A DNA stretch of 64,000 bases from Skermanella rosea (GTDB lineage Bacteria; Pseudomonadota; Alphaproteobacteria; Azospirillales; Azospirillaceae), in the NCBI RefSeq assembly GCF_016806835.2, contig NZ_CP086111.1, positions 2,801,001 to 2,865,000 of the forward strand, in the 5' to 3' direction. Below the pieces are notes generated by a model, which was not told the DNA's origin, searched no databases, and saw only the letters and a list, made by a program, of their open reading frames with translations. This document shows, piece by piece, positions 1 to 64,000 of the stretch. The stretch's first letter is position 1. Every line of letters begins with the position of its first letter. The position numbers and the translations under genes were made by a program.

Positions 1-473
1 GCCGCGCGCTGCACGGGGTGCTGCTGCGGGCGCCGGTGGCCGGCAGCCTGATTCGCCGGATCGAGGGCGGCCGGTTCGCCCGGCTGTTCTCCACCCTGGT
101 CGGCGCCGGCCTGACGGCGGCCAACGCGCTCGAACTGGCCCGCGGCGGCGCCACCAACATGGCGTTCGCCGATGCGCTGAAGGATGTCCGCGGCGCCCTG
201 GTCGAGGGCCGCGGCATCGCCGAGCCGCTGGCCGCCACGCGGATCTTCCCGGCCGTCCTGCTCGACCTGGCCCGCGTCGGCGAGGAGAGCGGACGGCTCG
301 GCGAGGTCCTGGGACACGCCGCCAACATCCTGGAGGAGGAGGCCGAGAGCGAGATCCAGCGCGGCATCGCCCTGCTGGCGCCGCTGCTGACCATCGGCCT
401 GGGCGGCGTGATCGCCTTCGTCATCGCGTCCGTCGTGATGGCGATCCTCAGCATGAACTCGATCGCCATGTAA
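1..473 (+). CDS. gspF: Type II secretion system protein F, C-terminal part (5' end outside window)
   Basis: This is the C-terminal 157 or so residues of the polytopic inner-membrane platform protein of a type II secretion (or related pilus) machine. The second GspF domain is visible: the segment RFARLFSTLVGAGL, the family hallmark VGEESGRLGEVL, and a final hydrophobic stretch starting at APLLTIGLGG that forms the last membrane helix, ending MNSIAM before TAA. In the family this protein anchors the assembly ATPase and pseudopilus. The start lies upstream of the window. gspL, gspM and gspC/N-like genes occur 6 kb downstream, so the secretion locus seems to be split by the copper-protein genes between them. 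Confidence 0.85.
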   Translation, partial: RALHGVLLRAPVAGSLIRRIEGGRFARLFSTLVGAGLTAANALELARGGATNMAFADALKDVRGALVEGRGIAEPLAATRIFPAVLLDLARVGEESGRLGEVLGHAANILEEEAESEIQRGIALLAPLLTIGLGGVIAFVIASVVMAILSMNSIAM

Positions 474-525
474 GGGGACGCGGCGGAACGGCGGACAGGT
501 CGGACCCGCCGCCCGCCGCTCCGGG

Positions 526-1890
526 TCAGGCCGCTCGCGGCCGTCGCCTGCCGGCGACCAGCAGGTAGTCCAGGACGGCCATCACGACCAGCGAGATCCC
601 AACCAGGGGGAACAGGATTCCGCCGATCATCAGGATCGCCAGGACGCCACGCAGGACACCCCGTTCCGCGGGCATGGGCGGGACGCCGAGCGAGCGGGCC
701 GGCCGGCGCTTCCACCACATGACGCCGGCGGAGACCGACAGCAGGACGATCGCGACGCAGACCAGCAGCATCACGACCTGGTTGGCGACGCCGAACTCCT
801 GCCCCATGTGGACGTTGATGCCCCATTCCAGCGCGCGGCCGAGCGGGCCGTAGTCGGCATAGCTCATGTCGATCAGCGGCTTGCCCGAGTACTGGTCCAG
901 GTGGACCACCCGCTGCTGCGACAGGTCGTCCGGGTAGGCCGACCCGGTATAGACTCCCGTAGGGCCGCCGGGCAGGCCGACCGCGTATCCCGGCGCCATG
1001 CCGAGCCGGTCGAACGCCGCGACCGCGCCGTCCAGCCCGATCGGCCCGCCGCCCGCCGGGGCGGACTCCGGCATGCGGGCCTGCTCCAGCGACCAGCTCG
1101 TCGGTCCCGACGCGTGCGCCAGATGCTCGTCGGACATCGGCACGGCGACCCGCACGCCCGCGGGATAGCCGAAATTGGAGCCGTTGGCCCATCGGTTCAC
1201 ATAATCGCCCCAATAGGCCGACCACGGCATCCCGGTGACCGCCAGGAACACGATGAAGCCGCCGACGAAAATCCCGGTCACGGCGTGCAGGTCACGCTAG
1301 AATACCCGCTGGTGCCGTGTGCCGCGGACCGTCACGACGCCGCCTTCCCGTTTGCGCGGCCACCAGAGATAGATCCCGGTACCGACCAGCAGGATGGTCC
1401 AGCCGCCGGCGATCTCGATGGCCGCATTGGCCACGGGTCCGAACCAAGCGAGGCTGTGCAGCTGGCGGACCACCCACATCACCGAGCCCTTGTCGGGGAT
1501 ATCGCCGAGTACCCGCCCGGAGTAGGGATCGACGAAGACCGACAGCTTTCCTGCCGCCGTCTTGACGCCGACCTCGGCGGAGGACTGCGGATCGGCCGGC
1601 GGCGTGTACTTGACCGCGGTGCCAGGATAGGCCGCCAGTGCGGCGTTCACCAGGACCGATGGCGCCGCCCGCTCCGCGGCCGTGACTTCCACCTGCTCGA
1701 GATCGCGGTAGAGGAAACCATCGATCTCGTCCCGGAACAGGTAGGCCGCTCCCGTCACCGCGAGAAGGATGAGGAACGGCAGCACCAGCAGGCCGGCATA
1801 GAAGTGCCAGCGCCAGACGGCGCGGTAAACGCTCGAAGAGGAGATGGATACCGGCCGCGACGGGACGGATCCGAGGGAAGTTTCTGTCAT
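526..1890 (-). pseudogene. PepSY-associated TM protein interrupted by an in-frame amber stop
   Basis: Read on the minus strand, one frame from 1890 to 526 encodes a PepSY-associated membrane protein of the usual length (about 453 aa). An N-terminal helix follows WRWHFYAGLLVLPF, then comes a periplasmic PepSY region, the helix GGWTILLVGTGIYLWWPRKR, a second half starting RDLHAVTGIFVGG, and a C-terminal helix pair. A single TAG at about 1298-1300 splits it between QRVF and RDLHAVTG. The family normally has an aromatic residue, usually Trp, here, so TGG to TAG is the simplest explanation. No frameshift is needed. Such proteins are thought to act in metal or siderophore-linked reduction at the membrane. 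It may be a pseudogene or an amber-suppressed gene; a sequencing error is also possible. Confidence 0.75.
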
Positions 1891-1976
1891 GGTCGAATTC
1901 CGATGGCATGACGCGCGCGGGCAGGCTCACCGCCACGCGGGGCGTCCTTGTAATTCTCGAGTCAGCTGGTTCGCGA

Positions 1977-2456
1977 TCAAGCCATCGGAGGGGGAGCCCG
2001 CGGGCGCAGCGCCGTCAGGAAGTGTCTTGCCGCCTGCGTCCCGTCGCGCCGGGCATCGTCCACCGCTGCGGGCTGCGGGCAAGGTGCTGCGGGTTGGTCG
2101 TCCGTCGGCGGCAGGGGCGGAGCGGTTCCCGAGCAGACGGCGCACAGATTGCAGATTTGCCCGGATTGACCATGTCCCGGCTTCTCCTGCGAAGCCGGCT
2201 TGAGGCCGTGCTCCGCGTGCCGGTGTGCCGACGGCGCATCGGCCGTCCGGGCTGCGGCGCGGTGGTCGCCGGACAGGAGCGGTGCCGCCGCATGGCGGTC
2301 GCCCATCGGCACGTGGCCGGCCAGGATCAGCTGGACGGCTGCGGCGAACAGCGCGAGCAGAACGATGGCGACGCGCGAGCGATTCCTGCCGGCAACGGAC
2401 CGAACTCCGCCATGCCTTGGAACAAGCCTCGAAGCTTTGCCGCGGGATCTCGCCAT
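1977..2456 (-). CDS. DUF2946-like small Cys/His protein
   Basis: This 159-aa protein has one N-terminal hydrophobic segment (around residues 28-47, VAIVLLALFAAAVQLILAG) that could be a signal anchor. A His-rich region follows (HRHAEHGLKP, GHGQSG), then the Cys cluster ICNLCAVCSG near residue 103 and a Pro/Arg-rich tail. The N-terminal helix followed by a CxxCxxC-like knot is typical of DUF2946 proteins, which often sit next to PepSY or TonB genes. It lies 86 bp upstream of the broken PepSY gene on the same strand and is probably co-transcribed. A role in metal handling is inferred only. No clear ribosome site marks the start, so translation could begin further in. Confidence 0.5.
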   Translation of the reverse strand: MARSRGKASRLVPRHGGVRSVAGRNRSRVAIVLLALFAAAVQLILAGHVPMGDRHAAAPLLSGDHRAAARTADAPSAHRHAEHGLKPASQEKPGHGQSGQICNLCAVCSGTAPPLPPTDDQPAAPCPQPAAVDDARRDGTQAARHFLTALRPRAPPPMA

Positions 2457-3010
2457 CGATCCGTCTGCCTGACGATCCGCCGATAGGGTGGATTAACAGG
2501 TGCAGGACGAGTGGTCTAGCGAACTTATTCCGTCCCTACGACCAAGTTCGGGCGCCGACGCGGAAAGCGCTCGGCCGAGCCGCCTAAGTCGCGCACCGCG
2601 AATGTCCAGGACCCGAAAGTAGGGGGTCCAACCACATGAAGGGACATGCCCCTATAACCGTCGGAAGGAACTATCTCCTGGAGCGGTAATCCCTGGAATA
2701 ACGGGAATATGGACTCACGCGGTTCGTCATCACCACGAACACGGCAGAGAAATGGCGAGGCCGACGTGTCCGGAAGTCAGAAAGACATCGGGTTCATCGG
2801 CGTCCTTATCCGGAGGAATGATAAAAGTTCAAGAACCCGGCTTTCATTTTTGACTATGTAGTATAAGTTGCTGTAACTGGCCAAATTCACAGTCTGCAGC
2901 GGCAAACCAAGCATACATCACCAGCACAATCCTGACGGAGCAAAGGGATTCCTTTTGTCCGATCGTCCGAACGCGTGCCGTTCTGAGCAGAATTCAAGGA
3001 GTGAGAACTA
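2457..3010. other. Intergenic region upstream of the copper-protein operon
   Basis: About 550 bp with lower GC than its surroundings and no convincing gene. It must hold the divergent promoters for the DUF2946-like gene and the copper-protein operon. A possible -35 (TTGACT at 2850-2855) has only a weak -10 partner near 2873. I see no FNR-type box here, unlike in front of the genes further right. Confidence 0.4.
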
Positions 3011-4189
3011 ATGCGCAGGCGCGAATTCCTCAAGTACGGCGGTGCCTTTGCGGCGTTTGCCACGACCTCCACCTCCCTTCCGACGATCCTTTCGGCGCAG
3101 ACGTCCGAAGATGCACCGACCGGCGAAGAAGCCGATTTCGATCTGGAGATCGTCGACGTCGACGTCGAACTGATCGACGGCAGCATTGTCCCGATGTACG
3201 CCTTCTGCCACGCCGGAAAGCCCCCGACCATCCCCGGCCCCATCCTCCGGGTGACCCAGGGCGACACCGTCCGCATCGACATCCGCAACTCCAGCGCCCA
3301 GTCCCACGGCTTCCAGATCATGGGCCAGAGCAATGCCGTAGTCTCCGGATTGGCTCCCAGCGACGGCGACGGCGAGGACAAGGCGCGGATCGAGTTCGTC
3401 GCGACGAAGCCGGGAACCTATTTCTACGTCGATTGCGACAACTCCCCGATCAACCGCGTGCTGGGACTTCACGGGGCGCTGATCGTGGAGCCGAAGAACG
3501 GCTATGCCGACGGTGCGGCCCGAAAGAAGCCGATGCCCTATGCTCCGGGCGCGGCCACGCCCGCCATGAAGTCGCTGTTCACGGCGTTGGGTGAAGCGAC
3601 GATCGACGGCAAGCCCGCCCGCTTCCCCGGCAAGCCGTGGCAGAAGGGACGGGAATATGTCTGGATCTTCAACCAGATCGACCCGGTCATGTGCCGGCGG
3701 ATCGGAGCCGGGGAACTGGTGACGCCGGCCGAGTTCCAGAGCCAGTTCCATCCCCGGTACTTCACGATCAACGGCCTGTGCGGGCTGGACTCCGCCCATG
3801 ACAAGGCGACCTGCCCGACCGGCCATGTCGGCGAGCCGGCGCTGATCCGCAGCATGAACGCCGGCCTGGCGACCCACAGTCCGCATATCCACGGAAACCA
3901 CGTCTTCGTTCTGACCGAGAGCAACAACAACGGCGTCCCGATATACCAGGCCAGCCTGAGGGAGCACGATGTCTGGACGATGCCGCCGATGGAGATCAAG
4001 GACGTCCTGCTGCCGTACACGGCGCCGCCCGACGTGCCGCCGGCACCCTGGCGGATGGTTCAGGAGAAATACCCTCTGCGCTATCCGATGCACTGCCACA
4101 ACGAGATCTCCCAGACCTCCGCAGGCGGCTCCTATCCGATGGGCCTGGTCACGGACTGGCATATCGACGGTCCGTTGAGCACCAGCTGA
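3011..4189 (+). CDS. Tat-exported cupredoxin protein carrying only the C-terminal half of a multicopper oxidase site (protein A)
   Basis: 392 aa. It starts MRRREFLKYGG, a Tat motif (RRxFLK) followed by a hydrophobic stretch and a likely cleavage after ILSAQ (residue 30). There are two cupredoxin domains. The N-terminal one has lost the oxidase ligands: the usual HxHG is SHGF (residues 98-101) and the usual YHxH is YVDCDN (139-144). The C-terminal one keeps HSPHIHG (H289, H292, H294) and HCH (H361-C362-H363), with M377 placed as an axial ligand, but the second type 1 histidine is Ser/Gln (367/368). Alone it cannot form a complete trinuclear copper centre. The next gene encodes a protein with exactly the missing half. 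ATG preceded by AAGGAGTG supports this start. A multicopper oxidase superfamily assignment is secure; the substrate is unknown. Confidence 0.8.
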   Translation: MRRREFLKYGGAFAAFATTSTSLPTILSAQTSEDAPTGEEADFDLEIVDVDVELIDGSIVPMYAFCHAGKPPTIPGPILRVTQGDTVRIDIRNSSAQSHGFQIMGQSNAVVSGLAPSDGDGEDKARIEFVATKPGTYFYVDCDNSPINRVLGLHGALIVEPKNGYADGAARKKPMPYAPGAATPAMKSLFTALGEATIDGKPARFPGKPWQKGREYVWIFNQIDPVMCRRIGAGELVTPAEFQSQFHPRYFTINGLCGLDSAHDKATCPTGHVGEPALIRSMNAGLATHSPHIHGNHVFVLTESNNNGVPIYQASLREHDVWTMPPMEIKDVLLPYTAPPDVPPAPWRMVQEKYPLRYPMHCHNEISQTSAGGSYPMGLVTDWHIDGPLSTS

Positions 4190-4335
4190 GCCGTCGGACG
4201 GCCTTCCGGACCGCTCCGGCAGGCCGTCCGTCCCGCATCCCGAGATACGCCACGCCCCGGTTCAACCGATAGAACGCCAGACGGACTCGCCGCGACGGCG
4301 CTGCGCAGAGTCCCGAGCGTCCTGGAGAGCAGAGA

Positions 4336-5397
4336 ATGACGACCATCTACCGCCCGATCTCCGATCCCCTCGAGTTCGATACCTTCGGCTGCCATCCCTT
4401 CGAGAACGACCCCGCCACGCCCGACCGGACCAGCCGCCAGGTTTTCCTGCGCCGGCAGGTGGCCGACTGGAACGTCGACATGAAGGACGGTTCGCAGATC
4501 CAGTTCTGGGGCTTCAAGGATCCCGACGTTTCCGGCAGCGATTCCCCCTGGCCGTCCAAGATGATCCGGGTGAAGCAGGGCCAGGTCTTCCATTGCGAGT
4601 TCAAGCCGACCAAGGGTGCCCATACCATCCATTGGCACGGCATCGAGCCCACTTCCATGAACGACGGGGTCGGCCACACCTCGTTCGAGGTCAAGAGCAG
4701 CTACACCTACCAGTGGTGCGCCCATCAGGCCGGCACTTATCTCTACCACTGCCACAAGAACACGATCCTTCATTTCGAGATGGGCATGTACGGCGTGCTC
4801 ATCGTCGATCCGCTCACCAAGAGCCCGGACACGAACAACCCGAACTACCTCTACGACCCCGTCGCGGGTGACTCCGCGCCCGGCATCACCCTTGGCGCGC
4901 CCTACTCCGCCGAATCAATCCTGGTCTTCGACGATGTCGACCCGGTGTGGCACAAGCTCGACCACAATGCCGGCATGTGCGGCGACGATGTCGGCCTGGA
5001 CAAGTTCAACCCGACCTATTTCCTGATCAACGGCGTCCACAACGGCAGGACCCAAACGGACTCGCGGACCGTCACGCGGATGACCGCCGGGCGCAACCTG
5101 ATGCTCCGCATCGCCAACGCCTCCTACAGCCGGCTGCATATCACCCTGCCGTTCAACTGCTACATCGTCGAGGTGGACGGCCGTCCCCTGCGGACCAACC
5201 GCGCCAAGGGCTGGTTCTCGACTCCGGAGTACAAGGCGGCGGGCAGCAAGCTCGAAGTCGCCGTCGCCCAGCGCTACGCCATCTGGGCACCCCAGGTTCC
5301 GCGCGGCGATCATCTGATCACCGGCAGCTTCCATCACTGGATCACCAACAAGCGGCACTTCGACGGCACCGCCAGCGCCAAGGTCGTGGCTCTCTGA
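4336..5397 (+). CDS. Signal-less cupredoxin protein carrying the N-terminal half of a multicopper oxidase site (protein B)
   Basis: 353 aa, two cupredoxin domains. Domain 1 has HTIHWHG (H96, H99, H101) and YHCH (H138-C139-H140) followed by H146 and M151, which is a complete type 1 copper set plus four histidines suited to a type 2/3 site. Domain 2 (from about residue 190) has no HxH or HCH motif, so this chain too is half an oxidase. No signal peptide is present. An in-frame TAG at 4270-4272 and a polar stretch before the ATG (GGAGAG upstream) rule out a missed N-terminal leader. The gene follows protein A by 146 bp and precedes SCO by 18 bp. Export as a complex with the Tat-tagged neighbour is an inference. 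It could alternatively be a two-domain laccase- or nitrite-reductase-like homotrimer that has lost its second site. Confidence 0.75.
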   Translation: MTTIYRPISDPLEFDTFGCHPFENDPATPDRTSRQVFLRRQVADWNVDMKDGSQIQFWGFKDPDVSGSDSPWPSKMIRVKQGQVFHCEFKPTKGAHTIHWHGIEPTSMNDGVGHTSFEVKSSYTYQWCAHQAGTYLYHCHKNTILHFEMGMYGVLIVDPLTKSPDTNNPNYLYDPVAGDSAPGITLGAPYSAESILVFDDVDPVWHKLDHNAGMCGDDVGLDKFNPTYFLINGVHNGRTQTDSRTVTRMTAGRNLMLRIANASYSRLHITLPFNCYIVEVDGRPLRTNRAKGWFSTPEYKAAGSKLEVAVAQRYAIWAPQVPRGDHLITGSFHHWITNKRHFDGTASAKVVAL

Positions 5398-5415
5398 GCG
5401 GAAGGAGTTTCGAGC

Positions 5416-6345
5416 ATGCGAACCATCACTTTGCCGAAGGGTGCCGGGCGGGCGGCGATCCTGGCCGTGCTGCTGGCGGGCGGTTCCGCCCTCTGGCTCG
5501 GCACCGCAGCGCCTTCCGCCCGGGCGGAAGGCGGCCATGCGGGACATTCCGAAGCGGCGACCCCGGAGGCCGCCGCGGCTTCCGCGAGCCACGGCGGATA
5601 CGGCGCCCACAGCGGCTGGCCCGAGCCGCATCAGCTGGGCGGCGACTTCAGCCTGACCGACCATACCGGACGCAAGGTGACGCTGGCCGATTTCAAGGGC
5701 AAGGCGACCGCCTTCTACTTCGGCTACACGCAGTGCGACGACATCTGCCCGATCATCGGCACCAAGCTGGGCATGGCGGTCGACCTGATGGCCGACAAGG
5801 CCGACCAGGTCAACATCGCCATGATCAGCGTGGACGACCGCAACGACGGGCCGGAGCAACTCGCCTCCTTCGTCGCCAAGCAGCATCCGCGCCTGATCGG
5901 CCTGTCCGGCAACCGGCGGGAAATCTACGAAGTCGCGGCGAAGTACCGGGTCCGCCGCGACTACGTGATGCAGAACCAGCTTGCCAAGGAAGGCGAGCAG
6001 CCCGCCGGTGGCCATGACGCCGCGGAGGCGACTTCGCATGCTGGCCATGGCTCGGCTGGCCACGGCCAGCACGGGGAGGAAACGACTCCGGTCACTCCGG
6101 TCTCCGCCGACGCAGGCACCGCGGCAGCCGCTTCGGAGCCGGCGAACGAGCCGCGGAAGCCGGGCGAGCGTATCAGGATCCGGTCGGCCTCCGACGACGC
6201 GACACGGCTCCACAACATGGCGATGGCGCACACCACGCACATCTACCTGTTGAACAAAGAGGGCCAAGTTGTCCGATATATTTACCCAAGTATGTCGCCC
6301 GAACAGCTTGCCAAGCGCCTCACCGACCTGATCAATGAAGGCTGA
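5416..6345 (+). CDS. SCO1/SenC/PrrC-family copper chaperone with His-rich insertions
   Basis: 309 aa with an N-terminal signal segment (residues 10-37, ending PSARAEG) and a thioredoxin-like SCO domain. The copper-binding CDDIC (C107, C111) sits in YFGYTQCDDICP, and the distal ligand histidine lies in HTTHIYLL (about H275). Two His-rich stretches are unusual: one right after the signal (GGHAGHSE, SHGGYGAHSG) and a long insertion at 199-220 (GHDAAEATSHAGHGSAGHGQ) with a Pro/Ala-rich linker before the last strand. That makes it much longer than typical SCO proteins, which have about 200 residues. SCO proteins deliver copper to exported cuproenzymes, so the likely clients are the two copper proteins directly upstream. 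Its start is 18 bp after protein B, behind GGAAGGAG. Confidence 0.85.
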   Translation: MRTITLPKGAGRAAILAVLLAGGSALWLGTAAPSARAEGGHAGHSEAATPEAAAASASHGGYGAHSGWPEPHQLGGDFSLTDHTGRKVTLADFKGKATAFYFGYTQCDDICPIIGTKLGMAVDLMADKADQVNIAMISVDDRNDGPEQLASFVAKQHPRLIGLSGNRREIYEVAAKYRVRRDYVMQNQLAKEGEQPAGGHDAAEATSHAGHGSAGHGQHGEETTPVTPVSADAGTAAAASEPANEPRKPGERIRIRSASDDATRLHNMAMAHTTHIYLLNKEGQVVRYIYPSMSPEQLAKRLTDLINEG

Positions 6346-6393
6346 TCGCCGTCGACACGACACGGCGGATGATCGCGATTGGAGAAGTTGTTC

Positions 6394-7437
6394 ATGGCCG
6401 CGACTGGCACGCTTACAGAGACCGCATTGAAGGGCTGGCGCTGGTGGACCGGCGAGTTGAGCTCCCTCGTGCCGCGCAGGCTCCGTACCCTGGTGCAGTC
6501 GAAGGACCTCCGCGTCGAGCTTGCGGCGGACGCGATCACCGTCCGCCGTTCGGCCCGCTCATCGTCGACCTTTTCCCTGCCGCTAGCGCCGGATGACAGG
6601 GAAGCCCTGAAGCGGTTGCTGAAGCGCCGCCGCATCGCGGTCGTCTTCGCGGCGGGCCGGGCCGTCACCTGTCCGGTGGAACTGCCGCTCGCCGCGGAGC
6701 GTTCGGCCCTCCAGGCCCTTCGCTTCGAGGTCGACCGGCGAACCCCGTTCAAGGCGGACCAGGTCCATCTCGGGTATCGCGTCCGGCAGCGCGACGCCGC
6801 CGGCCGGCGGCTCGTCTTGGACATGATCTGCGTTCCGAAACGCCTGCTCGACCCGATCCGCGAAATCCTGGCGGACGCCGAGGCCTCCATCGGGTCCCTG
6901 TCGGTCGACCTTCCCCAGGGCACCGTCGATCTCGGCTTCGGCGCCGCCCGGCCCGCGGCCGGCGGCGCCGGCCGGATCGTCGCATTGGGCTGGGCGATCG
7001 GCCTGGGCGCGGCCCTGGCCGGCGTCCTGGTTCCCCTGGTCCGTCTGGAGACGACGGCCGAGACCCTGGAAGCAGAGGTGGCCGACCTGCGCCTGAAGGC
7101 CGCGAAGGCCGGCGACCTGGAGCGCCGCATCTCCGAGATCGCTGCCCGCGAGCAGGCGCTGGACGCTTTTCTGGCCGACAAGGTTCCGCTCGTCCTGCTG
7201 GCGGAACTGGCCCGCATCACGGGCGACGATACCTACCTGACGGGCTTCCGGTTCGACGGTCGCACCGTGCAGATCGACGGTTCGACCAGATCGGCCGCCG
7301 GCGTCGCCGAGGTGATCGAGGGGTCGGCCCATTTCCGCAACCCGGTCTTCCGCACGGCAGTCGTCCCCTCGGGCGATGCGGGCGAGGATTTCTCCCTCAG
7401 CTTCGAGCTGGAGCGTGCGGCACCGGAGGGCCGATGA
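6394..7437 (+). CDS. gspL: GspL/PilN-like secretion system inner-membrane protein
   Basis: 347 aa. A cytoplasmic N-terminal region (to about residue 190) has the segment LRFEVDRRTPFKADQVHLGY, typical of GspL/PilM-N-type proteins. One membrane helix follows (VALGWAIGLGAALAGVLVPLV), then a coiled coil (LETTAETLEAEVADLRLK) and a periplasmic ferredoxin-like domain. In type II secretion GspL links the ATPase GspE to GspM. The start is set at ATG 6394 because GGAGAAG lies 6-12 bases before it; a TTG 15 bases upstream would leave no room for that site. It follows SCO by 48 bp and overlaps gspM by four bases (ATGA), so it appears to belong to the copper-protein operon. Confidence 0.7.
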   Translation: MAATGTLTETALKGWRWWTGELSSLVPRRLRTLVQSKDLRVELAADAITVRRSARSSSTFSLPLAPDDREALKRLLKRRRIAVVFAAGRAVTCPVELPLAAERSALQALRFEVDRRTPFKADQVHLGYRVRQRDAAGRRLVLDMICVPKRLLDPIREILADAEASIGSLSVDLPQGTVDLGFGAARPAAGGAGRIVALGWAIGLGAALAGVLVPLVRLETTAETLEAEVADLRLKAAKAGDLERRISEIAAREQALDAFLADKVPLVLLAELARITGDDTYLTGFRFDGRTVQIDGSTRSAAGVAEVIEGSAHFRNPVFRTAVVPSGDAGEDFSLSFELERAAPEGR

Positions 7438-8012
7438 ACACCTTGACCATTTCACCCCGACTTTCGAAGCTGCTGGCGCTGACGATCCTCGTCTCACTGG
7501 TCATGGGATCGGTCAATCTCGTCGTCATTCCCTTGCTGGACCGCTTCGAGGCGGCCCAGGCCAGGCTGGCCGACGCCGCGGCCTGGCGGGCGCGCCTGAC
7601 TGCCGCGGTTAAGCGGATTCCCGTGCTGGAGCAGACGCTGCAGGAAACGCAGGACGCCGCAGGCAGCCGCAAGGGCATCCTGCGCATCGAGAACGAGGCT
7701 CTCGGGTCCGCCGAGTTCCAGAAGCTCATCCAGAAGCTCGTGGCGGAATCCGGAATCCAGCAGCGCAGCATCCAGCCGGTGCCGGCACGGCGCGAGCACG
7801 ATGCGGTCCAGCTGGGCATCCGCGTGAGGGCCGCCGGCGACGAGGCATCCTTGGCAAGGCTTCTCGGTGCCGTCCAGCAGCACGATCCGTCGCTCGCCGT
7901 GCGCAGCCTTCACATCGCCGCCGATTCCAGCCGGGGAGACCCGTCCGCAGAGCCCCCCCGGATCGACATTCAGGCGGATTTCGACATCCTGGCCATCGAG
8001 GACCGCAAGTAA
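7434..8012 (+). CDS. gspM: Type II secretion protein M-like
   Basis: 192 aa. A short cytoplasmic N-terminus is followed by one membrane helix (LLALTILVSLVMGSVNLVVIPL), a helical linker (RFEAAQARLADAAAWRARL) and a small periplasmic alpha/beta domain (residues about 85-190). This matches GspM architecture and size. GspM pairs with GspL in the inner-membrane platform, and here the two genes overlap by ATGA. It ends one base into the next gene. Sequence identity to typical GspM proteins is naturally low, so the call rests on topology and on lying between gspL- and gspC/N-like genes. Confidence 0.65.
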   Translation: MNTLTISPRLSKLLALTILVSLVMGSVNLVVIPLLDRFEAAQARLADAAAWRARLTAAVKRIPVLEQTLQETQDAAGSRKGILRIENEALGSAEFQKLIQKLVAESGIQQRSIQPVPARREHDAVQLGIRVRAAGDEASLARLLGAVQQHDPSLAVRSLHIAADSSRGDPSAEPPRIDIQADFDILAIEDRK

Positions 8013-8587
8013 TGAGCCCTTCCTCCCCCCTTCTCATGTCGTTGTTCGCCATGGCAGCCGGCGGCATGGTGCTGGCCCAGGGACTGGGCTGGCAACCGGA
8101 AGAGCCGGCGGTGAACATTCCGCCGGCATCGTTCGAGGCGGAGCGGGTTCGGTCCCATGACACGGGCGGCCAGGTCGCCGCCGACATCGACGAGCTGCTG
8201 CAGAGGCCCGCCTTCACGCCCGGACGGCGCCCCCACGTCCCGTCGGCGGCCGAGGCCGCCGCGGAGGCGGAGCCGGCCCAGGCCGACGTGCCCGTGCCGC
8301 AGGTTCTCGGCGTTGCCGTCTCGTCGGCCCGGGCGGTGGCGGTCGTCATGGACGCCGACGCCGGCCGGACCCGCCGCGTCGCGCCGGGGGACGAACTCGC
8401 CGGCTGGCGCGTCGTCGCGATCGACCGCGAAAGGGTGACCTTCGGATCTGACGCGGTGCAGGCCGTCGTCTACCTGAAGCGGTCGGGCGACCAGCAGCGG
8501 GTGGAGGTTACGCCCACCGTGTCCGAAGTCGCCGAACGGGATCCGCGGGAACCGTCGCAGAAGCCGGAACCGGGCCCCCTCTTCTGA
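8012..8587 (+). CDS. GspC/GspN-like periplasmic secretion protein
   Basis: 191 aa. It has an N-terminal hydrophobic segment (LLMSLFAMAAGGMVLAQGLG), the phrase LLQRPAFTPGRRP and then a small beta domain with VLGVAVSSARAVAVVM and RRVAPGDELAGWRVVAIDRERVTF. These are typical of the homology-region domain of GspC/GspN proteins that couple the inner-membrane platform to the secretin. A charged, Pro-rich tail ends the protein. TAA of gspM overlaps its ATG by one base, so translation is coupled. It closes the SCO-gspL-gspM run; a 261-bp gap follows before the di-haem protein gene. Confidence 0.65.
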   Translation: MSPSSPLLMSLFAMAAGGMVLAQGLGWQPEEPAVNIPPASFEAERVRSHDTGGQVAADIDELLQRPAFTPGRRPHVPSAAEAAAEAEPAQADVPVPQVLGVAVSSARAVAVVMDADAGRTRRVAPGDELAGWRVVAIDRERVTFGSDAVQAVVYLKRSGDQQRVEVTPTVSEVAERDPREPSQKPEPGPLF

Positions 8588-8647
8588 GACGTCCTGATCA
8601 AACCTGACGGGAGGCGCACCAGCCCTGCGGCCGCTGCCGACATGCCG

Positions 8648-8662
8648 TCAGGTCCAACCTGA
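8648..8662. promoter_or_regulatory. 15-bp palindrome upstream of the di-haem gene
   Basis: TCAGGT-CCA-ACCTGA is a perfect 6-bp inverted repeat with a 3-bp spacer, about 190 bp before the di-haem protein start in an otherwise gene-free stretch. It could be an operator for a dimeric regulator. No known consensus is recognised, so the role is a guess. Confidence 0.3.
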
Positions 8663-8848
8663 ACAGGTACCCGGGTCACGGGAGAGTATCCCGAAGTAGC
8701 CCGACCGGATCCGGATAGATATAAGCCCAATAAAAGGACAAGTGCCGGGAATTTCGTCGTCGATGGATCGTCATCCCCCTGAACGCGTCCCCGGTCCGTA
8801 AACCGGCATAGACGCACCCGTTGAACCGGTTTCAGGGAAACGTCATTC

Positions 8849-11014
8849 ATGCGGCTCGCCCCACGCCACTGGCTCTTGTCAGCCTCGACATGTCTCATTA
8901 CCGCTGCGACGGTGACAGGCCTCTGGTCGTCGCTGGCGGTCGCTCAGACCGTGTCGGATGATCCGGCCGACGAGATCGAGATCATCGACGAGATCGAGGA
9001 CACGGAACCCGACGACGAGGTCATCGACGTCAACGAACCTGATGACCGTCCCCTGGCATCCCTGAAGGGTTATGCACCGCCGATGCCCGACCTGACCGGC
9101 ATCGTCAGGAACGCAGCCTGGGCCAAGGCCGCCGGCAAGGCGCTGTTCTGGGACCAGCAGATCGGAAGCGACACGGTGGCCTGCGCCAGCTGCCACTTCC
9201 GGGCCGGGGCCGATCCGCGCGTGACCAACCAGCTCAACCCCGGCCTCAACGCCGGAGACAAGATGTTCGGCTCCACGGCCGGCACCGGGCTGATGGGCTC
9301 CGGCCAGCCCGCCGGCCCCAACATCACCCTGAAGCCCGAAGACTTCCCGTTCCGCAAGCTGCAGAACCCGAACAACGCCAAGAGCAAGGTGCTGTTCGAC
9401 ACCAACGACGTGTCGGCGTCGCCGGGCACCTTCGCCGGCGACTATGTCGGCACGATCGAACGGCCCAAGCAGCGGCCGCGGGCCACCAATACCGATCGTT
9501 GCAGGATGACCACCGACGAGGTGTTCAACGTCCTCGGCCATGGCACGCGCAAGGTCGAGCCCCGCAACTCGCCGACCGTCATCAACGCGGTGTTCTATCA
9601 CCGTAACTTCTGGGACGGCCGGGCGAACAACCTGTTCAGCGGCGTCGGCGTGTTCGGCCGGCGCGACATCCGCAACGATCCGGCGGCGCGCCTGCTTGTC
9701 TTGAAGCCGGACGGCTCCGTCGCCTTGCAGAACGTCCGGCTGGAGAACGCGAGCGCCGCGTCGCAGGCGGTGGGTCCGCTGCTCAGCGACTTCGAGATGT
9801 CCTGCACCGCGCGGACCTTCGCCGATATCGGCCGCAAGATGATGGCCCAACAGGCGCTCAAGCTCCAGACGGTCCACATCGGCGACAGCCTGTTCGGATC
9901 GGGCGGCCCGGTCGGCGACATCATCAGCGCTTCGAAGATCGGCCTGAAGCACACCTACGGCGAAATGATCCAGCGGGCATTCGCCAAGCGTTTCTGGGGA
10001 TCGCCCGACCGCTTCAAGTTCGTGACCAACCCCGAAGACGGGTCCGTCAGCCTGGTCAAGGATCCCAACGGCTACACCCAGATGGAGCTTAACTTCCCGC
10101 TCTTCTTCGGCCTCTCGGTCATGCTGTACGAGGCCACGCTCATCTCCGACGACAGCCCGTTCGACCGCGGCCAGCTCACCGCGCAGCAGCAGCGCGGCAA
10201 GGAGATCTTCGAGGGCAAGGGCAAGTGCATCGCCTGCCACGACGGCCCGCTGATGTCGAAGGCGGCCCATGTCTCTACTCCGGGAAAGCAGCCCAAGCTG
10301 GTCGAGCGCATGCCCATGAGCGACGGCAACCCCTCGCTTTATGACAACGGCTTCTACAACATCGGCGTCCGGCCGGTGCAGGAGGATCTGGGTGTCGGCG
10401 GCACGGATGCCTGGGGCAAGCCGCTCTCCTTCTCCCGCCAGTGGGTCCAGGGGCGGAAGCTCGACTCCTTCCTGATCAACGCCTGCGACTTCGAGGTTCC
10501 GTTCCCCGGGCAGGAACTCGTCGGCTGCAAAGGGGACGTCGTTCCGCCGGGCATCAACCTGAGGGACGAGCGCCTGGCCGTGAACGGCGCCTTCAAGACC
10601 CCCACCCTGCGGAACGTGGCGCTGACGCCCCCCTATTTCCACAACGGCGGACAGGCCACGCTGCAGCAGGTCATGGCCTTCTATAACCGCGGCGGCGATT
10701 TCAGCAGCGCCACCAAGTCCCCCGACGTGACCCCGCTGGGCCTGACCCTGGCCGAACAGGATGCGCTGGTGGCCTTCATGCAGTCGCTGACCGACGAGCG
10801 GGTCCGGTGCTCGCGCGCGCCCTTCGACCACCCCGAACTCCTGGTCCCCGACGGCCACAAGCCCGATACCGTGAAGGCGGACGGCCGCCTGGCCGACCGG
10901 CTGCGGGTGCTGAACGCCACCGGCGCGGCCGGCTACCCCTCCGACAAGTGCCCGTCCAACACCGGCAACCTCTTCGACATGGCACGCAACATCAACGGCC
11001 TGCCGATCAAGTAA
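8849..11014 (+). CDS. Large secreted di-haem cytochrome c peroxidase/MauG-family protein
   Basis: 721 aa. An N-terminal signal segment (TCLITAATVTGLWSSLAVAQ) is followed by a very acidic linker (residues 37-66, DEIEIIDEIEDTEPDDE) and a di-haem peroxidase fold. The two haem c motifs are CASCH (112-116) and CIACH (460-464). Family signatures such as PRNSPTVINAVFYHRNFWDGRANNLFSG and LRNVALTPPYFHNGGQATLQQVMAFYNRGG are clear. At over 700 residues it is about twice the size of ordinary bacterial peroxidases and resembles the long MauG/RoxA-type branch, whose members oxidise external substrates or make radical protein modifications. It follows the secretion genes and ends at a strong terminator. Substrate and electron donor are unknown. 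Confidence 0.8.
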   Translation: MRLAPRHWLLSASTCLITAATVTGLWSSLAVAQTVSDDPADEIEIIDEIEDTEPDDEVIDVNEPDDRPLASLKGYAPPMPDLTGIVRNAAWAKAAGKALFWDQQIGSDTVACASCHFRAGADPRVTNQLNPGLNAGDKMFGSTAGTGLMGSGQPAGPNITLKPEDFPFRKLQNPNNAKSKVLFDTNDVSASPGTFAGDYVGTIERPKQRPRATNTDRCRMTTDEVFNVLGHGTRKVEPRNSPTVINAVFYHRNFWDGRANNLFSGVGVFGRRDIRNDPAARLLVLKPDGSVALQNVRLENASAASQAVGPLLSDFEMSCTARTFADIGRKMMAQQALKLQTVHIGDSLFGSGGPVGDIISASKIGLKHTYGEMIQRAFAKRFWGSPDRFKFVTNPEDGSVSLVKDPNGYTQMELNFPLFFGLSVMLYEATLISDDSPFDRGQLTAQQQRGKEIFEGKGKCIACHDGPLMSKAAHVSTPGKQPKLVERMPMSDGNPSLYDNGFYNIGVRPVQEDLGVGGTDAWGKPLSFSRQWVQGRKLDSFLINACDFEVPFPGQELVGCKGDVVPPGINLRDERLAVNGAFKTPTLRNVALTPPYFHNGGQATLQQVMAFYNRGGDFSSATKSPDVTPLGLTLAEQDALVAFMQSLTDERVRCSRAPFDHPELLVPDGHKPDTVKADGRLADRLRVLNATGAAGYPSDKCPSNTGNLFDMARNINGLPIK

Positions 11015-11043
11015 ACGGAGCTGCGAGGACGATCCATCGGGCG

Positions 11044-11082
11044 GAAGCCCGGGCCAGGCGGCAACCGCCCGGCCCGGGCTTC
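11044..11082 (+). terminator. Rho-independent terminator after the di-haem gene
   Basis: A long stem in which GAAGCCCGGGCC pairs with GGCCCGGGCTTC, with an inner GGCGG/CCGCC helix and a CAA loop, followed by TTTCCTTT. It starts 30 bp after the stop codon. Confidence 0.85.
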
Positions 11083-11285
11083 TTTCCTTTCCGGAGCGCC
11101 TTCATGCACAAGTACGCGCTCGGCTCCGCAGGCGCCGACGTGACCCGCTCCAGGGCAATGCCCGGCCCAGGTCCCTGCTTGCGCCGCATCTCGCGATGAA
11201 CTGCTGCCGGGAATGTAAGCTCCCCGATACCGGCGGCTTGACGGTCGGGACAGGTCATCGATCAGCGCCACCGGGTTCATCAAGA

Positions 11286-11313
11286 CAGGCCGGCCGTATT
11301 GTCGGCCGGCCTG
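11286..11313. repeat. 10-bp inverted repeat
   Basis: CAGGCCGGCC and GGCCGGCCTG are separated by 8 bp. No T-run follows on either side, so it is either a weak terminator or a short dispersed palindrome in the convergent intergenic region. Confidence 0.5.
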
Positions 11314-11358
11314 CTGCCGGTAAGCTGGACACTCGCCGCGCAGCCATGCGAAGCGAAA

Positions 11359-11386
11359 GGGGCACGGCTTGATCAAGCCGTGCCCC
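11359..11386 (-). terminator. Perfect 28-bp palindrome after the first secreted paralogue
   Basis: GGGGCACGGCTTGA and its complement form a perfect 14+14 palindrome 61 bp beyond the stop codon of the minus-strand gene at 11448. It has no long T-run (TTTCG follows on the minus side), but its position between convergent genes fits a terminator. Confidence 0.65.
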
Positions 11387-11447
11387 CTCAGTTTCCCTCG
11401 AATGCTTCGATCAGGTTTGCCGGACCATCCGATCCGCGCCCGTGGGA

Positions 11448-12548
11448 TCAGTCGATGCGGATCTCGACATCGGTGAGCGGAGCCCCGACGGTCTGGCCGT
11501 TCACGGTGTACTGGGCGCGCACCTTGGCAGGGCACCCCAAGGTCGTCGTGATCCGGGCGTCATAATCATAGACACCGAAGGTTTGCACGTCGGCCACCGC
11601 TGCAGCGGTCCCGTAATCCGCCCGTACCACGCCGTCCAGGGCCGGCTTGAAGATATTGACGTTGCCCGTGGCACCGTTGGTGGCATTTGGATTGTGGATG
11701 CTGCCGCGGACTTCGAGATCGATCGAGTTGGCGTCGCGCTGGCGGCACTGGGCCCGCTGGATACTCACGGCGGGTGCATCGGGGTTGACCAGTTCACCGG
11801 CATCGGCCTCGATGGTAAAGGCAAGAAACACCTTCTGCCCGTTCACCATGCCGTAATGCCCCTCTGCCGCCACGAAGGTGCCCGGCCCGATCGAGACCGG
11901 TTTGATACGGAAACCATAAGCATTCATGATCGGCGAGCCCTTGTAGCGTTCATCGTACAGGGGATGGGTCGAGGAGCCGTTCTCATACAGGCCGTTGGTT
12001 TTCGGGTACGCCGGGTAAGAATTGGCGGTCGAAGTGCTCGGCAGGAGGATAACCTTGCTGCCCTCGATATCGAACCACTTGTCCCTTGCCGTATTGCTGT
12101 TCTTCCGAACGGTTCCGAGAAGGACGTTCTCGGCCGTGTCGGCGAAGATGGTGTCAGCGGTGACGATCCCGGTCGGATTGCCGGCGGCGTCGGGCGGGCC
12201 GGCGACGCTGGTCCCGGTCACGATGCCGGTCCCGCCGATGAATCCCGGTCCTTTGGTGAAGCCCGGGATCTTGTCAGTGCTCTTCAGCTGAGAGATCGAC
12301 AGATCCCCCGAAATGCTGGTGATCCTGGTCGCCGACGTCATGTTGACCCAGACGCCCATGATCTTCATGCGATGCACGCCTGCGGGTGTCGTATCGAAAC
12401 CTTCGATCTCGCCTTCGATCTCCACGTCTTGGGGTCCGGGTACTGCCTGCGAGAAGGCCGGCGTCGGCGTCGTCATGACCGTCGTTGCGAGCAGGCCCGG
12501 AGACAGGAGTGCGGTCGTCAGAAGCAGGGACTTACCAAAGTTGCGCAT
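11448..12548 (-). CDS. Secreted protein of unknown function, paralogue 1
   Basis: 366 aa, not recognised. It starts MRNFGKSLLLTTALLSPGL, a signal peptide probably cleaved near AFSQA. ATG 12548 is chosen because AAGGAATT lies just upstream, while further-upstream starts lack a site and add a non-signal leader. The mature part is rich in Val, Thr, Gly and Asn (likely beta). It opens with VEIEGEIEGFDTTPAG and contains the core RAQCRQRDANSIDLEVRG, a later GCPAKVRA and the tail DVEIRID. The next gene downstream on the same strand order (12993-14057) shares all these blocks: RAQCRQR-xxN-xIxLEVRG, GCPA and a terminal D-x-RID. The three cysteines recur in both. Its neighbours suggest it is cargo or a partner of the copper/di-haem/secretion cluster; that is inference. 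Confidence 0.7.
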   Translation of the reverse strand: MRNFGKSLLLTTALLSPGLLATTVMTTPTPAFSQAVPGPQDVEIEGEIEGFDTTPAGVHRMKIMGVWVNMTSATRITSISGDLSISQLKSTDKIPGFTKGPGFIGGTGIVTGTSVAGPPDAAGNPTGIVTADTIFADTAENVLLGTVRKNSNTARDKWFDIEGSKVILLPSTSTANSYPAYPKTNGLYENGSSTHPLYDERYKGSPIMNAYGFRIKPVSIGPGTFVAAEGHYGMVNGQKVFLAFTIEADAGELVNPDAPAVSIQRAQCRQRDANSIDLEVRGSIHNPNATNGATGNVNIFKPALDGVVRADYGTAAAVADVQTFGVYDYDARITTTLGCPAKVRAQYTVNGQTVGAPLTDVEIRID

Positions 12549-12565
12549 ATTCAATTCCTTGGTAT

Positions 12566-12584
12566 CACTCCATTTATTGGAGTG
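12566..12584. promoter_or_regulatory. 19-bp inverted repeat in the leader of paralogue 1
   Basis: CACTCCA-TTTAT-TGGAGTG ends 18 bp before the ATG at 12548. It could be an operator or an mRNA hairpin close to the ribosome site. Only the symmetry is seen. Confidence 0.4.
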
Positions 12585-12936
12585 CTTTGATGAAGTTCTA
12601 AAAGGCCGATTTGCCGTATTGATACCCCCTGGATGGCTGCCCAGGAGCTTTGGCAAGAAGAAGAGAAGTGACGGGAAGTCGAATGCTCAACCAGCGACAA
12701 GGCGGTCGCCGCTGCGATCGATGCCGTCCCGAACAGGACTGCAACGGATCACCGATCGATCAGCAAGATGCAATCAGAACCTCCCGGATAGCTGTCGTTA
12801 ATTACACGACGAACTGGAAAGTTTGTTATTCCCGGAATTTTTGAATCTTCATGGGGTACATCCCGACGATACTGCCCCGTACTGTCCCGGCTATTCCGAA
12901 CGTTAGACGGCGTGTCCGCGGCATACCACCGGCAGG
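12585..12936. other. Gene-free spacer between the two secreted paralogues
   Basis: About 350 bp of lower GC without a convincing gene. It should contain the promoter for paralogue 1 (minus strand). No recognised regulator box was found. Confidence 0.4.
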
Positions 12937-12962
12937 AAAAAGGCCGGGACGAGCCCGGCCTT
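12937..12962 (-). terminator. Rho-independent terminator of paralogue 2
   Basis: On the minus strand AAGGCCGGG-CTCGT-CCCGGCCTT runs into TTTTT, about 30 bp after the stop codon at 12993. It is a textbook 9-bp stem. Confidence 0.9.
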
Positions 12963-12992
12963 CAAGAAGTTCACCGATGTGCCGATACAGTT

Positions 12993-14057
12993 TCAGTCGA
13001 TGCGGTTGTCGACGTCGGACGTGGCCTGGATGTTGACGATGGCGCCGTTCGCATTGGTGGTCGTCACCGGCCGCCGGGTGTTCGGATCGAGCAGCCGGGC
13101 GGCGATCGTGGCAGGGCAGCCGTCGCCGGCCTGGGAGCCGGTTTGCGCGTTGGTGAGGCGCGCATCGACCCGGTAAAGGGCGAACCGTCCGTCCTCGGCG
13201 TCGGGAACCGACGTCACATTGATCGGGTAGACGAATCGCGCCAGCCCATTGCCTGCGACGCGAAAGATTTCGATACCGGCCGCGGGCGATGCCGTGGTTC
13301 CCATGTAGGTGGCGCCACGGACCTCCAGTTCGATGTCGTTCGGAGCACGCTGCCTGCATTGCGCCCGGAGGATGCTGATCTTGGGTACCGTCGGATTCGT
13401 GATCTCGCCCCCCGTCACCTCCAGATCCCACAGGTAGAGCTTGCTGTCCTCGTCGGACCACCAGCCTTCCGCGGCCACGGGCGTGCCGGGGACGATGCTG
13501 TTGCGCGCGAGCGGGAACCCGAAGTCGTTCTTCAACGGGTTGCCGGGGACACGGGGATCGAAAGGCGACTTGTTCGCGGGGAACGAGTTGGTCCCGGCGC
13601 GCGGGGGCATCAGGACGATTTCCATGCCGTCCAACTTGAGCGTGCCGCCGCTGTTCTGGGTGATGTAGCCGAGAGCCACATTCTCCTCCGGGTTCAGCGA
13701 TATGTCGGAGGCCGTGACCTTCACACCGTCGCTTTCACCGATGACGATCGCTGTCCCGTTAAGGAACCCCATCGGCTTTCCCGGAAGGTTGCCGGTCACC
13801 GCGTCCGTCCAACTGATGTTCGGGTTCGTCGGTGTGGAGATCTTCGCATCCGACGGAACATGGATAACCGTTCCCATCACCGTCATGGTCCGTCCAGTCG
13901 CGTCCATGTACTGGATCCTGCCCTCGATCTCGACCTCTACCGGGGCGAACGGGGCGGTCTGCGCCTGGACGGCCCCCGAAAGGGAAATGACGGTCGCCGA
14001 TGTCAGAAGTGCCGTCTTGACGACGGTCGTGAAAGAACGACTTGTCAGGCTGCGCAT
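12993..14057 (-). CDS. Secreted protein of unknown function, paralogue 2
   Basis: 354 aa, not recognised. The signal peptide is MRSLTSRSFTTVVKTALLTS to VQAQ; ATG 14057 is preceded by GAGGA at good spacing. The mature protein begins VEVEIEGRIQYMDATGRTMTVMGT, parallel to VEIEGEIEGFDTTPAG in paralogue 1. It contains NPEENVALGYITQNSGG (compare ADTAENVLLGTVRKNS), RAQCRQRAPNDIELEVRG, GCPATIAARL and the end DVDNRID. The two proteins are clearly homologous over their whole length yet quite divergent, so the duplication is old. They are transcribed toward the di-haem gene and separated from the copper operon by terminators. A periplasmic or extracellular beta-sandwich role is possible; no function is claimed. 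Confidence 0.7.
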   Translation of the reverse strand: MRSLTSRSFTTVVKTALLTSATVISLSGAVQAQTAPFAPVEVEIEGRIQYMDATGRTMTVMGTVIHVPSDAKISTPTNPNISWTDAVTGNLPGKPMGFLNGTAIVIGESDGVKVTASDISLNPEENVALGYITQNSGGTLKLDGMEIVLMPPRAGTNSFPANKSPFDPRVPGNPLKNDFGFPLARNSIVPGTPVAAEGWWSDEDSKLYLWDLEVTGGEITNPTVPKISILRAQCRQRAPNDIELEVRGATYMGTTASPAAGIEIFRVAGNGLARFVYPINVTSVPDAEDGRFALYRVDARLTNAQTGSQAGDGCPATIAARLLDPNTRRPVTTTNANGAIVNIQATSDVDNRID

Positions 14058-14536
14058 AGGCAAATCCTCTGTATCGCTCCCGCACCGGGGAACGTTGAGA
14101 TGAAGGATCAGACTGTAGGGGTGACTTCTTCCGGACCGCTTGTCATGCGACCATGTCGGCGGGAACTGGCGATAGTCGAACCTTCGACTGAGATTCAGCC
14201 GCTTCGCCCGGTCATCGAAAACATGCGATAAGCGTCTCCCTATGGCCCCTATCGCCGGGATGACGAATTGGCAGAACCATTAATTCCCGGAGTCTTGCAT
14301 CGCTGAAGGATTACGCCCTTCATGCATTCATATTACGTTGCACAACCCTTGGCGAACGCCTGAGAGTACTTTGTTTCATTTGGAACGATCGGAGGGGCGC
14401 GATGATCATCCCGAGCCGACCCGGTCCCTCGATACCGCCATTTACCTGGATCAAGGCAAGCCGTCGCGTCGGCGCCTAGAGTCGACGGAAACGCACCTGC
14501 GGAAGGCTCCGGAGGTTCCAAGGGAGGATGACGGCA
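14058..14536. other. Divergent promoter region between paralogue 2 and the stress-protein gene
   Basis: About 480 bp without a gene. It holds an FNR-like box at 14441-14454 facing the stress-protein gene and, near 14238-14260, a CCCTATGGCCCCTATCGCC stretch of unknown meaning on the side of paralogue 2. Confidence 0.4.
14441..14454. promoter_or_regulatory. Degenerate FNR/NNR-type box
   Basis: TTTAC-CTGG-ATCAA resembles the TTGAT-N4-ATCAA consensus with two mismatches. It is centred about 90 bp before the start of the universal stress protein, leaving room for a transcript start near 14489 if the site acts as a class II activator site. Confidence 0.5.
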
Positions 14537-15358
14537 ATGGCTTTCCAGGACATTCTTGCACATGTCCGTCCCTACGGATCGATCGAACCCGTGGAGGTCG
14601 CCCTGCGGCTCGGCGGGCGGTTCGATGCGCGGGTCACCTGCCTCTACGCGCTGGAGGACGTCGCGCGGATGCGGGCGATCCTGACGGAAAACTCGGCGCC
14701 GCTGCAGACGCTGATAGAGCGTGACTACGCGGCGGCCGCCGAGGCGGAACGGCGGATACGCTCCCTGGCGGAGCGCGAAGGCGTCGATCTCGCCTGGAGC
14801 GCCTACGAGGGCGACGCCGCCGACCTGATCGCCATCGTCAGCCGCCTGCAGGAGCTGGTCGTCGTCGGCAAGACCGAACCCGGCGAAAGCTGGGGCGTGG
14901 TGGAGGAGATCGTGACGGTGCCGACCGGCCGCCCGATCCTGGTCGTGCCGTCCACCGGCCCCTTCTTCGACACGGGCAAGTCCGTCCTGGTCGCCTGGAA
15001 CGGCAGCGCCCAGGCCGCGGACGCCGTGATGCGAGGCACGCCTTTCCTGACAGGGGCGGAGCGTGTCGTCGTGCTGTCCGGCAGCGAGGAGCGCGAGAAG
15101 CTGCCACCGGTGACTCCCCGGCCCGAGCCGGACGTGATGGCCTACCTGAAGCGCCATGGGATCGCGGCCGAGCTGCGCCGCACCGACGTCTCCGGTGCCG
15201 ACGCGGGCTCGGCGATCCTGGACGCGGCCCGCGACGTTTCGGCGGACCTGATCGTGATGGGAGCGTTCGGCCGCTCACGGCTCCGCGAATGGGTCCTGGG
15301 CGGGGCGACGCGAACCGTGCTGGACTACATGGACGTTCCCGTCCTCATGGCCCATTGA
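14537..15358 (+). CDS. Universal stress protein (UspA family)
   Basis: 273 aa, two Usp-like halves in tandem. The C-terminal half has the nucleotide-binding G-x2-G-x9-G-(S/T) type motif in MGAFGRSRLREWVLGGATRTVL, followed by DVPVLMAH at the end. ATG 14537 is chosen because AGGGAGG lies 10 bases before it; an ATG at 14528 would touch that site. Such proteins help survival in energy or oxygen limitation. The FNR-like box upstream and the neighbouring anaerobic carbon genes (ppsA, glgP) fit a low-oxygen stress role. Confidence 0.85.
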   Translation: MAFQDILAHVRPYGSIEPVEVALRLGGRFDARVTCLYALEDVARMRAILTENSAPLQTLIERDYAAAAEAERRIRSLAEREGVDLAWSAYEGDAADLIAIVSRLQELVVVGKTEPGESWGVVEEIVTVPTGRPILVVPSTGPFFDTGKSVLVAWNGSAQAADAVMRGTPFLTGAERVVVLSGSEEREKLPPVTPRPEPDVMAYLKRHGIAAELRRTDVSGADAGSAILDAARDVSADLIVMGAFGRSRLREWVLGGATRTVLDYMDVPVLMAH

Positions 15359-15408
15359 CCCGGGGGCCGCCGGCGCGCATCCGTCGCGCACCGGCGGCAG
15401 GCGGCCCG

Positions 15409-17817
15409 TCACCCGGCATCCCGGGCCGGACGGCCGAGCCCCTGCTCCAGTTCCACGACCGCGCGCAGCGTCTTCAGCACGCTGTCCGGCGTCAGGCTGA
15501 TGGAGTCGATGCCGAGCCGGACCAGGAACTCGGCGATCTCCGGGTAGTCCGACGGTGCCTGCCCGCAGATCCCGCAGGGCCGCCCGTTCCGTTTCGCGCC
15601 TTCGACCGCCTGCCGCAGGAAGGCGAGGACGCCGGGGTCCCGCTCGTCGAAATCGAAGGCGACCAGCGGGCTGTCCCGGTCCACGCCGAGGGTAAGCTGG
15701 GTCAGGTCGTTGGAACCGATGGAAAAGCCGTCGAACAGCTTGGAGAACTCGTCCACCAGAAGCACGTTGTTCGGGATCTCGCACATGACATAGACCTCGA
15801 GCCCGTCGGCCCCCCGCTCCAGCCCCTGGCGCGCCATCGCCCCGATCACCCGCTCCGCCTCGTCCAGCCGTCGGCAGAACGGCACCATCATCTTCACGTT
15901 GGTCAGCCCCATGTCCCGGCGCACGCGGGCGAGCGCCCGGCATTCAAGGGCGAACCCCTCCTCGTAGGCCGGATGGGCGTAGCGCGCGGCGCCCCGGAAG
16001 CCCAGCATCGGGTTCTCCTCGACCGGTTCGAACCACCGTCCGCCGACCAGAGACGCGTACTCGTTCGTCTTGAAGTCCGACAGGCGGACGATGACCGGGC
16101 GCGGATAGAAGGCCGCGGCGATCGTCCCGATCCCTTCCGACAGGCGCTCCACGAAATAGGCCCCGCCGTCCGCGTGCTGCCGGATCAGCCGGGCGATCCG
16201 GCCGCGCTCCTCGTCGTCCTCGACGCGCTCCGGGTGGATCAGCGCCATGGGGTGCGCCTTGATGGACTCGGCGATGATGAACTCCATCCGGGCCAGCCCG
16301 ACGCCGTCCACCGGCAGCCGCGCGGTCTGGAACGCCTGGTCGGGGTTGCCCAGGTTTACCATGATGCGCGTCCGCGGCCGGGGCAGCCGGGTCAGGTCGA
16401 TGCGCTCCACCCGGAACGGCACGACGCCGTCATAGACAATGCCGGTATCGCCTTCCGCACAGGATACCGTCACGGTCTGCCCGTCGGCCAGCGCCTCGGT
16501 CGCGTGCTCGGCCCCCACGACAGCGGGGATCCCCAGTTCCCGCGCGACGATGGCGGCGTGGCAGGTGCGGCCGCCCCGGTTGGTGACGATGGCGGCGGCC
16601 GTCTTCATCACCGGTTCCCAATCCGGCGTCGTGGTGTCGGCGACCAGCACCTCGCCGGGGCGGAACGACGCCAGGTGATGGGCGTCGGTCACGACCCGCA
16701 CCGGGCCGCAGGCGATGCGCCCGCCGACGGCGCGGCCGGAAGCCAGGGGCCTGCCCTTCCCCTCCGGCACGAAGCTCTCCAGTTCCAGCGCGCTGCCGCG
16801 GGAGGCGACCGTTTCCGGCCGTGCCTGGACGATGTAGAGGCCGCCGTCCAGCCCGTCCTTGGCCCATTCGATGTCCATGGGCTGGCAGTAGTGGTCCTCG
16901 ATGCGGATGGCGATCCCGGCGAGCCGCAGCACTTCCGCGTCGGTCAGGCAGAACCGCTCCCGGTCGGCGCGGGGCGTCGGGACGACGCGCGTCGCCTCCC
17001 GCGAGCGGCCCGGCCGGTAGACCATCCGCACCTGCTTCTCGCCCAGCCGGCGCCTCAGGACCGCCCGGTAGCCGTCCCGGAAGGTGGGCTTGTGGACATA
17101 GAACTCGTCAGGATCGACCGCCCCCTGGACGACAGTCTCGCCCAGCCCATAGGCGCCGGTGATGAAGACGGCGTCGCGGAACCCCGATTCCGTGTCGAGC
17201 GTGAACATCACCCCGGCCGCCGCAAGATCGGACCGCACCATCTTCTGCACCCCGACCGAGAGGGCCACCTTGAAATGGTCGAAGCCCTGGTCGACCCGGT
17301 AGGAGATCGCGCGGTCGGTGAACAGCGAGGCGTGGCACCGCCGCACCGCGTCCAGCAGCATCGCCTCCCCGGCCACGTTCAGGTAGGTTTCGTGCTGGCC
17401 GGCGAAGCTGGCGGTGGGCAGGTCCTCGGCGGTGGCGGAACTGCGGACCGCGACCGTCAGTCCCTCGCCGTACTCGGACAGCAGCCTGCGCCAGGCGGCC
17501 TTCACCTCCGCCTCGATGCGCGGAGTCAGCCCCGCGGCATAGACGAGTTCCCGGGCCCGAGCCCCCGCCCGGGCAAGGCCGGCGACATCCGATTTGTCCA
17601 GCCCGTCGAGCAGGCCGTGCAACTCGTCCCAAGCCCTCGCCTCGGTCAGCGCGTCGCGGAAAGCGTCCGCGGTCAGGGCGAAGCCGTCGGGCACGTCGAC
17701 GCCGAGCGGCTTCAGGTTCCGGTACATCTCGCCGAGCGAGGCGTTCTTGCCCCCCACCGACGGGACGTCCTCGCGTCCCAGTTCGGAAAACCAGCGGATA
17801 TAGGCCTCGTCCGGCAT
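15409..17817 (-). CDS. ppsA: Phosphoenolpyruvate synthase (pyruvate, water dikinase)
   Basis: 802 aa, full length. It converts pyruvate, ATP and water to PEP, AMP and phosphate in the cytoplasm. The N-terminal ATP-grasp domain opens FSELGREDVPSVGGKNASLGEM. The swivelling domain has the phospho-histidine motif GGRTCHAAIVARELG (His near residue 420). The C-terminal TIM barrel carries GVGLARMEF and ends with the loop GICGQAPSDYP, which supplies the catalytic Cys. It is divergent from glgP, and both flank an FNR-like box at 17886 whose position predicts a leader of about 35 bases here. With alpha-glucan phosphorylase and a stress protein it suggests a switch of carbon flow under low oxygen. Confidence 0.93.
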   Translation of the reverse strand: MPDEAYIRWFSELGREDVPSVGGKNASLGEMYRNLKPLGVDVPDGFALTADAFRDALTEARAWDELHGLLDGLDKSDVAGLARAGARARELVYAAGLTPRIEAEVKAAWRRLLSEYGEGLTVAVRSSATAEDLPTASFAGQHETYLNVAGEAMLLDAVRRCHASLFTDRAISYRVDQGFDHFKVALSVGVQKMVRSDLAAAGVMFTLDTESGFRDAVFITGAYGLGETVVQGAVDPDEFYVHKPTFRDGYRAVLRRRLGEKQVRMVYRPGRSREATRVVPTPRADRERFCLTDAEVLRLAGIAIRIEDHYCQPMDIEWAKDGLDGGLYIVQARPETVASRGSALELESFVPEGKGRPLASGRAVGGRIACGPVRVVTDAHHLASFRPGEVLVADTTTPDWEPVMKTAAAIVTNRGGRTCHAAIVARELGIPAVVGAEHATEALADGQTVTVSCAEGDTGIVYDGVVPFRVERIDLTRLPRPRTRIMVNLGNPDQAFQTARLPVDGVGLARMEFIIAESIKAHPMALIHPERVEDDEERGRIARLIRQHADGGAYFVERLSEGIGTIAAAFYPRPVIVRLSDFKTNEYASLVGGRWFEPVEENPMLGFRGAARYAHPAYEEGFALECRALARVRRDMGLTNVKMMVPFCRRLDEAERVIGAMARQGLERGADGLEVYVMCEIPNNVLLVDEFSKLFDGFSIGSNDLTQLTLGVDRDSPLVAFDFDERDPGVLAFLRQAVEGAKRNGRPCGICGQAPSDYPEIAEFLVRLGIDSISLTPDSVLKTLRAVVELEQGLGRPARDAG

Positions 17818-17885
17818 CGCCGCCTCCCCTACTATAATACCCTTTTATGCCGTCGGGGAGGATAGGCGGGTCAGCCGCGGGCGCC

Positions 17886-17899
17886 TTAACCTCGATCAA
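17886..17899. promoter_or_regulatory. FNR/NNR-type box between ppsA and glgP
   Basis: TTAAC-CTCG-ATCAA, one clear mismatch from TTGAC/T-N4-ATCAA. It is centred 75 bp from the ppsA start and 84 bp from the glgP start, so a class II position would give leaders of about 35-45 bases on each side. Confidence 0.65.
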
Positions 17900-17976
17900 G
17901 GCCGTCCGTGACCGGATGCGATGACGTTGCTCGCCGCTGCACGGAGAACGCCGGACGGAAAGACGAGGAGAGACCC

Positions 17977-19665
17977 ATGATCGACGAGTTCACGCGTCGC
18001 AGCCGGATCGCCTATTTCTCGATGGAAATAGCGCTCCGCCCCGAAATCCACACCTATGCCGGCGGCCTCGGCATCCTCGCCGGCGACACGGTGCGGTCCT
18101 GCGCCGACCTGGAGCTTCCCGTAGTGTTCGTTACCCTGATCAGCCGGATGGGCTATCTGCGGCAGGAGATCGACGCCGGGGGCCGGCAGGTCGAGCATCC
18201 GGACCCGTGGGAACCGGACCGCTGGGCGCGGAAGCTGGGCGCCAAGGTCGCCGTCGTCATCGAGGGGCGGGACGTCTGGATCCAGCCCTGGCTGTACCGT
18301 CACCGGGGAACCCTCGGCTATGAAATCCCCGTTCTCCTCCTCGACACCGTCCTGGACGAGAACGCGCCGGAGGACCGGGACATCTGCGCCAGCCTCTACG
18401 GCGGCGACGACGCCTACCGCCTGAGCCAGGAGATCGTCCTGGGCATCGGCGGCTATCGCCTGCTGCGGTCGCTCGGCTTCGATATCGAAACCTACCATAT
18501 GAATGAGGGGCATTCGGCCCTGCTGGCGATGGAGCTGCTGCACGGGCACCGCCGGCCCAACGGCGGCCCGTCGGACCATGCCGGGTTCGACCCGGACATT
18601 GCGCGGCAGCAGTGCGTCTTCACCACCCATACGCCGGTGGAGGCGGGCCACGACCGGTTCCCTTACGACCTGGTGATGCGCAAGCTGGACGGCACCCTCG
18701 ACATTCCGGCGCTCAAGGCGCTGTCGGGTCCCGACTGCCTCAACATGACCCGGCTGGCGCTGAACCTCAGCGGCTACGTCAACGGCGTCGCCAAGCGGCA
18801 CGCGGAGATCTCGCGGCAGCTGTTCCCCGGCTACCGGGTCCATGCCATCACCAACGGCGTCCATGTCGAGACCTGGACCTGCGACAGCTTCGCGCGGCTT
18901 TACCAGGACCACTTCCCCCAATGGCGCCACGAGCCCGAAGCGCTGATGCTGGCCGACGGCCTGGACGACGGGGAGGTCTGGAAAGCCCACCGGCAGGCCA
19001 AGCTGGCCCTTCTGGACCGCATCGCCGAGGAGACCGGAACCCGCCTGGCGCCGGATGTCCTGACGCTGGGCTATGCCCGGAGGATGACCGGGTACAAGCG
19101 CCTCGACCTGCTCTTCACCGATCTCGACCGGCTTCGGGCGCTGGCGCGCGGGCATGCTTTCCAGGTCGTCATCGCGGGCAAGGCCCATCCCCGCGACGAG
19201 GGCGGCAAACGCATCATCGAAGCGCTCCACCGCTGCCGGGACGCCCTGGCCGGTGACGTGCCGGTAGTCTTCCTGCCCAACTACGACATGGACCTGGCCC
19301 GTTCCCTCATCTCCGGCCCGGACGTGTGGCTGAACACGCCACTGCCGCCGCTGGAGGCGTCCGGGACCAGCGGCATGAAGGCGGCACTCAACGGCGTGCT
19401 GAACCTGGGAGTGCTTGACGGCTGGTGGATAGAGGCGTGCATCGACGGAACGACCGGCTGGGCCATCGGCGACGCCGACCTCGGCACCGCCGGAGACGAC
19501 GCCGAGGATCTCTACCGGAAGCTGGAAGCCGATGTTCTGCCGCTCTTCTACAGGGACCGGGCGCGCTGGGTCTGGATGATGAAGCAGTCGATCAGCAAGA
19601 TCGCCAGCCAGTTCAACAGCCAGCGCATGATGCGGAGATACGCGTCGGAAGCGTATCTCCGCTGA
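17977..19665 (+). CDS. glgP: Alpha-glucan (glycogen/starch) phosphorylase, short type
   Basis: 562 aa, the short archaeal/Thermotoga-like type rather than the 800-aa E. coli type. It releases glucose-1-phosphate from glycogen using pyridoxal phosphate. Visible landmarks are IAYFSMEIALRPEIHTYAGGLGILAGD at the N-terminus, YHMNEGHSALLAMELL, FTTHTPVEAGHDRFP, and the cofactor/active-site region PLEASGTSGMKAALNGVLN near the C-terminus. ATG 17977 follows GAGGAG at good distance; an upstream ATG at 17908 would add an unrelated leader. It likely feeds stored glycogen into catabolism during oxygen limitation, together with the divergent ppsA. Confidence 0.88.
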   Translation: MIDEFTRRSRIAYFSMEIALRPEIHTYAGGLGILAGDTVRSCADLELPVVFVTLISRMGYLRQEIDAGGRQVEHPDPWEPDRWARKLGAKVAVVIEGRDVWIQPWLYRHRGTLGYEIPVLLLDTVLDENAPEDRDICASLYGGDDAYRLSQEIVLGIGGYRLLRSLGFDIETYHMNEGHSALLAMELLHGHRRPNGGPSDHAGFDPDIARQQCVFTTHTPVEAGHDRFPYDLVMRKLDGTLDIPALKALSGPDCLNMTRLALNLSGYVNGVAKRHAEISRQLFPGYRVHAITNGVHVETWTCDSFARLYQDHFPQWRHEPEALMLADGLDDGEVWKAHRQAKLALLDRIAEETGTRLAPDVLTLGYARRMTGYKRLDLLFTDLDRLRALARGHAFQVVIAGKAHPRDEGGKRIIEALHRCRDALAGDVPVVFLPNYDMDLARSLISGPDVWLNTPLPPLEASGTSGMKAALNGVLNLGVLDGWWIEACIDGTTGWAIGDADLGTAGDDAEDLYRKLEADVLPLFYRDRARWVWMMKQSISKIASQFNSQRMMRRYASEAYLR

Positions 19666-19690
19666 GGCCGTCTGGTCCGCCGGGGCGGCA

Positions 19691-19966
19691 TCAGCCGCCC
19701 GCCTGCGGCCATTCCAGCTCCCGGACGGACCGGCCGAGATAGCTCCTGGCGATGGCGTCGGCAGTGGTGGCGAGAAGGGTTTCCCGCTCGCCGTGCCTCT
19801 CCCGGCAACCGACCCGGTACATCGTTCTCGCCAGCTCCCTGATCCACTCGCGGGTCTGTTCGCCGTCTCCGAACATGGCCCGGAAAAGGCGGACCGAGGC
19901 CATCGCGTCGGCGACCAGCAGGTGTTCGTCACGTTCCCGTCGCAGTTCCTCTTCCGTCAGGGTCAT
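19691..19966 (-). CDS. Small helical protein of unknown function
   Basis: 91 aa, not recognised. It starts MTLTEEELRRERDEHLLVADAMAS behind a strong AGGGAGGG site, which sets the start. The composition is highly charged and helical with no membrane segment; it ends YLGRSVRELEWPQAGG. It follows the DUF5335 gene by 57 bp on the same strand and probably shares its FNR-like promoter. Confidence 0.6.
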   Translation of the reverse strand: MTLTEEELRRERDEHLLVADAMASVRLFRAMFGDGEQTREWIRELARTMYRVGCRERHGERETLLATTADAIARSYLGRSVRELEWPQAGG

Positions 19967-20023
19967 CGCGCCCTCCCTGGATAAATGCATGTCTGTGCGA
20001 ACGAAGTCCGGTCCGGGGCCGGC

Positions 20024-20341
20024 TTATGCCCCGGCCACCTGGACGATGTGCTTCCGACCCTCTCCGTCGACGGCTTCGAACACCATGGCCCCATGGGGGG
20101 ATTCGTCGACATAGATCTCCTGCGGATGCCGGATCAGATGATCCAGCCCGTCCAGGGCGATCTCCAGCAGCTGATCCTTCGAATCATAGGTGACCCCGAC
20201 GATCGGGAGCCCCTGCGCCGCGAGCTGGGCTCCGATATCCGGCCCGATCACCTGGACCGTTGCCTTCCGGCCATGCAGCGCACCGCCGTTGGTGTCGAAG
20301 TACCGGCGCCACTCCACCTGCTCGATCTTCTTCGTGGCCAT
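20024..20341 (-). CDS. DUF5335 family protein
   Basis: 105 aa. The start MATKKIEQVEWRRYFDTNGG and the segment VGVTYDSKDQLLEIALDGLDHLIRHPQEIYVDE match DUF5335 proteins, small cytoplasmic proteins of unknown function that are often found beside stress and anaerobic-energy genes. ATG 20341 is preceded by GGAGGGAGG. A box TTGAT-GCAG-GTTAA lies 88 bp upstream. It leads a two-gene unit with the 91-aa protein. Confidence 0.75.
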   Translation of the reverse strand: MATKKIEQVEWRRYFDTNGGALHGRKATVQVIGPDIGAQLAAQGLPIVGVTYDSKDQLLEIALDGLDHLIRHPQEIYVDESPHGAMVFEAVDGEGRKHIVQVAGA

Positions 20342-20422
20342 AGTCCCGACCTCCCTCCTTCCCGCACCTCCCGGTGCCAGATCCCGGGCCGGTAACCATA
20401 GGCGAACTACGATTTCCGTGCG

Positions 20423-20436
20423 TTGATGCAGGTTAA
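20423..20436. promoter_or_regulatory. FNR/NNR-type box upstream of the DUF5335 gene
   Basis: TTGAT-GCAG-GTTAA, one mismatch from a TTGAT-N4-RTCAA site, centred 88 bp upstream of the DUF5335 start on the minus strand. Confidence 0.6.
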
Positions 20437-20520
20437 GTCCCAGGGACGGAAGGGGCTCGATCGGCGACGGCGGAACGCCACCGCAATTTTCTCGGTGGGG
20501 CAGTTGACGAGCTGTGTCAT

Positions 20521-20541
20521 GGGAAAGTGGCGGATAGGGTG
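20521..20541 (+). repeat. 21-bp direct repeat, copy 1 (possible attachment site)
   Basis: These 21 bp (beginning GGGAAAGTGG, ending ATAGGGTG) recur exactly at 63069-63089. Here the core is part of an inverted repeat, AAGTGGCGGA ... TCCGCCACTT. The copy lies 155 bp before a tyrosine recombinase gene, as the 63-kb copy does. The core weakly recalls the 3' end of a serine tRNA read on the minus strand, but no tRNA body follows. Confidence 0.6.
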
Positions 20542-20622
20542 GGACTCTCCGCCACTTCGCCCCGCAGAACCGCCGGAATCCCTGCAAATCCGCGGCCCGC
20601 CGGGCGGCCGCCCCGCTGGACT

Positions 20623-20644
20623 GGTACACACGGCCGGTACACAC
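20623..20644 (+). repeat. Two GGTACACAC direct repeats, possible recombinase arm sites
   Basis: The 9-mer GGTACACAC occurs at 20623-20631 and 20636-20644, between the 21-bp repeat and the recombinase gene. Spacing of 13 bp is near one helical turn. Arm-type binding by the integrase is a guess. Confidence 0.3.
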
Positions 20645-20696
20645 CGGGGCTCCGGCCCGGCACCGGCCGCCGGCAGGGGAGCGGTTTTCGAAAGCG

Positions 20697-22655
20697 ATGG
20701 GACGACCGACTTATCTGACGCGCCGCGGCGCACGGTACTACATCCGCGTCCGGGTACCCCGCGACCTCGCGGCACGGCTCGGCCGGGCTGAACTCAAGCG
20801 CGCCCTCGGCACCGCCGAGCGCGCGACGGCCGTCGCCAGGATGCAGGTCGCGGGGCACCTCGCCCGCAACCTGTTCGCCGTCCTCCGTGCCCACCCGATG
20901 CTGCCGCAGACCGACATCGACAACTTGGCCCGCGCGTTCTACGCCGCGCGGCTCGACGAGGACCGGCGGTCACGCTGGGCCTTCGGGCGGAGCCACGGCG
21001 TCGACGACGGCGTGCCCTACCCGGTGGACTGGGACCAGGTCCTGCGGCGGCGCCGGGCACAGCTGGCGATCGGCGACTACCGCGAGATCAGGGTGAACGC
21101 CGAGGACCTGCTGGCGCGGCACGGGCTGGCGGAGGCCGCCGACCAGGACGACATGGACGCCGTCTGCGAAACCCTGATGCGCGCCGAGATCGAGGCCGCG
21201 GCCCGCTGCGCCGAGCGCAGCCGCGCCGTGTTTCACGGCGAGCCGGCCGATCCGCTGTTCCGGGGACAGCCCCTCCCGGGCGCCGGCCCGGCTCCCGTCC
21301 CCGCGTCCGCGGCGGCGCCCCCGCCGGCCGGACCGGTGACCACGGATCCCGCCCCTGCCGTTTCGGCCGGTGCCGCGCCCGCGCCGCGCCGTCCCGAGCA
21401 GGCGCCCGACCACGCCGACGAGAGCCCCGTCGCCTACGTCGAGCGGATCATCCGGGAGAAAGACCTGAAACCGAAAACCGCCGAGAAGTACAGGGTCGCG
21501 GCGCGGACGCTCGAAGACATGTGCGGCGCAAAGAAGATGTGGCAGTACACGATTCGCGACGCCATCCTGTACAAGGACCGCATGCAGGAGGTCCCCGCCC
21601 GGGCCACCTCGATGCGCGGTCCCGAGACCAGGGCGTTGCGCGGGGCGCGCCGCGCCAATGCCCGACTTCCCGCGGACCAGCAGGTACCCGTCCCGGAACA
21701 CGCGAGGCCAAGCATGCGGCAGGCGCGCGAGGACAACCTGCGGCGACCCGAGCCTGAGCGGCTGCCGGTCCTCAAGCGCGAAACGATCAACGACGGCTAC
21801 ATCACCTTCCTGCGCCAGCTGTGGGACTTCGCCGTCGGCAACCGCGGAGCCGAAGTGAACATCTTCAAGGATGTCAGGGTGGTTTCCAAAAAAACTGCGC
21901 GGGCGCGCGGGAACCGGCGGAAAAGGCGACCGTTCAGCATCGCCGAAGTCAATCTCATCCTGTCCATGCCCCTGTTCACCGGCTCCCGGTCCGCGGCGCG
22001 TCCCAACATGCCGGGGATTTACCGCGACACGGGATGGCGGTTCTGGCTTCCTTTGCTGATGCTGTTCACCGGGATGCGGCCGGAGGAAGCCGGGCAGCTG
22101 CTGGTCACCGACCTCAAGGAGCAGAACGGCTGGCCCTGCCTCCACGTCACCACCGTCGATACGCTCAACGAATCCGACTCGGATTTCGACGACCGGCCCG
22201 ACGACAAGCACATCAAGACACCGGCCGCTGATCGATTGATCCCGCTGCATCCGGTTCTGATCGACTGCGGCTTCGTGCATCACGTCCAGGCAGCGCGGGC
22301 GCGCGGCGACGCCCGGATCTTTTCGGACTGGCGGAAGGGCTCGGACGGGACCTACTCGGGCACCTCGTCGAAGTTCTTCAATCGTGAACACGGGTTCCTC
22401 GATCGGGCCAAAGTCAAGACGGCGGTGACGGCGCTCTACTCGCTGCGGCACACCTTCAAGGATGCGATCAGGCGCGCGGGCCTCAATGACCAGGAGCAGG
22501 ACCTGCTCATGGGACCCGCCAGCGAGGGGGTGCGCGGGATCTACGGCTCCCGGGAGCTCTACCCCGCCCTGGTCGGGAAGCTCAAGGCCGTCGCGTACGA
22601 GGGGGTCGATTTTACGCCGCTGCGCCTTCGGTGTTGCCAGGAGATGATTGTCTGA
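20697..22655 (+). CDS. Tyrosine recombinase / phage-type integrase
   Basis: 652 aa. The N-terminus MGRPTYLTRRGARYYIRVRVPRDLAARLG is a DUF6538-type arm-binding region. A Pro/Ala-rich linker (about 195-240) and a SAM-like core-binding domain follow (YVERIIREKDLKPKTAEKY). The catalytic domain shows the first Arg in LFTGMRPEEAGQL and the box-II Arg-His in YSLRHTFKDAIRRAG; the nucleophile Tyr is probably in GIYGSRELYP. The usual second Arg of HxxR is Ala/Ile here (HTFKDAIRR), so activity is not certain. Position just right of the 21-bp repeat suggests it belongs to an integrated element covering the region to its right. Confidence 0.85.
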   Translation: MGRPTYLTRRGARYYIRVRVPRDLAARLGRAELKRALGTAERATAVARMQVAGHLARNLFAVLRAHPMLPQTDIDNLARAFYAARLDEDRRSRWAFGRSHGVDDGVPYPVDWDQVLRRRRAQLAIGDYREIRVNAEDLLARHGLAEAADQDDMDAVCETLMRAEIEAAARCAERSRAVFHGEPADPLFRGQPLPGAGPAPVPASAAAPPPAGPVTTDPAPAVSAGAAPAPRRPEQAPDHADESPVAYVERIIREKDLKPKTAEKYRVAARTLEDMCGAKKMWQYTIRDAILYKDRMQEVPARATSMRGPETRALRGARRANARLPADQQVPVPEHARPSMRQAREDNLRRPEPERLPVLKRETINDGYITFLRQLWDFAVGNRGAEVNIFKDVRVVSKKTARARGNRRKRRPFSIAEVNLILSMPLFTGSRSAARPNMPGIYRDTGWRFWLPLLMLFTGMRPEEAGQLLVTDLKEQNGWPCLHVTTVDTLNESDSDFDDRPDDKHIKTPAADRLIPLHPVLIDCGFVHHVQAARARGDARIFSDWRKGSDGTYSGTSSKFFNREHGFLDRAKVKTAVTALYSLRHTFKDAIRRAGLNDQEQDLLMGPASEGVRGIYGSRELYPALVGKLKAVAYEGVDFTPLRLRCCQEMIV

Positions 22656-22907
22656 CAGGGCGGCGAATCCTAGTCCCCCAACCAGTTTCCTTCCCAAAGC
22701 CTTGTTTTCCCAGCACTCCCGGCCGGCACCAGCACCGGATCGTTTGCTGTGCCGCTGGCGACGCCCCGTTCCGCGGAGCGGACCATGGCACCTGCCGTCG
22801 CTTTTCGGCAGCGGCATGCACCGCCCGGGACGGGTGATTGGCGAGGTAATCGCCCGTGCCGGGCGATCAATCTGACGGTGCCGTTCCTCAGGATTCTTGG
22901 AAGGTCC

Positions 22908-23612
22908 CTAGGAAACGATGCGGTCGTACAGGCTTCTGACCTCATCACGCGTGGTAATGAACCATTCCGCGCCGGCTCCGGTGACATGCCTGCCTTTGAA
23001 GCGGAGGATATGGTGCAACGCCCTTTCCAGGGCTCTGCAATCGTGGGTCCTGATCGTCAGCATCAGGCGCGGCCGGTCAGGCGTGCCGGTGCCGATCTGG
23101 GCAGTAACGCGCGCGGTCACGTCGGAAACCGTGCTCCCGATCTTGAGGCGGTCCGGTGCGCATCGATAGCCGTAGGCATAGACGAACTCCGCGCCTTCGC
23201 CGATCTCGACGACATCGGTGACGTCGATGTTCCTGGCCAGAGACGCCACGGCCTGATCGTCGCTTTCGCCGGTCTCAGGTTCGAGATCGAGCGCGACAGG
23301 ATCGAACTTGAGCACCTCTCTCGGGATTTCCGCACCCTGGGTAACCTCGTCCTCCGAGAAACCGGCCTTCGGGGCGTGCGCCAGGACCTCCGCCATGAGC
23401 CTGACGGCCCGCAGGCGCTGGCTGTCGTCGTCTGCGGTATAGAACAGGGCCCTCCCCCTGCTGAACTTTGCGCGCTGACCTGCAAGCTTGTTGGCCAATG
23501 TTTGAAAGTCTCCCTGGTAGATCTTCACTCCGGAGCGGCCACTCCTGTATCGTCCCCCGATTCCCCGTAAGTTTGTCACATCTGACAGTCCTTTGATCAG
23601 ATCAAGAGGCAT
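22908..23612 (-). CDS. GIY-YIG / T5orf172-like nuclease domain protein
   Basis: 234 aa from ATG 23612; the frame is open for 40 more codons upstream, so the start is uncertain. The C-terminal part FVYAYGYRCAPDRLKIGSTVSDVTARVTAQIGTG, the acidic-His stretch RALERALHHILRFKGRHVTGAGAEWF and the end resemble the T5orf172/Mug113 branch of GIY-YIG nucleases. The N-terminal 110 residues show no recognisable domain. It lies between the recombinase and the nnrS remnant, convergent to the recombinase, and is probably accessory cargo of the mobile region. Nuclease activity is inferred from fold resemblance. Confidence 0.6.
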   Translation of the reverse strand: MPLDLIKGLSDVTNLRGIGGRYRSGRSGVKIYQGDFQTLANKLAGQRAKFSRGRALFYTADDDSQRLRAVRLMAEVLAHAPKAGFSEDEVTQGAEIPREVLKFDPVALDLEPETGESDDQAVASLARNIDVTDVVEIGEGAEFVYAYGYRCAPDRLKIGSTVSDVTARVTAQIGTGTPDRPRLMLTIRTHDCRALERALHHILRFKGRHVTGAGAEWFITTRDEVRSLYDRIVS

Positions 23613-23755
23613 TATCGCTGGAACCGTATCTCTCTGACAGCAGTGACGATGATCTGCCTGGATGCCGGTCGTGTCGGAGCCTCCGCCCGCCGACCAGATT
23701 CCCATGACCATGCCCTTGCGAGTTGCTGTCAACGCGGACTTGGCCGGCGGTTCCC

Positions 23756-23769
23756 TTGACCGTGGTCAA
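23756..23769. promoter_or_regulatory. FNR/NNR-type box before the nnrS remnant
   Basis: TTGAC-CGTG-GTCAA, a perfect palindrome of the TTGAC-N4-GTCAA class. It now precedes only the nnrS and narK pseudogenes. Confidence 0.75.
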
Positions 23770-23795
23770 GCCGAGGCGGGCACGGGGAAGAGATC

Positions 23796-24054
23796 ATGAT
23801 CTCATGCGGCGGCTTCGAGTTCAGGATTTTCGGCATAGTCGTTTCCGGCTTCGGCGGCTCTAGCGATCGCTCCAGGCGCCTCGTCCTCTTCTCCCTCGGC
23901 TTCCGTCCCTCCTTTTTTTGGCCGCCGGCCTGACGGTGTCCTGGATTCCCTTGTGGATCGGCATCTGGCACGGGCACCTCGATCTTCCCGGAAGGCTCGC
24001 TCCGTCGGCCTGGCACGCCCACGAGATGCTGTTCGGCTTCACCTCGGCGGTCGA
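23796..24054 (+). pseudogene. nnrS: nnrS remnant (5' fragment, frameshifted)
   Basis: Two frames together spell the N-terminus of NnrS, a haem- and copper-binding membrane protein induced with denitrification: RLVLFSLGFRPSFF in one frame and LAAGLTVSWIPLWIGIWHGH ... AWHAHEMLFGFTSAV in the next. The frames part at a run of seven T at about 23912-23918, where one extra or missing base restores continuity. After TSAV the family similarity stops and only 5-10% of the roughly 400-aa protein remains. An intact FNR-type box still stands in front. Confidence 0.7.
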
Positions 24055-24161
24055 GCTGGCCGAAGGCGTGACGATGGCCTCCGTCCATGCGCCCGCCGAT
24101 GTCCCGGTCTCCCGCGGCCCGCTCCCCCACGGCCGCACCGCCTGAAACGAGGATCCCCATC

Positions 24162-25110
24162 ATGACAGACCAAACCGCGGTCCGGACTCCGGGCCACGTG
24201 CTCACCGACTGGCGTCCGGAGGACGCCTCCTTCTGGGCGGAAAGCGGCAAGCGGGCCGCCCGGCGCAACCTGTGGATCTCGATCCCGGCCCTGCTGCTGT
24301 CCTTCGCCGTCTGGATGGTTTGGAGCGTCGTCGTCGTGAACCTCCCGGCCATCGGCTTCGCCTTCGACACCGGCCAGCTCTTCTGGCTGGCGGCCCTGCC
24401 GGGCCTGTCCGGCGCCACGCTTCGGCTGTTCTACAGCTTCATGGTGCCGATCTTCGGCGGCCGCGCCTGGACCACGCTGAGCACCGCCAGCCTGCTGCTG
24501 CCGGCCCTCGGCATCGGCATCGCGGTCCAGGACCCGGCGACGCCCTACTCCGTCTTCCTGGTGCTGGCGCTGCTGTGCGGCTTCGGCGGAGGAAACTTCG
24601 CCTCCAGCATGTCCAACATCAGCTTCTTCTTCCCGAAGGCGCAGAAGGGCATGGCGCTGGGGCTGAACGCCGGCCTGGGCAACCTGGGCGTCAGCGTCGT
24701 GCAGTTCGTCGTGCCGCTGGTGATCACAGCTCCCCGACAAGTCCGTCGGGTTCTGGGGCTTCCTCGCGATGTTCATGGTCCTGTTCGCGGCGTCCGGGGT
24801 CGGCAACTCCTCAACCTTCCAGATGATCCCGGCGATCTTCCTGACGCTGCGCCGGCGCGCCAACGGCACGGACGGCGTGGCGGCGGTCAAGGCGGCGGCG
24901 GAAGCGTCGCGCGAGGCGGCGGCGGTCCTGGGCTTCACCTCGGCTATCGCGGCCTTCGGCGCCTTCTTCATTCCCAAGCTGTTCGGCACCTCGATCTCGC
25001 TGACCGGCAGCCCGGTCCTGGCGCTGGAGATCTTCATCGCCTTCTATCTGAGCTGCATCGTCTGCACCTGGTGGTTCTACACCCGCCAGGGCGCGGAGGT
25101 GCGGTGCTGA
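24162..25110 (+). pseudogene. narK: narK nitrate/nitrite transporter with internal deletion
   Basis: The 5' part (MTDQTAVRTPGHVLTDWRPE, behind ACGAGGA) encodes the first half of an NNP-family transporter with the nitrate signature region GLCGFGGGNFASSMSNISFFFPKAQKG and NAGLGNLGVSVVQF. After VVPLVITA (about 24729) the frame changes and the sequence jumps to the last helices: FWGFLAMFMVLFAASGVGNSS ... STFQMIPAIF ... TWWFYTRQGAEVRC, ending at TGA 25110. Compared with about 450 aa for the family, some 150 residues are missing. Deletion plus frameshift makes it non-functional. Confidence 0.8.
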
Positions 25111-25315
25111 GGCGGGGACGCAAACGCGACCGGAGCGGCGGGGTCCGGGGTTCTGCCGCGCGCCTCGATCCGCAGTTCGGTTTCGGGGCGCCGATGAGAA
25201 CCGGCCATGCCCCCGCCGAAGGGATGGCGCGGTGCGATCTGAAACGCCGCGATCCCGATTGCATGACGCACCGGCCTGAACTAAACTAAGGCAACTAAGT
25301 TCAACGGGCACCATC

Positions 25316-25561
25316 ATGCGCACCGTCAACATCCATGAGGCGAAGACACACCTGTCACGGCTGGTCGAGCAAGTGACGCGGGGTGAGTCATTCGTGATCG
25401 CGAAAGCCGGAAAGCCACTGGCGAAGGTAGTCCCCCTGGAAGCCGGCGATCTCGCTGTTACCCCGCGGGTCGGCTTCATGGCGGGAGAGATCACGGTGCC
25501 GGACGACTTCGATCGAATGGGCCGGGACCGGATCGAGGAAATGTTCGAGGACGGGGCGTGA
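25316..25561 (+). CDS. Phd/YefM-type antitoxin
   Basis: 81 aa. The N-terminus MRTVNIHEAKTHLSRLVEQVTRGESFVIAKAGKPLAKVVPL is the Phd/YefM DNA-binding fold; the acidic C-terminus (DDFDRMGRDRIEEMFEDGA) should wrap the toxin. Its stop TGA (25559-25561) overlaps the GTG start of the PIN toxin by three bases, the standard antitoxin-first order with probable autoregulation. Confidence 0.9.
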   Translation: MRTVNIHEAKTHLSRLVEQVTRGESFVIAKAGKPLAKVVPLEAGDLAVTPRVGFMAGEITVPDDFDRMGRDRIEEMFEDGA

Positions 25562-25947
25562 CCCTGTTGCTGCTCGATACCCATCTCTTGCTTTGGGCGG
25601 CGGGACATCCGGGGAAGCTGTCGGCCGAGGCGCGAGGCCTGATCGAGGACTCCGGCAATATCCTGGCCTTCAGCGCAGCGTCCCTTTGGGAAATCGTCAT
25701 CAAGGGCGGCTTGGGTCGAGACGATTTCCAGGTCGAACCGCGGCGTTTGCGACGTGGCCTGCTTGATGCCGGCTACCGCGAGATCGCCATCACCGGTGAA
25801 CATGCCCTCGCGGTTCGCCGCTTGCCGCCACTGCACAAGGATCCATTCGATCGAATGCTGATCGCCCAAGCTGACACGGAAGGCGCAACTCTCCTGACCG
25901 CCGACCGCATGGTTGCTCAGTATCCGGGAGCGATCAGGGTCGTCTGA
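25558..25947 (+). CDS. vapC: VapC-type PIN-domain toxin
   Basis: 129 aa, GTG start overlapping the antitoxin stop. The PIN-domain acidic residues are in place: D7 (LLLLDTH), E45 (SLWEIVIK), D98 (KDPFDRMLIAQA) and D116 (TADRMV). PIN toxins cleave RNA, usually tRNA or rRNA, when the antitoxin is lost. The pair may stabilise the surrounding mobile region. It sits between the narK remnant and the intact denitrification accessory genes. Confidence 0.9.
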   Translation: MTLLLLDTHLLLWAAGHPGKLSAEARGLIEDSGNILAFSAASLWEIVIKGGLGRDDFQVEPRRLRRGLLDAGYREIAITGEHALAVRRLPPLHKDPFDRMLIAQADTEGATLLTADRMVAQYPGAIRVV

Positions 25948-26016
25948 GCAGGAAAGCATGGGCAGGCGCAAGCTTTCAGCACAAAGCGGAGGCATGACGG
26001 CGCCCGGCCCTCGCCG

Positions 26017-26349
26017 TCAGCATCCCCCGGCCAACCGGCGCCGGCCGTCCTCCGTGATCCGGTGGGGGGTCCAGGGCGGCTCGAAGGTCAGTTCGATCCG
26101 GGCCGGGCGGCCGGGCGCCGCGATGCCGGCCAGGGCCGCTTCCGCCTGCTCCACGATCAGCCCGCCCATGGGACAGCTCGGATGGGTCAGGCTGAGCAGC
26201 ACCAGCAGGCCGTCCGCCGTGTCCTCGACCCCGTAGACGAGGCCCATCTCGACGATGCTGAGATCGGTTTCGGGATCGAACACCCGGTCCAATGCCTGCC
26301 ATGCGGCGGCGACCGGGGTGTCGGATGAAGTCGGGATGTCGGTGCTCAT
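26017..26349 (-). CDS. Metal-sulfur cluster assembly factor (DUF59/PaaD-like)
   Basis: 110 aa. The DUF59 core is visible: ALDRVFDPETDLSIVEMGLVYGV and LLSLTHPSCPMGGLIVEQAEAAL with its conserved Cys, then IELTFEPPWTPHRITEDGR. Such proteins help load Fe-S clusters. Start ATG 26349 overlaps the stop of the upstream membrane-protein gene (26346). It is the last gene of a three-gene unit with that membrane protein and a DUF2249 protein, behind an FNR-type box. Confidence 0.85.
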   Translation of the reverse strand: MSTDIPTSSDTPVAAAWQALDRVFDPETDLSIVEMGLVYGVEDTADGLLVLLSLTHPSCPMGGLIVEQAEAALAGIAAPGRPARIELTFEPPWTPHRITEDGRRRLAGGC

Positions 26350-27653
26350 GAGCCGGCCTTTCCGGAACTGGTCCTGGCGATCGGGGCGGAGGCCCGGGCG
26401 CGCGGCAGGTCGCCGATGCGCAGGTACAGGTCGATCGCGTAGAGGATGAAGGCGCCCGCCCCCGCCGCCCCGGCCAGCGCCCCCGTCCGGATCGCAACTT
26501 CCAGGTCGAGCACGATGCCCGCCCCGACGCCGGCGAGAGCCGCGGCGTGGAGGGCCGCCTGGACATGCAGGACCGGACCGGCGCCGAGTTCCGACACCTT
26601 GGGGATGCGCCGGCCGGCGCGGGCGGCGTGGATCGCAGCCAGGAAGGGCAGGATGCGCTGGAGCATGCCGAGCACGAGGCTCAGCAGCCACCCGCCCACC
26701 AGCGTCAGCGTGAAGAGCGCCGGACCCCAGGCCGGAAGCAGGTCGAGCCCCAGCAGCAGGCCCAGCACCAGGCTGGCGGGAAGCAGGGCCCAGGACAGCC
26801 GGATCAGCAGGAACGACGACCCCAGATCGCGCCGCGTCCGCCGGCGCATCAGGCCGGCCATGCCGTGGACATGCAGGCAAGCCGCGACGAGACCGATGGC
26901 GGCCGCGGCGGCGAAGAACCCCGCGCCGGCCAGCAGCAGCCCCGCGACGGCAAGCCCGAGCACGAGGTTGACCCGGCCTTCGGGCTGCGGCCCGACCAGG
27001 GCGAACATGGGCACCAGCACCTGGACGAAGCCGGCGGCCAGCAGGCCTAGGAAGCCGTAGCAGGCGACGGCGAGATGGATCGCCGCGACGGTCCGGTGAT
27101 CGTCCAGGTAGCCGTGCGCGAAATCGCCGAGCAGCGCCAGGCCCAGCACCGCCAGCGCCGCGACGCAGGCCAGCGACGCCCAGAGGTGGCGCACGACCGG
27201 CCGGACCTGCGGCCTGGAGCAATCGGCGCGCCGCAGCGCCATGCCGACCACCACGGCGAACACCGCCAGCGCCAGGGCGACGGCGCTTCCGCCGATCCCC
27301 AGCAGCAGGAGATCGCCCGTCGCCATGCCCCAGCCCAGCGCCGCGACCCCCGGCAGCAGCAGCCAGCCCGCCAGCCGGCACGGCCAAACGGCGGGCAGGT
27401 CGGCCTGGATCGCCACCGGCAGCAACTGGAACCCGGCGCCCATCGCGGCGGCGGTCAGCACGCCGAGCGTCATCAGGTGAAGGCCCGCGACCTCCAGGCC
27501 CAGCCCGCCGTTGGCTCCCGCGAGGACCGGTGCCGCGGCGGCGATCGCGGTCCACCCGACGAGGTGGAACAGCAACGCCGCCGCCAGGAAACGGAACGGG
27601 ATCGAGGCCGGGAGCAGCCGGGACCCCGGTGCGAGCCCGCCCGGCGCGATCAC
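26346..27653 (-). CDS. Polytopic membrane protein of the denitrification region
   Basis: 435 aa with about 12 predicted membrane helices and little else. Several histidines lie in or beside helices (FHLVGW near residue 30, GLHLMTLGV near 59, HGYLDDHRTVAAIHLAVACYG, LHVHGMAGL, LHVQAALHAAAL), a pattern like haem- or copper-binding membrane proteins such as NnrS or haem-copper oxidase subunit I. I recognise no family with certainty. It overlaps the DUF2249 gene upstream (27650) and the DUF59 gene downstream by four bases each, so the three are translationally coupled. The FNR-type box before the unit links it to nitrogen-oxide respiration. Confidence 0.7.
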   Translation of the reverse strand: MIAPGGLAPGSRLLPASIPFRFLAAALLFHLVGWTAIAAAAPVLAGANGGLGLEVAGLHLMTLGVLTAAAMGAGFQLLPVAIQADLPAVWPCRLAGWLLLPGVAALGWGMATGDLLLLGIGGSAVALALAVFAVVVGMALRRADCSRPQVRPVVRHLWASLACVAALAVLGLALLGDFAHGYLDDHRTVAAIHLAVACYGFLGLLAAGFVQVLVPMFALVGPQPEGRVNLVLGLAVAGLLLAGAGFFAAAAAIGLVAACLHVHGMAGLMRRRTRRDLGSSFLLIRLSWALLPASLVLGLLLGLDLLPAWGPALFTLTLVGGWLLSLVLGMLQRILPFLAAIHAARAGRRIPKVSELGAGPVLHVQAALHAAALAGVGAGIVLDLEVAIRTGALAGAAGAGAFILYAIDLYLRIGDLPRARASAPIARTSSGKAGS

Positions 27654-28480
27654 GACTCCTCCCGCGCCAGCGTGACCCGGACCTCGCCCTCCAGGTGCTC
27701 GACCGTCAGGCAGGACCAGCCGCGCTCGGCCAGCATGGGGAAGAGGAATACCGGTTCGCGGTCATGGTGCAGGACGAGGCGCTCGGCGGTGCCCGCGTCG
27801 ATCAGGTCGAGCACCCGCGTCATGGGCTCCGGCGGCTGGAGACCGCGCACGTCCAGGTGGGTGCCGTCCGCCGCCTGCCACGGCTCCGGCCCCCGGCGCG
27901 GCTGCGGCACCGACGGCTGCGCCTCGTTTTCGAGCCCGGCCGGTTCCTCGCGGCGCCAGCAGATGCGCCAGTGCCCCGCGCCCAGTTGCCGGCCTAGAGA
28001 GGTGAAGCCCTTGCCGGCGAGCACCCGGCGCAGCGGGGCCGGGTCGAACGGCGCGTCCACCACCATGAAGCCCCCGGGCGGTACCCGCGCCGCGGTCGAC
28101 ATGACGTGGGCGAAGGGATCCTGGCCGGACGCCAGCAGCGGCCGCACGTCCAGGTGGGGAGCGGACCGGCGCTCGGCCTGCTCGAACCAGTCTCCGTCCG
28201 GTGCGGCGGGATCGGCATCGCCGGAAGTGTCGGGACGGCCGATCTCGGCTGCGGACAGCCGGCCCTCGAGCACGGCACAGAGGATGTCGAACGGCACCTC
28301 CGCGATGCGGGCCGCCTCGCCCAACCGGATCTGGCCGGCCATGGCGTTCCTGTGCTCCGGCTCCAGCAGGACGGCGAAGACGGGGTTGAGCCCGGCCAGC
28401 CGGCCTATCGCCTCGCCGTCCCCGGCGATCACTTCGGCCAGCAGCATGTCGGTGGTAAGGGGGAAGGACGTCACGCTCAT
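27650..28480 (-). CDS. DUF1858/DUF2249 domain protein
   Basis: 276 aa. The N-terminal segment MLLAEVIAGDGEAIGRLAGL followed by a middle GQIRLGEAARIAEVPFDILC resembles DUF1858. Two DUF2249 repeats follow, each opening HLDVRPLL/HLDVRGLQPPEP and containing the strand GHWRICW or CLTVEHLEGEV. DUF2249 is a small TusA-like fold often found next to nitric oxide and nitrite reductase genes. Start ATG 28480 is favoured over a TTG two codons upstream because GGAG lies 6 bases before it. The FNR-type box at 28534 is centred 60 bp upstream. Confidence 0.8.
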   Translation of the reverse strand: MSVTSFPLTTDMLLAEVIAGDGEAIGRLAGLNPVFAVLLEPEHRNAMAGQIRLGEAARIAEVPFDILCAVLEGRLSAAEIGRPDTSGDADPAAPDGDWFEQAERRSAPHLDVRPLLASGQDPFAHVMSTAARVPPGGFMVVDAPFDPAPLRRVLAGKGFTSLGRQLGAGHWRICWRREEPAGLENEAQPSVPQPRRGPEPWQAADGTHLDVRGLQPPEPMTRVLDLIDAGTAERLVLHHDREPVFLFPMLAERGWSCLTVEHLEGEVRVTLAREES

Positions 28481-28533
28481 CGTCAACTCCGGGTGATCTC
28501 GCCGCCATCATGCGGCATCGGCGCCGGCGTCCC

Positions 28534-28547
28534 TTGACAGCGGTCAA
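28534..28547. promoter_or_regulatory. FNR/NNR-type box upstream of the DUF2249 operon
   Basis: TTGAC-AGCG-GTCAA, perfect half-sites. It is centred about 60 bp before the start codon on the minus strand, which predicts a short leader of about 19 bases. Confidence 0.75.
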
Positions 28548-28586
28548 GCGCCCGGCGTTTTCATCGGCGGCGGGCGCCCGGAGATG

Positions 28587-29219
28587 TCAGAGATAGGCCA
28601 GCGGGTCGGGGCCGATCACCACGGGATGTAGCAGCAGCAGCGCCACCCAAAGAACGACGGCCAAGAGCGGCCGTGCCCAGCCGATCTCGCTCCAGGCGAG
28701 CCTCTCGCGCCCCAGCAGGATGCCGGCGAAGGGCACGATGCCGGCCCGGCGCCGCGCGGAGCCGGCGGCATGCCAGTTCCTGCCCAGGGAGAACTGGGCG
28801 ATGGCGCCCATGCCGGCGAAGACGACCACCTGCCGCGCCTCTCCCAGCGACGCCAGGTGAAGCAGCGCCCAGAGAAGGACCGAGAGGCTTCCGGGAACCG
28901 CGGTGATCCGGTAGATGCCGGCAGGCTCCGCCGTTCGGGCCGGAGTCGTCAGCCTGCCGACCAGCAGGAAAAGAGCGGCCGACATCGCCGCGACCGTGAA
29001 GACCTTCACCCCGGCCGGCGGAACGTAAAGCCACGCGTCCACGCCCGCGGCGGCGTAGCTCCGGACCAGCAGCGCGAGCGCCGCCAGAGAAACCGCCGAG
29101 TAGGCCGTGAGAAACACTGGGCGACCCAGCGCCGCGACGAGGGAAGAGCGGACCCCGGGCAGGCCGGGGACCACGTGGCTGCCGACCAAGAGCAGGGTGG
29201 AAAGGATCAGGAGTTCCAT
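28587..29219 (-). CDS. nnrU: NnrU family membrane protein
   Basis: 210 aa, about six membrane helices. The start MELLILSTLLLVGSHVVPGLPGVRSSLVAALGR, the middle segment YRITAVPGSLSVLLWALLHL followed by ASLGEARQVVVFAGMGAIA, and the C-terminal WSEIGWARPLLAVVLWVALLLLHP match NnrU, a protein required for or induced with nitrite and NO reduction in alphaproteobacteria (exact role unknown). Divergent from the Cys-tail/mogA genes, with an FNR-like box between them. Confidence 0.88.
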   Translation of the reverse strand: MELLILSTLLLVGSHVVPGLPGVRSSLVAALGRPVFLTAYSAVSLAALALLVRSYAAAGVDAWLYVPPAGVKVFTVAAMSAALFLLVGRLTTPARTAEPAGIYRITAVPGSLSVLLWALLHLASLGEARQVVVFAGMGAIAQFSLGRNWHAAGSARRRAGIVPFAGILLGRERLAWSEIGWARPLLAVVLWVALLLLHPVVIGPDPLAYL

Positions 29220-29281
29220 TGCGCTTTTTCCAGGTGACGGAACCGAGCCCCGTTATCTACCCGCGCCGGCGTCCGGAGCGC

Positions 29282-29295
29282 ATGACCGAAGTCAA
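29282..29295. promoter_or_regulatory. FNR/NNR-type box between nnrU and the Cys-tail gene
   Basis: ATGAC-CGAA-GTCAA, one mismatch at the first position. Centred 70 bp from the nnrU start and 72 bp from ATG 29361, so it could serve both directions. Confidence 0.6.
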
Positions 29296-29360
29296 GTCGC
29301 GCCCGCTCGCCCTGTGGTCGAGTGGCCATCTCATCGACCGATTCAATGGGAAAGAACTTC

Positions 29361-29627
29361 ATGACCTCACGCGACGACACCACCCGGATCATCAGCATCG
29401 ACCGCAAGGGCCGGGCGACCATCGCCCGCAGCGACGCCGTTCCCGGCCCGTCCGCCGACGGCACCGCCGTCTTCGAGATCCTCAACTGCCCGCCGGCGGC
29501 CGATGACGCCGATGTGGCGGCCCTCGCCCAGGGGATCGTCCCGCCGCTGGGGATCTACTCGATCGATTACGCGCACCTCGCCGCCCGCCGGGGCGGCGCG
29601 TGCTGCGGCGGATGCTGCGGCGGCTGA
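29361..29627 (+). CDS. Small protein with CCGGCCGG tail, unknown function
   Basis: 88 aa, not recognised. ATG 29361 is preceded by GGGAAAG. The body starts MTSRDDTTRIISIDRKGRATIARSD with one Cys (C43, EILNCPP); the last residues are GGACCGGCCGG, giving four cysteines in two CC pairs (81, 82, 85, 86) at the very C-terminus, an arrangement that could bind copper, iron or zinc. No signal peptide or helix. mogA starts 4 bp after its stop, so they form one unit behind an FNR-like box. A metal-carrier role is a guess from the cysteines and context. Confidence 0.65.
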   Translation: MTSRDDTTRIISIDRKGRATIARSDAVPGPSADGTAVFEILNCPPAADDADVAALAQGIVPPLGIYSIDYAHLAARRGGACCGGCCGG

Positions 29628-29631
29628 ACCC

Positions 29632-30168
29632 ATGACCGCCTCCTCCATTCCCATCGGCATCCTCACCGTGTCGGACCGTGCCAGCCGGGGCGTCTACGAG
29701 GATCTGGGCGGCCCCGCGATCGAGCGGGAGCTGGCGCGCCTGCTGGTCACGCCCTGGCGCGCGGTCAGGCGCCTCGTCCCCGACGAGCGGCCGGAGATCG
29801 AGGGCAGGCTCGTCGAGCTGTGCGATGCCGAGGGCTGCTCCCTGGTGGTCACCACCGGGGGCACCGGCCCCGCCCCGCGCGACGTGACCCCGGAAGCGAC
29901 GGAGGCGGTCTGCCAGCGGATGATGCCCGGTTTCGGGGAGCTGATGCGCGCCGTCAGCCTGCGGGTCGTGCCGACCGCGATCCTGTCGCGGCAGACCGCC
30001 GGCATCCGGGAGCGCAGCCTGATCGTCAACCTGCCGGGCAAGCCCTCGGCCATCGCCGACTGCCTGGAAGCGGTGTTTCCGGCCGTCCCCTACTGCATCG
30101 ACCTGATCGGCGGTCCCCGGCTGGAAACCGATCCGGCGGTCTGCAAGGCCTTCCGCCCGAAAGCCTGA
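29632..30168 (+). CDS. mogA: Molybdopterin adenylyltransferase
   Basis: 178 aa. MogA/MoaB fold with the nucleotide loop TTGGTGPAPRDVTPEAT, IGILTVSDRASRGVYEDLGG at the start and LIVNLPGKPSA near the end. It adenylates molybdopterin before molybdenum insertion in cofactor synthesis. Molybdenum cofactor is needed by nitrate reductases, which are not in this window. Placed 4 bp behind the Cys-tail gene; convergent with norD, 12 bp apart. Confidence 0.9.
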   Translation: MTASSIPIGILTVSDRASRGVYEDLGGPAIERELARLLVTPWRAVRRLVPDERPEIEGRLVELCDAEGCSLVVTTGGTGPAPRDVTPEATEAVCQRMMPGFGELMRAVSLRVVPTAILSRQTAGIRERSLIVNLPGKPSAIADCLEAVFPAVPYCIDLIGGPRLETDPAVCKAFRPKA

Positions 30169-30180
30169 CCCGGCACGGCC

Positions 30181-32118
30181 TCAGCCGCAGGAGATCTGGC
30201 GGTAGATCGCGGGCAGCATCGACGGCAGCCGGGCCACGTGGGGGAAGATCGCGAAGGAGCCCTGGCCGAACAGGTAAGGGAAATAGTCCCGCGCCTGTTC
30301 GTCGACCGTCACCCCGAACACCTTCAGCCCGGCGCGGCGGGCCTCGCGGATCGCCATGCGGGTGTCCTCGATCGCGTAGCGGCCCTCGTAATGGTCCATG
30401 TCGTTGGGCTTGCCGTCCGAGAGCAGCAGGAGCAGCCGGTGATGGTGCGGACGCTCGGCCAGCCGTTTCGCCACGTGGCGCACGGCGGCGCCGATCCGGG
30501 TATAGTGGCCGGGCTTCAGCGCGCCGATGCGCCGGTCCACCAGGTCGCCCATAGGTTCGTCGAAGTCCTTGACCGTGCGGACATGCACCTGCTCGCGCCG
30601 GCGCGACGTGAAGGTGAAGATGCCGTGCTCGTCCTGGCACGCGGCCAGTCCGTGGCTGAGCGCCAGCAGCGCCTCCTTCTCCACGTCCAGGACGCGGTGA
30701 CCGTCGATCCAGCCGTCGGTGGACAGCGAAACGTCCACCAGCACCGCCACCGAGAGGTCGCGCGCCAACGGTCGCACCGCGGTGTAGAGCCGGTCGCTGC
30801 CGGGACCGCCCGCCCGGCGGTCGGCGACCGACCGGACCAGGGATGACAGGTCCAGCTCGTCGCCGTCGGGCTGGGCGGAGAGGCGCTGGCGGCGGGGCCG
30901 CAGGGCCTCGAACTGGCGCCGCACCAGGCGGATGCGGCGCCGCGCCGCGGCGTCGGGCCGCCACGTCTCCGGCGCGTCCGGGTCGCCCGCCGGGGCCGGC
31001 CCGGCGATCACCCGGCAATGGCCGGGCAGCAGCACGCCGCGGACATGGTCCCATTCCGGGTAGGTCAGGCCGGAGTCCAGAGACGACGGATCGACCGCTT
31101 CCGCCGCCAGGTCAAGTTCCATGCGCAGCTTGGTCGCGGCGCGCCGGTCGTGCTCGCCGACGCTCAGCTCGTCCAGGTCCTCGGCCGCCTTGCGGGCCCC
31201 GTCCTCATCGTCGTCCTCGACCGCGCGGTTGATGTTCACCATCTCGGACAGGCCGATGATCTTCTCGAATCGGTTGAGCATCAGCGGATCGTTGCGCCGG
31301 GTCTGGTCGCTGTCGCGCCGGGCGGCGCGCCGGCGCTTGCCGTCGGCGGGCGACGCAGGGTCGCCACCCTCGCCGTCCTGCCGGGCGGCGCGCGGCGTCG
31401 CGGCCCGGGGAGGCACCGTCTCGCCCCAAAGCGGAACGGGCAGGAAGCGCCGGTAGCCGCGCCCGGCCGTCCACTCCTCCAGCGGTACCGTCGGGTCGAG
31501 GATGCGGGCGATCGCGTAGCACCCGCCCTGCCCGGCCGCCGGCCCGCCCAGCAGCGCCGTCACGGCGGAGTCGACAGCAGCCTCCGGTGGCGGCAGCCGG
31601 CGCACCGGGCGGGCATCCAGCATGGCCCGGCACAGCCGCCCGTGCAGCTTCCCCAGGCCGGGCCAGGCGGCGAGCGCGAACGAGGTCGTGGCGGCCGCGG
31701 CGCGCAGCCGGGCGACATCGGCTTGCAGGGGATCCTCCGGGACGGGCACCGGCTCGGCGCAGGCGAACCAGACGACCAGCCACTCGTACAGCGCCTCGTT
31801 GTCGGCGCGGTCGGGGAAGCAGTCGATCCGGGCCGGCAGTTCCAGGGTCGCCCCGTCGAACCGGGCCATGTCCACCTTCTCCGTGCCCAGGCCGATCCGC
31901 TGAAGCAGGCCGAGCCGATGGCCGGAGGCGGCAGGCCCGCAAGCCGCCAGGCGGACTCCGCCGGCGCCGCCCAGCGCCCGGAACATCAAGCCCAGGCCGG
32001 CCCGGATCCCGTCCAGCTCGACGGCGGCATCGGCATGGCGGCGGTAGCTGCCGGAGCCGCCGACCAGCCGGTGCCATGCCTGGCCGACCGTTTCTTCCGG
32101 TTCGAAGAGAGAAACCAT
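30181..32118 (-). CDS. norD: Nitric oxide reductase activation protein NorD
   Basis: 645 aa. A C-terminal von Willebrand A domain shows the metal-site motif DVSLSTDGWI, the segment HYTRIGAAVRHVAKRLAERPHHHRLLLLLSDGKPNDMDHYEGR and GQGSFAIFPHVARLP near the end. The N-terminal 300 residues are less conserved. With the AAA+ protein NorQ, NorD is needed for maturation of the NorBC complex, probably insertion of the non-haem iron. Its start follows the norQ stop by 7 bp, completing norCBQD on the minus strand. Confidence 0.92.
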   Translation of the reverse strand: MVSLFEPEETVGQAWHRLVGGSGSYRRHADAAVELDGIRAGLGLMFRALGGAGGVRLAACGPAASGHRLGLLQRIGLGTEKVDMARFDGATLELPARIDCFPDRADNEALYEWLVVWFACAEPVPVPEDPLQADVARLRAAAATTSFALAAWPGLGKLHGRLCRAMLDARPVRRLPPPEAAVDSAVTALLGGPAAGQGGCYAIARILDPTVPLEEWTAGRGYRRFLPVPLWGETVPPRAATPRAARQDGEGGDPASPADGKRRRAARRDSDQTRRNDPLMLNRFEKIIGLSEMVNINRAVEDDDEDGARKAAEDLDELSVGEHDRRAATKLRMELDLAAEAVDPSSLDSGLTYPEWDHVRGVLLPGHCRVIAGPAPAGDPDAPETWRPDAAARRRIRLVRRQFEALRPRRQRLSAQPDGDELDLSSLVRSVADRRAGGPGSDRLYTAVRPLARDLSVAVLVDVSLSTDGWIDGHRVLDVEKEALLALSHGLAACQDEHGIFTFTSRRREQVHVRTVKDFDEPMGDLVDRRIGALKPGHYTRIGAAVRHVAKRLAERPHHHRLLLLLSDGKPNDMDHYEGRYAIEDTRMAIREARRAGLKVFGVTVDEQARDYFPYLFGQGSFAIFPHVARLPSMLPAIYRQISCG

Positions 32119-32125
32119 GGCGCCC

Positions 32126-32932
32126 TCAGCCGAGCGTGATGTCGACGACCCGCAGCAGCGCCCTGCGGATATCGGGATCGTCGGTCAGCGGCTCGATCAG
32201 CGCCGCCAGGACCGCGCGCTCCAGGCGCATGCCCGACGATATCAGGGTGGCGCAATAGACCAGCAGGCGGGTCGAGACGCCCTCCTCCAGGTCCTGCCCC
32301 TTGAGCTCGCGCAGCGCCCCGGCGAGGCGGACCAGCGGCCGGCAGCGATCGACCGCCAAGCCGCTCTCCCGCGACACGATCTCCGCCTCGCGCTCCGGCG
32401 GGGGAAAGTCGAACTCCACCGCGAGGAAACGCTGCCGGGTGCTCGGCTTCAGGCTCTTCAGGATGTTCTGGTAGCCCGGATTGTACGAGACCACCAGCAT
32501 GAAGCCGGGCGGCGCCTGGAGGGTCTCGCCGGTACGCTCCAGCGGCAGGACGCGGCGATCGTCGGTCAGGGGATGCAGCACCACGGTGACGTCCTTGCGC
32601 GCCTCGACCACCTCGTCCAAGTAGCAGATGGCACCCTCGCGGACGGCCCGGGTCAGCGGGCCGTCGACCCACACCGTGTCGCCGCCCTTCAGCAGGTAGC
32701 GGCCCGTCAGGTCGGCGGCGGTCAGGTCGTCGTGGCAGGAGACGGTGTGGAGCGGGCGGCCCAGGCGGGCCGCCATATGGGCCACGAACCGCGTCTTGCC
32801 GCACCCGGTCGGCCCCTTCAGGAGAAGGGGCAGGTTGTGGGCATGGGCATGGGCGAAAAGCTCGCACTCGTCGCCGGTGGCCTCGTAGTATGGGATGTCG
32901 GCCACGATGTCGGCGGACAGGCTGTCGGGCAT
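32126..32932 (-). CDS. norQ: AAA+ ATPase NorQ
   Basis: 268 aa, MoxR/CbbQ-type AAA+ protein. Walker A is GPTGCGKT (residues 40-47); Walker B is ICYLDEVVEARKD; the sensor region VVSYNPGYQNILKSLKPSTRQRF is typical of NorQ. It works with NorD in activating NO reductase. ATG 32932 follows CAGGAG. Gap to norB is 28 bp. Confidence 0.95.
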   Translation of the reverse strand: MPDSLSADIVADIPYYEATGDECELFAHAHAHNLPLLLKGPTGCGKTRFVAHMAARLGRPLHTVSCHDDLTAADLTGRYLLKGGDTVWVDGPLTRAVREGAICYLDEVVEARKDVTVVLHPLTDDRRVLPLERTGETLQAPPGFMLVVSYNPGYQNILKSLKPSTRQRFLAVEFDFPPPEREAEIVSRESGLAVDRCRPLVRLAGALRELKGQDLEEGVSTRLLVYCATLISSGMRLERAVLAALIEPLTDDPDIRRALLRVVDITLG

Positions 32933-32960
32933 GGTCGCAACTCCTGGGGCGGCCTCGGGG

Positions 32961-34799
<1,839 letters not shown>

Positions 34800-34925
34800 T
34801 CATGGGAAGTCTCCTCGGGTTTGCCGCCGCGTTCCGGAGCCGGTCCCGGGGTTCTGTCCGGGAAACGTCGGGGTGCGGCGGCGAATGGCGTGACCACAAA
34901 CTTGACCGCGCCGGTCGGAGATTCC

Positions 34926-34939
34926 TTGACCGAGGTCAA
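34926..34939. promoter_or_regulatory. FNR/NNR-type box between norC and a Crp/Fnr regulator
   Basis: TTGAC-CGAG-GTCAA, a perfect palindromic site. Leftward it would drive norC with a leader of about 114 bases. Rightward, its centre is 41.5 bp before the ATG at 34974, so a class II transcript would start on the start codon itself. Confidence 0.8.
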
Positions 34940-34973
34940 GCGGTGCGCATTTGCCGGGCCTTACCGTCCGCCC

Positions 34974-35681
34974 ATGAGCGATTCACCCTTGCTTGCCGCC
35001 TTTCGGCAAAACCCGCTGCTCTCCGGCCTGGGGGTCGCCGAGCACGCCGCCCTGGCCTCCCTCGGGACGGTCGATACCTTTCCCGTCGGCACCGTCCTTT
35101 ATGCGCGCGGCGATCCGGCCAGCCGCCTGTTCCTGGTGGTCGAGGGCACGGTCGGGCTGGAGATGCCCGACGACGGGGGGGCCATGATCCCGCTGGACAT
35201 GCTGGCCCCGGGAGACTGCGCCGGGGAGGAGTCGCTCGCCGTTTCCGCCTGCTACGATACGGTGGCCCGGGCGGTGACCGACGCCGTCGCCTTCTCGATC
35301 GACAGCCGCCGCCTGGTCAGGGTGCTTGAGCAGCGGTTCGATCTGGTTCTCGGGATGCTGGTCGGCATGTCAGCCCGGCTGCGCGGCATCGTCCAGGAGA
35401 TCACCGCGCTCAAGATGGCATCCACGGCGGAGCGCCTGGGCGCCTTCCTGCTGGAACTGACCGACCAGGGCGGCCCTCCGGCCGGGGCCGGGCCGGTCAC
35501 GGTCACGCTGCCGCTTTCCAAGCAGATGCTCGCCCGGAAGCTGGGGATGAAGCCCGAAAGCCTGTCGCGCGCCTTCGGCAAGCTGAGGCGGCTCGGCGTC
35601 CGCAGCGACGGCAGGTCACGGGTGATCCTGTCCGACCCCGAGAGGCTGCGCGACTTCTGCAAGTCCGACTCGTTCCACTGA
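34974..35681 (+). CDS. Crp/Fnr family regulator (Dnr/NnrR-like)
   Basis: 235 aa. N-terminal cyclic-nucleotide-type beta-roll (FPVGTVLYARGDPASRLFLVVEGTVGLEM), long dimer helix and a C-terminal helix-turn-helix (LPLSKQMLARKLGMKPESLSRAFGKLRRLGV, with the E-SxxR recognition core of the FNR class). There is no N-terminal cysteine cluster, so it is not an oxygen-sensing FNR; the position next to norC and the box suggest an NO-responsive Dnr/NnrR regulator. It is divergent from norC. Specific sensing chemistry is inferred from family context. Confidence 0.85.
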   Translation: MSDSPLLAAFRQNPLLSGLGVAEHAALASLGTVDTFPVGTVLYARGDPASRLFLVVEGTVGLEMPDDGGAMIPLDMLAPGDCAGEESLAVSACYDTVARAVTDAVAFSIDSRRLVRVLEQRFDLVLGMLVGMSARLRGIVQEITALKMASTAERLGAFLLELTDQGGPPAGAGPVTVTLPLSKQMLARKLGMKPESLSRAFGKLRRLGVRSDGRSRVILSDPERLRDFCKSDSFH

Positions 35682-35718
35682 CCCCTGCTTTCCCGCCCCG
35701 CCACCGGAGACCACCGCC

Positions 35719-36531
35719 ATGGCCTGTTGCCCCGTCGGATGCACCGTCCCACGCCCCGCCTGCGCCGCCCGATCCGATGGCCGCCGGACGCGCCATACCA
35801 GATGGACCGGTCGATCCCTGGATCCCGCTGGCGTGGCCGCCCTGCCGCTCTTCCAGCGGCTCGATGCGCATGTCCTGACTGACCTGCTGTCGGGCAGCAC
35901 CGTGGCCAGGATGCCGGCGCGGACCGTCCTGTTCGCCGCCGGCGACGAAGCCGACTGCTTCTATGTCGTGCTGGAAGGCAAGGTGAAGCTGTTCGCCCTC
36001 AACGAGGGGGGAGAGGACAGCGTGGTGGAGGTGTTCGAGCCTGTCTCCTCCTTCGCGGAAGCCGCCATGTTCGCCAGCGGCAGCTTCCCGCTATCGGCGG
36101 AGGTGCTGGAGGAGGCCACCCTCGCCCGCATCCCCGCTGCACCATTCCTGCGCAAGCTCCGGCAGGACCGCGGGGTCGCCTTCACCATGCTGTCCAACCT
36201 GTCGCTCTGGCATCGCCGGCTGATGCGGGAGAAGGCGGCCCTCAAGCTGAAGACGCCGGTGCAGCGGGTCGGCGGGTTCCTGCTGTCGCTGACACCGGCG
36301 GACACCGGACCGGCGGTCGTCAGCCTGCCCTTCCGCAAGAACCTGGTGGCGAGCCGCCTGGGAATCGAGCCGGAAAGCTTCTCCCGCGTCCTCGCGCGCC
36401 TGCGCTCGCATGGGGTCGACACGGCGGGAATGGAGATCAGGATCGCGGAGGTGGCAGCGCTCCGAGACCTGTGCGGGGGCCGTGACGCCGGAACCGCCGC
36501 GACGAATCCGGCGTCGGTCAGGACAGGGTGA
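35719..36531 (+). CDS. Crp/Fnr family regulator with N-terminal Cys cluster
   Basis: 270 aa. Beta-roll segment FAAGDEADCFYVVLEGKVKLFALNEGGED and helix-turn-helix LPFRKNLVASRLGIEPESFSRVLARLRSHGV, again with the E-SFSR recognition core expected for TTGAC-N4-GTCAA sites. The N-terminus is unusual: MACCPVGCTVPRPAC places cysteines at 3, 4, 8 and 15, with another at 80. FNR uses three N-terminal cysteines plus one central one for its 4Fe-4S cluster, but with different spacing, so a cluster is only possible. It starts 37 bp after the first regulator and converges with ubiV, overlapping 14 bp at the ends. Confidence 0.8.
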   Translation: MACCPVGCTVPRPACAARSDGRRTRHTRWTGRSLDPAGVAALPLFQRLDAHVLTDLLSGSTVARMPARTVLFAAGDEADCFYVVLEGKVKLFALNEGGEDSVVEVFEPVSSFAEAAMFASGSFPLSAEVLEEATLARIPAAPFLRKLRQDRGVAFTMLSNLSLWHRRLMREKAALKLKTPVQRVGGFLLSLTPADTGPAVVSLPFRKNLVASRLGIEPESFSRVLARLRSHGVDTAGMEIRIAEVAALRDLCGGRDAGTAATNPASVRTG

Positions 36532-37420
36532 AGCCCGGCTTCGCGTGGTGGAAGCCGTTCTCCAGCGCCGCAGGGGCCACCATGCCGGCAAGCTCGGCGG
36601 TGACGGCGCCCGGATCGGAGCGACCCGCGAGCACGGCGCGGAACAGATCCGCGACCCGCACCATGTCCACCGAATGCGGCGATAGCCGGAACCGGCCGAC
36701 TCCGGCGCGCCCGAGTCCGTCCAGCTCGGCGACCAGCGCCACATAGCCGTGGGACAGCGTCTGGGTGCCGTTGACCGCCAGGAACTTCTCGCCGTCCAAG
36801 GTGCGGACCTCCATGCCGTCGGCGTCCCTGCCGCAGACGAACTGGCAGCCGTCCTTGTGCAACCCATGGGCTCGGGCATGGTAGCAGCGCGCCGAGATGG
36901 CCAGAGGCGATCGCCCGAACGCCTGCACCTCGAGCGCCACGCCAAATTCGGCCGCGGCTTCACCCAGCGCCCGGACCGCCGTCGCCGACAGCTCGGGGGC
37001 CAGGCAAACCCGACGGGCGCCGCGCCGGACCAACCAGGCCAGGGTGGCCTCGTTGTAAACATTGACCAGCGGTCCGACCGCATGGGGGCGCCCGGCCAGC
37101 AGCGCGACGGCGCCCATATCGTTCGCCTCGACCATCACCGGGGCGCCGGCGACCAGATCGGCGGTGGCCCGGCGGTCCCGCTCGTCGGCGATCAGCGCCT
37201 GCGTGGCCAGCAGAATCTCCTTTCCCGCGGCGGCCAGCCGGTCGATCACGGCGGGCAGGTGGTCCGCGACGAAACCGGTCTGCTTGCCGCAGACCACCTC
37301 GCCCAGTATCACCGTGTCGACATCCGCCTCGTCGGCGATGCGGAAATGGAAGTCCCGCCAGGTTTCGGCCGGCCAGTTGAACAGAACCGGCCCGAGGGTG
37401 AGTTTGGGTTCCAAAATCAT
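36518..37420 (-). CDS. ubiV: O2-independent ubiquinone synthesis protein UbiV (U32 family)
   Basis: 300 aa, U32-peptidase-like TIM barrel. With UbiU it hydroxylates the quinone ring without oxygen and carries a 4Fe-4S cluster. Likely ligands are visible: C44 in EVVCGKQTGF and the later ARCYHARAHGLHKDGCQFVC with three cysteines. ATG 37420 overlaps the ubiU stop as ATGA and has AAGAGG upstream, which favours it over a GTG two codons earlier. Operon ubiT-ubiU-ubiV. Confidence 0.92.
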   Translation of the reverse strand: MILEPKLTLGPVLFNWPAETWRDFHFRIADEADVDTVILGEVVCGKQTGFVADHLPAVIDRLAAAGKEILLATQALIADERDRRATADLVAGAPVMVEANDMGAVALLAGRPHAVGPLVNVYNEATLAWLVRRGARRVCLAPELSATAVRALGEAAAEFGVALEVQAFGRSPLAISARCYHARAHGLHKDGCQFVCGRDADGMEVRTLDGEKFLAVNGTQTLSHGYVALVAELDGLGRAGVGRFRLSPHSVDMVRVADLFRAVLAGRSDPGAVTAELAGMVAPAALENGFHHAKPGFTLS

Positions 37421-38406
37421 CTCCACCTCTTGTCATAGGCGCCGGTCGTGGCGCTCCCCCCCTCTGTCAAGGCGGCGAGCGAGGCCGCCGGAGTCGCGGC
37501 GCGTCCCCGCTCGAACGCGTCCAGCGCCGCGCGGTGGCTCGCCACCACTTGCGCAATGTAGGCGCGGCCGCGCTGCCGGCCTTCGATCTTGAGCCCGAGC
37601 ACGCCGGCATCGCGCAGGTCGGGAAGCAGCGCCAGCGCGTTGAGGCTGGTGGGCTCCTCGAACAGGTACGAGGTGGAGCCGGCCGCGCGGAACCGCCCCT
37701 TGCACAGGGTGGGATAGCCGGCCTGCTCGTCCGCCGCGAACCGGTTGATCGTGAAGGGTCCGAGGCGCGACACCATCTCCGCGCCGCGGGTTTCGTAGCG
37801 GACGCTCGACGCCGGCGAACAGACACCGTTGAGGTTCGGGCTCTCGCCCGTGGCATAGGACGACAGCGAGCAGCGCCCCTCCGCCATCGGGCACATGCCG
37901 CCGAACACGAAGACCTCGGTTTCCACGCCCAGCGCGCCGTTCAACCGCTTGATCTCCGGCACGGTGAGGACCCTGGGAAGCACCACGCGCCGGATCCCGA
38001 ATTCGCGCTGATACAACCCGATGGCGTCGGCGTTGGCAGCCGATGCCTGGACCGAGAGGTGCAGCCGCAGGCCGGAATGCTGCCGCGCCGCATAGTCGAG
38101 CAGCCCGATGTCGGCGAGGATCACGGCGTCGGCGCCGATTCGGGCCGCGTCGTCCACCGCCTGCCGCCAGGGTCCCGGGGCGCCGGCCCGGGGATAGGTG
38201 TTGATCGCGACGAACACCTTGACGCCGCGCGCGTGAGCCATGCGGACGGCGTCGCGCGCCTCGTCCCGGCTGAAGTTCAGACCGGGGAAATTGCGGGCGT
38301 TCGTCTCGTCGCGGAACCCGAGATAGACCGCGTCGGCGCCCGCCTCGACAGCGGCCCGCAGGGCGCCGGGCGTGCCGGCCGGGCAGATCAGTTCGAACCC
38401 CGCCAT
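37417..38406 (-). CDS. ubiU: O2-independent ubiquinone synthesis protein UbiU (U32 family)
   Basis: 329 aa. It begins MAGFELICPAGTPGALRAAVEAGADAVYLGF and has the U32 signature FVFGGMCPMAEGRCSLSSYATG plus NLNGVCSP and YPTLCKGRF, the four-cysteine set of the Fe-S cluster. Partner of UbiV in anaerobic ring hydroxylation, providing ubiquinone for denitrification. One base separates it from the ubiT stop. Confidence 0.93.
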   Translation of the reverse strand: MAGFELICPAGTPGALRAAVEAGADAVYLGFRDETNARNFPGLNFSRDEARDAVRMAHARGVKVFVAINTYPRAGAPGPWRQAVDDAARIGADAVILADIGLLDYAARQHSGLRLHLSVQASAANADAIGLYQREFGIRRVVLPRVLTVPEIKRLNGALGVETEVFVFGGMCPMAEGRCSLSSYATGESPNLNGVCSPASSVRYETRGAEMVSRLGPFTINRFAADEQAGYPTLCKGRFRAAGSTSYLFEEPTSLNALALLPDLRDAGVLGLKIEGRQRGRAYIAQVVASHRAALDAFERGRAATPAASLAALTEGGSATTGAYDKRWR

Positions 38407-38407
38407 G

Positions 38408-39013
38408 TCAGCCCCGTCCCACGCGCAGGCCGGCACGCAACAGGTCCTCGATCAGCGGCACCGCGCGCCGCGCCAGCATCGCTCCCGGGCGCAGGATCGG
38501 CGCCAGATGGCCGGAAAGCGCGAGAAGATCCTCCATCAGGTCGATCTCCGCACCGTCCAGGGTGTTGCGCACGGCGAGCACCAGCGCGGTATCGCCCTCG
38601 ACCGCGAGTCGGCGGCCGAAGAACAGGGCGTCCCCGTCGGTGTGGCCCTGAAGCAGGTCCAGCAGCAGTTGGAACCGGCCGCGGATCACCGCCTGCGCCG
38701 GTGCGCCGCGCCCGGTCAGCCCGAGCCGGGGGCGCGGCCCGACACGGAGGAGGAATGCCTGCGGAAGATCCACCGGATCGATCAGCAGCTCCGCGGGCGT
38801 CAGTTCGCAAAGCCGCCGGAACGCCTCTGGATGACGCCGCCCGAGGACGGCGATCAGCCGGTCGAATGCTGCCTGGACCAGCCAGTGCGGGAGGGGTCCG
38901 CTGGCGATCAGGGCGGCGCGGGCGAGCGCAGCCGACGCATCGGCGGTTCCTGCCGGCTCCAGGGCGGGGTCGAGCGAACCCGATGCCGACCGTGAGGAGG
39001 TATGTATGGACAT
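38408..39013 (-). CDS. ubiT: Ubiquinone anaerobic synthesis accessory factor UbiT (SCP2 domain)
   Basis: 201 aa from ATG 39013 (MSIHTSSRS); the frame extends 12 codons further but without a ribosome site. The SCP2 lipid-binding domain is in FLLRVGPRPRLGLTGRGAP to HTDGDALFFGRRLAVEGDTALVLAVRNTLDG. UbiT is proposed to hold the hydrophobic intermediates for UbiU/V. FNR-type box 70 bp upstream (39076). Confidence 0.88.
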   Translation of the reverse strand: MSIHTSSRSASGSLDPALEPAGTADASAALARAALIASGPLPHWLVQAAFDRLIAVLGRRHPEAFRRLCELTPAELLIDPVDLPQAFLLRVGPRPRLGLTGRGAPAQAVIRGRFQLLLDLLQGHTDGDALFFGRRLAVEGDTALVLAVRNTLDGAEIDLMEDLLALSGHLAPILRPGAMLARRAVPLIEDLLRAGLRVGRG

Positions 39014-39075
39014 GGGTTGCGGGTGTCTCCGTCGTGGAAAGGCGGGCACCCTGAAGGCAACATGGCCCGGCGGCC

Positions 39076-39089
39076 TTGACTCCGGTTAA
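39076..39089. promoter_or_regulatory. FNR/NNR-type box upstream of ubiTUV
   Basis: TTGAC-TCCG-GTTAA, one mismatch. Centred 70 bp before ubiT on the minus strand, in the 124-bp gap behind the chemoreceptor gene. Confidence 0.7.
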
Positions 39090-39137
39090 GTGGCGGTCGC
39101 CGGGCGGGTCCGATGCGCCCGGCTCCCCGCCAGGCCG

Positions 39138-41225
39138 TCACGCGGCCCGGATGCCCGCGAGGAAGCGCTCGATGTTGCGGCGCAGGTCGCCGGCTTGGCT
39201 GCCGAGGACCCCGGCCGCCGCGAGCACTTGGGCGGCAGCGCTGCCGGTTTCGGCGGCGGCCCGCGTGACCCCGCCGAGGTTGCCGGAAACCTGGCGGGTA
39301 CCCACGGCCGCCTGACCGACGTTCCGGCTGATCTCGGACGTGGTCGCGTTCTGCTCCTCCACCGCCGCCGAGATGGCCGCGCAGACCCCGTTGATCGTCC
39401 CGATGGTCGCCGTCACGGTCCGGATCGCCGACACCGCCTCCTCCGTGGCGTTCTGCATTGCGGAGATCTGGGTCGATATCTCCTCCGTCGCCGTCGCGGT
39501 CTGGCTGGCAAGGCTCTTCACCTCCGCGGCGACGACGGCGAAGCCCTTGCCGGCATCACCCGCACGGGCCGCTTCGATGGTGGCGTTGAGCGCCAGCAGG
39601 TTGGTCTGACCCGCGATATCCTGGATGAGCTGGGTCACGGTGCCGATCCGGGCGGCGGCGTCCGCGAGCATGCGGACGGTGCCGTCCGTACGCTCGGCAT
39701 CGCCGACGGCCCGCTCGGCGATTTCGGTGGACATCGAAACCTGGCGCGCGATCTCCGAGATGGAGCAGCTCATCTCCTCGGCCGCGGAGGCGACCGTCTG
39801 GACGTTCACCGAGGTCTGCTCCGCCGCCGCGGCCGAGGCGGCGATCTGCCCTTCCGTCCTTGCCGCGGTCGCCGACATGCCCTGCGCGGTGGCGTCGAGC
39901 TGCGCCGCGGCGCTGCCCAGCGCCTCCAGGATGCCGGCGACGGTGCCGCCGAACTCGTCGATCAGGCTCTCCATCGTGGCTGCGCGCCGCTGCTTGGCGG
40001 CCTGCTCGTCGGCCTGCGCCGCGGCGAGCCGGTCGGCCTCGACGGCGTTCCGCTTGAAGACCTCCAAGGCTCCGGCCATGGTGCCGATCTCGTCATGCCG
40101 GTCCAGCCCTTGAATCACGACGGACCGGTCGCCGCCGGCCAGCCGGCGCATCACCTCCGTCATGCCCGCCATCGGGCGCGCGAACCGCTGGCGGACGACA
40201 AGGATCGCGCCGCAGGACACCAGTGCCGCCACGGCGAGAATGGCGGCATTGAGGAGCAGCATGGAGAAAGAACCGCTCGAACTGTCGGCCAGCCTGCTTT
40301 CGAGCACCTCGGAGGTCGCCTGCTGTAAAGCCAGGATGGCGTCGATTCCCTTCGTGGAAGCCGCGATCCAGCTCTCCGCCGAAACCCGATAGCTCCCGTC
40401 CCGGCCAGCCGCCAGGACTTCAGACCGGAGTTGCTGGAAGCGGATCAGGAATTCGGCTTCCACAGAGGCCAGCGGCGCCTTCAGCGACTCGCTGCGGGCC
40501 GCCGGCACGGAGAGGCTGTCCCACGCGAATTCGATCCGGCCGCGGTTGAAGGCGATCGTCCGGGTCTCGTCGGCGGTCAGCGGCCTGCCGGCGGCGATGG
40601 CAGCCCCGATGGCGGCTCGCTCCCGGCCGGCATACTCGCTCATTACCCATGCGAAATGCCGGATCTGCTGAAGTTCCGCGGCCGTCACGTCCGATCGGTT
40701 GACGTCCTGGCCCGCGGCCAGGCGAAGTCGCTGCGATGCCTCGATCAAGTCCGTGGCGGTCGGGATCCAGCGCCTTGAAAGATCGGGATCGCGCGCGGCC
40801 AGCGGAACCGCCAGGGCGGCATCGACTTCGCGACGGGCCGACGACAATGCCTGCCGGCTACTGTCCACATCTGCGACCAGGTCGGCTTTCCGCCGGAAAT
40901 CCGGCAGCACCGCCAAGGCCGCCAGAGCCTGTTCCAAGGCTTCGTCCGCGGCCAGGCGCCGTTCAGCGATGGCCCTCGTGGCGTCGGCTCCCGCCGGTGC
41001 CGGAGCCGCCAGTGCCGAGTTGGTCCGGCCGCGTTCGAGCGCGAGGGCGCCTGCCGCGTCCAGCAGGGCGGAAACCATCGGGTTCGCCGCCCGCGCGTCT
41101 TCGGCCTGCTGGCGCAGACGCCACGCATCCAGGGACTGACGCCCCGCCGATATGAGGGACAACAAGGAAAGGATGATCACGACAAGGTATATCGTAGCCT
41201 TGATTGAAAGGCTGAAGCGAAGCAT
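39138..41225 (-). CDS. Methyl-accepting chemotaxis protein with NIT-like sensor
   Basis: 695 aa. TM1 (residues about 9-27, [19 protein letters not shown]), a large periplasmic helical domain, TM2 around 325-347 ([22 protein letters not shown]), HAMP, and a C-terminal signalling domain with the hairpin [24 protein letters not shown]. The sensor region has [11 protein letters not shown] and [14 protein letters not shown], the Glu-Arg-Gly pattern of NIT (nitrate/nitrite sensing) domains. Lying between ubiTUV and nirS, it could steer cells toward nitrate or nitrite; the ligand is inferred. Confidence 0.85.
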
Positions 41226-43294
<2,069 letters not shown>

Positions 43295-43378
43295 CCGGCA
43301 GGCCCCACGGGGGCGGGCATCCGCCCGCCCCATCCGTCCAGCACCGCCCTCTTCCAGCCGATGGGGACATTTCCGACC

Positions 43379-44143
43379 ATGCCCATGCCTCGCGTCCATC
43401 TCGTGGGGGCCGGCCCCGGCGACCCGGACCTGCTCACGGTCAAGGCCCTGCGCCTGATCCAGGCGGCCGAGGTCGTCGTCTATGATCGCCTGGTCCCCCG
43501 GAAGATCCTCGACATGATTCCGCCGTCCGCCCGCCGGATCTTCGTCGGCAAGGCGCCGCGCAACCACAGCCTTCCGCAGGAGGACATCAACCTGCTGCTG
43601 GTCGATCTGGCCCGCGGGGGAAAGCGGGTCGTGAGGCTGAAAGGGGGCGATCCCTTCATCTTCGGGCGGGGAAGCGAGGAAGCCCTGACCTTGGCCGCAC
43701 ACGGCGTCCCGTTCGAGGTCGTGCCCGGCGTCACCGCCGCGGCCGGCTGCGGCGCCTATGCCGGCATCCCGCTGACCCATCGCGGCCTCGCCACGGGCGT
43801 GCGCTTCGTGACCGGGCATTGCCGGAACGACGGCGAGCCGGACCACGACTGGCGCGGCATGGCCGACCCCGACACGACGCTGGTCTTCTACATGGCGCTC
43901 GCGAACCTGGGGATGATCCGCCGCGAGCTTGTCGCCGCCGGGCTCGATCCCGCGACCCCCGCGGCCGCCGTTTCCGGCGGAACCACCGATGCCCAGCGAA
44001 GCGTCGTCGCGACCCTGGGCACCCTGCCCGAGATCCTGGCCCGGCAGCCGCCGGCCCCGCCCTGCCTGATCATCATCGGCCGCGTCGTCGCCCTCGCCCC
44101 GGAACTCGCCTGGTTCGGCGAACGGGAACTGGCCGATGCCTAG
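43379..44143 (+). CDS. nirE: Uroporphyrinogen-III C-methyltransferase
   Basis: 254 aa. SUMT fold: VHLVGAGPGDPDLLTVKALR, YDRLVPRKILDMIPPSARRIFVGKAPRNHSLPQ, RLKGGDPFIFGRGSEEA and the GITAAAGCGAYAGIPLTHR-like block. It makes precorrin-2 for haem d1 (and potentially siroheme). Being inside the nir operon it is called nirE, though cobA-type genes look alike. Start 43379 has GGGGA 11 bases upstream; ATG 43361 is an alternative. Overlaps nirC by 8 bp. Confidence 0.88.
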   Translation: MPMPRVHLVGAGPGDPDLLTVKALRLIQAAEVVVYDRLVPRKILDMIPPSARRIFVGKAPRNHSLPQEDINLLLVDLARGGKRVVRLKGGDPFIFGRGSEEALTLAAHGVPFEVVPGVTAAAGCGAYAGIPLTHRGLATGVRFVTGHCRNDGEPDHDWRGMADPDTTLVFYMALANLGMIRRELVAAGLDPATPAAAVSGGTTDAQRSVVATLGTLPEILARQPPAPPCLIIIGRVVALAPELAWFGERELADA

Positions 44144-44459
44144 GCTGTCCGCCGCCTGCGTCGCCCTGGCCCTGCTCCTGGCGGCGCCCGCGCTGGCCGA
44201 CCGGCCGGCCGCCGCCCGGCAGGAGATGCTTCGCCACATCGTCCGGCAGGATTGCGGATCGTGCCACGGCATGACGCTGAACGGCGGCCTCGGATCGCCG
44301 CTCCTGCCGCAGACGCTCGACGGCGTTGCCGCCGAGAGCCTCGCCGACATCATCCTGAACGGCATTCCCGGCACGCCGATGCCGCCCTGGGCCGGTCTGC
44401 TCGACGCCGACGATGCCCGCTGGATCGCCGTCGAACTCAAGAAGGGATTCCCGCCATGA
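44136..44459 (+). CDS. nirC: Small c-type cytochrome NirC
   Basis: 107 aa. Signal peptide (LALLLAAPALA), haem motif CGSCH (40-44) and a Met ligand in GTPMPPWAGLL. NirC can donate electrons to NirS and is implicated in d1 maturation. Overlaps nirE at its start and nirF by ATGA at its end. Confidence 0.92.
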   Translation: MPRLSAACVALALLLAAPALADRPAAARQEMLRHIVRQDCGSCHGMTLNGGLGSPLLPQTLDGVAAESLADIILNGIPGTPMPPWAGLLDADDARWIAVELKKGFPP

Positions 44460-45622
44460 AGCGCCTGGCCGTTTCCGCGCTGGCGGCGCTGCTGCTCGGC
44501 GCCTGCGCCGGTCCCGAACCGCGCGTCCCCGAACTCCGCGGTACCGGCGATCTCGGCGTCGTGGTCGAGCGGGCATCGGGCCGCGTGGCGCTGGTCGAGC
44601 ACAGCCACGACACCGTGCTGGGCCGCGTCGAAGGACTGGGCGATCTCAGCCATGCCGCGATCGTCTTTTCCCGGGACGAACGGTACGCCTACGTCTTCGG
44701 CCGCGACGGCGGACTGACCAAGGTCGATCTGCTGACCGGGACGATCGCCGGCCGGATCGTCCAGGCCGGCAACAGCATCGGCGGGGCGATCTCGGAGGAC
44801 GGCAGGCTGGTCGCGGTCGCCAACTACGAGCCGGGCGGCGTGCGCGTCTTCGATGCCGGGACGCTCGCCCCGGTCGCCGACATCCCGACGGGCTCCAAGG
44901 TGGTCGGCCTGGAGGACGCGCCGGGCAACCGGTTCGCGTTCAGCCTCTACGACTCGGGAGAGATCTGGCTCGCCGACCTGGGCGACCCGGCGAGTCCCCG
45001 GATCACCCGGTTCGCCGGCATCGGGCGGCAGCCCTACGACGCGCTGGTAACGCCGGACGGCCGCTACTACATCGCCGGCCTGTTCGGCGAGGACGGCCTC
45101 GCCATGCTCGACCTGTGGAACCCGGAGGCCGGGGTCCGCCGGGTGCTGCAGGGCTACGGCCGGGGCGAGGCCGCCCTGCCGGTCTACAAGATGCCGCACC
45201 TGGAAGGCTGGGCGGTCGCCGACGGGCGCGCGTTCATCCCCGCGGTCGGTCGGCACGAGGTGCTAGTGGTCGATCTCGCCACCTGGACCGAGGTCGGCCG
45301 GATCCCCGTGCACGGGCAGCCAGTGTTCGTCATGGCCCGCCCCGACGGGCGGCAGGTCTGGGTGAATTTCGCGCTGCCGGACAATGGCGTCGTCCAGGTG
45401 ATCGATGTTCGGTCGCAGGCGGTGGTCCACCGGCTCGACCCCGGCCCCGGCGTGCTGCACCTGGAATTCACCCCGCGCGGCGAACGGGTCTGGCTGTCGG
45501 TCCGCGATGCCGATCAGGTCCAGGTCTACGACACCCGCACCTTCGAACGCGTGTCGACCCTGCCGGCCGAGAAGCCCAGCGGCATCTTCTTCACCACCCG
45601 CGCCCACCGCATCGGCCTTTAG
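44456..45622 (+). CDS. nirF: Haem d1 biosynthesis protein NirF
   Basis: 388 aa. Lipoprotein signal with lipobox LLGAC, then an eight-bladed propeller like the NirS d1 domain but without haem c: FSRDERYAYVFGRDGGLTKVDLLTG, NIGGAISEDGRLVAVANYEPGG-type repeats and VYKMPHLEGWAVADGRAFIPAVGRHEV. It acts late in d1 synthesis in the periplasm. ATGA overlap with nirC. Confidence 0.94.
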   Translation: MKRLAVSALAALLLGACAGPEPRVPELRGTGDLGVVVERASGRVALVEHSHDTVLGRVEGLGDLSHAAIVFSRDERYAYVFGRDGGLTKVDLLTGTIAGRIVQAGNSIGGAISEDGRLVAVANYEPGGVRVFDAGTLAPVADIPTGSKVVGLEDAPGNRFAFSLYDSGEIWLADLGDPASPRITRFAGIGRQPYDALVTPDGRYYIAGLFGEDGLAMLDLWNPEAGVRRVLQGYGRGEAALPVYKMPHLEGWAVADGRAFIPAVGRHEVLVVDLATWTEVGRIPVHGQPVFVMARPDGRQVWVNFALPDNGVVQVIDVRSQAVVHRLDPGPGVLHLEFTPRGERVWLSVRDADQVQVYDTRTFERVSTLPAEKPSGIFFTTRAHRIGL

Positions 45623-45634
45623 GACACGCGTATC

Positions 45635-46081
45635 ATGGATGCCCTGGATCAGCGGCTGCTCGACGAATTCCAACGCGATTTCGGCCTGACACCCCGCCCC
45701 TATGCCGATATCGGCGCCCGGCTCGGCCTGGACGAGGCAGAGGTCATCGACCGGCTGCGCCGCCTGACCGGCGCCGGCGCGATACGCCGGATCGGCCCCG
45801 TCTTCCGACCCAACCGGGTCGGCGCCAGCACCCTGGCGGCGCTGGCGGTGCCGCCCGACCGCCTGGAGGAGATCGCGGCCGTCGTCGGCGGCTACGCCGA
45901 GGTCAACCACAACTACGCGCGCGAACACCACCTGAACCTGTGGTTCGTGGTGACCGCACCGGACGCCGGGCGCGTCGGCGAGGTGCTGGAGGAGATCGCC
46001 CGGAGCACCGGGCTGACGCCCCTCGATCTGCCGCTGGAACGGGATTTTCACGTGGACCTGGGATTTCGGCTATGGAACTGA
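45635..46081 (+). CDS. nirD: Siroheme decarboxylase subunit NirD
   Basis: 148 aa, AsnC/Lrp-like fold. MDALDQRLLDEFQRDFGLTPRPYADIGARLGL and NHNYAREHHLNLWFVV are typical of the NirD/G branch. Siroheme decarboxylase turns siroheme into 12,18-didecarboxysiroheme. Its end overlaps nirL by 10 bp. Confidence 0.9.
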   Translation: MDALDQRLLDEFQRDFGLTPRPYADIGARLGLDEAEVIDRLRRLTGAGAIRRIGPVFRPNRVGASTLAALAVPPDRLEEIAAVVGGYAEVNHNYAREHHLNLWFVVTAPDAGRVGEVLEEIARSTGLTPLDLPLERDFHVDLGFRLWN

Positions 46082-46575
46082 ACGAAACCGACCGCCGGCT
46101 GATCGGCGCCCTTCGCCGGGGCCTGCCGTTGGTCGAGCATCCGTACGCGGCGCTGGGCGCGGAACTGGGGCTTGACGAGGGGGCCGTCATCGCCCGCCTC
46201 CAGCGCTTCATGGAACGGGGGCTGATCTCCCGCTTCGGCGTCGTCGTCGATCACGCGGCGCTCGGCTTCGACGGCAACGCGATGGTCGTCTGGGATATCC
46301 CGGACGCCGACGTGGAGGGGGTCGGCCGCATGTTCGCAGGCCTGTCCTGGGTAAGCCTGTGCTACCGCCGCCCCCGCCGCCTGCCGCACTGGCGATACAA
46401 CCTGTTCACCATGATCCACGCCCGACAACGCGCCTTCGTCGAGGACCGGGTCGGCGTGATGACCGTCCTGGCTGACTCGGTGGTCCAGGCGTCGGCGATC
46501 CTGCACACCACCCGGCGTTTCAAGCAGACCGCCGCGTGCTACGGCACTGCCCCTGCCGCCGCTGGGGAGGCGTGA
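46072..46575 (+). CDS. nirL: Siroheme decarboxylase subunit NirL
   Basis: 167 aa. MELNETDRRLIGALRRGLPLVEHPYAALGAELGLDE, then GLISRFGVVVDHAALGFDGNAMVVWDIPD and CYRRPRRLPHWRYNLFTMIH, the NirL/H branch with a C-terminal extension. ATG 46072 inside the end of nirD gives tight coupling. Confidence 0.9.
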   Translation: MELNETDRRLIGALRRGLPLVEHPYAALGAELGLDEGAVIARLQRFMERGLISRFGVVVDHAALGFDGNAMVVWDIPDADVEGVGRMFAGLSWVSLCYRRPRRLPHWRYNLFTMIHARQRAFVEDRVGVMTVLADSVVQASAILHTTRRFKQTAACYGTAPAAAGEA

Positions 46576-46579
46576 TTCC

Positions 46580-47023
46580 ATGGACGGTACCGACCGCCGC
46601 CTGATCGACCGCCTGCAGGACGGATTTCCGCTGGACGACCGGCCTTTCCAGGCGATCGCAGCGGAACTCGGCCTGGACGAGGACGACGTGATACTACGGG
46701 TGCGGCGCCTGCGCGAAACCGGCGTGCTGACCCGCTTCGGCCCCCTGTTCCATGCCGAGCGCATGGGCGGCGCGCTGCTGCTGGCCGCCCTCAAGGTGCC
46801 CCCGGAGGATTTCGAGCGGGTCGCGGCCGAGGTCAACGCCCTGCCCCAGGTGGCGCACAACTACGCCCGCGACCACGCCTTCAACATGTGGTTCGTGCTG
46901 GCCACCGAGACGCCCGAGGGTATCTCCGACGCCATCGCGGAGATCGAGCGGCGCACCGGCCTGACCGTCCATCCCATGCCCAAGCTGGCCGAATACTTCG
47001 TCGGCCTGAGGTTCGCCGCATGA
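46580..47023 (+). CDS. nirG: Siroheme decarboxylase subunit NirG
   Basis: 147 aa. MDGTDRRLIDRLQDGFPLDDRPFQAIAAELGLDEDDV with ETGVLTRFGPLFHAERMGGALLLAALKV and HNYARDHAFNMWFVLATET, close to NirD. Four bases after nirL; ATGA overlap with nirH. Confidence 0.9.
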   Translation: MDGTDRRLIDRLQDGFPLDDRPFQAIAAELGLDEDDVILRVRRLRETGVLTRFGPLFHAERMGGALLLAALKVPPEDFERVAAEVNALPQVAHNYARDHAFNMWFVLATETPEGISDAIAEIERRTGLTVHPMPKLAEYFVGLRFAA

Positions 47024-47520
47024 CCCGCCTTCGCCAAACCGCCGGTCTCGACGACCTGGACCGCCGCCTGGTCCTGGAAACGCAGGAAGGCCTGCCGCTG
47101 GAGCGGCGCCCTTACGCGGTGCTCGGCGAGCGACTCGGCATTTCCGGCGAGGAGGTCCGCGAACGGCTCGCCCGGCTGATCGACGGCGGCCAGATCCGCC
47201 GGATCGCCGCCGTGCCCAACCATTACCGGCTCGGCTACACCCACAACGGCATGACCGTGTGGGAGGTGCCCGAGGACCGGATCGACGATGCCGGGGCGCA
47301 GGTCGGCGCGCTGCCCTTCGTCAGCCACTGCTACCACCGGCGGCCGTCGCCGCCGGACTGGCCCTACACCCTGTTCGCCATGGTCCATGGCCGCAGCCGG
47401 GACGAGGTCGAAGCCCAGGTCGCGACGATCGCGGCCCTGCTCGGCCCCGCGAGCCGGGGGCATCAGGTGCTCTACAGCACCCGGATCCTTAAGAAGAGCG
47501 GCCTGCGTCTGTCGGCGTGA
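47020..47520 (+). CDS. nirH: Siroheme decarboxylase subunit NirH
   Basis: 166 aa. LDDLDRRLVLETQEGLPLERRPYAVLGERLGISGEEV with IRRIAAVPNHYRLGYTHNGMTVWEVPEDR and CYHRRPSPPDWPYTLFAMVHG, pairing with NirL-type sequences. Coupled to nirG by ATGA; nirJ follows after 14 bp. Confidence 0.9.
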   Translation: MTRLRQTAGLDDLDRRLVLETQEGLPLERRPYAVLGERLGISGEEVRERLARLIDGGQIRRIAAVPNHYRLGYTHNGMTVWEVPEDRIDDAGAQVGALPFVSHCYHRRPSPPDWPYTLFAMVHGRSRDEVEAQVATIAALLGPASRGHQVLYSTRILKKSGLRLSA

Positions 47521-47534
47521 GGAGAAAAGAAAGC

Positions 47535-48734
47535 ATGTTCCGTCTCAGCCAGTTCATCGCCCGGCTGCGATCCGACGCCGCGGTCCGGGAGCGGGTTCCC
47601 GCTCCCGATGGCCGGGGCGTCCGTCCCGTGGTCATCTGGAACCTGGTGCGCCGCTGCAACCTGACCTGCCTGCATTGCTACGCCCACTCGGCCGACCACC
47701 AGTTTCCCGGCGAGCTGACGACCGCCCAGGCACTGGAGGTTCTGGACGACCTGAAGGGTTACGGCGTGCCGGCGCTGATCCTGTCCGGCGGCGAGCCCCT
47801 GCTGCGGACGGACCTGTTCGAGCTGGCGGCCCATGCCCGCCCGATGGGAATGCACCTGGCGCTGTCCACCAACGGCACCCTGATCGACGATGCCATGGTC
47901 GGGCCGATCGCCGGCGCAGGGTTCGACTATGTCGGCATCAGCCTGGACGGGCTGGGGGCGACCCACGACCGGTTCCGCCGCCGGCAGGGCGCGTTCGAGG
48001 CGTCCCTGCGCGGAATCCGCCTGTGCCGGGATGCCGGGCTGAAGGTCGGCGTCCGGTTCACCCTGACCCGCGACAATGCCGCGGACCTGCCGGGCCTGCT
48101 GGATCTGACGGCGCGCGAGGGGATCGACAAGTTCTACCTGTCGCACCTGAACTTCGCCGGTCGGGGCAACACCAACCGGGGCAGCGCCGCCATGCGCGAG
48201 ACCACGCGGCGGGCCATGGACCTGCTGTTCGAACGGGCGCTTGCGGATGCGGAAGCCGGCTCCAGGCGGGAATACGTCACCGGCAACAACGACGCCGACG
48301 GCGTCTATTTCCTGCATTGGGCGTCCCGCCGCTTTCCCGGGCGGACGGCGGACGTGCGCGCGGCGCTGGAACGCTGGGGGGGCAACGCGACCGGGATCGG
48401 CGTCGCCAACATCGACAGCCTGGGCAACGTCCATCCCGACACGATGTGGGCGACCCATACGCTGGGCAACGTCAAGGAACGCCCGTTCAGCGAGATCTGG
48501 GCGGGAGCGGACCGGGAAGACCCGATCATGGCGGGCCTGCGGAGCCGGCCGCGCGCGGTCGGCGGCCGGTGCGGCACCTGCGGCCATCTGGCGATCTGCA
48601 ACGGCAACACGCGGACCCGCGCGCTTCGCACCTCCGGCGACGTCTGGGGCGAGGATCCCGGCTGCTACCTGACCGGGGGCGAGATCGGCACGCCCGCCCC
48701 GAACCCACCGCAGGAGATGCGACATGCGTCGTGA
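47535..48734 (+). CDS. nirJ: Radical SAM protein NirJ
   Basis: 399 aa. SAM-radical CxxxCxxC at C41, C45, C48 (CNLTCLHC), LSGGEPLLRTD and a C-terminal SPASM-like cysteine set (RCGTCGHLAIC, DPGCYL). It replaces propionate side chains by oxo groups in haem d1. ATG 47535 follows AGGAGAAAAG; an earlier GTG at 47517 sits within that site. Overlaps nirN by 11 bp. Confidence 0.94.
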   Translation: MFRLSQFIARLRSDAAVRERVPAPDGRGVRPVVIWNLVRRCNLTCLHCYAHSADHQFPGELTTAQALEVLDDLKGYGVPALILSGGEPLLRTDLFELAAHARPMGMHLALSTNGTLIDDAMVGPIAGAGFDYVGISLDGLGATHDRFRRRQGAFEASLRGIRLCRDAGLKVGVRFTLTRDNAADLPGLLDLTAREGIDKFYLSHLNFAGRGNTNRGSAAMRETTRRAMDLLFERALADAEAGSRREYVTGNNDADGVYFLHWASRRFPGRTADVRAALERWGGNATGIGVANIDSLGNVHPDTMWATHTLGNVKERPFSEIWAGADREDPIMAGLRSRPRAVGGRCGTCGHLAICNGNTRTRALRTSGDVWGEDPGCYLTGGEIGTPAPNPPQEMRHAS

Positions 48735-50280
48735 TATCGCCGCCGCGGTCCTTGCCCTCGCGCTCGCCGCGCCCCCGGTCCTGGCCGCCGATCCGGCCGC
48801 CCTCTACACCCGGCACTGCGCCGCCTGCCATGGCGGCGACCGTCTGGGCGCGCTCGGCCCCGCCCTGATCCCGGAGGCGCTGGGCCGGATGAAGCGCGAT
48901 GCCGCCGTGGGCGTGATCGCGGCGGGCCGCGCCGCGACCCAGATGCCGGCCTTCGCCGACCAGCTCTCCACGGAGGAGATCGCGGCCCTGGCGGACTTCA
49001 TCCAGCAGCCCCTGCCGGCGGTCCCGTCCTGGGAACTGGATGATGTCCGGGCAACCCACGACATCGTCAATCCGCCGGCCACCCTGCCCGACCGTCCGGT
49101 GTTCGACGCCGATCCGATGAACCTGTTCACCGTGGTCGAGGCCGGCGACCATCACGTCACCATCCTGGACGGCGACCGCTTCGTCCCGCTGGCCCGGTTC
49201 CAGAGCCGGTTCGCGCTGCATGGCGGCGCCAAGTACTCGCCCGACGGCCGGTTCGTCTATCTCGCGTCGCGCGACGGCTGGGTCACCCAGTACGACATGT
49301 GGAGCCTCCGGATCGTCGCCGAGGTGCGAGCCGGCCTGAACACCCGCAACATCGCGGTGTCGGAGGACGGGCGCTTCGTCATGGCCGGCAACATGCTGCC
49401 CCACAACCTGGTGGTGCTGGACGCCCGCGACCTGACTCCGCTGAAGGTGATCCCCGTCGCCGACGGCAAGGGTAGGACCTCGCGGGTCAGCGCGGTCTAT
49501 ACCGCCCCGCCGCGCAAGAGCTTCATCGTGGCCCTGAAGGACATTCCCGAGATCTGGGAGATTTCCACTTCGGAGACGTCGCGCCCGGTCTTCGGCGGCT
49601 TCGTCCACAGCCACGAGGCCGGCATGGTGGAGGCGGTCGGCGTGCAGCAGGGCCTGTTCGCCACCCGCCGCATCGCGCTTGCCGACACGCTGGACGATTT
49701 CTTCTTCGATCCCTCCTACACGAACCTGCTGGGAGCCTCGCGCGACGGCGCCGGCGCCCAGGTGGTCAACCTGAATGTCGGCCGCCCCATCGCCGCCGTT
49801 CCGCTGCCCGGCATGCCGCACCTGGGATCGGGCATCGCCTGGCGGTCGGAAGACCGGACCCTGATCGCCACGCCGCACCTGAAGGAGTCCGCGATCAGCA
49901 TCATCGACGCGGCGACCTGGAAGACGGTCAAGCGGATCGACACGCTGGGTCCCGGCTTCTTCATGCGCAGCCACGAGAACACGCCTTATGCCTGGACCGA
50001 CGCGTCGCTCAGCCCGCGCCGGGACACGATCCAGATCATCGACAAGAGGACGCAGGAGATCGTCCGGACGCTGACGCCGGCGCCCGGCCGGACCGCCTCG
50101 CACGTCGAGTTCACCCGCGACGGCCGGCACGCGCTGGTCAGCCTGTGGGAGGACGACGGCGCGCTGATCGTGTTCGACGCCGCGACCTTCGAGGAAGTCA
50201 CCCGCCTGCCCATGCGCAAGCCATCGGGGAAATACAATGTCTGGAACAAGATACGCTTTTCAGAGGGCACCAGCCACTGA
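48724..50280 (+). CDS. nirN: NirN, c/d1 dehydrogenase of haem d1 synthesis
   Basis: 518 aa. Signal MRRDIAAAVLALALAAPPVLAA, haem c motif CAACH (32-36), then a d1-binding propeller homologous to NirS: RFALHGGAKYSPDGRFVYLASRDGWV, MPHLGSGIAWRSE, RSHENTPYAWTDASLS. NirN introduces the acrylate double bond of haem d1. Lacks the NirS TPHPG block, which separates it from nirS. Ends 44 bp inside the CbiX gene start. Confidence 0.9.
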   Translation: MRRDIAAAVLALALAAPPVLAADPAALYTRHCAACHGGDRLGALGPALIPEALGRMKRDAAVGVIAAGRAATQMPAFADQLSTEEIAALADFIQQPLPAVPSWELDDVRATHDIVNPPATLPDRPVFDADPMNLFTVVEAGDHHVTILDGDRFVPLARFQSRFALHGGAKYSPDGRFVYLASRDGWVTQYDMWSLRIVAEVRAGLNTRNIAVSEDGRFVMAGNMLPHNLVVLDARDLTPLKVIPVADGKGRTSRVSAVYTAPPRKSFIVALKDIPEIWEISTSETSRPVFGGFVHSHEAGMVEAVGVQQGLFATRRIALADTLDDFFFDPSYTNLLGASRDGAGAQVVNLNVGRPIAAVPLPGMPHLGSGIAWRSEDRTLIATPHLKESAISIIDAATWKTVKRIDTLGPGFFMRSHENTPYAWTDASLSPRRDTIQIIDKRTQEIVRTLTPAPGRTASHVEFTRDGRHALVSLWEDDGALIVFDAATFEEVTRLPMRKPSGKYNVWNKIRFSEGTSH

Positions 50281-51046
50281 TCCCGGCGCCGGGCCGGGTA
50301 ACGGCCGGGCGCTGCTGCTGTTCGCCCACGGCACGTCGGACGGAGCCGGGGCCGAGATCGCCGACCGCCTGGCGGCCGAGTTGACGCACCGGGACCTGTT
50401 CGACGAGGTGGCGGTCTGCTTCTCCTTGCAGGATCCGCGTCCGGCGGAAATCCTGGCGCGCCTGTCGTCGCCCCGGATCTTCGTCGTGCCGCTGCTGGCC
50501 TGTGACGGGCGAATCACCCGCGACGTTCTGCCGGGCCTGATCGGGCTGGCGGACGGACGGGAACGGGTGACCCTGTGCCCGCCGGTCGGCCAGCATCCGG
50601 GGATAGCCGGGATCGTCGCCGGCATGGCGGGCGCCGCCGCGGAAGCCGCCGGGTTCGTCCCCGGGGCCACGACGGTCCTGATCGCGGGGCACGGCCACCG
50701 CCATGACCCGACTTCCGCCGGCGCCGCCCGCCGGTTGGCGGAGCAGGTGCGCGCCGACGGGTCATGGGGGGCGGTCGACTGCGTGTTCCTCTCCGAAACG
50801 CCGACGGCCCGGCACTGGCGGACGGTGTCGTCCACCCCGGACACGATCGTCGTGCCCTACTTCATCTCGGGCGGCCGGCACGAGGCGGTCGATCTGCCGT
50901 CCCTCGTCAAGGCCGGCGAAAGCGACGTCTCCGACGGTCGCCGGGTGGTCTTGACGCCCGCCGTCGGGCGGGCGCCGCAACTCGCTTTCCTCGTCCTCGA
51001 CGAGGTTTTGGAAATGGCGCGGAACCGGGCGCCGGAGATGGCATGA
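50237..51046 (+). CDS. CbiX-like sirohydrochlorin chelatase
   Basis: 269 aa, two CbiX-like halves: LLLFAHGTSDGAGAEIADRLAAEL and VLIAGHGHRHDPTSAGAARRLAEQ, plus CVFLSETPT and VVPYFISGGRHEAVDLP with candidate metal-site histidines. It probably inserts Fe into sirohydrochlorin for the d1 pathway, as nirE makes the precursor and no CysG is nearby. The start overlaps the last 44 bp of nirN. Could serve cobalamin instead, but context favours siroheme. Confidence 0.78.
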   Translation: MSGTRYAFQRAPATDPGAGPGNGRALLLFAHGTSDGAGAEIADRLAAELTHRDLFDEVAVCFSLQDPRPAEILARLSSPRIFVVPLLACDGRITRDVLPGLIGLADGRERVTLCPPVGQHPGIAGIVAGMAGAAAEAAGFVPGATTVLIAGHGHRHDPTSAGAARRLAEQVRADGSWGAVDCVFLSETPTARHWRTVSSTPDTIVVPYFISGGRHEAVDLPSLVKAGESDVSDGRRVVLTPAVGRAPQLAFLVLDEVLEMARNRAPEMA

Positions 51047-51089
51047 CGGAGCCAAACGGCACCGTTCCGATCCGGCACGATCCGACCCG

Positions 51090-51995
51090 TCAGCGCGATC
51101 TCTCGGCGAGCCGGACCGCATGTCCGACGACGATGCCGAGAAGGCGTTGCGCCTCCAGCAGGACGGCTTCGTCCCTGGTGCGTTCGGCGATGTCGGAGAA
51201 GGTTTCGGCCATCTTCTCCAGCGCCGCCGCCGAACGCAGGTTCCGCCCTTGGCCGAGGACCGGATCGACCGGCACCGGGGCCGGTCCGGGGCCCGTGATC
51301 AGAGGCGTCAGATCGTCGGCGATTCCGGCAAGCGTGCCGGCGTCGTCCGTCTTTCCGGCACGATCGAGCGCCGATGCGGCGGCCCGCAGGATACCGACCG
51401 TCTCACCCGCCAGCGCGGAGGCCAGGGACGCCAGAGCGGCGAGATCCTCGACCCGCACCGCCGCATCGCCGCTTTCCCGGCGGGACGCCCTCCAGGCCTT
51501 CCGGCGCTGACGCCGCAGTTTCGCGGCGTGGTCCAGCTCCTCCATCGCCAAGGCCCGGGCCTGCTCCCTCACCGCTTGGTCGGTCGCCGCGGAGACGATA
51601 TAGCTGTAGAAGGCGAACGCGCGTTCCTCGTTCAGCACGGCCAGCGACAAGGCGCGATACGGCGTAAGATCGCTGCGTCCGGCCAGTTCCTCCCAGGAGG
51701 CGGCGATCTCCGGCGGTAGCCGCCAGACGAAAGGCGCGCTGTCGGGCACATGGCCGATCCGCTCGGCAGAGACGGACGCCACCGCCTCCACATGTCGGCG
51801 CTCCTCCTCCATCAGCGCCCGGAAGGTTGCCGCGGTCTCCACGGCGCCGCGTCCATCCATCATCCCTGCCAGTTCACGGTAGCGCAGCACGGCCTCCCGC
51901 TCGAGCGCGAGGGCGATGCCGAGCAGGTCGGCCGATGAGGTGACCGGGGCGACCGGTTCCTGGCATAGCAAATTCACGCCCCCGCTCCATTTCAT
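51090..51995 (-). CDS. Ferritin-like di-iron protein of unknown role
   Basis: 301 aa from ATG 51995; upstream ATGs (52019, 52052) are possible, but the last lies under the FNR-type box. Two ferritin-like helix pairs are visible: ALEREAVLRYREL with MEEERRHV (E and ExxH near residues 32-68), then VLNEERAFAFYSYI with AMEELDHAAKL. That gives two carboxylate/His iron sets. A second half (from about 170) is helical and has no metal motif. Rubrerythrin-type proteins handle peroxide or iron. Convergent with the chelatase gene; divergent from nosR. Confidence 0.7.
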   Translation of the reverse strand: MKWSGGVNLLCQEPVAPVTSSADLLGIALALEREAVLRYRELAGMMDGRGAVETAATFRALMEEERRHVEAVASVSAERIGHVPDSAPFVWRLPPEIAASWEELAGRSDLTPYRALSLAVLNEERAFAFYSYIVSAATDQAVREQARALAMEELDHAAKLRRQRRKAWRASRRESGDAAVRVEDLAALASLASALAGETVGILRAAASALDRAGKTDDAGTLAGIADDLTPLITGPGPAPVPVDPVLGQGRNLRSAAALEKMAETFSDIAERTRDEAVLLEAQRLLGIVVGHAVRLAERSR

Positions 51996-52042
51996 GATCG
52001 GTTCAAGGTGCCGGACCATAAACTGAAAAAACCGACATCTAT

Positions 52043-52056
52043 TTGACCTCAATCAA
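52043..52056. promoter_or_regulatory. FNR/NNR-type box upstream of nosR
   Basis: TTGAC-CTCA-ATCAA, perfect half-sites. A class II start near 52091 would leave a leader of about 46 bases before nosR. Leftward it could drive the ferritin-like gene (centre about 55 bp from ATG 51995). Confidence 0.8.
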
Positions 52057-52136
52057 GTCCGCCGTGACCAACAGAGCCTCTTATGAACCGACAAGAGATT
52101 CATGCCGTTGACACTATCGGCACGGTCTCTTGATAA

Positions 52137-54335
52137 ATGTCAATTTCTCTGGCACGGATCATGGCGTTCTCATCGTGGCGAATACTTGGGCTGAGGAACG
52201 GAATCGTCGCAATGCTGGTGGTTTCCATCATCAGCTCCGTCTCGACGGTCGCTCAAGCCGCGGTGCCGTTGCTGGGCCAGTATCTCTCCAGGGCCGAGCC
52301 GGCCGAGCTGTTCGCCGGAGCCGACAGGTTCGGGCCGATCCAGGACGGGGTTCCCGTCGCCCCGGTCCTTCAGGGCGACAAGCTGCTGGGCTACGCCTAT
52401 CTCAACTCCGACTTCGTCAATACGACCGGATATTCCGGGCGGCCGATCCATGTGCTGGTCGGGCTTGGAACCGATGCTCGAGTCGCGGGGGCCAAGCTGG
52501 TGGATCACCATGAGCCGATCGTCCTGATCGGCATCCCGGCCGAACGCATAGACCGGTTCATATCCGGCTACATCGGCCGGAGCGTGGTCGAACTCGCGGG
52601 CCAGACGTCGTCGAGCCCGCCGGTGGACATCGTCTCCGGGGCCACCGTCACGGTCATGGTGATCGGCGACAGCATCGTCCGGTCGGGCCGGAAAGTGGCG
52701 CAGGCCCTGGGTTTGGCCGGCGCCGGTGCCGTCGCCGCGAAACCGCGGCGCGCGCTGGAGCCTGGCCGGGGCGAGGTCGAGGACTGGCCGACTCTGGTGG
52801 GTGACGGTTCGGTCCGGCGGCTGGCGCTGACGGTCGGCGACGTCAACGCCGCCTTCGAGCGGAGCGGCAAGCCGGAAGCCGTCGCACGGCCCGAGCCGGG
52901 CGCTCCGGACGAGACCTTCATCGACCTTTACGCGACCCTGGTTTCCATCCCGGCCATTGGGCGCAGCCTGCTGGGAGAGGCCGAATACCAGTCGCTCGCC
53001 CGGAAGCTCAAGCCGGGACAGCACGCGCTCCTGGTCGCCGGACAGGGCCGCTACTCGTTCAAGGGCTCGGGCTATGTGCGGGGCGGCATCTTCGACCGGA
53101 TCGAGCTCGTCCAGGGCGACACCGGAGTCAGGTTCCGCGACCGCACCCACTTGAGGCTGGGCGGCGTCGCGGCCGCCGGGGCTCCCGACTTTCCCGAAGT
53201 CGGCCTGTTCATGATCCCCGAAGGGACGGAGTTCGACCCGGCCGAGCCGTGGCGGCTGTCGCTGCTGGTGCAGCGGGCCACCGGCGCGCTGGAGAAGGCC
53301 TTCGTGTCGTTCGACCTCGGCTACCAGCCTCCCGACAAATACCTGGGCGACCCGATCGCCGCGGCGCCCGCTCCGGCCGCGGCCGCAGCCGCCGCTCCCG
53401 CCCGGGAGGATGAACCGCCCCCGGAAACGCCGCTGTGGCAAAGGATCTGGCAGGGCCGGCTGCTCGATATCGCCGTCGCGCTGAGCGCCATCGGCATCCT
53501 TACCGGCCTCTTCTTCTTCCAGGACAGCCTGGTCCGCCGCCCGGCCCTCTACCAGCGGGTCCGCATCACCTTCCTCCTGTTCACCCTGGTGTGGTTGGGC
53601 TGGTACGCCAAGGCGCAGCTGTCGGTCGTCAACGTCTTCACCTTCGCCGACGCGCTCCGAACGGAGTTCCGGTGGGACTATTTCCTGATGGACCCGCTGG
53701 TCTTCATCCTGTGGTGCTCCGTCGCGGCCTCGATCCTGTTCTGGGGGCGCGGCGCCTTCTGCGGCTGGCTTTGCCCCTTCGGGGCTCTCCAGGAGCTTCT
53801 GTACAAGGTCGGCCAGGTGCTCCACCTGCCCAAGGTGAAGGTGCCGTTCGGCCTGCATCAGCGGCTGTGGCCGATCAAGTACATCATCTTCCTCGCCCTG
53901 TTCGGCCTGTCGATGTACTCGCTGTCGGCGGCGGAACGGGGTGCCGAGGTCGAGCCGTTCAAGACGGCGATCATCCTGCACTTCGTCCGGGACTGGTGGT
54001 TCGTCCTGTTCGCCGCGGCGCTGCTGGCGGCCGGGCTGTTCATCGAGCGCTTCTTCTGCCGATACCTGTGCCCGCTGGGCGCGGCACTCGCCATTCCCGG
54101 CCGGATGCGGATGTTCGACTGGCTGCGCCGCTACAAGGAATGCGGCAGCCCGTGCCAGCGCTGCGCCAACGAGTGCCCGGTCCAGGCGATCCACCCGGAA
54201 GGCCATATCAATCCCAACGAATGCATCCAGTGCATGCACTGCCAGGTGCTCTACCACCATGACCAGAAATGCCCGGTCATGATCCAACGGCGTCTGAAGC
54301 GCGAAAAGCGCGCCGCCGGATCTTCGCTAGCCTGA
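52137..54335 (+). CDS. nosR: NosR, FMN- and Fe-S-containing nitrous oxide reduction protein
   Basis: 732 aa. N-terminal signal (GIVAMLVVSIISSVSTVAQA), periplasmic FMN-binding domain with DIVSGATVTVMV (Thr for covalent FMN), several membrane helices, two CxxxCP motifs (FCGWLCPFGALQE, FCRYLCPLGAALA) and a C-terminal 2x4Fe-4S unit (CGSPCQRCANECP and CIQCMHC). It feeds electrons to NosZ and is needed for its expression and maturation. The start is uncertain, since ATG 52137, 52161 and 52215 all lack strong sites. Confidence 0.94.
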   Translation: MSISLARIMAFSSWRILGLRNGIVAMLVVSIISSVSTVAQAAVPLLGQYLSRAEPAELFAGADRFGPIQDGVPVAPVLQGDKLLGYAYLNSDFVNTTGYSGRPIHVLVGLGTDARVAGAKLVDHHEPIVLIGIPAERIDRFISGYIGRSVVELAGQTSSSPPVDIVSGATVTVMVIGDSIVRSGRKVAQALGLAGAGAVAAKPRRALEPGRGEVEDWPTLVGDGSVRRLALTVGDVNAAFERSGKPEAVARPEPGAPDETFIDLYATLVSIPAIGRSLLGEAEYQSLARKLKPGQHALLVAGQGRYSFKGSGYVRGGIFDRIELVQGDTGVRFRDRTHLRLGGVAAAGAPDFPEVGLFMIPEGTEFDPAEPWRLSLLVQRATGALEKAFVSFDLGYQPPDKYLGDPIAAAPAPAAAAAAAPAREDEPPPETPLWQRIWQGRLLDIAVALSAIGILTGLFFFQDSLVRRPALYQRVRITFLLFTLVWLGWYAKAQLSVVNVFTFADALRTEFRWDYFLMDPLVFILWCSVAASILFWGRGAFCGWLCPFGALQELLYKVGQVLHLPKVKVPFGLHQRLWPIKYIIFLALFGLSMYSLSAAERGAEVEPFKTAIILHFVRDWWFVLFAAALLAAGLFIERFFCRYLCPLGAALAIPGRMRMFDWLRRYKECGSPCQRCANECPVQAIHPEGHINPNECIQCMHCQVLYHHDQKCPVMIQRRLKREKRAAGSSLA

Positions 54336-54347
54336 TGGAGTTGAACG

Positions 54348-56291
54348 ATGCGTGATGAGAACGAGAAACCGACGGGCATCGACCGCCGCCACCTGTTGGG
54401 CGGCACCGCCAAGGTCGCCGCGCTGGCGGGCCTGACCGGCGCCCTCGGCGGCGCCGCGGTGACGACGGCCGGCGGCTCCGTCTTCGGTTCCGGGACCGCC
54501 CTTGCGGCATCCGGCGGGACGAAGCAGAGCGCCGAGGTGAAGCCCGGCGACCTCGACGAGTATTATGTCTTCCACAGCGGCGGGCATTCCGGCGAGGTGC
54601 GCATCATGGGCGCGCCCTCCATGCGCGAGCTGATGCGCATCCCGGTCTTCACCCGGTGCAGCGCCACCGGCTGGGGACAGACCAACGAGAGCCGGAAAAT
54701 CTTGACCGAGGGGCTGACCGACGAGACCCGCGAGTTCCTGAAGACGCGCGGCGGCGTCTACCAGAACGGCGACCTGCACCACCCGCACATGTCGTTCACC
54801 GACGGCACCTACGACGGGCGCTACATCTTCTGCAACGACAAGGCCAACACCCGCGTCGCCCGCATCCGCGCCGACATCATGAAGCCGGACAAGATCATCG
54901 AGATCCCGAACGCCTCGGCGATCCACGGCCTGCGGCTCCAGAAATATCCGCGCACCGGCTATGTGTTCGCCAACGGCGAGCAGCGCGTGCCCACGCCCAA
55001 CATCGGCAAGATCCTGGACGAGCCGACCAAGTACCGCTCGCACTTCACCGCGATCGACGGCGACACGATGAAGGTGGCGTGGCAGGTCTGGGTGGACGGC
55101 AACCTGGACAACACGGACGCCGATTACCAGGGCAAATACGTCTTCTCGACCTGCTACAACTCCGAGGAGGGCGTCACCACCGCCGAGATGACCGCCAAGG
55201 AGCAGGACTGGCTGGTCGTCTTCAACATCAAGCGGATCGAACAGGCGGTGAAGGACGGCAAGGTCGAGGTGATCAACGGCGTTCCGATCGTCGACGGGCG
55301 GCACGGCAATCCCTATACCCGGTACATCCCGATCCCCAACAGCCCGCACGGCGTCAACACCGCTCCCGACGGCATCCACGTGACGGTCAACGGCAAGCTG
55401 TCGCCGACCGTGACCGTGCTGGACGTGCGCCGGCTCGACGATCTGTTCGACGACAGGATCAAGCCGCGCGACGTGGTGGTGGCGGAGCCGCAGCTGGGCC
55501 TCGGGCCTCTCCACACCGCCTATGACGGACGCGGCAACGCCTACACCACCCTGTTCCTGGACAGCCAGGTGGTGAAATGGAACATCGCCAAGGCGATCCG
55601 GGCCTTCAAGGGGGAGAAGGTCGATCCCATCGTCCAGAAGCTGGACGTCCATTACCAGCCCGGCCACCTGCACTCCTCCATGGGGCAGACCAAGGAAGCC
55701 GACGGCAAGTGGCTCATGGTGCTGAACAAGTTCTCCAAGGACCGCTTCCTGAACGTGGGTCCGCTGAAGCCGGAGAACGACCAGCTGATCGACATTTCGG
55801 GCGACGAGATGAAGATCGTCCATGACGGCCCGACCTTTGCCGAGCCCCATGACACGCTGATCGTGCATCGCTCCAAGGTCAACCCGGTCAACGCCTACCG
55901 GCGCGACGACCCGATGTTCGCCGACGCCGTCAGGCAGGCGAAGGCGGACGGCGTCGATCCCGAATACGACAGCAAGGTGATCCGCGACGGCAACAAGGTC
56001 CGGGTCTACATGACGGCGCTGGCCCCGGCCTTCGGGTTGGAGGAGTTCACCGTCAAGCAGGGCGACGAGGTCACCGTCTACGTCACCAACATGGACGACG
56101 TGGACGACCTGACCCACGGCTTCTCGCTGACCGGCTACGGCATCGCCATGGAGATAGCTCCGCAGGCGACGGCTTCGGTGACCTTCACGGCCGACCGGCC
56201 CGGCGTGCACTGGTACTATTGCCAGTGGTTCTGCCACGCGCTCCACATGGAGATGGGCGGCCGCATGCTGGTCGAGCCGCGCGCGGTCTGA
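54348..56291 (+). CDS. nosZ: Nitrous oxide reductase (clade I, Tat-exported)
   Basis: 647 aa. Tat signal with RRHLLGG, so clade I. CuZ histidines appear in [12 protein letters not shown] and later HxH motifs; the C-terminal CuA cupredoxin has [12 protein letters not shown] (C625, C629, H633, M636). Reduces N2O to N2 in the periplasm. ATG 54348 follows GGAG, 12 bp after nosR. Confidence 0.97.
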
Positions 56292-56301
56292 GGACTGGAT
56301 C

Positions 56302-57660
56302 ATGTCACGGACCGGAATACTGATCCTCGCGGCGGCTTTCCTGGCCGTGACGCCCGCCAGGGCGGCGACGGTGACGGTGCCGCCGGGCGGGCTGGCCGAC
56401 GCCCTCGGCGCGGCGGACTCCGGCGACACGCTGGTACTGGCCCCGGGTATCCACCCGGGGCCGGTCACCGTCGCCGTGCCGGTCACGCTCGAAGGGCAGC
56501 CGGGAGCGGTGATCGACGGCGGCGGCCGGCGGAGTTCGATCACCGTCGAGTCCCCCGGCGTCACGCTGCGCCGGCTGACCGTCCGCAACTCCGGACTCAG
56601 CCTGTTCGACCAGGATTCCGGGATCTTCCTGGGCAAGGGAGCGGCCGGCGCGGTGGTCGAGGACAACGAACTGATCGACAACCTGATCGGCATCTATGTC
56701 TGGGGAGCGCCGGACGTGCTGGTGCGCGGCAACCGCGTCCGGGGGCGGACCGACCTGCGGCGCAGCGAGCGCGGCAACGGCATCCAGCTCTGGAACGCGC
56801 CGGGGACGAAGGTGGTCGGCAACACCGTGTCGGCGGGTCGCGACGGCATCTTCGTCACCACCAGCAAACGGAACGAGTTCCGCGACAACCGGTTCGAGAA
56901 CGTCCGCTTCGCGGTCCACTACATGTACACCAACGACAGCGAGGTCAGCGGCAACGTCTCCGTCGGCAACGACGTCGGCTACGCCATCATGTTCTCGCAG
57001 AACCTCGTGGTCCGGGACAACCAGTCGCGCGGCGACCGCGACCACGGGCTTCTGCTCAACTACACGACCCGGTCCCGCATCGAGGGCAACGTCATCGCCG
57101 GCCGGTTCGCCACGCCGCCCACGGCGGCCACCGACGATGATGATCCGGATGCCGACATCCCGCGCGAGGTCGGCGGGCTGGCCGAGAGGGACCGGACCGG
57201 CACCTGGAAATGCGTCTTCATCTACAACACGAGCAAGAACGTGCTGCGCGGCAACCGGTTCGAGGACTGCGAGATCGGCGTCCACTTCACCGCGGGGTCG
57301 GAGCGCAACACGATCACCGGCAACGCCTTCGTCAACAACCGCACGCAGGTCAAGTATGTCGGCACCCGTTCCCTGGACTGGTCCGACAAGGGGCGGGGCA
57401 ACTACTGGAGCGACAACCCCGCCTTCGACCTCGACGGCGACGGCATCTCCGACGAGGCCTACCGCCCCAACGACATCGTGGACCAGGTCATGTGGTCCTT
57501 TCCGGCGGCCAAGCTGCTGATCAACAGCCCCGGCATCCAGGTGATCCGCTGGGCGCAGTCGCAATTTCCGGCGCTGCACCCCGGCGGCGTGATGGACAGC
57601 GCCCCGCTGATGAAGCCGCCGGAACCGTCCCCCAGCCCCGAAGGGAGGCCGCAATCGTGA
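56302..57660 (+). CDS. nosD: Nitrous oxide reductase maturation protein NosD
   Basis: 452 aa. Signal peptide (ILILAAAFLAVTPARA) and a right-handed beta-helix with repeated NxF/GN turns (VVEDNELIDNLIGIYVWGA, VVGNTVSAGRDGIF, VLRGNRFEDCEIGVHF). Periplasmic factor for CuZ assembly, working with NosF/NosY. Ten bp after nosZ; its stop overlaps the nosF start. Confidence 0.94.
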   Translation: MSRTGILILAAAFLAVTPARAATVTVPPGGLADALGAADSGDTLVLAPGIHPGPVTVAVPVTLEGQPGAVIDGGGRRSSITVESPGVTLRRLTVRNSGLSLFDQDSGIFLGKGAAGAVVEDNELIDNLIGIYVWGAPDVLVRGNRVRGRTDLRRSERGNGIQLWNAPGTKVVGNTVSAGRDGIFVTTSKRNEFRDNRFENVRFAVHYMYTNDSEVSGNVSVGNDVGYAIMFSQNLVVRDNQSRGDRDHGLLLNYTTRSRIEGNVIAGRFATPPTAATDDDDPDADIPREVGGLAERDRTGTWKCVFIYNTSKNVLRGNRFEDCEIGVHFTAGSERNTITGNAFVNNRTQVKYVGTRSLDWSDKGRGNYWSDNPAFDLDGDGISDEAYRPNDIVDQVMWSFPAAKLLINSPGIQVIRWAQSQFPALHPGGVMDSAPLMKPPEPSPSPEGRPQS

Positions 57661-58595
57661 ACCAGGCCCAACCGACCATCGAAGTCCGCGGCGTCTCCAA
57701 GCGGTATGGCGGCCAGTACGCCGTCCGGGAAGTCAGCGCCACCCTGGGTGCCGGCGAGTGCGTGGCCCTGGTCGGCCACAACGGCGCCGGAAAGAGCTCG
57801 CTGATCAAGCTGCTGCTCGGCCTGACCACCCCGACGGAAGGCGCCGTACGGGTGCTGGGCGAAGATCCCGCCGGACACGCCGCCCCCCGGATCCGCCGCC
57901 GGATCGGCTACCTGCCGGAGAACGTCGCGTTCCACCCCGCCATGACCGGCTGGGAATGCCTGGACTTCTACGCCCGGCTGAAGCAGGTGCCGGCCGGCGG
58001 CAACGACGCGCTGCTGGACCGCGTCGGCCTGGAGCTCGCCGCCCGCGACCGCCGGGTCGGGACCTATTCCAAGGGGATGCGGCAGCGGCTGGGGCTCGCC
58101 CAGGCGCTGCTGGGCGACCCGAAACTGCTGTTCCTGGACGAGCCGACGACCGGCCTCGACCCGGCGCTTCGCCAGGGCTTCTACCGGATCATCGGCGACC
58201 TGCGCGACGCCGGCACCACCGTCCTGCTGTGCAGCCACGCGCTGACCGAACTGGAGGGGCAGGCCGACCGCGTGATCGTGATGAACAGGGGCCGCAAGGT
58301 CGCGGAGGGCTCGCTCGCCACCCTGCGCACCCTGGCCCAGCTGCCGGTCCGCATCCGGCTGACCGTGCCGGACGCCGCTCCCACGGCGTTCGAGGGCGAA
58401 CTGGCCGCCGTCTTCGGCGGCGCGGCAAGGCGTCTGGCCGGCGACATGGTCGAGCTGACCTGCGCCAACGACGACAAGCTGGACATGGTCCGCCGCGTCG
58501 TCCGGCTGGGGACGCCGCCGGACGACATCGAGATCGTCCAGCCCAGCCTGGACGAGATGTACGCCCACTTCCTGAGGCAGGAGGCCGCCCAATGA
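57657..58595 (+). CDS. nosF: ABC transporter ATPase NosF
   Basis: 312 aa, GTG start overlapping the nosD stop, with GGGAGG upstream. Walker A GHNGAGKSS (40-48), signature YSKGMRQRLGLAQ, Walker B LLFLDEPTTGLD and a 90-residue C-terminal domain. With NosY it forms the exporter that supports CuZ assembly, likely sulfur supply. Confidence 0.95.
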   Translation: MNQAQPTIEVRGVSKRYGGQYAVREVSATLGAGECVALVGHNGAGKSSLIKLLLGLTTPTEGAVRVLGEDPAGHAAPRIRRRIGYLPENVAFHPAMTGWECLDFYARLKQVPAGGNDALLDRVGLELAARDRRVGTYSKGMRQRLGLAQALLGDPKLLFLDEPTTGLDPALRQGFYRIIGDLRDAGTTVLLCSHALTELEGQADRVIVMNRGRKVAEGSLATLRTLAQLPVRIRLTVPDAAPTAFEGELAAVFGGAARRLAGDMVELTCANDDKLDMVRRVVRLGTPPDDIEIVQPSLDEMYAHFLRQEAAQ

Positions 58596-59422
58596 ACACC
58601 ATCGCGACCATCGCGGCGAAGGAGGTGCGCGAGGCGCTGAGGAACCGCTGGGTCGTGGCGATGACGCTGCTGATGGCGGCTCTGGCCCTGACGCTCAGCT
58701 TCCTGGGCAGCGCGCCGGCCGGCACGGTGGGGGCCGGACCGCTGGAGGTCACGATCGTCAGCCTTGCCAGCCTGACGATCTTCCTGCTGCCGCTGATCGC
58801 CCTGCTCCTGTCGTTCGACGCGATCGTCGGCGAGATCGACCGGGGCACCATGGCGCTGCTGCTGGCCTATCCGGTCGCCCGCTGGCAGGTGATGCTGGGC
58901 AAGTTCATTGGCCATGCGGCAGTCATCGCCTTCGCCACCACGCTGGGCTACGGTGCGGCCGGAGTGGCGCTGGCCGCCGGCGGAGCGGAGATCGAGCCCG
59001 AGAGCTGGCTGGCCTTCGCCGCCATGATCGGCAGCAGCGTCATGCTGGGAGCTGCGTTCACGTCGCTCGGATATCTCGCCAGCACGCTGGTGCGCGACCG
59101 GGCCACGGCGGCCGGCATCGCGGTGGGCATCTGGCTCGGCTTCGTGCTGATCTACGACATGGGCCTGCTCGGCCTGCTGGTCGCGGACCAGGGCAGAACC
59201 ATCAAGGCCGACATGGTCACCTGGCTGCTGCTGGCCAATCCGGCCGACACCTTCCGCCTGTTCAACCTGGCCGGCTTCGACAACGTGAGCCGGTTCGCCG
59301 GGACCGCCGGGCTCGCGGGCCATCTCCAGTTCGGCGCCACGGCCCTTCTCGGGGTGCTCGCCGCCTGGATCGTCGCCCCTCTGGCGCTGGCGGCGCTCGT
59401 CTTCTCCAGAAAGCAGATCTGA
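58592..59422 (+). CDS. nosY: ABC transporter permease NosY
   Basis: 276 aa, six membrane helices, starting MNTIATIAAKEVREALRNRWVV and containing GEIDRGTMALLLAYPVARWQVMLGKF. Partner of NosF. ATGA overlap at the start and TGATG overlap with nosL at the end. Confidence 0.94.
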   Translation: MNTIATIAAKEVREALRNRWVVAMTLLMAALALTLSFLGSAPAGTVGAGPLEVTIVSLASLTIFLLPLIALLLSFDAIVGEIDRGTMALLLAYPVARWQVMLGKFIGHAAVIAFATTLGYGAAGVALAAGGAEIEPESWLAFAAMIGSSVMLGAAFTSLGYLASTLVRDRATAAGIAVGIWLGFVLIYDMGLLGLLVADQGRTIKADMVTWLLLANPADTFRLFNLAGFDNVSRFAGTAGLAGHLQFGATALLGVLAAWIVAPLALAALVFSRKQI

Positions 59423-60003
59423 TGCGCAACCTGCTGACCGCCGCCCTGCTGGGCTTCGCCCTCCTGCTGCCGCTGGCCGGCTGCAAGGACGAAGAGACCA
59501 CGGCCGCTCCACCCCCGCCGCAGGCGATCACCGCGGATGCGACCGGCCACTACTGCGGCATGAACATGCTCGACCATCCCGGCCCCAAGGGCCAAATCAT
59601 CCTTGAGGGAAAGTCGACGCCGATCTGGCTTTCCTCCGTGCGCGACACCTTCGCGTACACCATGCTGCCGGAAGAATCCCACGAATACCGGGCGATCTAC
59701 GTCACCGACCTGACCAAGGCCGCGGACCCGTCCCGGCCGGACCTGGATCTCTGGACCGAAGCCCGAAACGCATGGTTCGTGGTGGGCAGCGGGTTCCGCG
59801 GCGGCATGGGCGCCGCCGAGCCCCTGCCTTTCGCCGAGGAAACGGCGGCGCGAAACTTCGCGGCCGCCCACGGCGGGAGCGTGAAGCGCTTCTCCGAAGT
59901 ATCGGACGACACCATCCTGGCGTCGCCGGAGGAAACCGACGATCCCGGCGAAGGCGGCAAGCACGACGGTAGGCACGGCCCCCATTCGCGGAGCATGCCA
60001 TGA
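59422..60003 (+). CDS. nosL: Copper chaperone lipoprotein NosL
   Basis: 193 aa. Lipobox LAGC (C21), then GHYCGMNMLDHPGPKGQI with the copper-binding Cys-Gly-Met core and the later FAEETAARNFAAAHGG. NosL delivers Cu to NosZ. C-terminus ends in a His/Asp-rich stretch (GGKHDGRHGPHSRSMP). Confidence 0.94.
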   Translation: MRNLLTAALLGFALLLPLAGCKDEETTAAPPPPQAITADATGHYCGMNMLDHPGPKGQIILEGKSTPIWLSSVRDTFAYTMLPEESHEYRAIYVTDLTKAADPSRPDLDLWTEARNAWFVVGSGFRGGMGAAEPLPFAEETAARNFAAAHGGSVKRFSEVSDDTILASPEETDDPGEGGKHDGRHGPHSRSMP

Positions 60004-60983
60004 CGCGGCGCCCGACCCGGCGGCGTTTTCTCGCCATCACCGCGGCGTCGGCCGGACTGATGCTGCTGCCCCCCTCGATCGCGCCTGCAGAAGGAGCCCC
60101 GCTGCGCGTCTGGCGCGGCACCGCGCTGGGCGCGGACGCTTGCCTGCAACTCAGCCATCCCGATCCGGCCGAGGCCGAACGCCTGATCCGCCTGTGCCTG
60201 GACGAGGTGGCGCGGCTTGAGCGTGTCTTCAGCCTCTACCGCCCCGATTCCGCCCTGGTCCGTCTCAATCGGGCCGGTGAACTGGCCGATCCGCCGCTGG
60301 ACCTGGTGCGGCTGCTGAACGATGCGCTCCGCTTCAGCAGGCTGACAGACGGGATGTTCGACGTGACCGTCCAGCCCCTGTGGCGGCTCTATGCCGAGCA
60401 TTTCGGCCGGCCCGGCGCTGATCCCGGCGGTCCGCCGGCCTTCGTGGTCGCAGCGGCCAAGTCTCTGGTCGATTACCGTGCACTGAACGTTCAGGAAAGC
60501 GGGATCTGGTTCACCAAGACGGGTATGGAAGTCACCTTGAACGGGATCGCTCAGGGCTACATCACCGACCGGATCGCTGATCGGCTGCGGGCCGAAGGCA
60601 TGACCAACGTCCTGGTGGACATGGGCGAAGTGAAGGCTCTGGGTCGACATCCCGATGGTCGGCGCTGGGTCGTGGGCTTGCCCGACGGCGAAGCGGACAA
60701 CCGTATCGCCGACACGATGGAATTGACGGATCAGGCCATTGCGACTTCGTCCGTGAGGGGGACCCGGTTCGATTTCGCGGGCCGCTTTGGTCATATCTTC
60801 GATCCGCGTACCGGACGATGCGCCGATCAAGTGCTTTCCGCGACCGTGACAGCGGACAATGCGACGGCTGCGGACGCGCTGTCGACGGCGCTGACCGCAA
60901 CCTCCTCGGAGCATGCGCTACGCTTGATGGGCAATGTAGCCGGTGCTGAGGCAAGGATCTGGCCGGCAGATGGAAATTCATGA
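60000..60983 (+). CDS. nosX: ApbE-type FMN transferase NosX
   Basis: 327 aa. Tat-type signal (RRRFLAITAASAG), then an ApbE fold: RLERVFSLYRPDSALVRLNRAG, ALRFSRLTDGMFDVTVQPLW, LNGIAQGYITDRI and the metal-site block TADNATAADALSTAL. It attaches FMN to NosR in the periplasm. ATGA overlap with nosL. Last gene of nosRZDFYLX; no obvious terminator before the next feature. Confidence 0.93.
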   Translation: MTRRPTRRRFLAITAASAGLMLLPPSIAPAEGAPLRVWRGTALGADACLQLSHPDPAEAERLIRLCLDEVARLERVFSLYRPDSALVRLNRAGELADPPLDLVRLLNDALRFSRLTDGMFDVTVQPLWRLYAEHFGRPGADPGGPPAFVVAAAKSLVDYRALNVQESGIWFTKTGMEVTLNGIAQGYITDRIADRLRAEGMTNVLVDMGEVKALGRHPDGRRWVVGLPDGEADNRIADTMELTDQAIATSSVRGTRFDFAGRFGHIFDPRTGRCADQVLSATVTADNATAADALSTALTATSSEHALRLMGNVAGAEARIWPADGNS

Positions 60984-61073
60984 TCTTCCGGGGACAAATC
61001 GACCCGTTTTGCCCGCACACCGCTAACTCCTTGATCGGATAGGTCTTGGCGCGTCATGCCGAGAGCGTCAGAG

Positions 61074-61262
61074 TTAGCCGCGGCGCTGTGCCTCCAGCGC
61101 GCTATAGGCGGCTTCGCGGGTGATCAGGACTCGTCCGCTGGGAGTGCGGATCTTGGCGATGTCACGACCGAGCCGACGGCCAAGGCTGCGCACGGATATG
61201 TGGAGCAGATGTGCGAGTTCGGCACGACTAAAGGAGTGTTGAAGTTGGTCAGGAACAGACAT
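61074..61262 (-). CDS. Small helix-turn-helix protein, excisionase-like
   Basis: 62 aa. MSVPDQLQHSFSRAELAHLLHISVRSLGRRLGRDIAKIRTPSGRVLITREAAYSAL-type layout (helix-turn-helix then a wing with RVLIT) resembles small MerR/excisionase-fold DNA-binding proteins. ATG 61262 is chosen over an upstream ATG (61325) that lacks similarity. Lies between the nos operon and the IS66 remnant near the right repeat, so a mobile-element origin is likely. Confidence 0.5.
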   Translation of the reverse strand: MSVPDQLQHSFSRAELAHLLHISVRSLGRRLGRDIAKIRTPSGRVLITREAAYSALEAQRRG

Positions 61263-61310
61263 GGCGCGTTTCCGATGGACTGGTGATAGCGCCGATCTAG
61301 GCCCCAGGAG

Positions 61311-61470
61311 GGAGCACTCAACCAAAAATCTTCGCTAAAGTGTGCTCTGGTGTTCAGGGGAGCACATTTCCTGAAAATCCAAAGCTATTATGAAAAAGGG
61401 GACGTTACAAAGTCCTTTCTTGACTAAGTAAGCGCTCAGTGCCCGTGATTTTTGAGCATGAGGGGAGCAC
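61311..61470 (+). repeat. Cluster of GGGAGCAC repeats
   Basis: GGGGAGCAC occurs at 61357-61365 and 61462-61470, a near copy (AGGGAGCAC) at about 61309-61317, and the inverted core GTGCTC at 61342-61347. They lie upstream of the small HTH gene and before the transposase remnant. They could be binding sites for that HTH protein. Confidence 0.35.
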
Positions 61471-61538
61471 CCCCGTAACTGCTCACGGGGTTGGCAAAAA
61501 GGGTTGCGCGGAGGTTCGGAATATGGGTCCACTTCGGG

Positions 61539-62871
61539 ATGGAGAAGCCGCCGCGCTATCGCCTGAGTGAGGCTGAGAAGGACGCCCTGCTGGTCGAGCA
61601 GGCGGCGCTGATCGAGCGTCTGGCGGCGCGGGTTGCCGAACTGGAAGCGCTGGTCGGGAAGCCGCGGAAGACGTCGGCCAATTCGCACATTCCACCGTCG
61701 CAGGACGGCCCTGGCGGTGCGTCGCGCAAGGCGGATGCCAAGCGCCGGCGCAAGCCGCGGCCGTCGCGCCCCGGAGTGTCGCGCCCGCTGGCCGGCGACC
61801 CGGACCGGACCGAGCGTCGCCTGGCCGAGGCCTGCCCGCATTGCGGGACGGCGGTGCCGGCACCGTTAAGACCACATCGACCTTCCGGTGATCCGCCCGG
61901 TGGTGACGCGGGTCGAGCTGTTCGGCGGCCGGTGCGGCGATTGCGGGCGGCGCTACCGGGCCGCCCCGCCCGCCGCCATGCCGCCGGGCACCCCGTTCGG
62001 ACCGGGCATCCGGGCGCTGCTGGCCTATCTGCACCACAGCCATCATGTCGGCTTCGAGCGGCTGTCGCGGATGCTGGAGGAGGTGTTCGGGCTGACGATC
62101 TCCGAGGGCGCCATCGCCCATGCGTTGCGCCGCATGGGCACGGCGTTCGACACGGCCTGCGCGGCGATCAAGGCCAAACTCCTGGGCGCCCCGGTGATCG
62201 CCTCGGATGAGGCCCGGGTCAACGGCGTGACCCACTGGCAGTGGGTGTTCCATTCCGAGAAGGCCGTGCTGCACACCATCGCGCTCGGCCGGGGCCGCGC
62301 GGTGCCCGCCGGGATCCTGGGGGGCATCGGCCCGAGGTGTGGATCTCCGACCGCTACGCCGGGCAGCAGGAACTGGGACGGGTCCATCAGGTCTGCCTGG
62401 CCCGCGTCTTGCGCGACGTGCAGTACGCCATCGACTGCGGCGACACCGTGGTCGCACCCAGGATCCGCGATCACTTGGCACTGGGCCATCCGCGTCGGCA
62501 AGCGAAGACCGGGCCTGAAGGACGGCACGCTGGCCGCCTACGCCGCCAAGGCCGAGCGGGGCCTCGATGCCCTGGTCGGCGTCCCCGCCGCCCATCCGGC
62601 CGGACGCGAACTGCAGCGCCTGGTCAAGACCTGGCGGGGCAAGTTCTTCGTCTTCCTCGCCGATCGCCGCGTGCCGCCGACCAACAACGCCAGCGAGCAG
62701 GAAATCCGCCCGTCCGTGGTCTTCCGCAAGGTCACCAACGGCTTCCGATCCGACTGGGGGCCCGGCATCCACGCAGGCTATCGCTCCGTCACCGGAACGG
62801 CCCGCCGGCAAGGTCAATCCGCCTGGACCACCATCCGCGACCCCGTCGGCGGAACCTTCGCCGTCGCCTGA
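61539..62871 (+). pseudogene. IS66-family transposase, multiply frameshifted
   Basis: Three reading frames must be joined to recover one transposase. The N-terminal part (MEKPPRYRLSEAEKDALLVEQ, coiled coil, KPRKTSANSHIPPSQD, zinc-finger CPHCG) leaves frame near 61870. The next part (DHIDLPVIRPVVTRVELFGGRCGDCGRRYRA ... VIASDEARVNGVTHWQWVF, first catalytic Asp) leaves frame near 62325, where VWISDRYAGQQELGRVHQ (second Asp) continues in another frame. Near 62490 it returns for the C-terminus with Glu in NNASEQEIRPSVVFRKVTNGFRS. Three indels make it inactive. Possible ends are a CCCCGT...ACGGGG hairpin at 61471-61490 and TGAGCAACTATACG near 62896; neither is certain. Confidence 0.8.
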
Positions 62872-63068
62872 CGGCTCAGAAAGCGCCGCAGGATTGAGCA
62901 ACTATACGACAACATCATGAATGAAAAAAACAATCGGGTATGTGAGACGGCACTTCCGCACTCGGCTCCCCCCGATCGACTGGGCTGACGGATGGGCCAC
63001 ATCCGTGGTACACATGCCCTGGTGGGACGGCACCCGCGTGCCGCGGACTGCCTGGGTTTCCCGGTCGG
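62872..63068. other. Spacer between the IS66 remnant and the second repeat
   Basis: No gene seen. The stretch GTGGTACACATG at 63005-63016 shares the core GGTACACA with the putative arm sites near 20.6 kb. Confidence 0.35.
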
Positions 63069-63089
63069 GGGAAAGTGGCGGATAGGGTG
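63069..63089 (+). repeat. 21-bp direct repeat, copy 2 (possible attachment site)
   Basis: Exact copy of 20521-20541 in the same orientation, 183 bp before a second tyrosine recombinase gene. Sequence flanking the 21 bp differs from that at copy 1 apart from a short inverted GGCGGA/TCCGCC that both keep. Confidence 0.6.
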
Positions 63090-63271
63090 TCCGCCTAACT
63101 GCTGTTCCTCGCTGTCCGTAAACGTCTCAAAAACCCTATCTATCTCAACCCGCTGACGCCGGAATGTCTCACCTTGTTCGCCAATAACCCCTGCAATCCG
63201 CCATACTTGGATGGTACAAAGGATGGGACAAGGTTCCGAACATGTTCCAGAGATGACAGGGCGAAGCAAGT

Positions 63272-64000
63272 ATGGCACGTACGATGGGGCGGCTGACGGC
63301 GATGGCGGTGACGCGGGCGACGAAGCCGGGCATGTATGCTGATGGCGGGGGATTGTACCTCCGGGTCGGGCCGAACGGCGCGAAGTCATGGGTGTTCCGC
63401 TTCCGGGTTGACGGCAAGCGCCGCGACATGGGGCTCGGGCCGCTTCATGCCGTTACCCTGGCCATCGCGCGCGAAAAGGCCACTGCCTGCCGAACTGAAC
63501 GGTTCGACGGGCGCGACCCACTGGAAAGCCGTCAAGCCAGCAGGCTGGCCGAGAAGCTGGCTGCTTCAAAGGCCATGACCTTCCGGCAATGTGCCGCCGG
63601 CTACATCGATGCCCATCGATCGGGATGGAAGAACGAGAAGCATGCCGCCCAATGGGGCTCGACCCTGGAGGCTTATGCTTATCCGATCTTCGGCGACCTG
63701 CCGGTTCAGGCGGTTGATACCGCGCTGGTGATGAAGGCGCTGGAGCCGATCTGGAGGACGAAGACCGAGACTGCAAGCCGGCTACGTGGCCGTGTAGAGG
63801 CGGTGCTGGACTGGGCGACCGCGCGGGAGTTCCGGCGGGGTGACAATCCAGCTCGATGGCGCGGCCACCTGGATCACCTCCTCCCCTTGCGTGCCAAGGT
63901 CCAGAAGGTCCAGCACCATCCGGCGCTGCCCTATACCGAGATCGGCGCCTTCATGACGTCTCTGCGGTCCCAGCAGGGCCATGCGGCGCGGGCGCTGGAG
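63272..64000 (+). CDS. Tyrosine recombinase, P4/DUF4102 type (3' end outside window)
   Basis: 243 codons, open to the window edge. MARTMGRLTAMAVTRATKPGMYADGGGLYLRVGPNGAKSWVFRF is the DUF4102 arm-binding domain; REKATACRTERFDGRDPLESRQA and FRQCAAGYIDAHRSGWKNEKHAAQWGSTLEAYAYPIFGDLPV are typical of P4-like integrases. The catalytic domain is only beginning (HHPALPYTEIGAFMTSLR). Different family from the recombinase at 20.7 kb, so the two belong to different elements. Confidence 0.85.
   Translation, partial: MARTMGRLTAMAVTRATKPGMYADGGGLYLRVGPNGAKSWVFRFRVDGKRRDMGLGPLHAVTLAIAREKATACRTERFDGRDPLESRQASRLAEKLAASKAMTFRQCAAGYIDAHRSGWKNEKHAAQWGSTLEAYAYPIFGDLPVQAVDTALVMKALEPIWRTKTETASRLRGRVEAVLDWATAREFRRGDNPARWRGHLDHLLPLRAKVQKVQHHPALPYTEIGAFMTSLRSQQGHAARALE

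What the first reader, a model, noticed from the sequence alone, without database searches (positions are those of the whole stretch)
3011..5397. Two adjacent copper proteins each carry half of a multicopper oxidase centre
Protein A (3011) keeps the C-terminal-type ligands HSPHIHG and HCH but has lost the N-terminal ones. Protein B (4336) has HTIHWHG and YHCH plus a full type 1 set in its first domain but no ligands in its second. Together they hold the eight histidines a trinuclear centre needs (B: H99, H101, H138, H140; A: H292, H294, H361, H363) and one complete type 1 site. Two-domain laccases build this centre between identical subunits; a split between two different genes would be a heteromeric version I do not know as described.
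Basis: partly seen in the sequence, partly recalled or inferred. Interest (0 to 1): 0.78.

Follow-up and report, generated by a model that had tools for sequence, protein, structure and literature searches.

The report
Copper oxidase split across two genes
Two neighbouring bacterial genes each appear to carry half of the copper centre that reduces oxygen to water, so the working enzyme would be a mixed complex of two different proteins rather than the usual ring of identical ones.

Summary
A (3011-4189) and B (4336-5397) are two-domain multicopper-oxidase (MCO) paralogues with complementary ligand halves. A's four trinuclear histidines are invariant in 29 of 29 aligned sequences; B's four, and its type 1 His/Cys/His, in 34 of 34. 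A's 'type 1' cysteine is not conserved. The pair is an old unit: in 31 of 36 B loci A lies directly upstream, in one A sits between two Bs, in four the contig begins inside B. In 82 genomes of the order the same 5 hold both and 77 neither. A carries a Tat signal in 29 of 29 aligned sequences, B in 1 of 37, which suggests B is exported bound to A. An Arthrobacter plasmid carries an apparent A-B fusion. Predicted models of two read-through fusions match four-domain stretches of ceruloplasmin-like proteins; ligand distances could not be measured. I found no paper on a split heteromeric MCO. Most likely: a Tat-exported heteromeric type C-like two-domain MCO, probably released by the surrounding type II secretion system; substrate unknown, Mn(II) a lead. 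Against strict pairing: one A without B on plasmid pTC1.

The parts
3011..4189 (+). Gene A: Tat-signal-bearing two-domain cupredoxin protein, donor of the domain-2 half of the trinuclear centre
3014..3100 (+). Tat signal region of A (RRREFLKYGGAFAAF...); R3 and R4 invariant in 29 of 29 aligned sequences
3884..3892 (+). A H292 and H294 (HxH of PHIHG): predicted type 2 and type 3 ligands
   Evidence: invariant 29 of 29; aligns with HSHG of the type C 2dMCO 2zwn
4091..4099 (+). A H361-C362-H363: two predicted type 3 ligands; the middle residue varies (C/S/D/T), so no type 1 site
   Evidence: aligns with HDH of 2zwn domain 2
4336..5397 (+). Gene B: two-domain cupredoxin protein without an export signal, donor of the domain-1 half of the trinuclear centre plus the only type 1 site
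4621..4638 (+). B H96 (type 1), H99 (type 2), H101 (type 3)
   Evidence: invariant 34 of 34; aligned to HTIHWHG of 2zwn
4747..4788 (+). B H138 and H140 (type 3), C139, H146 and M149/M151 (type 1)
   Evidence: invariant 34 of 34; HCH aligned to 2zwn
5416..6345 (+). SCO1/SenC-type copper chaperone next to B; likely copper-delivery partner
   Evidence: PF02630 E 4e-33; SCO1 homologue detected in 14 of 36 related loci
18..473 (+). Type II secretion protein F (part of the cluster in which the pair is nested)
   Evidence: PF00482 E 2.3e-21
6379..7437 (+). GspL/PilN-like type II secretion protein
   Evidence: PF05137 (PilN) E 1.8e-9
7434..8012 (+). Type II secretion protein M
   Evidence: PF10741 E 7.1e-11
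8849..11014 (+). MauG/di-haem peroxidase-like cytochrome c, recurrent neighbour; possible redox partner
   Evidence: PF03150 E 6.3e-17; homologue detected in 9 of 36 related loci

Best explanation
A and B are the two different subunits of one multicopper oxidase related to the type C two-domain MCOs. Each chain has two cupredoxin domains. In the ring arrangement of two-domain MCOs, domain 2 of one chain faces domain 1 of the next. Here domain 2 of A (H292, H294, H361, H363) faces domain 1 of B (H99, H101, H138, H140), and together they bind the three coppers that reduce O2 to water. B's type 1 copper (H96, C139, H146, Met) takes electrons one at a time from a substrate and passes them through the HCH motif to this centre. 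The other domains (A domain 1, B domain 2) have lost their ligands and serve as scaffold. A carries the Tat signal; B has none and would be co-exported bound to A (a hitchhiker), so only assembled pairs reach the periplasm. SCO1 probably helps to load copper. The surrounding type II secretion genes suggest the complex then leaves the cell. Shown: ORFs, ligand conservation, synteny, the signal pattern, and fold matches of two predicted read-through fusions. Inferred: the physical complex, the copper centre at its interface, hitchhiker export, secretion, substrate and stoichiometry.
For: Ligands: invariant and complementary, 29 of 29 A and 34 of 34 B. A domain 2 aligns with domain 2, and B domain 1 with domain 1, of the type C 2dMCO 2zwn. 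Synteny: A directly upstream of B in 31 of 36 loci from Alphaproteobacteria, Desulfuromonadales and other Deltaproteobacteria, Planctomycetota and Gammaproteobacteria, A between two Bs in one, the other four cut by the contig end inside B. Both or neither in 82 of 82 genomes of the order, all 15 B matches having an A match just upstream. Export: twin arginine in 29 of 29 aligned A; a Tat-like leader in 1 of 37 B whose start could be read. Apparent fusion: Arthrobacter plasmid locus L092. Structure: fusion of the L043 pair pLDDT 85.9, pTM 0.89; 518 residues align with ceruloplasmin 1-697 at 4.0 A, Z 20.9. A second, divergent pair (L073), pTM 0.77, has factor V, MnxG and ceruloplasmin as top Foldseek hits with TMq 0.5-0.6, against 0.36 for a single 2dMCO. 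Distances between paralogous pairs in Skermanella correlate between A and B, r 0.95 over 8 A-B pairs.
Against: No complex, copper content or activity has been measured. Ligand distances were not available from the models. The models are of one-chain fusions, which could force A against B, and the network knows ceruloplasmin-like rings; no negative control was run. The VIA list for the second model shows mainly matches of its B half and no ceruloplasmin row. Plasmid pTC1 of P. aurescens has an A with all four histidines but no B on that plasmid. The A of the Arthrobacter fusion locus L092 has no Tat signal at its annotated start, and the pTC1 A has no RR motif although it is annotated as a Tat protein. 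One B (second B of L071) has its own Tat-like leader. Only 4 of the 55 plasmid records with an A match were opened. A six-domain ring cannot be closed by one A and one B, so the stoichiometry is open. Synteny and correlated distances also follow from linkage alone.
Confidence: 0.82

Rival explanations
1. A and B are both exported and work together, but never share a centre: B homo-oligomers act as a type 1 electron carrier, and A homo-oligomers act as a copper-binding chaperone or store.
For: Each half of the fusion model matches two-domain proteins on its own; one A occurs without B on pTC1.
Against: All eight trinuclear ligands are strictly kept in two proteins that would each hold only half a site. 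A's cysteine and first histidine drift while its four trinuclear histidines do not. B has no signal of its own in 36 of 37 sequences.
Confidence: 0.1
2. Each half-centre is completed by a third cupredoxin or MCO encoded elsewhere, not by the neighbour.
For: The genome holds other MCO genes, and in L092 a further MCO gene lies nearby.
Against: Among ORF clusters shared by at least 3 loci no separate third cupredoxin family appeared; those identified are SCO1, MauG-like, CHRD-type secreted, secretion and haem-peroxidase proteins. A and B already supply exactly the complementary halves.
Confidence: 0.05
3. A or B is a decaying duplicate of an ordinary two-domain MCO, and the split is degeneration.
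For: Paralogous copies, one A beside a transposase without its B, and fragments exist in Skermanella.
Against: The pair recurs over several phyla with invariant ligands and is kept as a pair in several copies per genome.
Confidence: 0.03

Closest known systems
Two-domain multicopper oxidases of type C (2zwn metagenomic laccase, 3g5w Nitrosomonas europaea blue copper oxidase; their class C is recalled)
   Same: Two cupredoxin domains per chain, type 1 copper in domain 1 (in B), the same HTIHWHG/HCH and HxHG/HxH motifs, trinuclear centre expected between chains (classes and inter-protomer centre: passages of PMC13151041).
   Different: There the chains are identical and each carries both ligand halves. 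Here each chain carries one half, and two genes are needed.
Ceruloplasmin
   Same: The predicted A+B fusion matches ceruloplasmin residues 1-697 from the first to the last of its four domains; one trinuclear centre would serve a ring of unlike domains (ring and D6:D1 site recalled).
   Different: Ceruloplasmin is one six-domain chain.
Mnx complex (MnxG with MnxE/F), Bacillus
   Same: A heteromeric copper oxidase; MnxG (9bxa) is the top Foldseek hit of the first fusion model. Only mnxG encodes an MCO and mnxEFG are together required for activity (passages of PMC5622069).
   Different: [quoted passage not shown] here both subunits are MCO paralogues that share the centre's ligands.
Copper nitrite reductase NirK
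   Same: Homologous two-domain fold; metal site between neighbouring chains (recalled).
   Different: A and B score 42 and 40 bits against the NirK model cut-off of 296, and B keeps all four domain-1 histidines of a trinuclear centre.
Tat hitchhiker complexes such as hydrogenase subunits (recalled)
   Same: One subunit bears the twin-arginine signal, the partner bears none.
   Different: Not known to me for a multicopper oxidase; the paper search on Tat hitchhikers and MCOs listed four papers whose titles and abstract starts do not describe one.

Membership tests
Two-domain multicopper oxidase (2dMCO), type C | Two cupredoxin domains per chain | tested here: met
   (model of the L043 pair); Pfam matches
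Two-domain multicopper oxidase (2dMCO), type C | Type 1 copper ligands in the N-terminal domain | tested here: met
   Met by B only (H96, C139, H146, M149/M151 invariant 34 of 34); A has no type 1 set
Two-domain multicopper oxidase (2dMCO), type C | Both trinuclear ligand halves in the same polypeptide, shared between identical protomers | tested here: not met
   A has only the domain-2 half, B only the domain-1 half
Two-domain multicopper oxidase (2dMCO), type C | Homotrimer | not testable with these tools
   No multimer prediction; one-chain fusions only
Copper nitrite reductase NirK | Match to the curated NirK family model | tested here: not met
   TIGR02376: 42.2 and 39.9 bits, cut-off 296.3
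Mnx-type manganese oxidase | One large MCO chain with small non-MCO accessory subunits | tested here: not met
   Both A and B are two-domain MCO-type chains
Tat hitchhiker complex | Only one subunit has a Tat signal | tested here: met
   For the window pair: RR on A, none on B. Family: RR in 29 of 29 aligned A, Tat-like leader in 1 of 37 B; exceptions L092 A, pTC1 A (no RR) and L071 second B. Motif and hydropathy only, no signal-peptide predictor
Tat hitchhiker complex | Export of the second subunit depends on the first | not testable with these tools
   Needs an export assay

The most novel reading that the evidence does not exclude
A heteromeric, ceruloplasmin-like A1B2 (or A2B1) ring with a single trinuclear centre. 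It is assembled before export, carried through Tat by the signal on A and then secreted by a dedicated type II system, to work outside the cell as a metal (perhaps Mn(II)) or polymer oxidase together with di-haem MauG-like or MopA-like partners. A contig with gene order B-A-B (L072) and one with two Bs in a row (L071) hint at the extra B.
Probability: 0.25. Interest if true: 0.86.

Novelty: new variant of a known kind. Interest (0 to 1): 0.74.

Why it matters
Multicopper oxidases are textbook single-gene enzymes, and the two-domain ones solve the interface problem with identical subunits. A version in which two paralogues each kept one half of the ligands is a natural case of complementary loss of function inside one active site. 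It may model the step from homotrimeric two-domain enzymes to single-chain ceruloplasmin-like ones. It also gives a practical handle: half-sites can be mutated, exported or tagged separately. And it makes testable whether Tat hitchhiking enforces assembly of a copper enzyme.

Tried and rejected
Rejected: NirK and defence-system families (no match). Also rejected: that A's HCH is a second type 1 site, because C362 varies to S/D/T and H289 to F/N/Y; A's HxH corresponds to HDH in domain 2 of 2zwn.

Tried without result: viral-contig scans with both family alignments found no relative. The single-sequence B search in 289 class genomes matched 128 at E <= 0.001, but outside the own genome the best match was 66 bits; the best two encode an ordinary two-domain MCO with both halves in one chain (L010) and a fragment that ends inside its domain 2 (L011). 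The A-profile search of 289 class genomes gave 9 genomes at E <= 1e-15, of which only the own genome holds A itself; G228 and G007 gave the ordinary MCO relatives at 104-105 bits and the rest 60-66 bits. These genome searches score only a limited number of first-look candidates per genome (6, up to 23 and 25). Of 55 plasmid records matching A, I opened four (the records of L092-L095); the others, all under 60 % identity and mostly partial, were not checked for a B. The VIA-align list for the second fusion model shows mainly matches of its B half and no ceruloplasmin row in its 50 entries; its Foldseek list does show ceruloplasmin. Promoter and terminator scan: no terminator-like site and one promoter-like site on the other strand, about as many as shuffles give.

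Literature: ten searches over the open-access PMC library only. Listings were seen, only the first 12 of 14, 12 of 15 and 15 of 89; passages were read of PMC6247904, PMC5622069, PMC13151041 and PMC12195979. None that I saw describes a multicopper oxidase whose trinuclear ligands are split between two genes; subscription papers and preprints were not searched. Type 1/2/3 assignments of individual residues follow recalled MCO knowledge plus the alignments.

Rows dropped before counting: incomplete A of L044, L051, L056, L057 and L065 (from A1), and incomplete or broken B of L057, L060, L064, L069, L074 and the second B of L072 (from A2). The plasmid loci L092-L095 and the other Skermanella stretches L096-L099 are not in A1 or A2.

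Full report
What is in the window. ORF A (3011-4189, 392 aa) and ORF B (4336-5397, 353 aa) lie 146 bases apart on the + strand, with no terminator-like site found between them. Both match Pfam Cu-oxidase_3 and Cu-oxidase_2 above the curated cut-offs. Neither reaches the cut-off of any NCBIfam model listed; NirK scores 42 and 40 bits against 296. The window genome (G000, 7.76 Mb) holds a second A-B pair at C1:5852105-5854492. Skermanella aerolata loci are the closest named relatives found (B 81-84 % for four of its seven loci), so the window is probably Skermanella (inference).

Ligands. B domain 1: H96-T-I-H99-W-H101-G, and Y-H138-C139-H140 followed by H146, M149 and M151. A domain 2: H289-S-P-H292-I-H294-G-N-H297 and M-H361-C362-H363. 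In alignments of 29 A and 34 B sequences (the others 27-84 % identical to the window's), the only invariant histidines of A are 292, 294, 297, 361 and 363, and of B 96, 99, 101, 138, 140 and 146. C139 and both methionines of B are also invariant. A's C362 is C in 22, T in 3, S in 2 and D in 2; A's H289 is H in 24 of 29. A therefore keeps exactly four trinuclear histidines and no type 1 site. In A domain 1 and B domain 2 no histidine is invariant. Profile alignment puts A's HxHG and HxH over HSHG and HDH of domain 2 of the type C enzyme 2zwn, and B's motifs over domain 1 of the same protein.

Distribution and synteny. A scan of one genome per species with B gave 36 loci: Skermanella, Hyphomonadaceae and other Alphaproteobacteria, Desulfuromonadales and other Deltaproteobacteria, one Planctomycetota MAG, Gammaproteobacteria, and single MAGs labelled Proteobacteria, Thermoanaerobaculales and bacterium. 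In 31, A is immediately upstream on the same strand. In L072, A sits between two Bs. In L060, L069, L071 and L074 the contig begins inside B. A is incomplete or broken in five of these draft contigs (L044, L051, L056, L057, L065). Searching 82 genomes of the order with each family profile at E <= 1e-30 found A in 5 and B in the same 5; 77 have neither, and all 15 B matches have an A match just upstream. The positives fall in two genera, so this is not 82 independent tests, and one of them (G289) is probably the S. aerolata genome already counted above. A without B was seen in three places. In G290 an A lies beside an IS-type transposase where B would be. On G289 contig C255 there is an A fragment, not followed. 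On plasmid pTC1 of Paenarthrobacter aurescens there is an A with all four histidines and no B; its chromosome was not searched. Indioceanicola profundi plasmids carry A-B pairs (L094, L095). An Arthrobacter plasmid (L092) carries an A whose reading frame runs on into the start of B, followed by B in another frame, which looks like an A-B fusion gene with a frame change. Only 4 of 55 plasmid records matching A were opened.

Export signal. Every A in alignment A1 has twin arginines (29 of 29) with a Tat-like motif and a hydrophobic stretch behind. Of 30 A starts read, 29 have the motif; L057, broken by unknown bases, does not. Outside the alignment, L094-L099 A have RR, but the A of L092 has none at its annotated start and the pTC1 A has no RR although it is annotated as a Tat protein. 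Of 37 B sequences whose start could be read, one (second B of L071) has a Tat-like leader; an RR in L067 lies before the start codon. This used simple motifs and hydropathy, not a signal-peptide predictor. If B works outside the cytoplasm, as its SCO1 and secretion neighbours suggest, it must be carried, and A is the obvious carrier. That would need the A:B complex to form before export.

Structure. The tool folds one chain, so I used pairs in which B follows A's stop codon(s) in the same frame and read the stop as glycine. Fusion L043 (743 aa, 48-row alignment A3): pLDDT 85.9, pTM 0.89. VIA-align pairs 518 residues of it, between 9 and 743, with human ceruloplasmin residues 1-697 at 4.0 A and Z 20.9; three-domain nitrite reductases rank just above with rmsd near 17 A. 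Foldseek's first hits are MnxG (9bxa) and ceruloplasmin. In ceruloplasmin the domain 2:3 contact is the pseudo-symmetric counterpart of the 6:1 contact that holds the trinuclear centre (recalled), so A domain 2 and B domain 1 would face each other with their ligands. The divergent in-frame pair L073 folded with pTM 0.77. Its Foldseek list is headed by factor V, MnxG and ceruloplasmin with TMq 0.5-0.6, against 0.36 for a single two-domain MCO. Its VIA-align list shows mainly matches of the B half and no ceruloplasmin row. No coordinates were available, so no ligand distance was measured; a fusion may favour contact, and no negative control was run.

Neighbourhood and likely job. The window pair is nested in a type II secretion cluster: gspF (18-473), GspL/PilN-like (6379), gspM (7434), with GspE and prepilin peptidase upstream in L076. 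SCO1 is next to B, and a MauG-like di-haem protein follows (8849). Among the 36 loci, homologues were detected of SCO1 in 14, the MauG-like protein in 9, the CHRD-bearing secreted protein of L068 in 7, prepilin peptidase in 5, secretin in 4 and a MopA-like animal haem peroxidase in 4 (families). Many loci are truncated, so these are lower bounds. MopA-type peroxidases and some MCOs oxidise Mn(II) (passages of PMC6247904), and the Arthrobacter and Paenarthrobacter loci have an Nramp transporter within about 2.5 kb of A. Mn(II) is therefore a lead for the substrate, no more.

Compared with the known. Two-domain MCOs are trimeric, with the trinuclear centre coordinated by residues of two protomers, and are classed A, B or C by the place of the type 1 copper (passages of PMC13151041). 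A+B would work like a type C enzyme but fails one defining feature: both halves are not in one chain. Mnx is heteromeric, but only MnxG is an MCO (passages of PMC5622069). Ten searches of the open-access library showed no split heteromeric MCO among the listings seen. I rate it a new variant of a known kind.

Limits. No biochemistry; no multimer prediction; stoichiometry open, since a six-domain ring needs a third chain; the reciprocal survey from A covered one order, one class sample, plasmids (4 records opened) and viral contigs only.

Noticed in passing
L092 4577-6924 (Arthrobacter sp. FW305-BF8 plasmid): A continues in frame into the N-terminus of B and B goes on in another frame: an apparent A-B fusion gene with a frame change.
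   Followed up: partly
L072 200-3002; L071 2-2196: Contigs labelled Gammaproteobacteria and Proteobacteria with gene order B-A-B, and with two B genes in a row, hinting at more than one B per complex.
   Followed up: partly
L049 9072-10115, L052 6045-9878, L055 5995-10416, L062 8180-12979: MopA-like animal haem peroxidase (RTX repeats seen in L055; L062 by homology only) close to A-B in Hyphomonadaceae and a related alphaproteobacterial MAG; suggests a link to Mn(II) or extracellular oxidation.
   Followed up: partly
window 526-1281 and 1297-1890 (- strand): Two ORFs match consecutive parts of one PepSY_TM profile (183-295 and 1-175), so one gene may be split by a frame change.
   Followed up: no
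window 11448-12656 and 12993-14063 (- strand): Two proteins with a VEIEGxIE-type segment and no Pfam match at 1e-3; a homologue of the first lies directly upstream of A in Indioceanicola (L094 4804-5874).
   Followed up: partly
L059 10219-12747, L063 2174-4270, L067 1958-4057, L068 1912-3951; L092 7373-9343: Secreted-type proteins with a GFPxWYxD segment (CHRD domain in L068) recur beside A-B in Deltaproteobacteria and Arthrobacter.
   Followed up: partly
L096 7914-8963: IS-type transposase (rve, HTH_21) lies where B should be, next to an intact A in a second Skermanella genome.
   Followed up: yes
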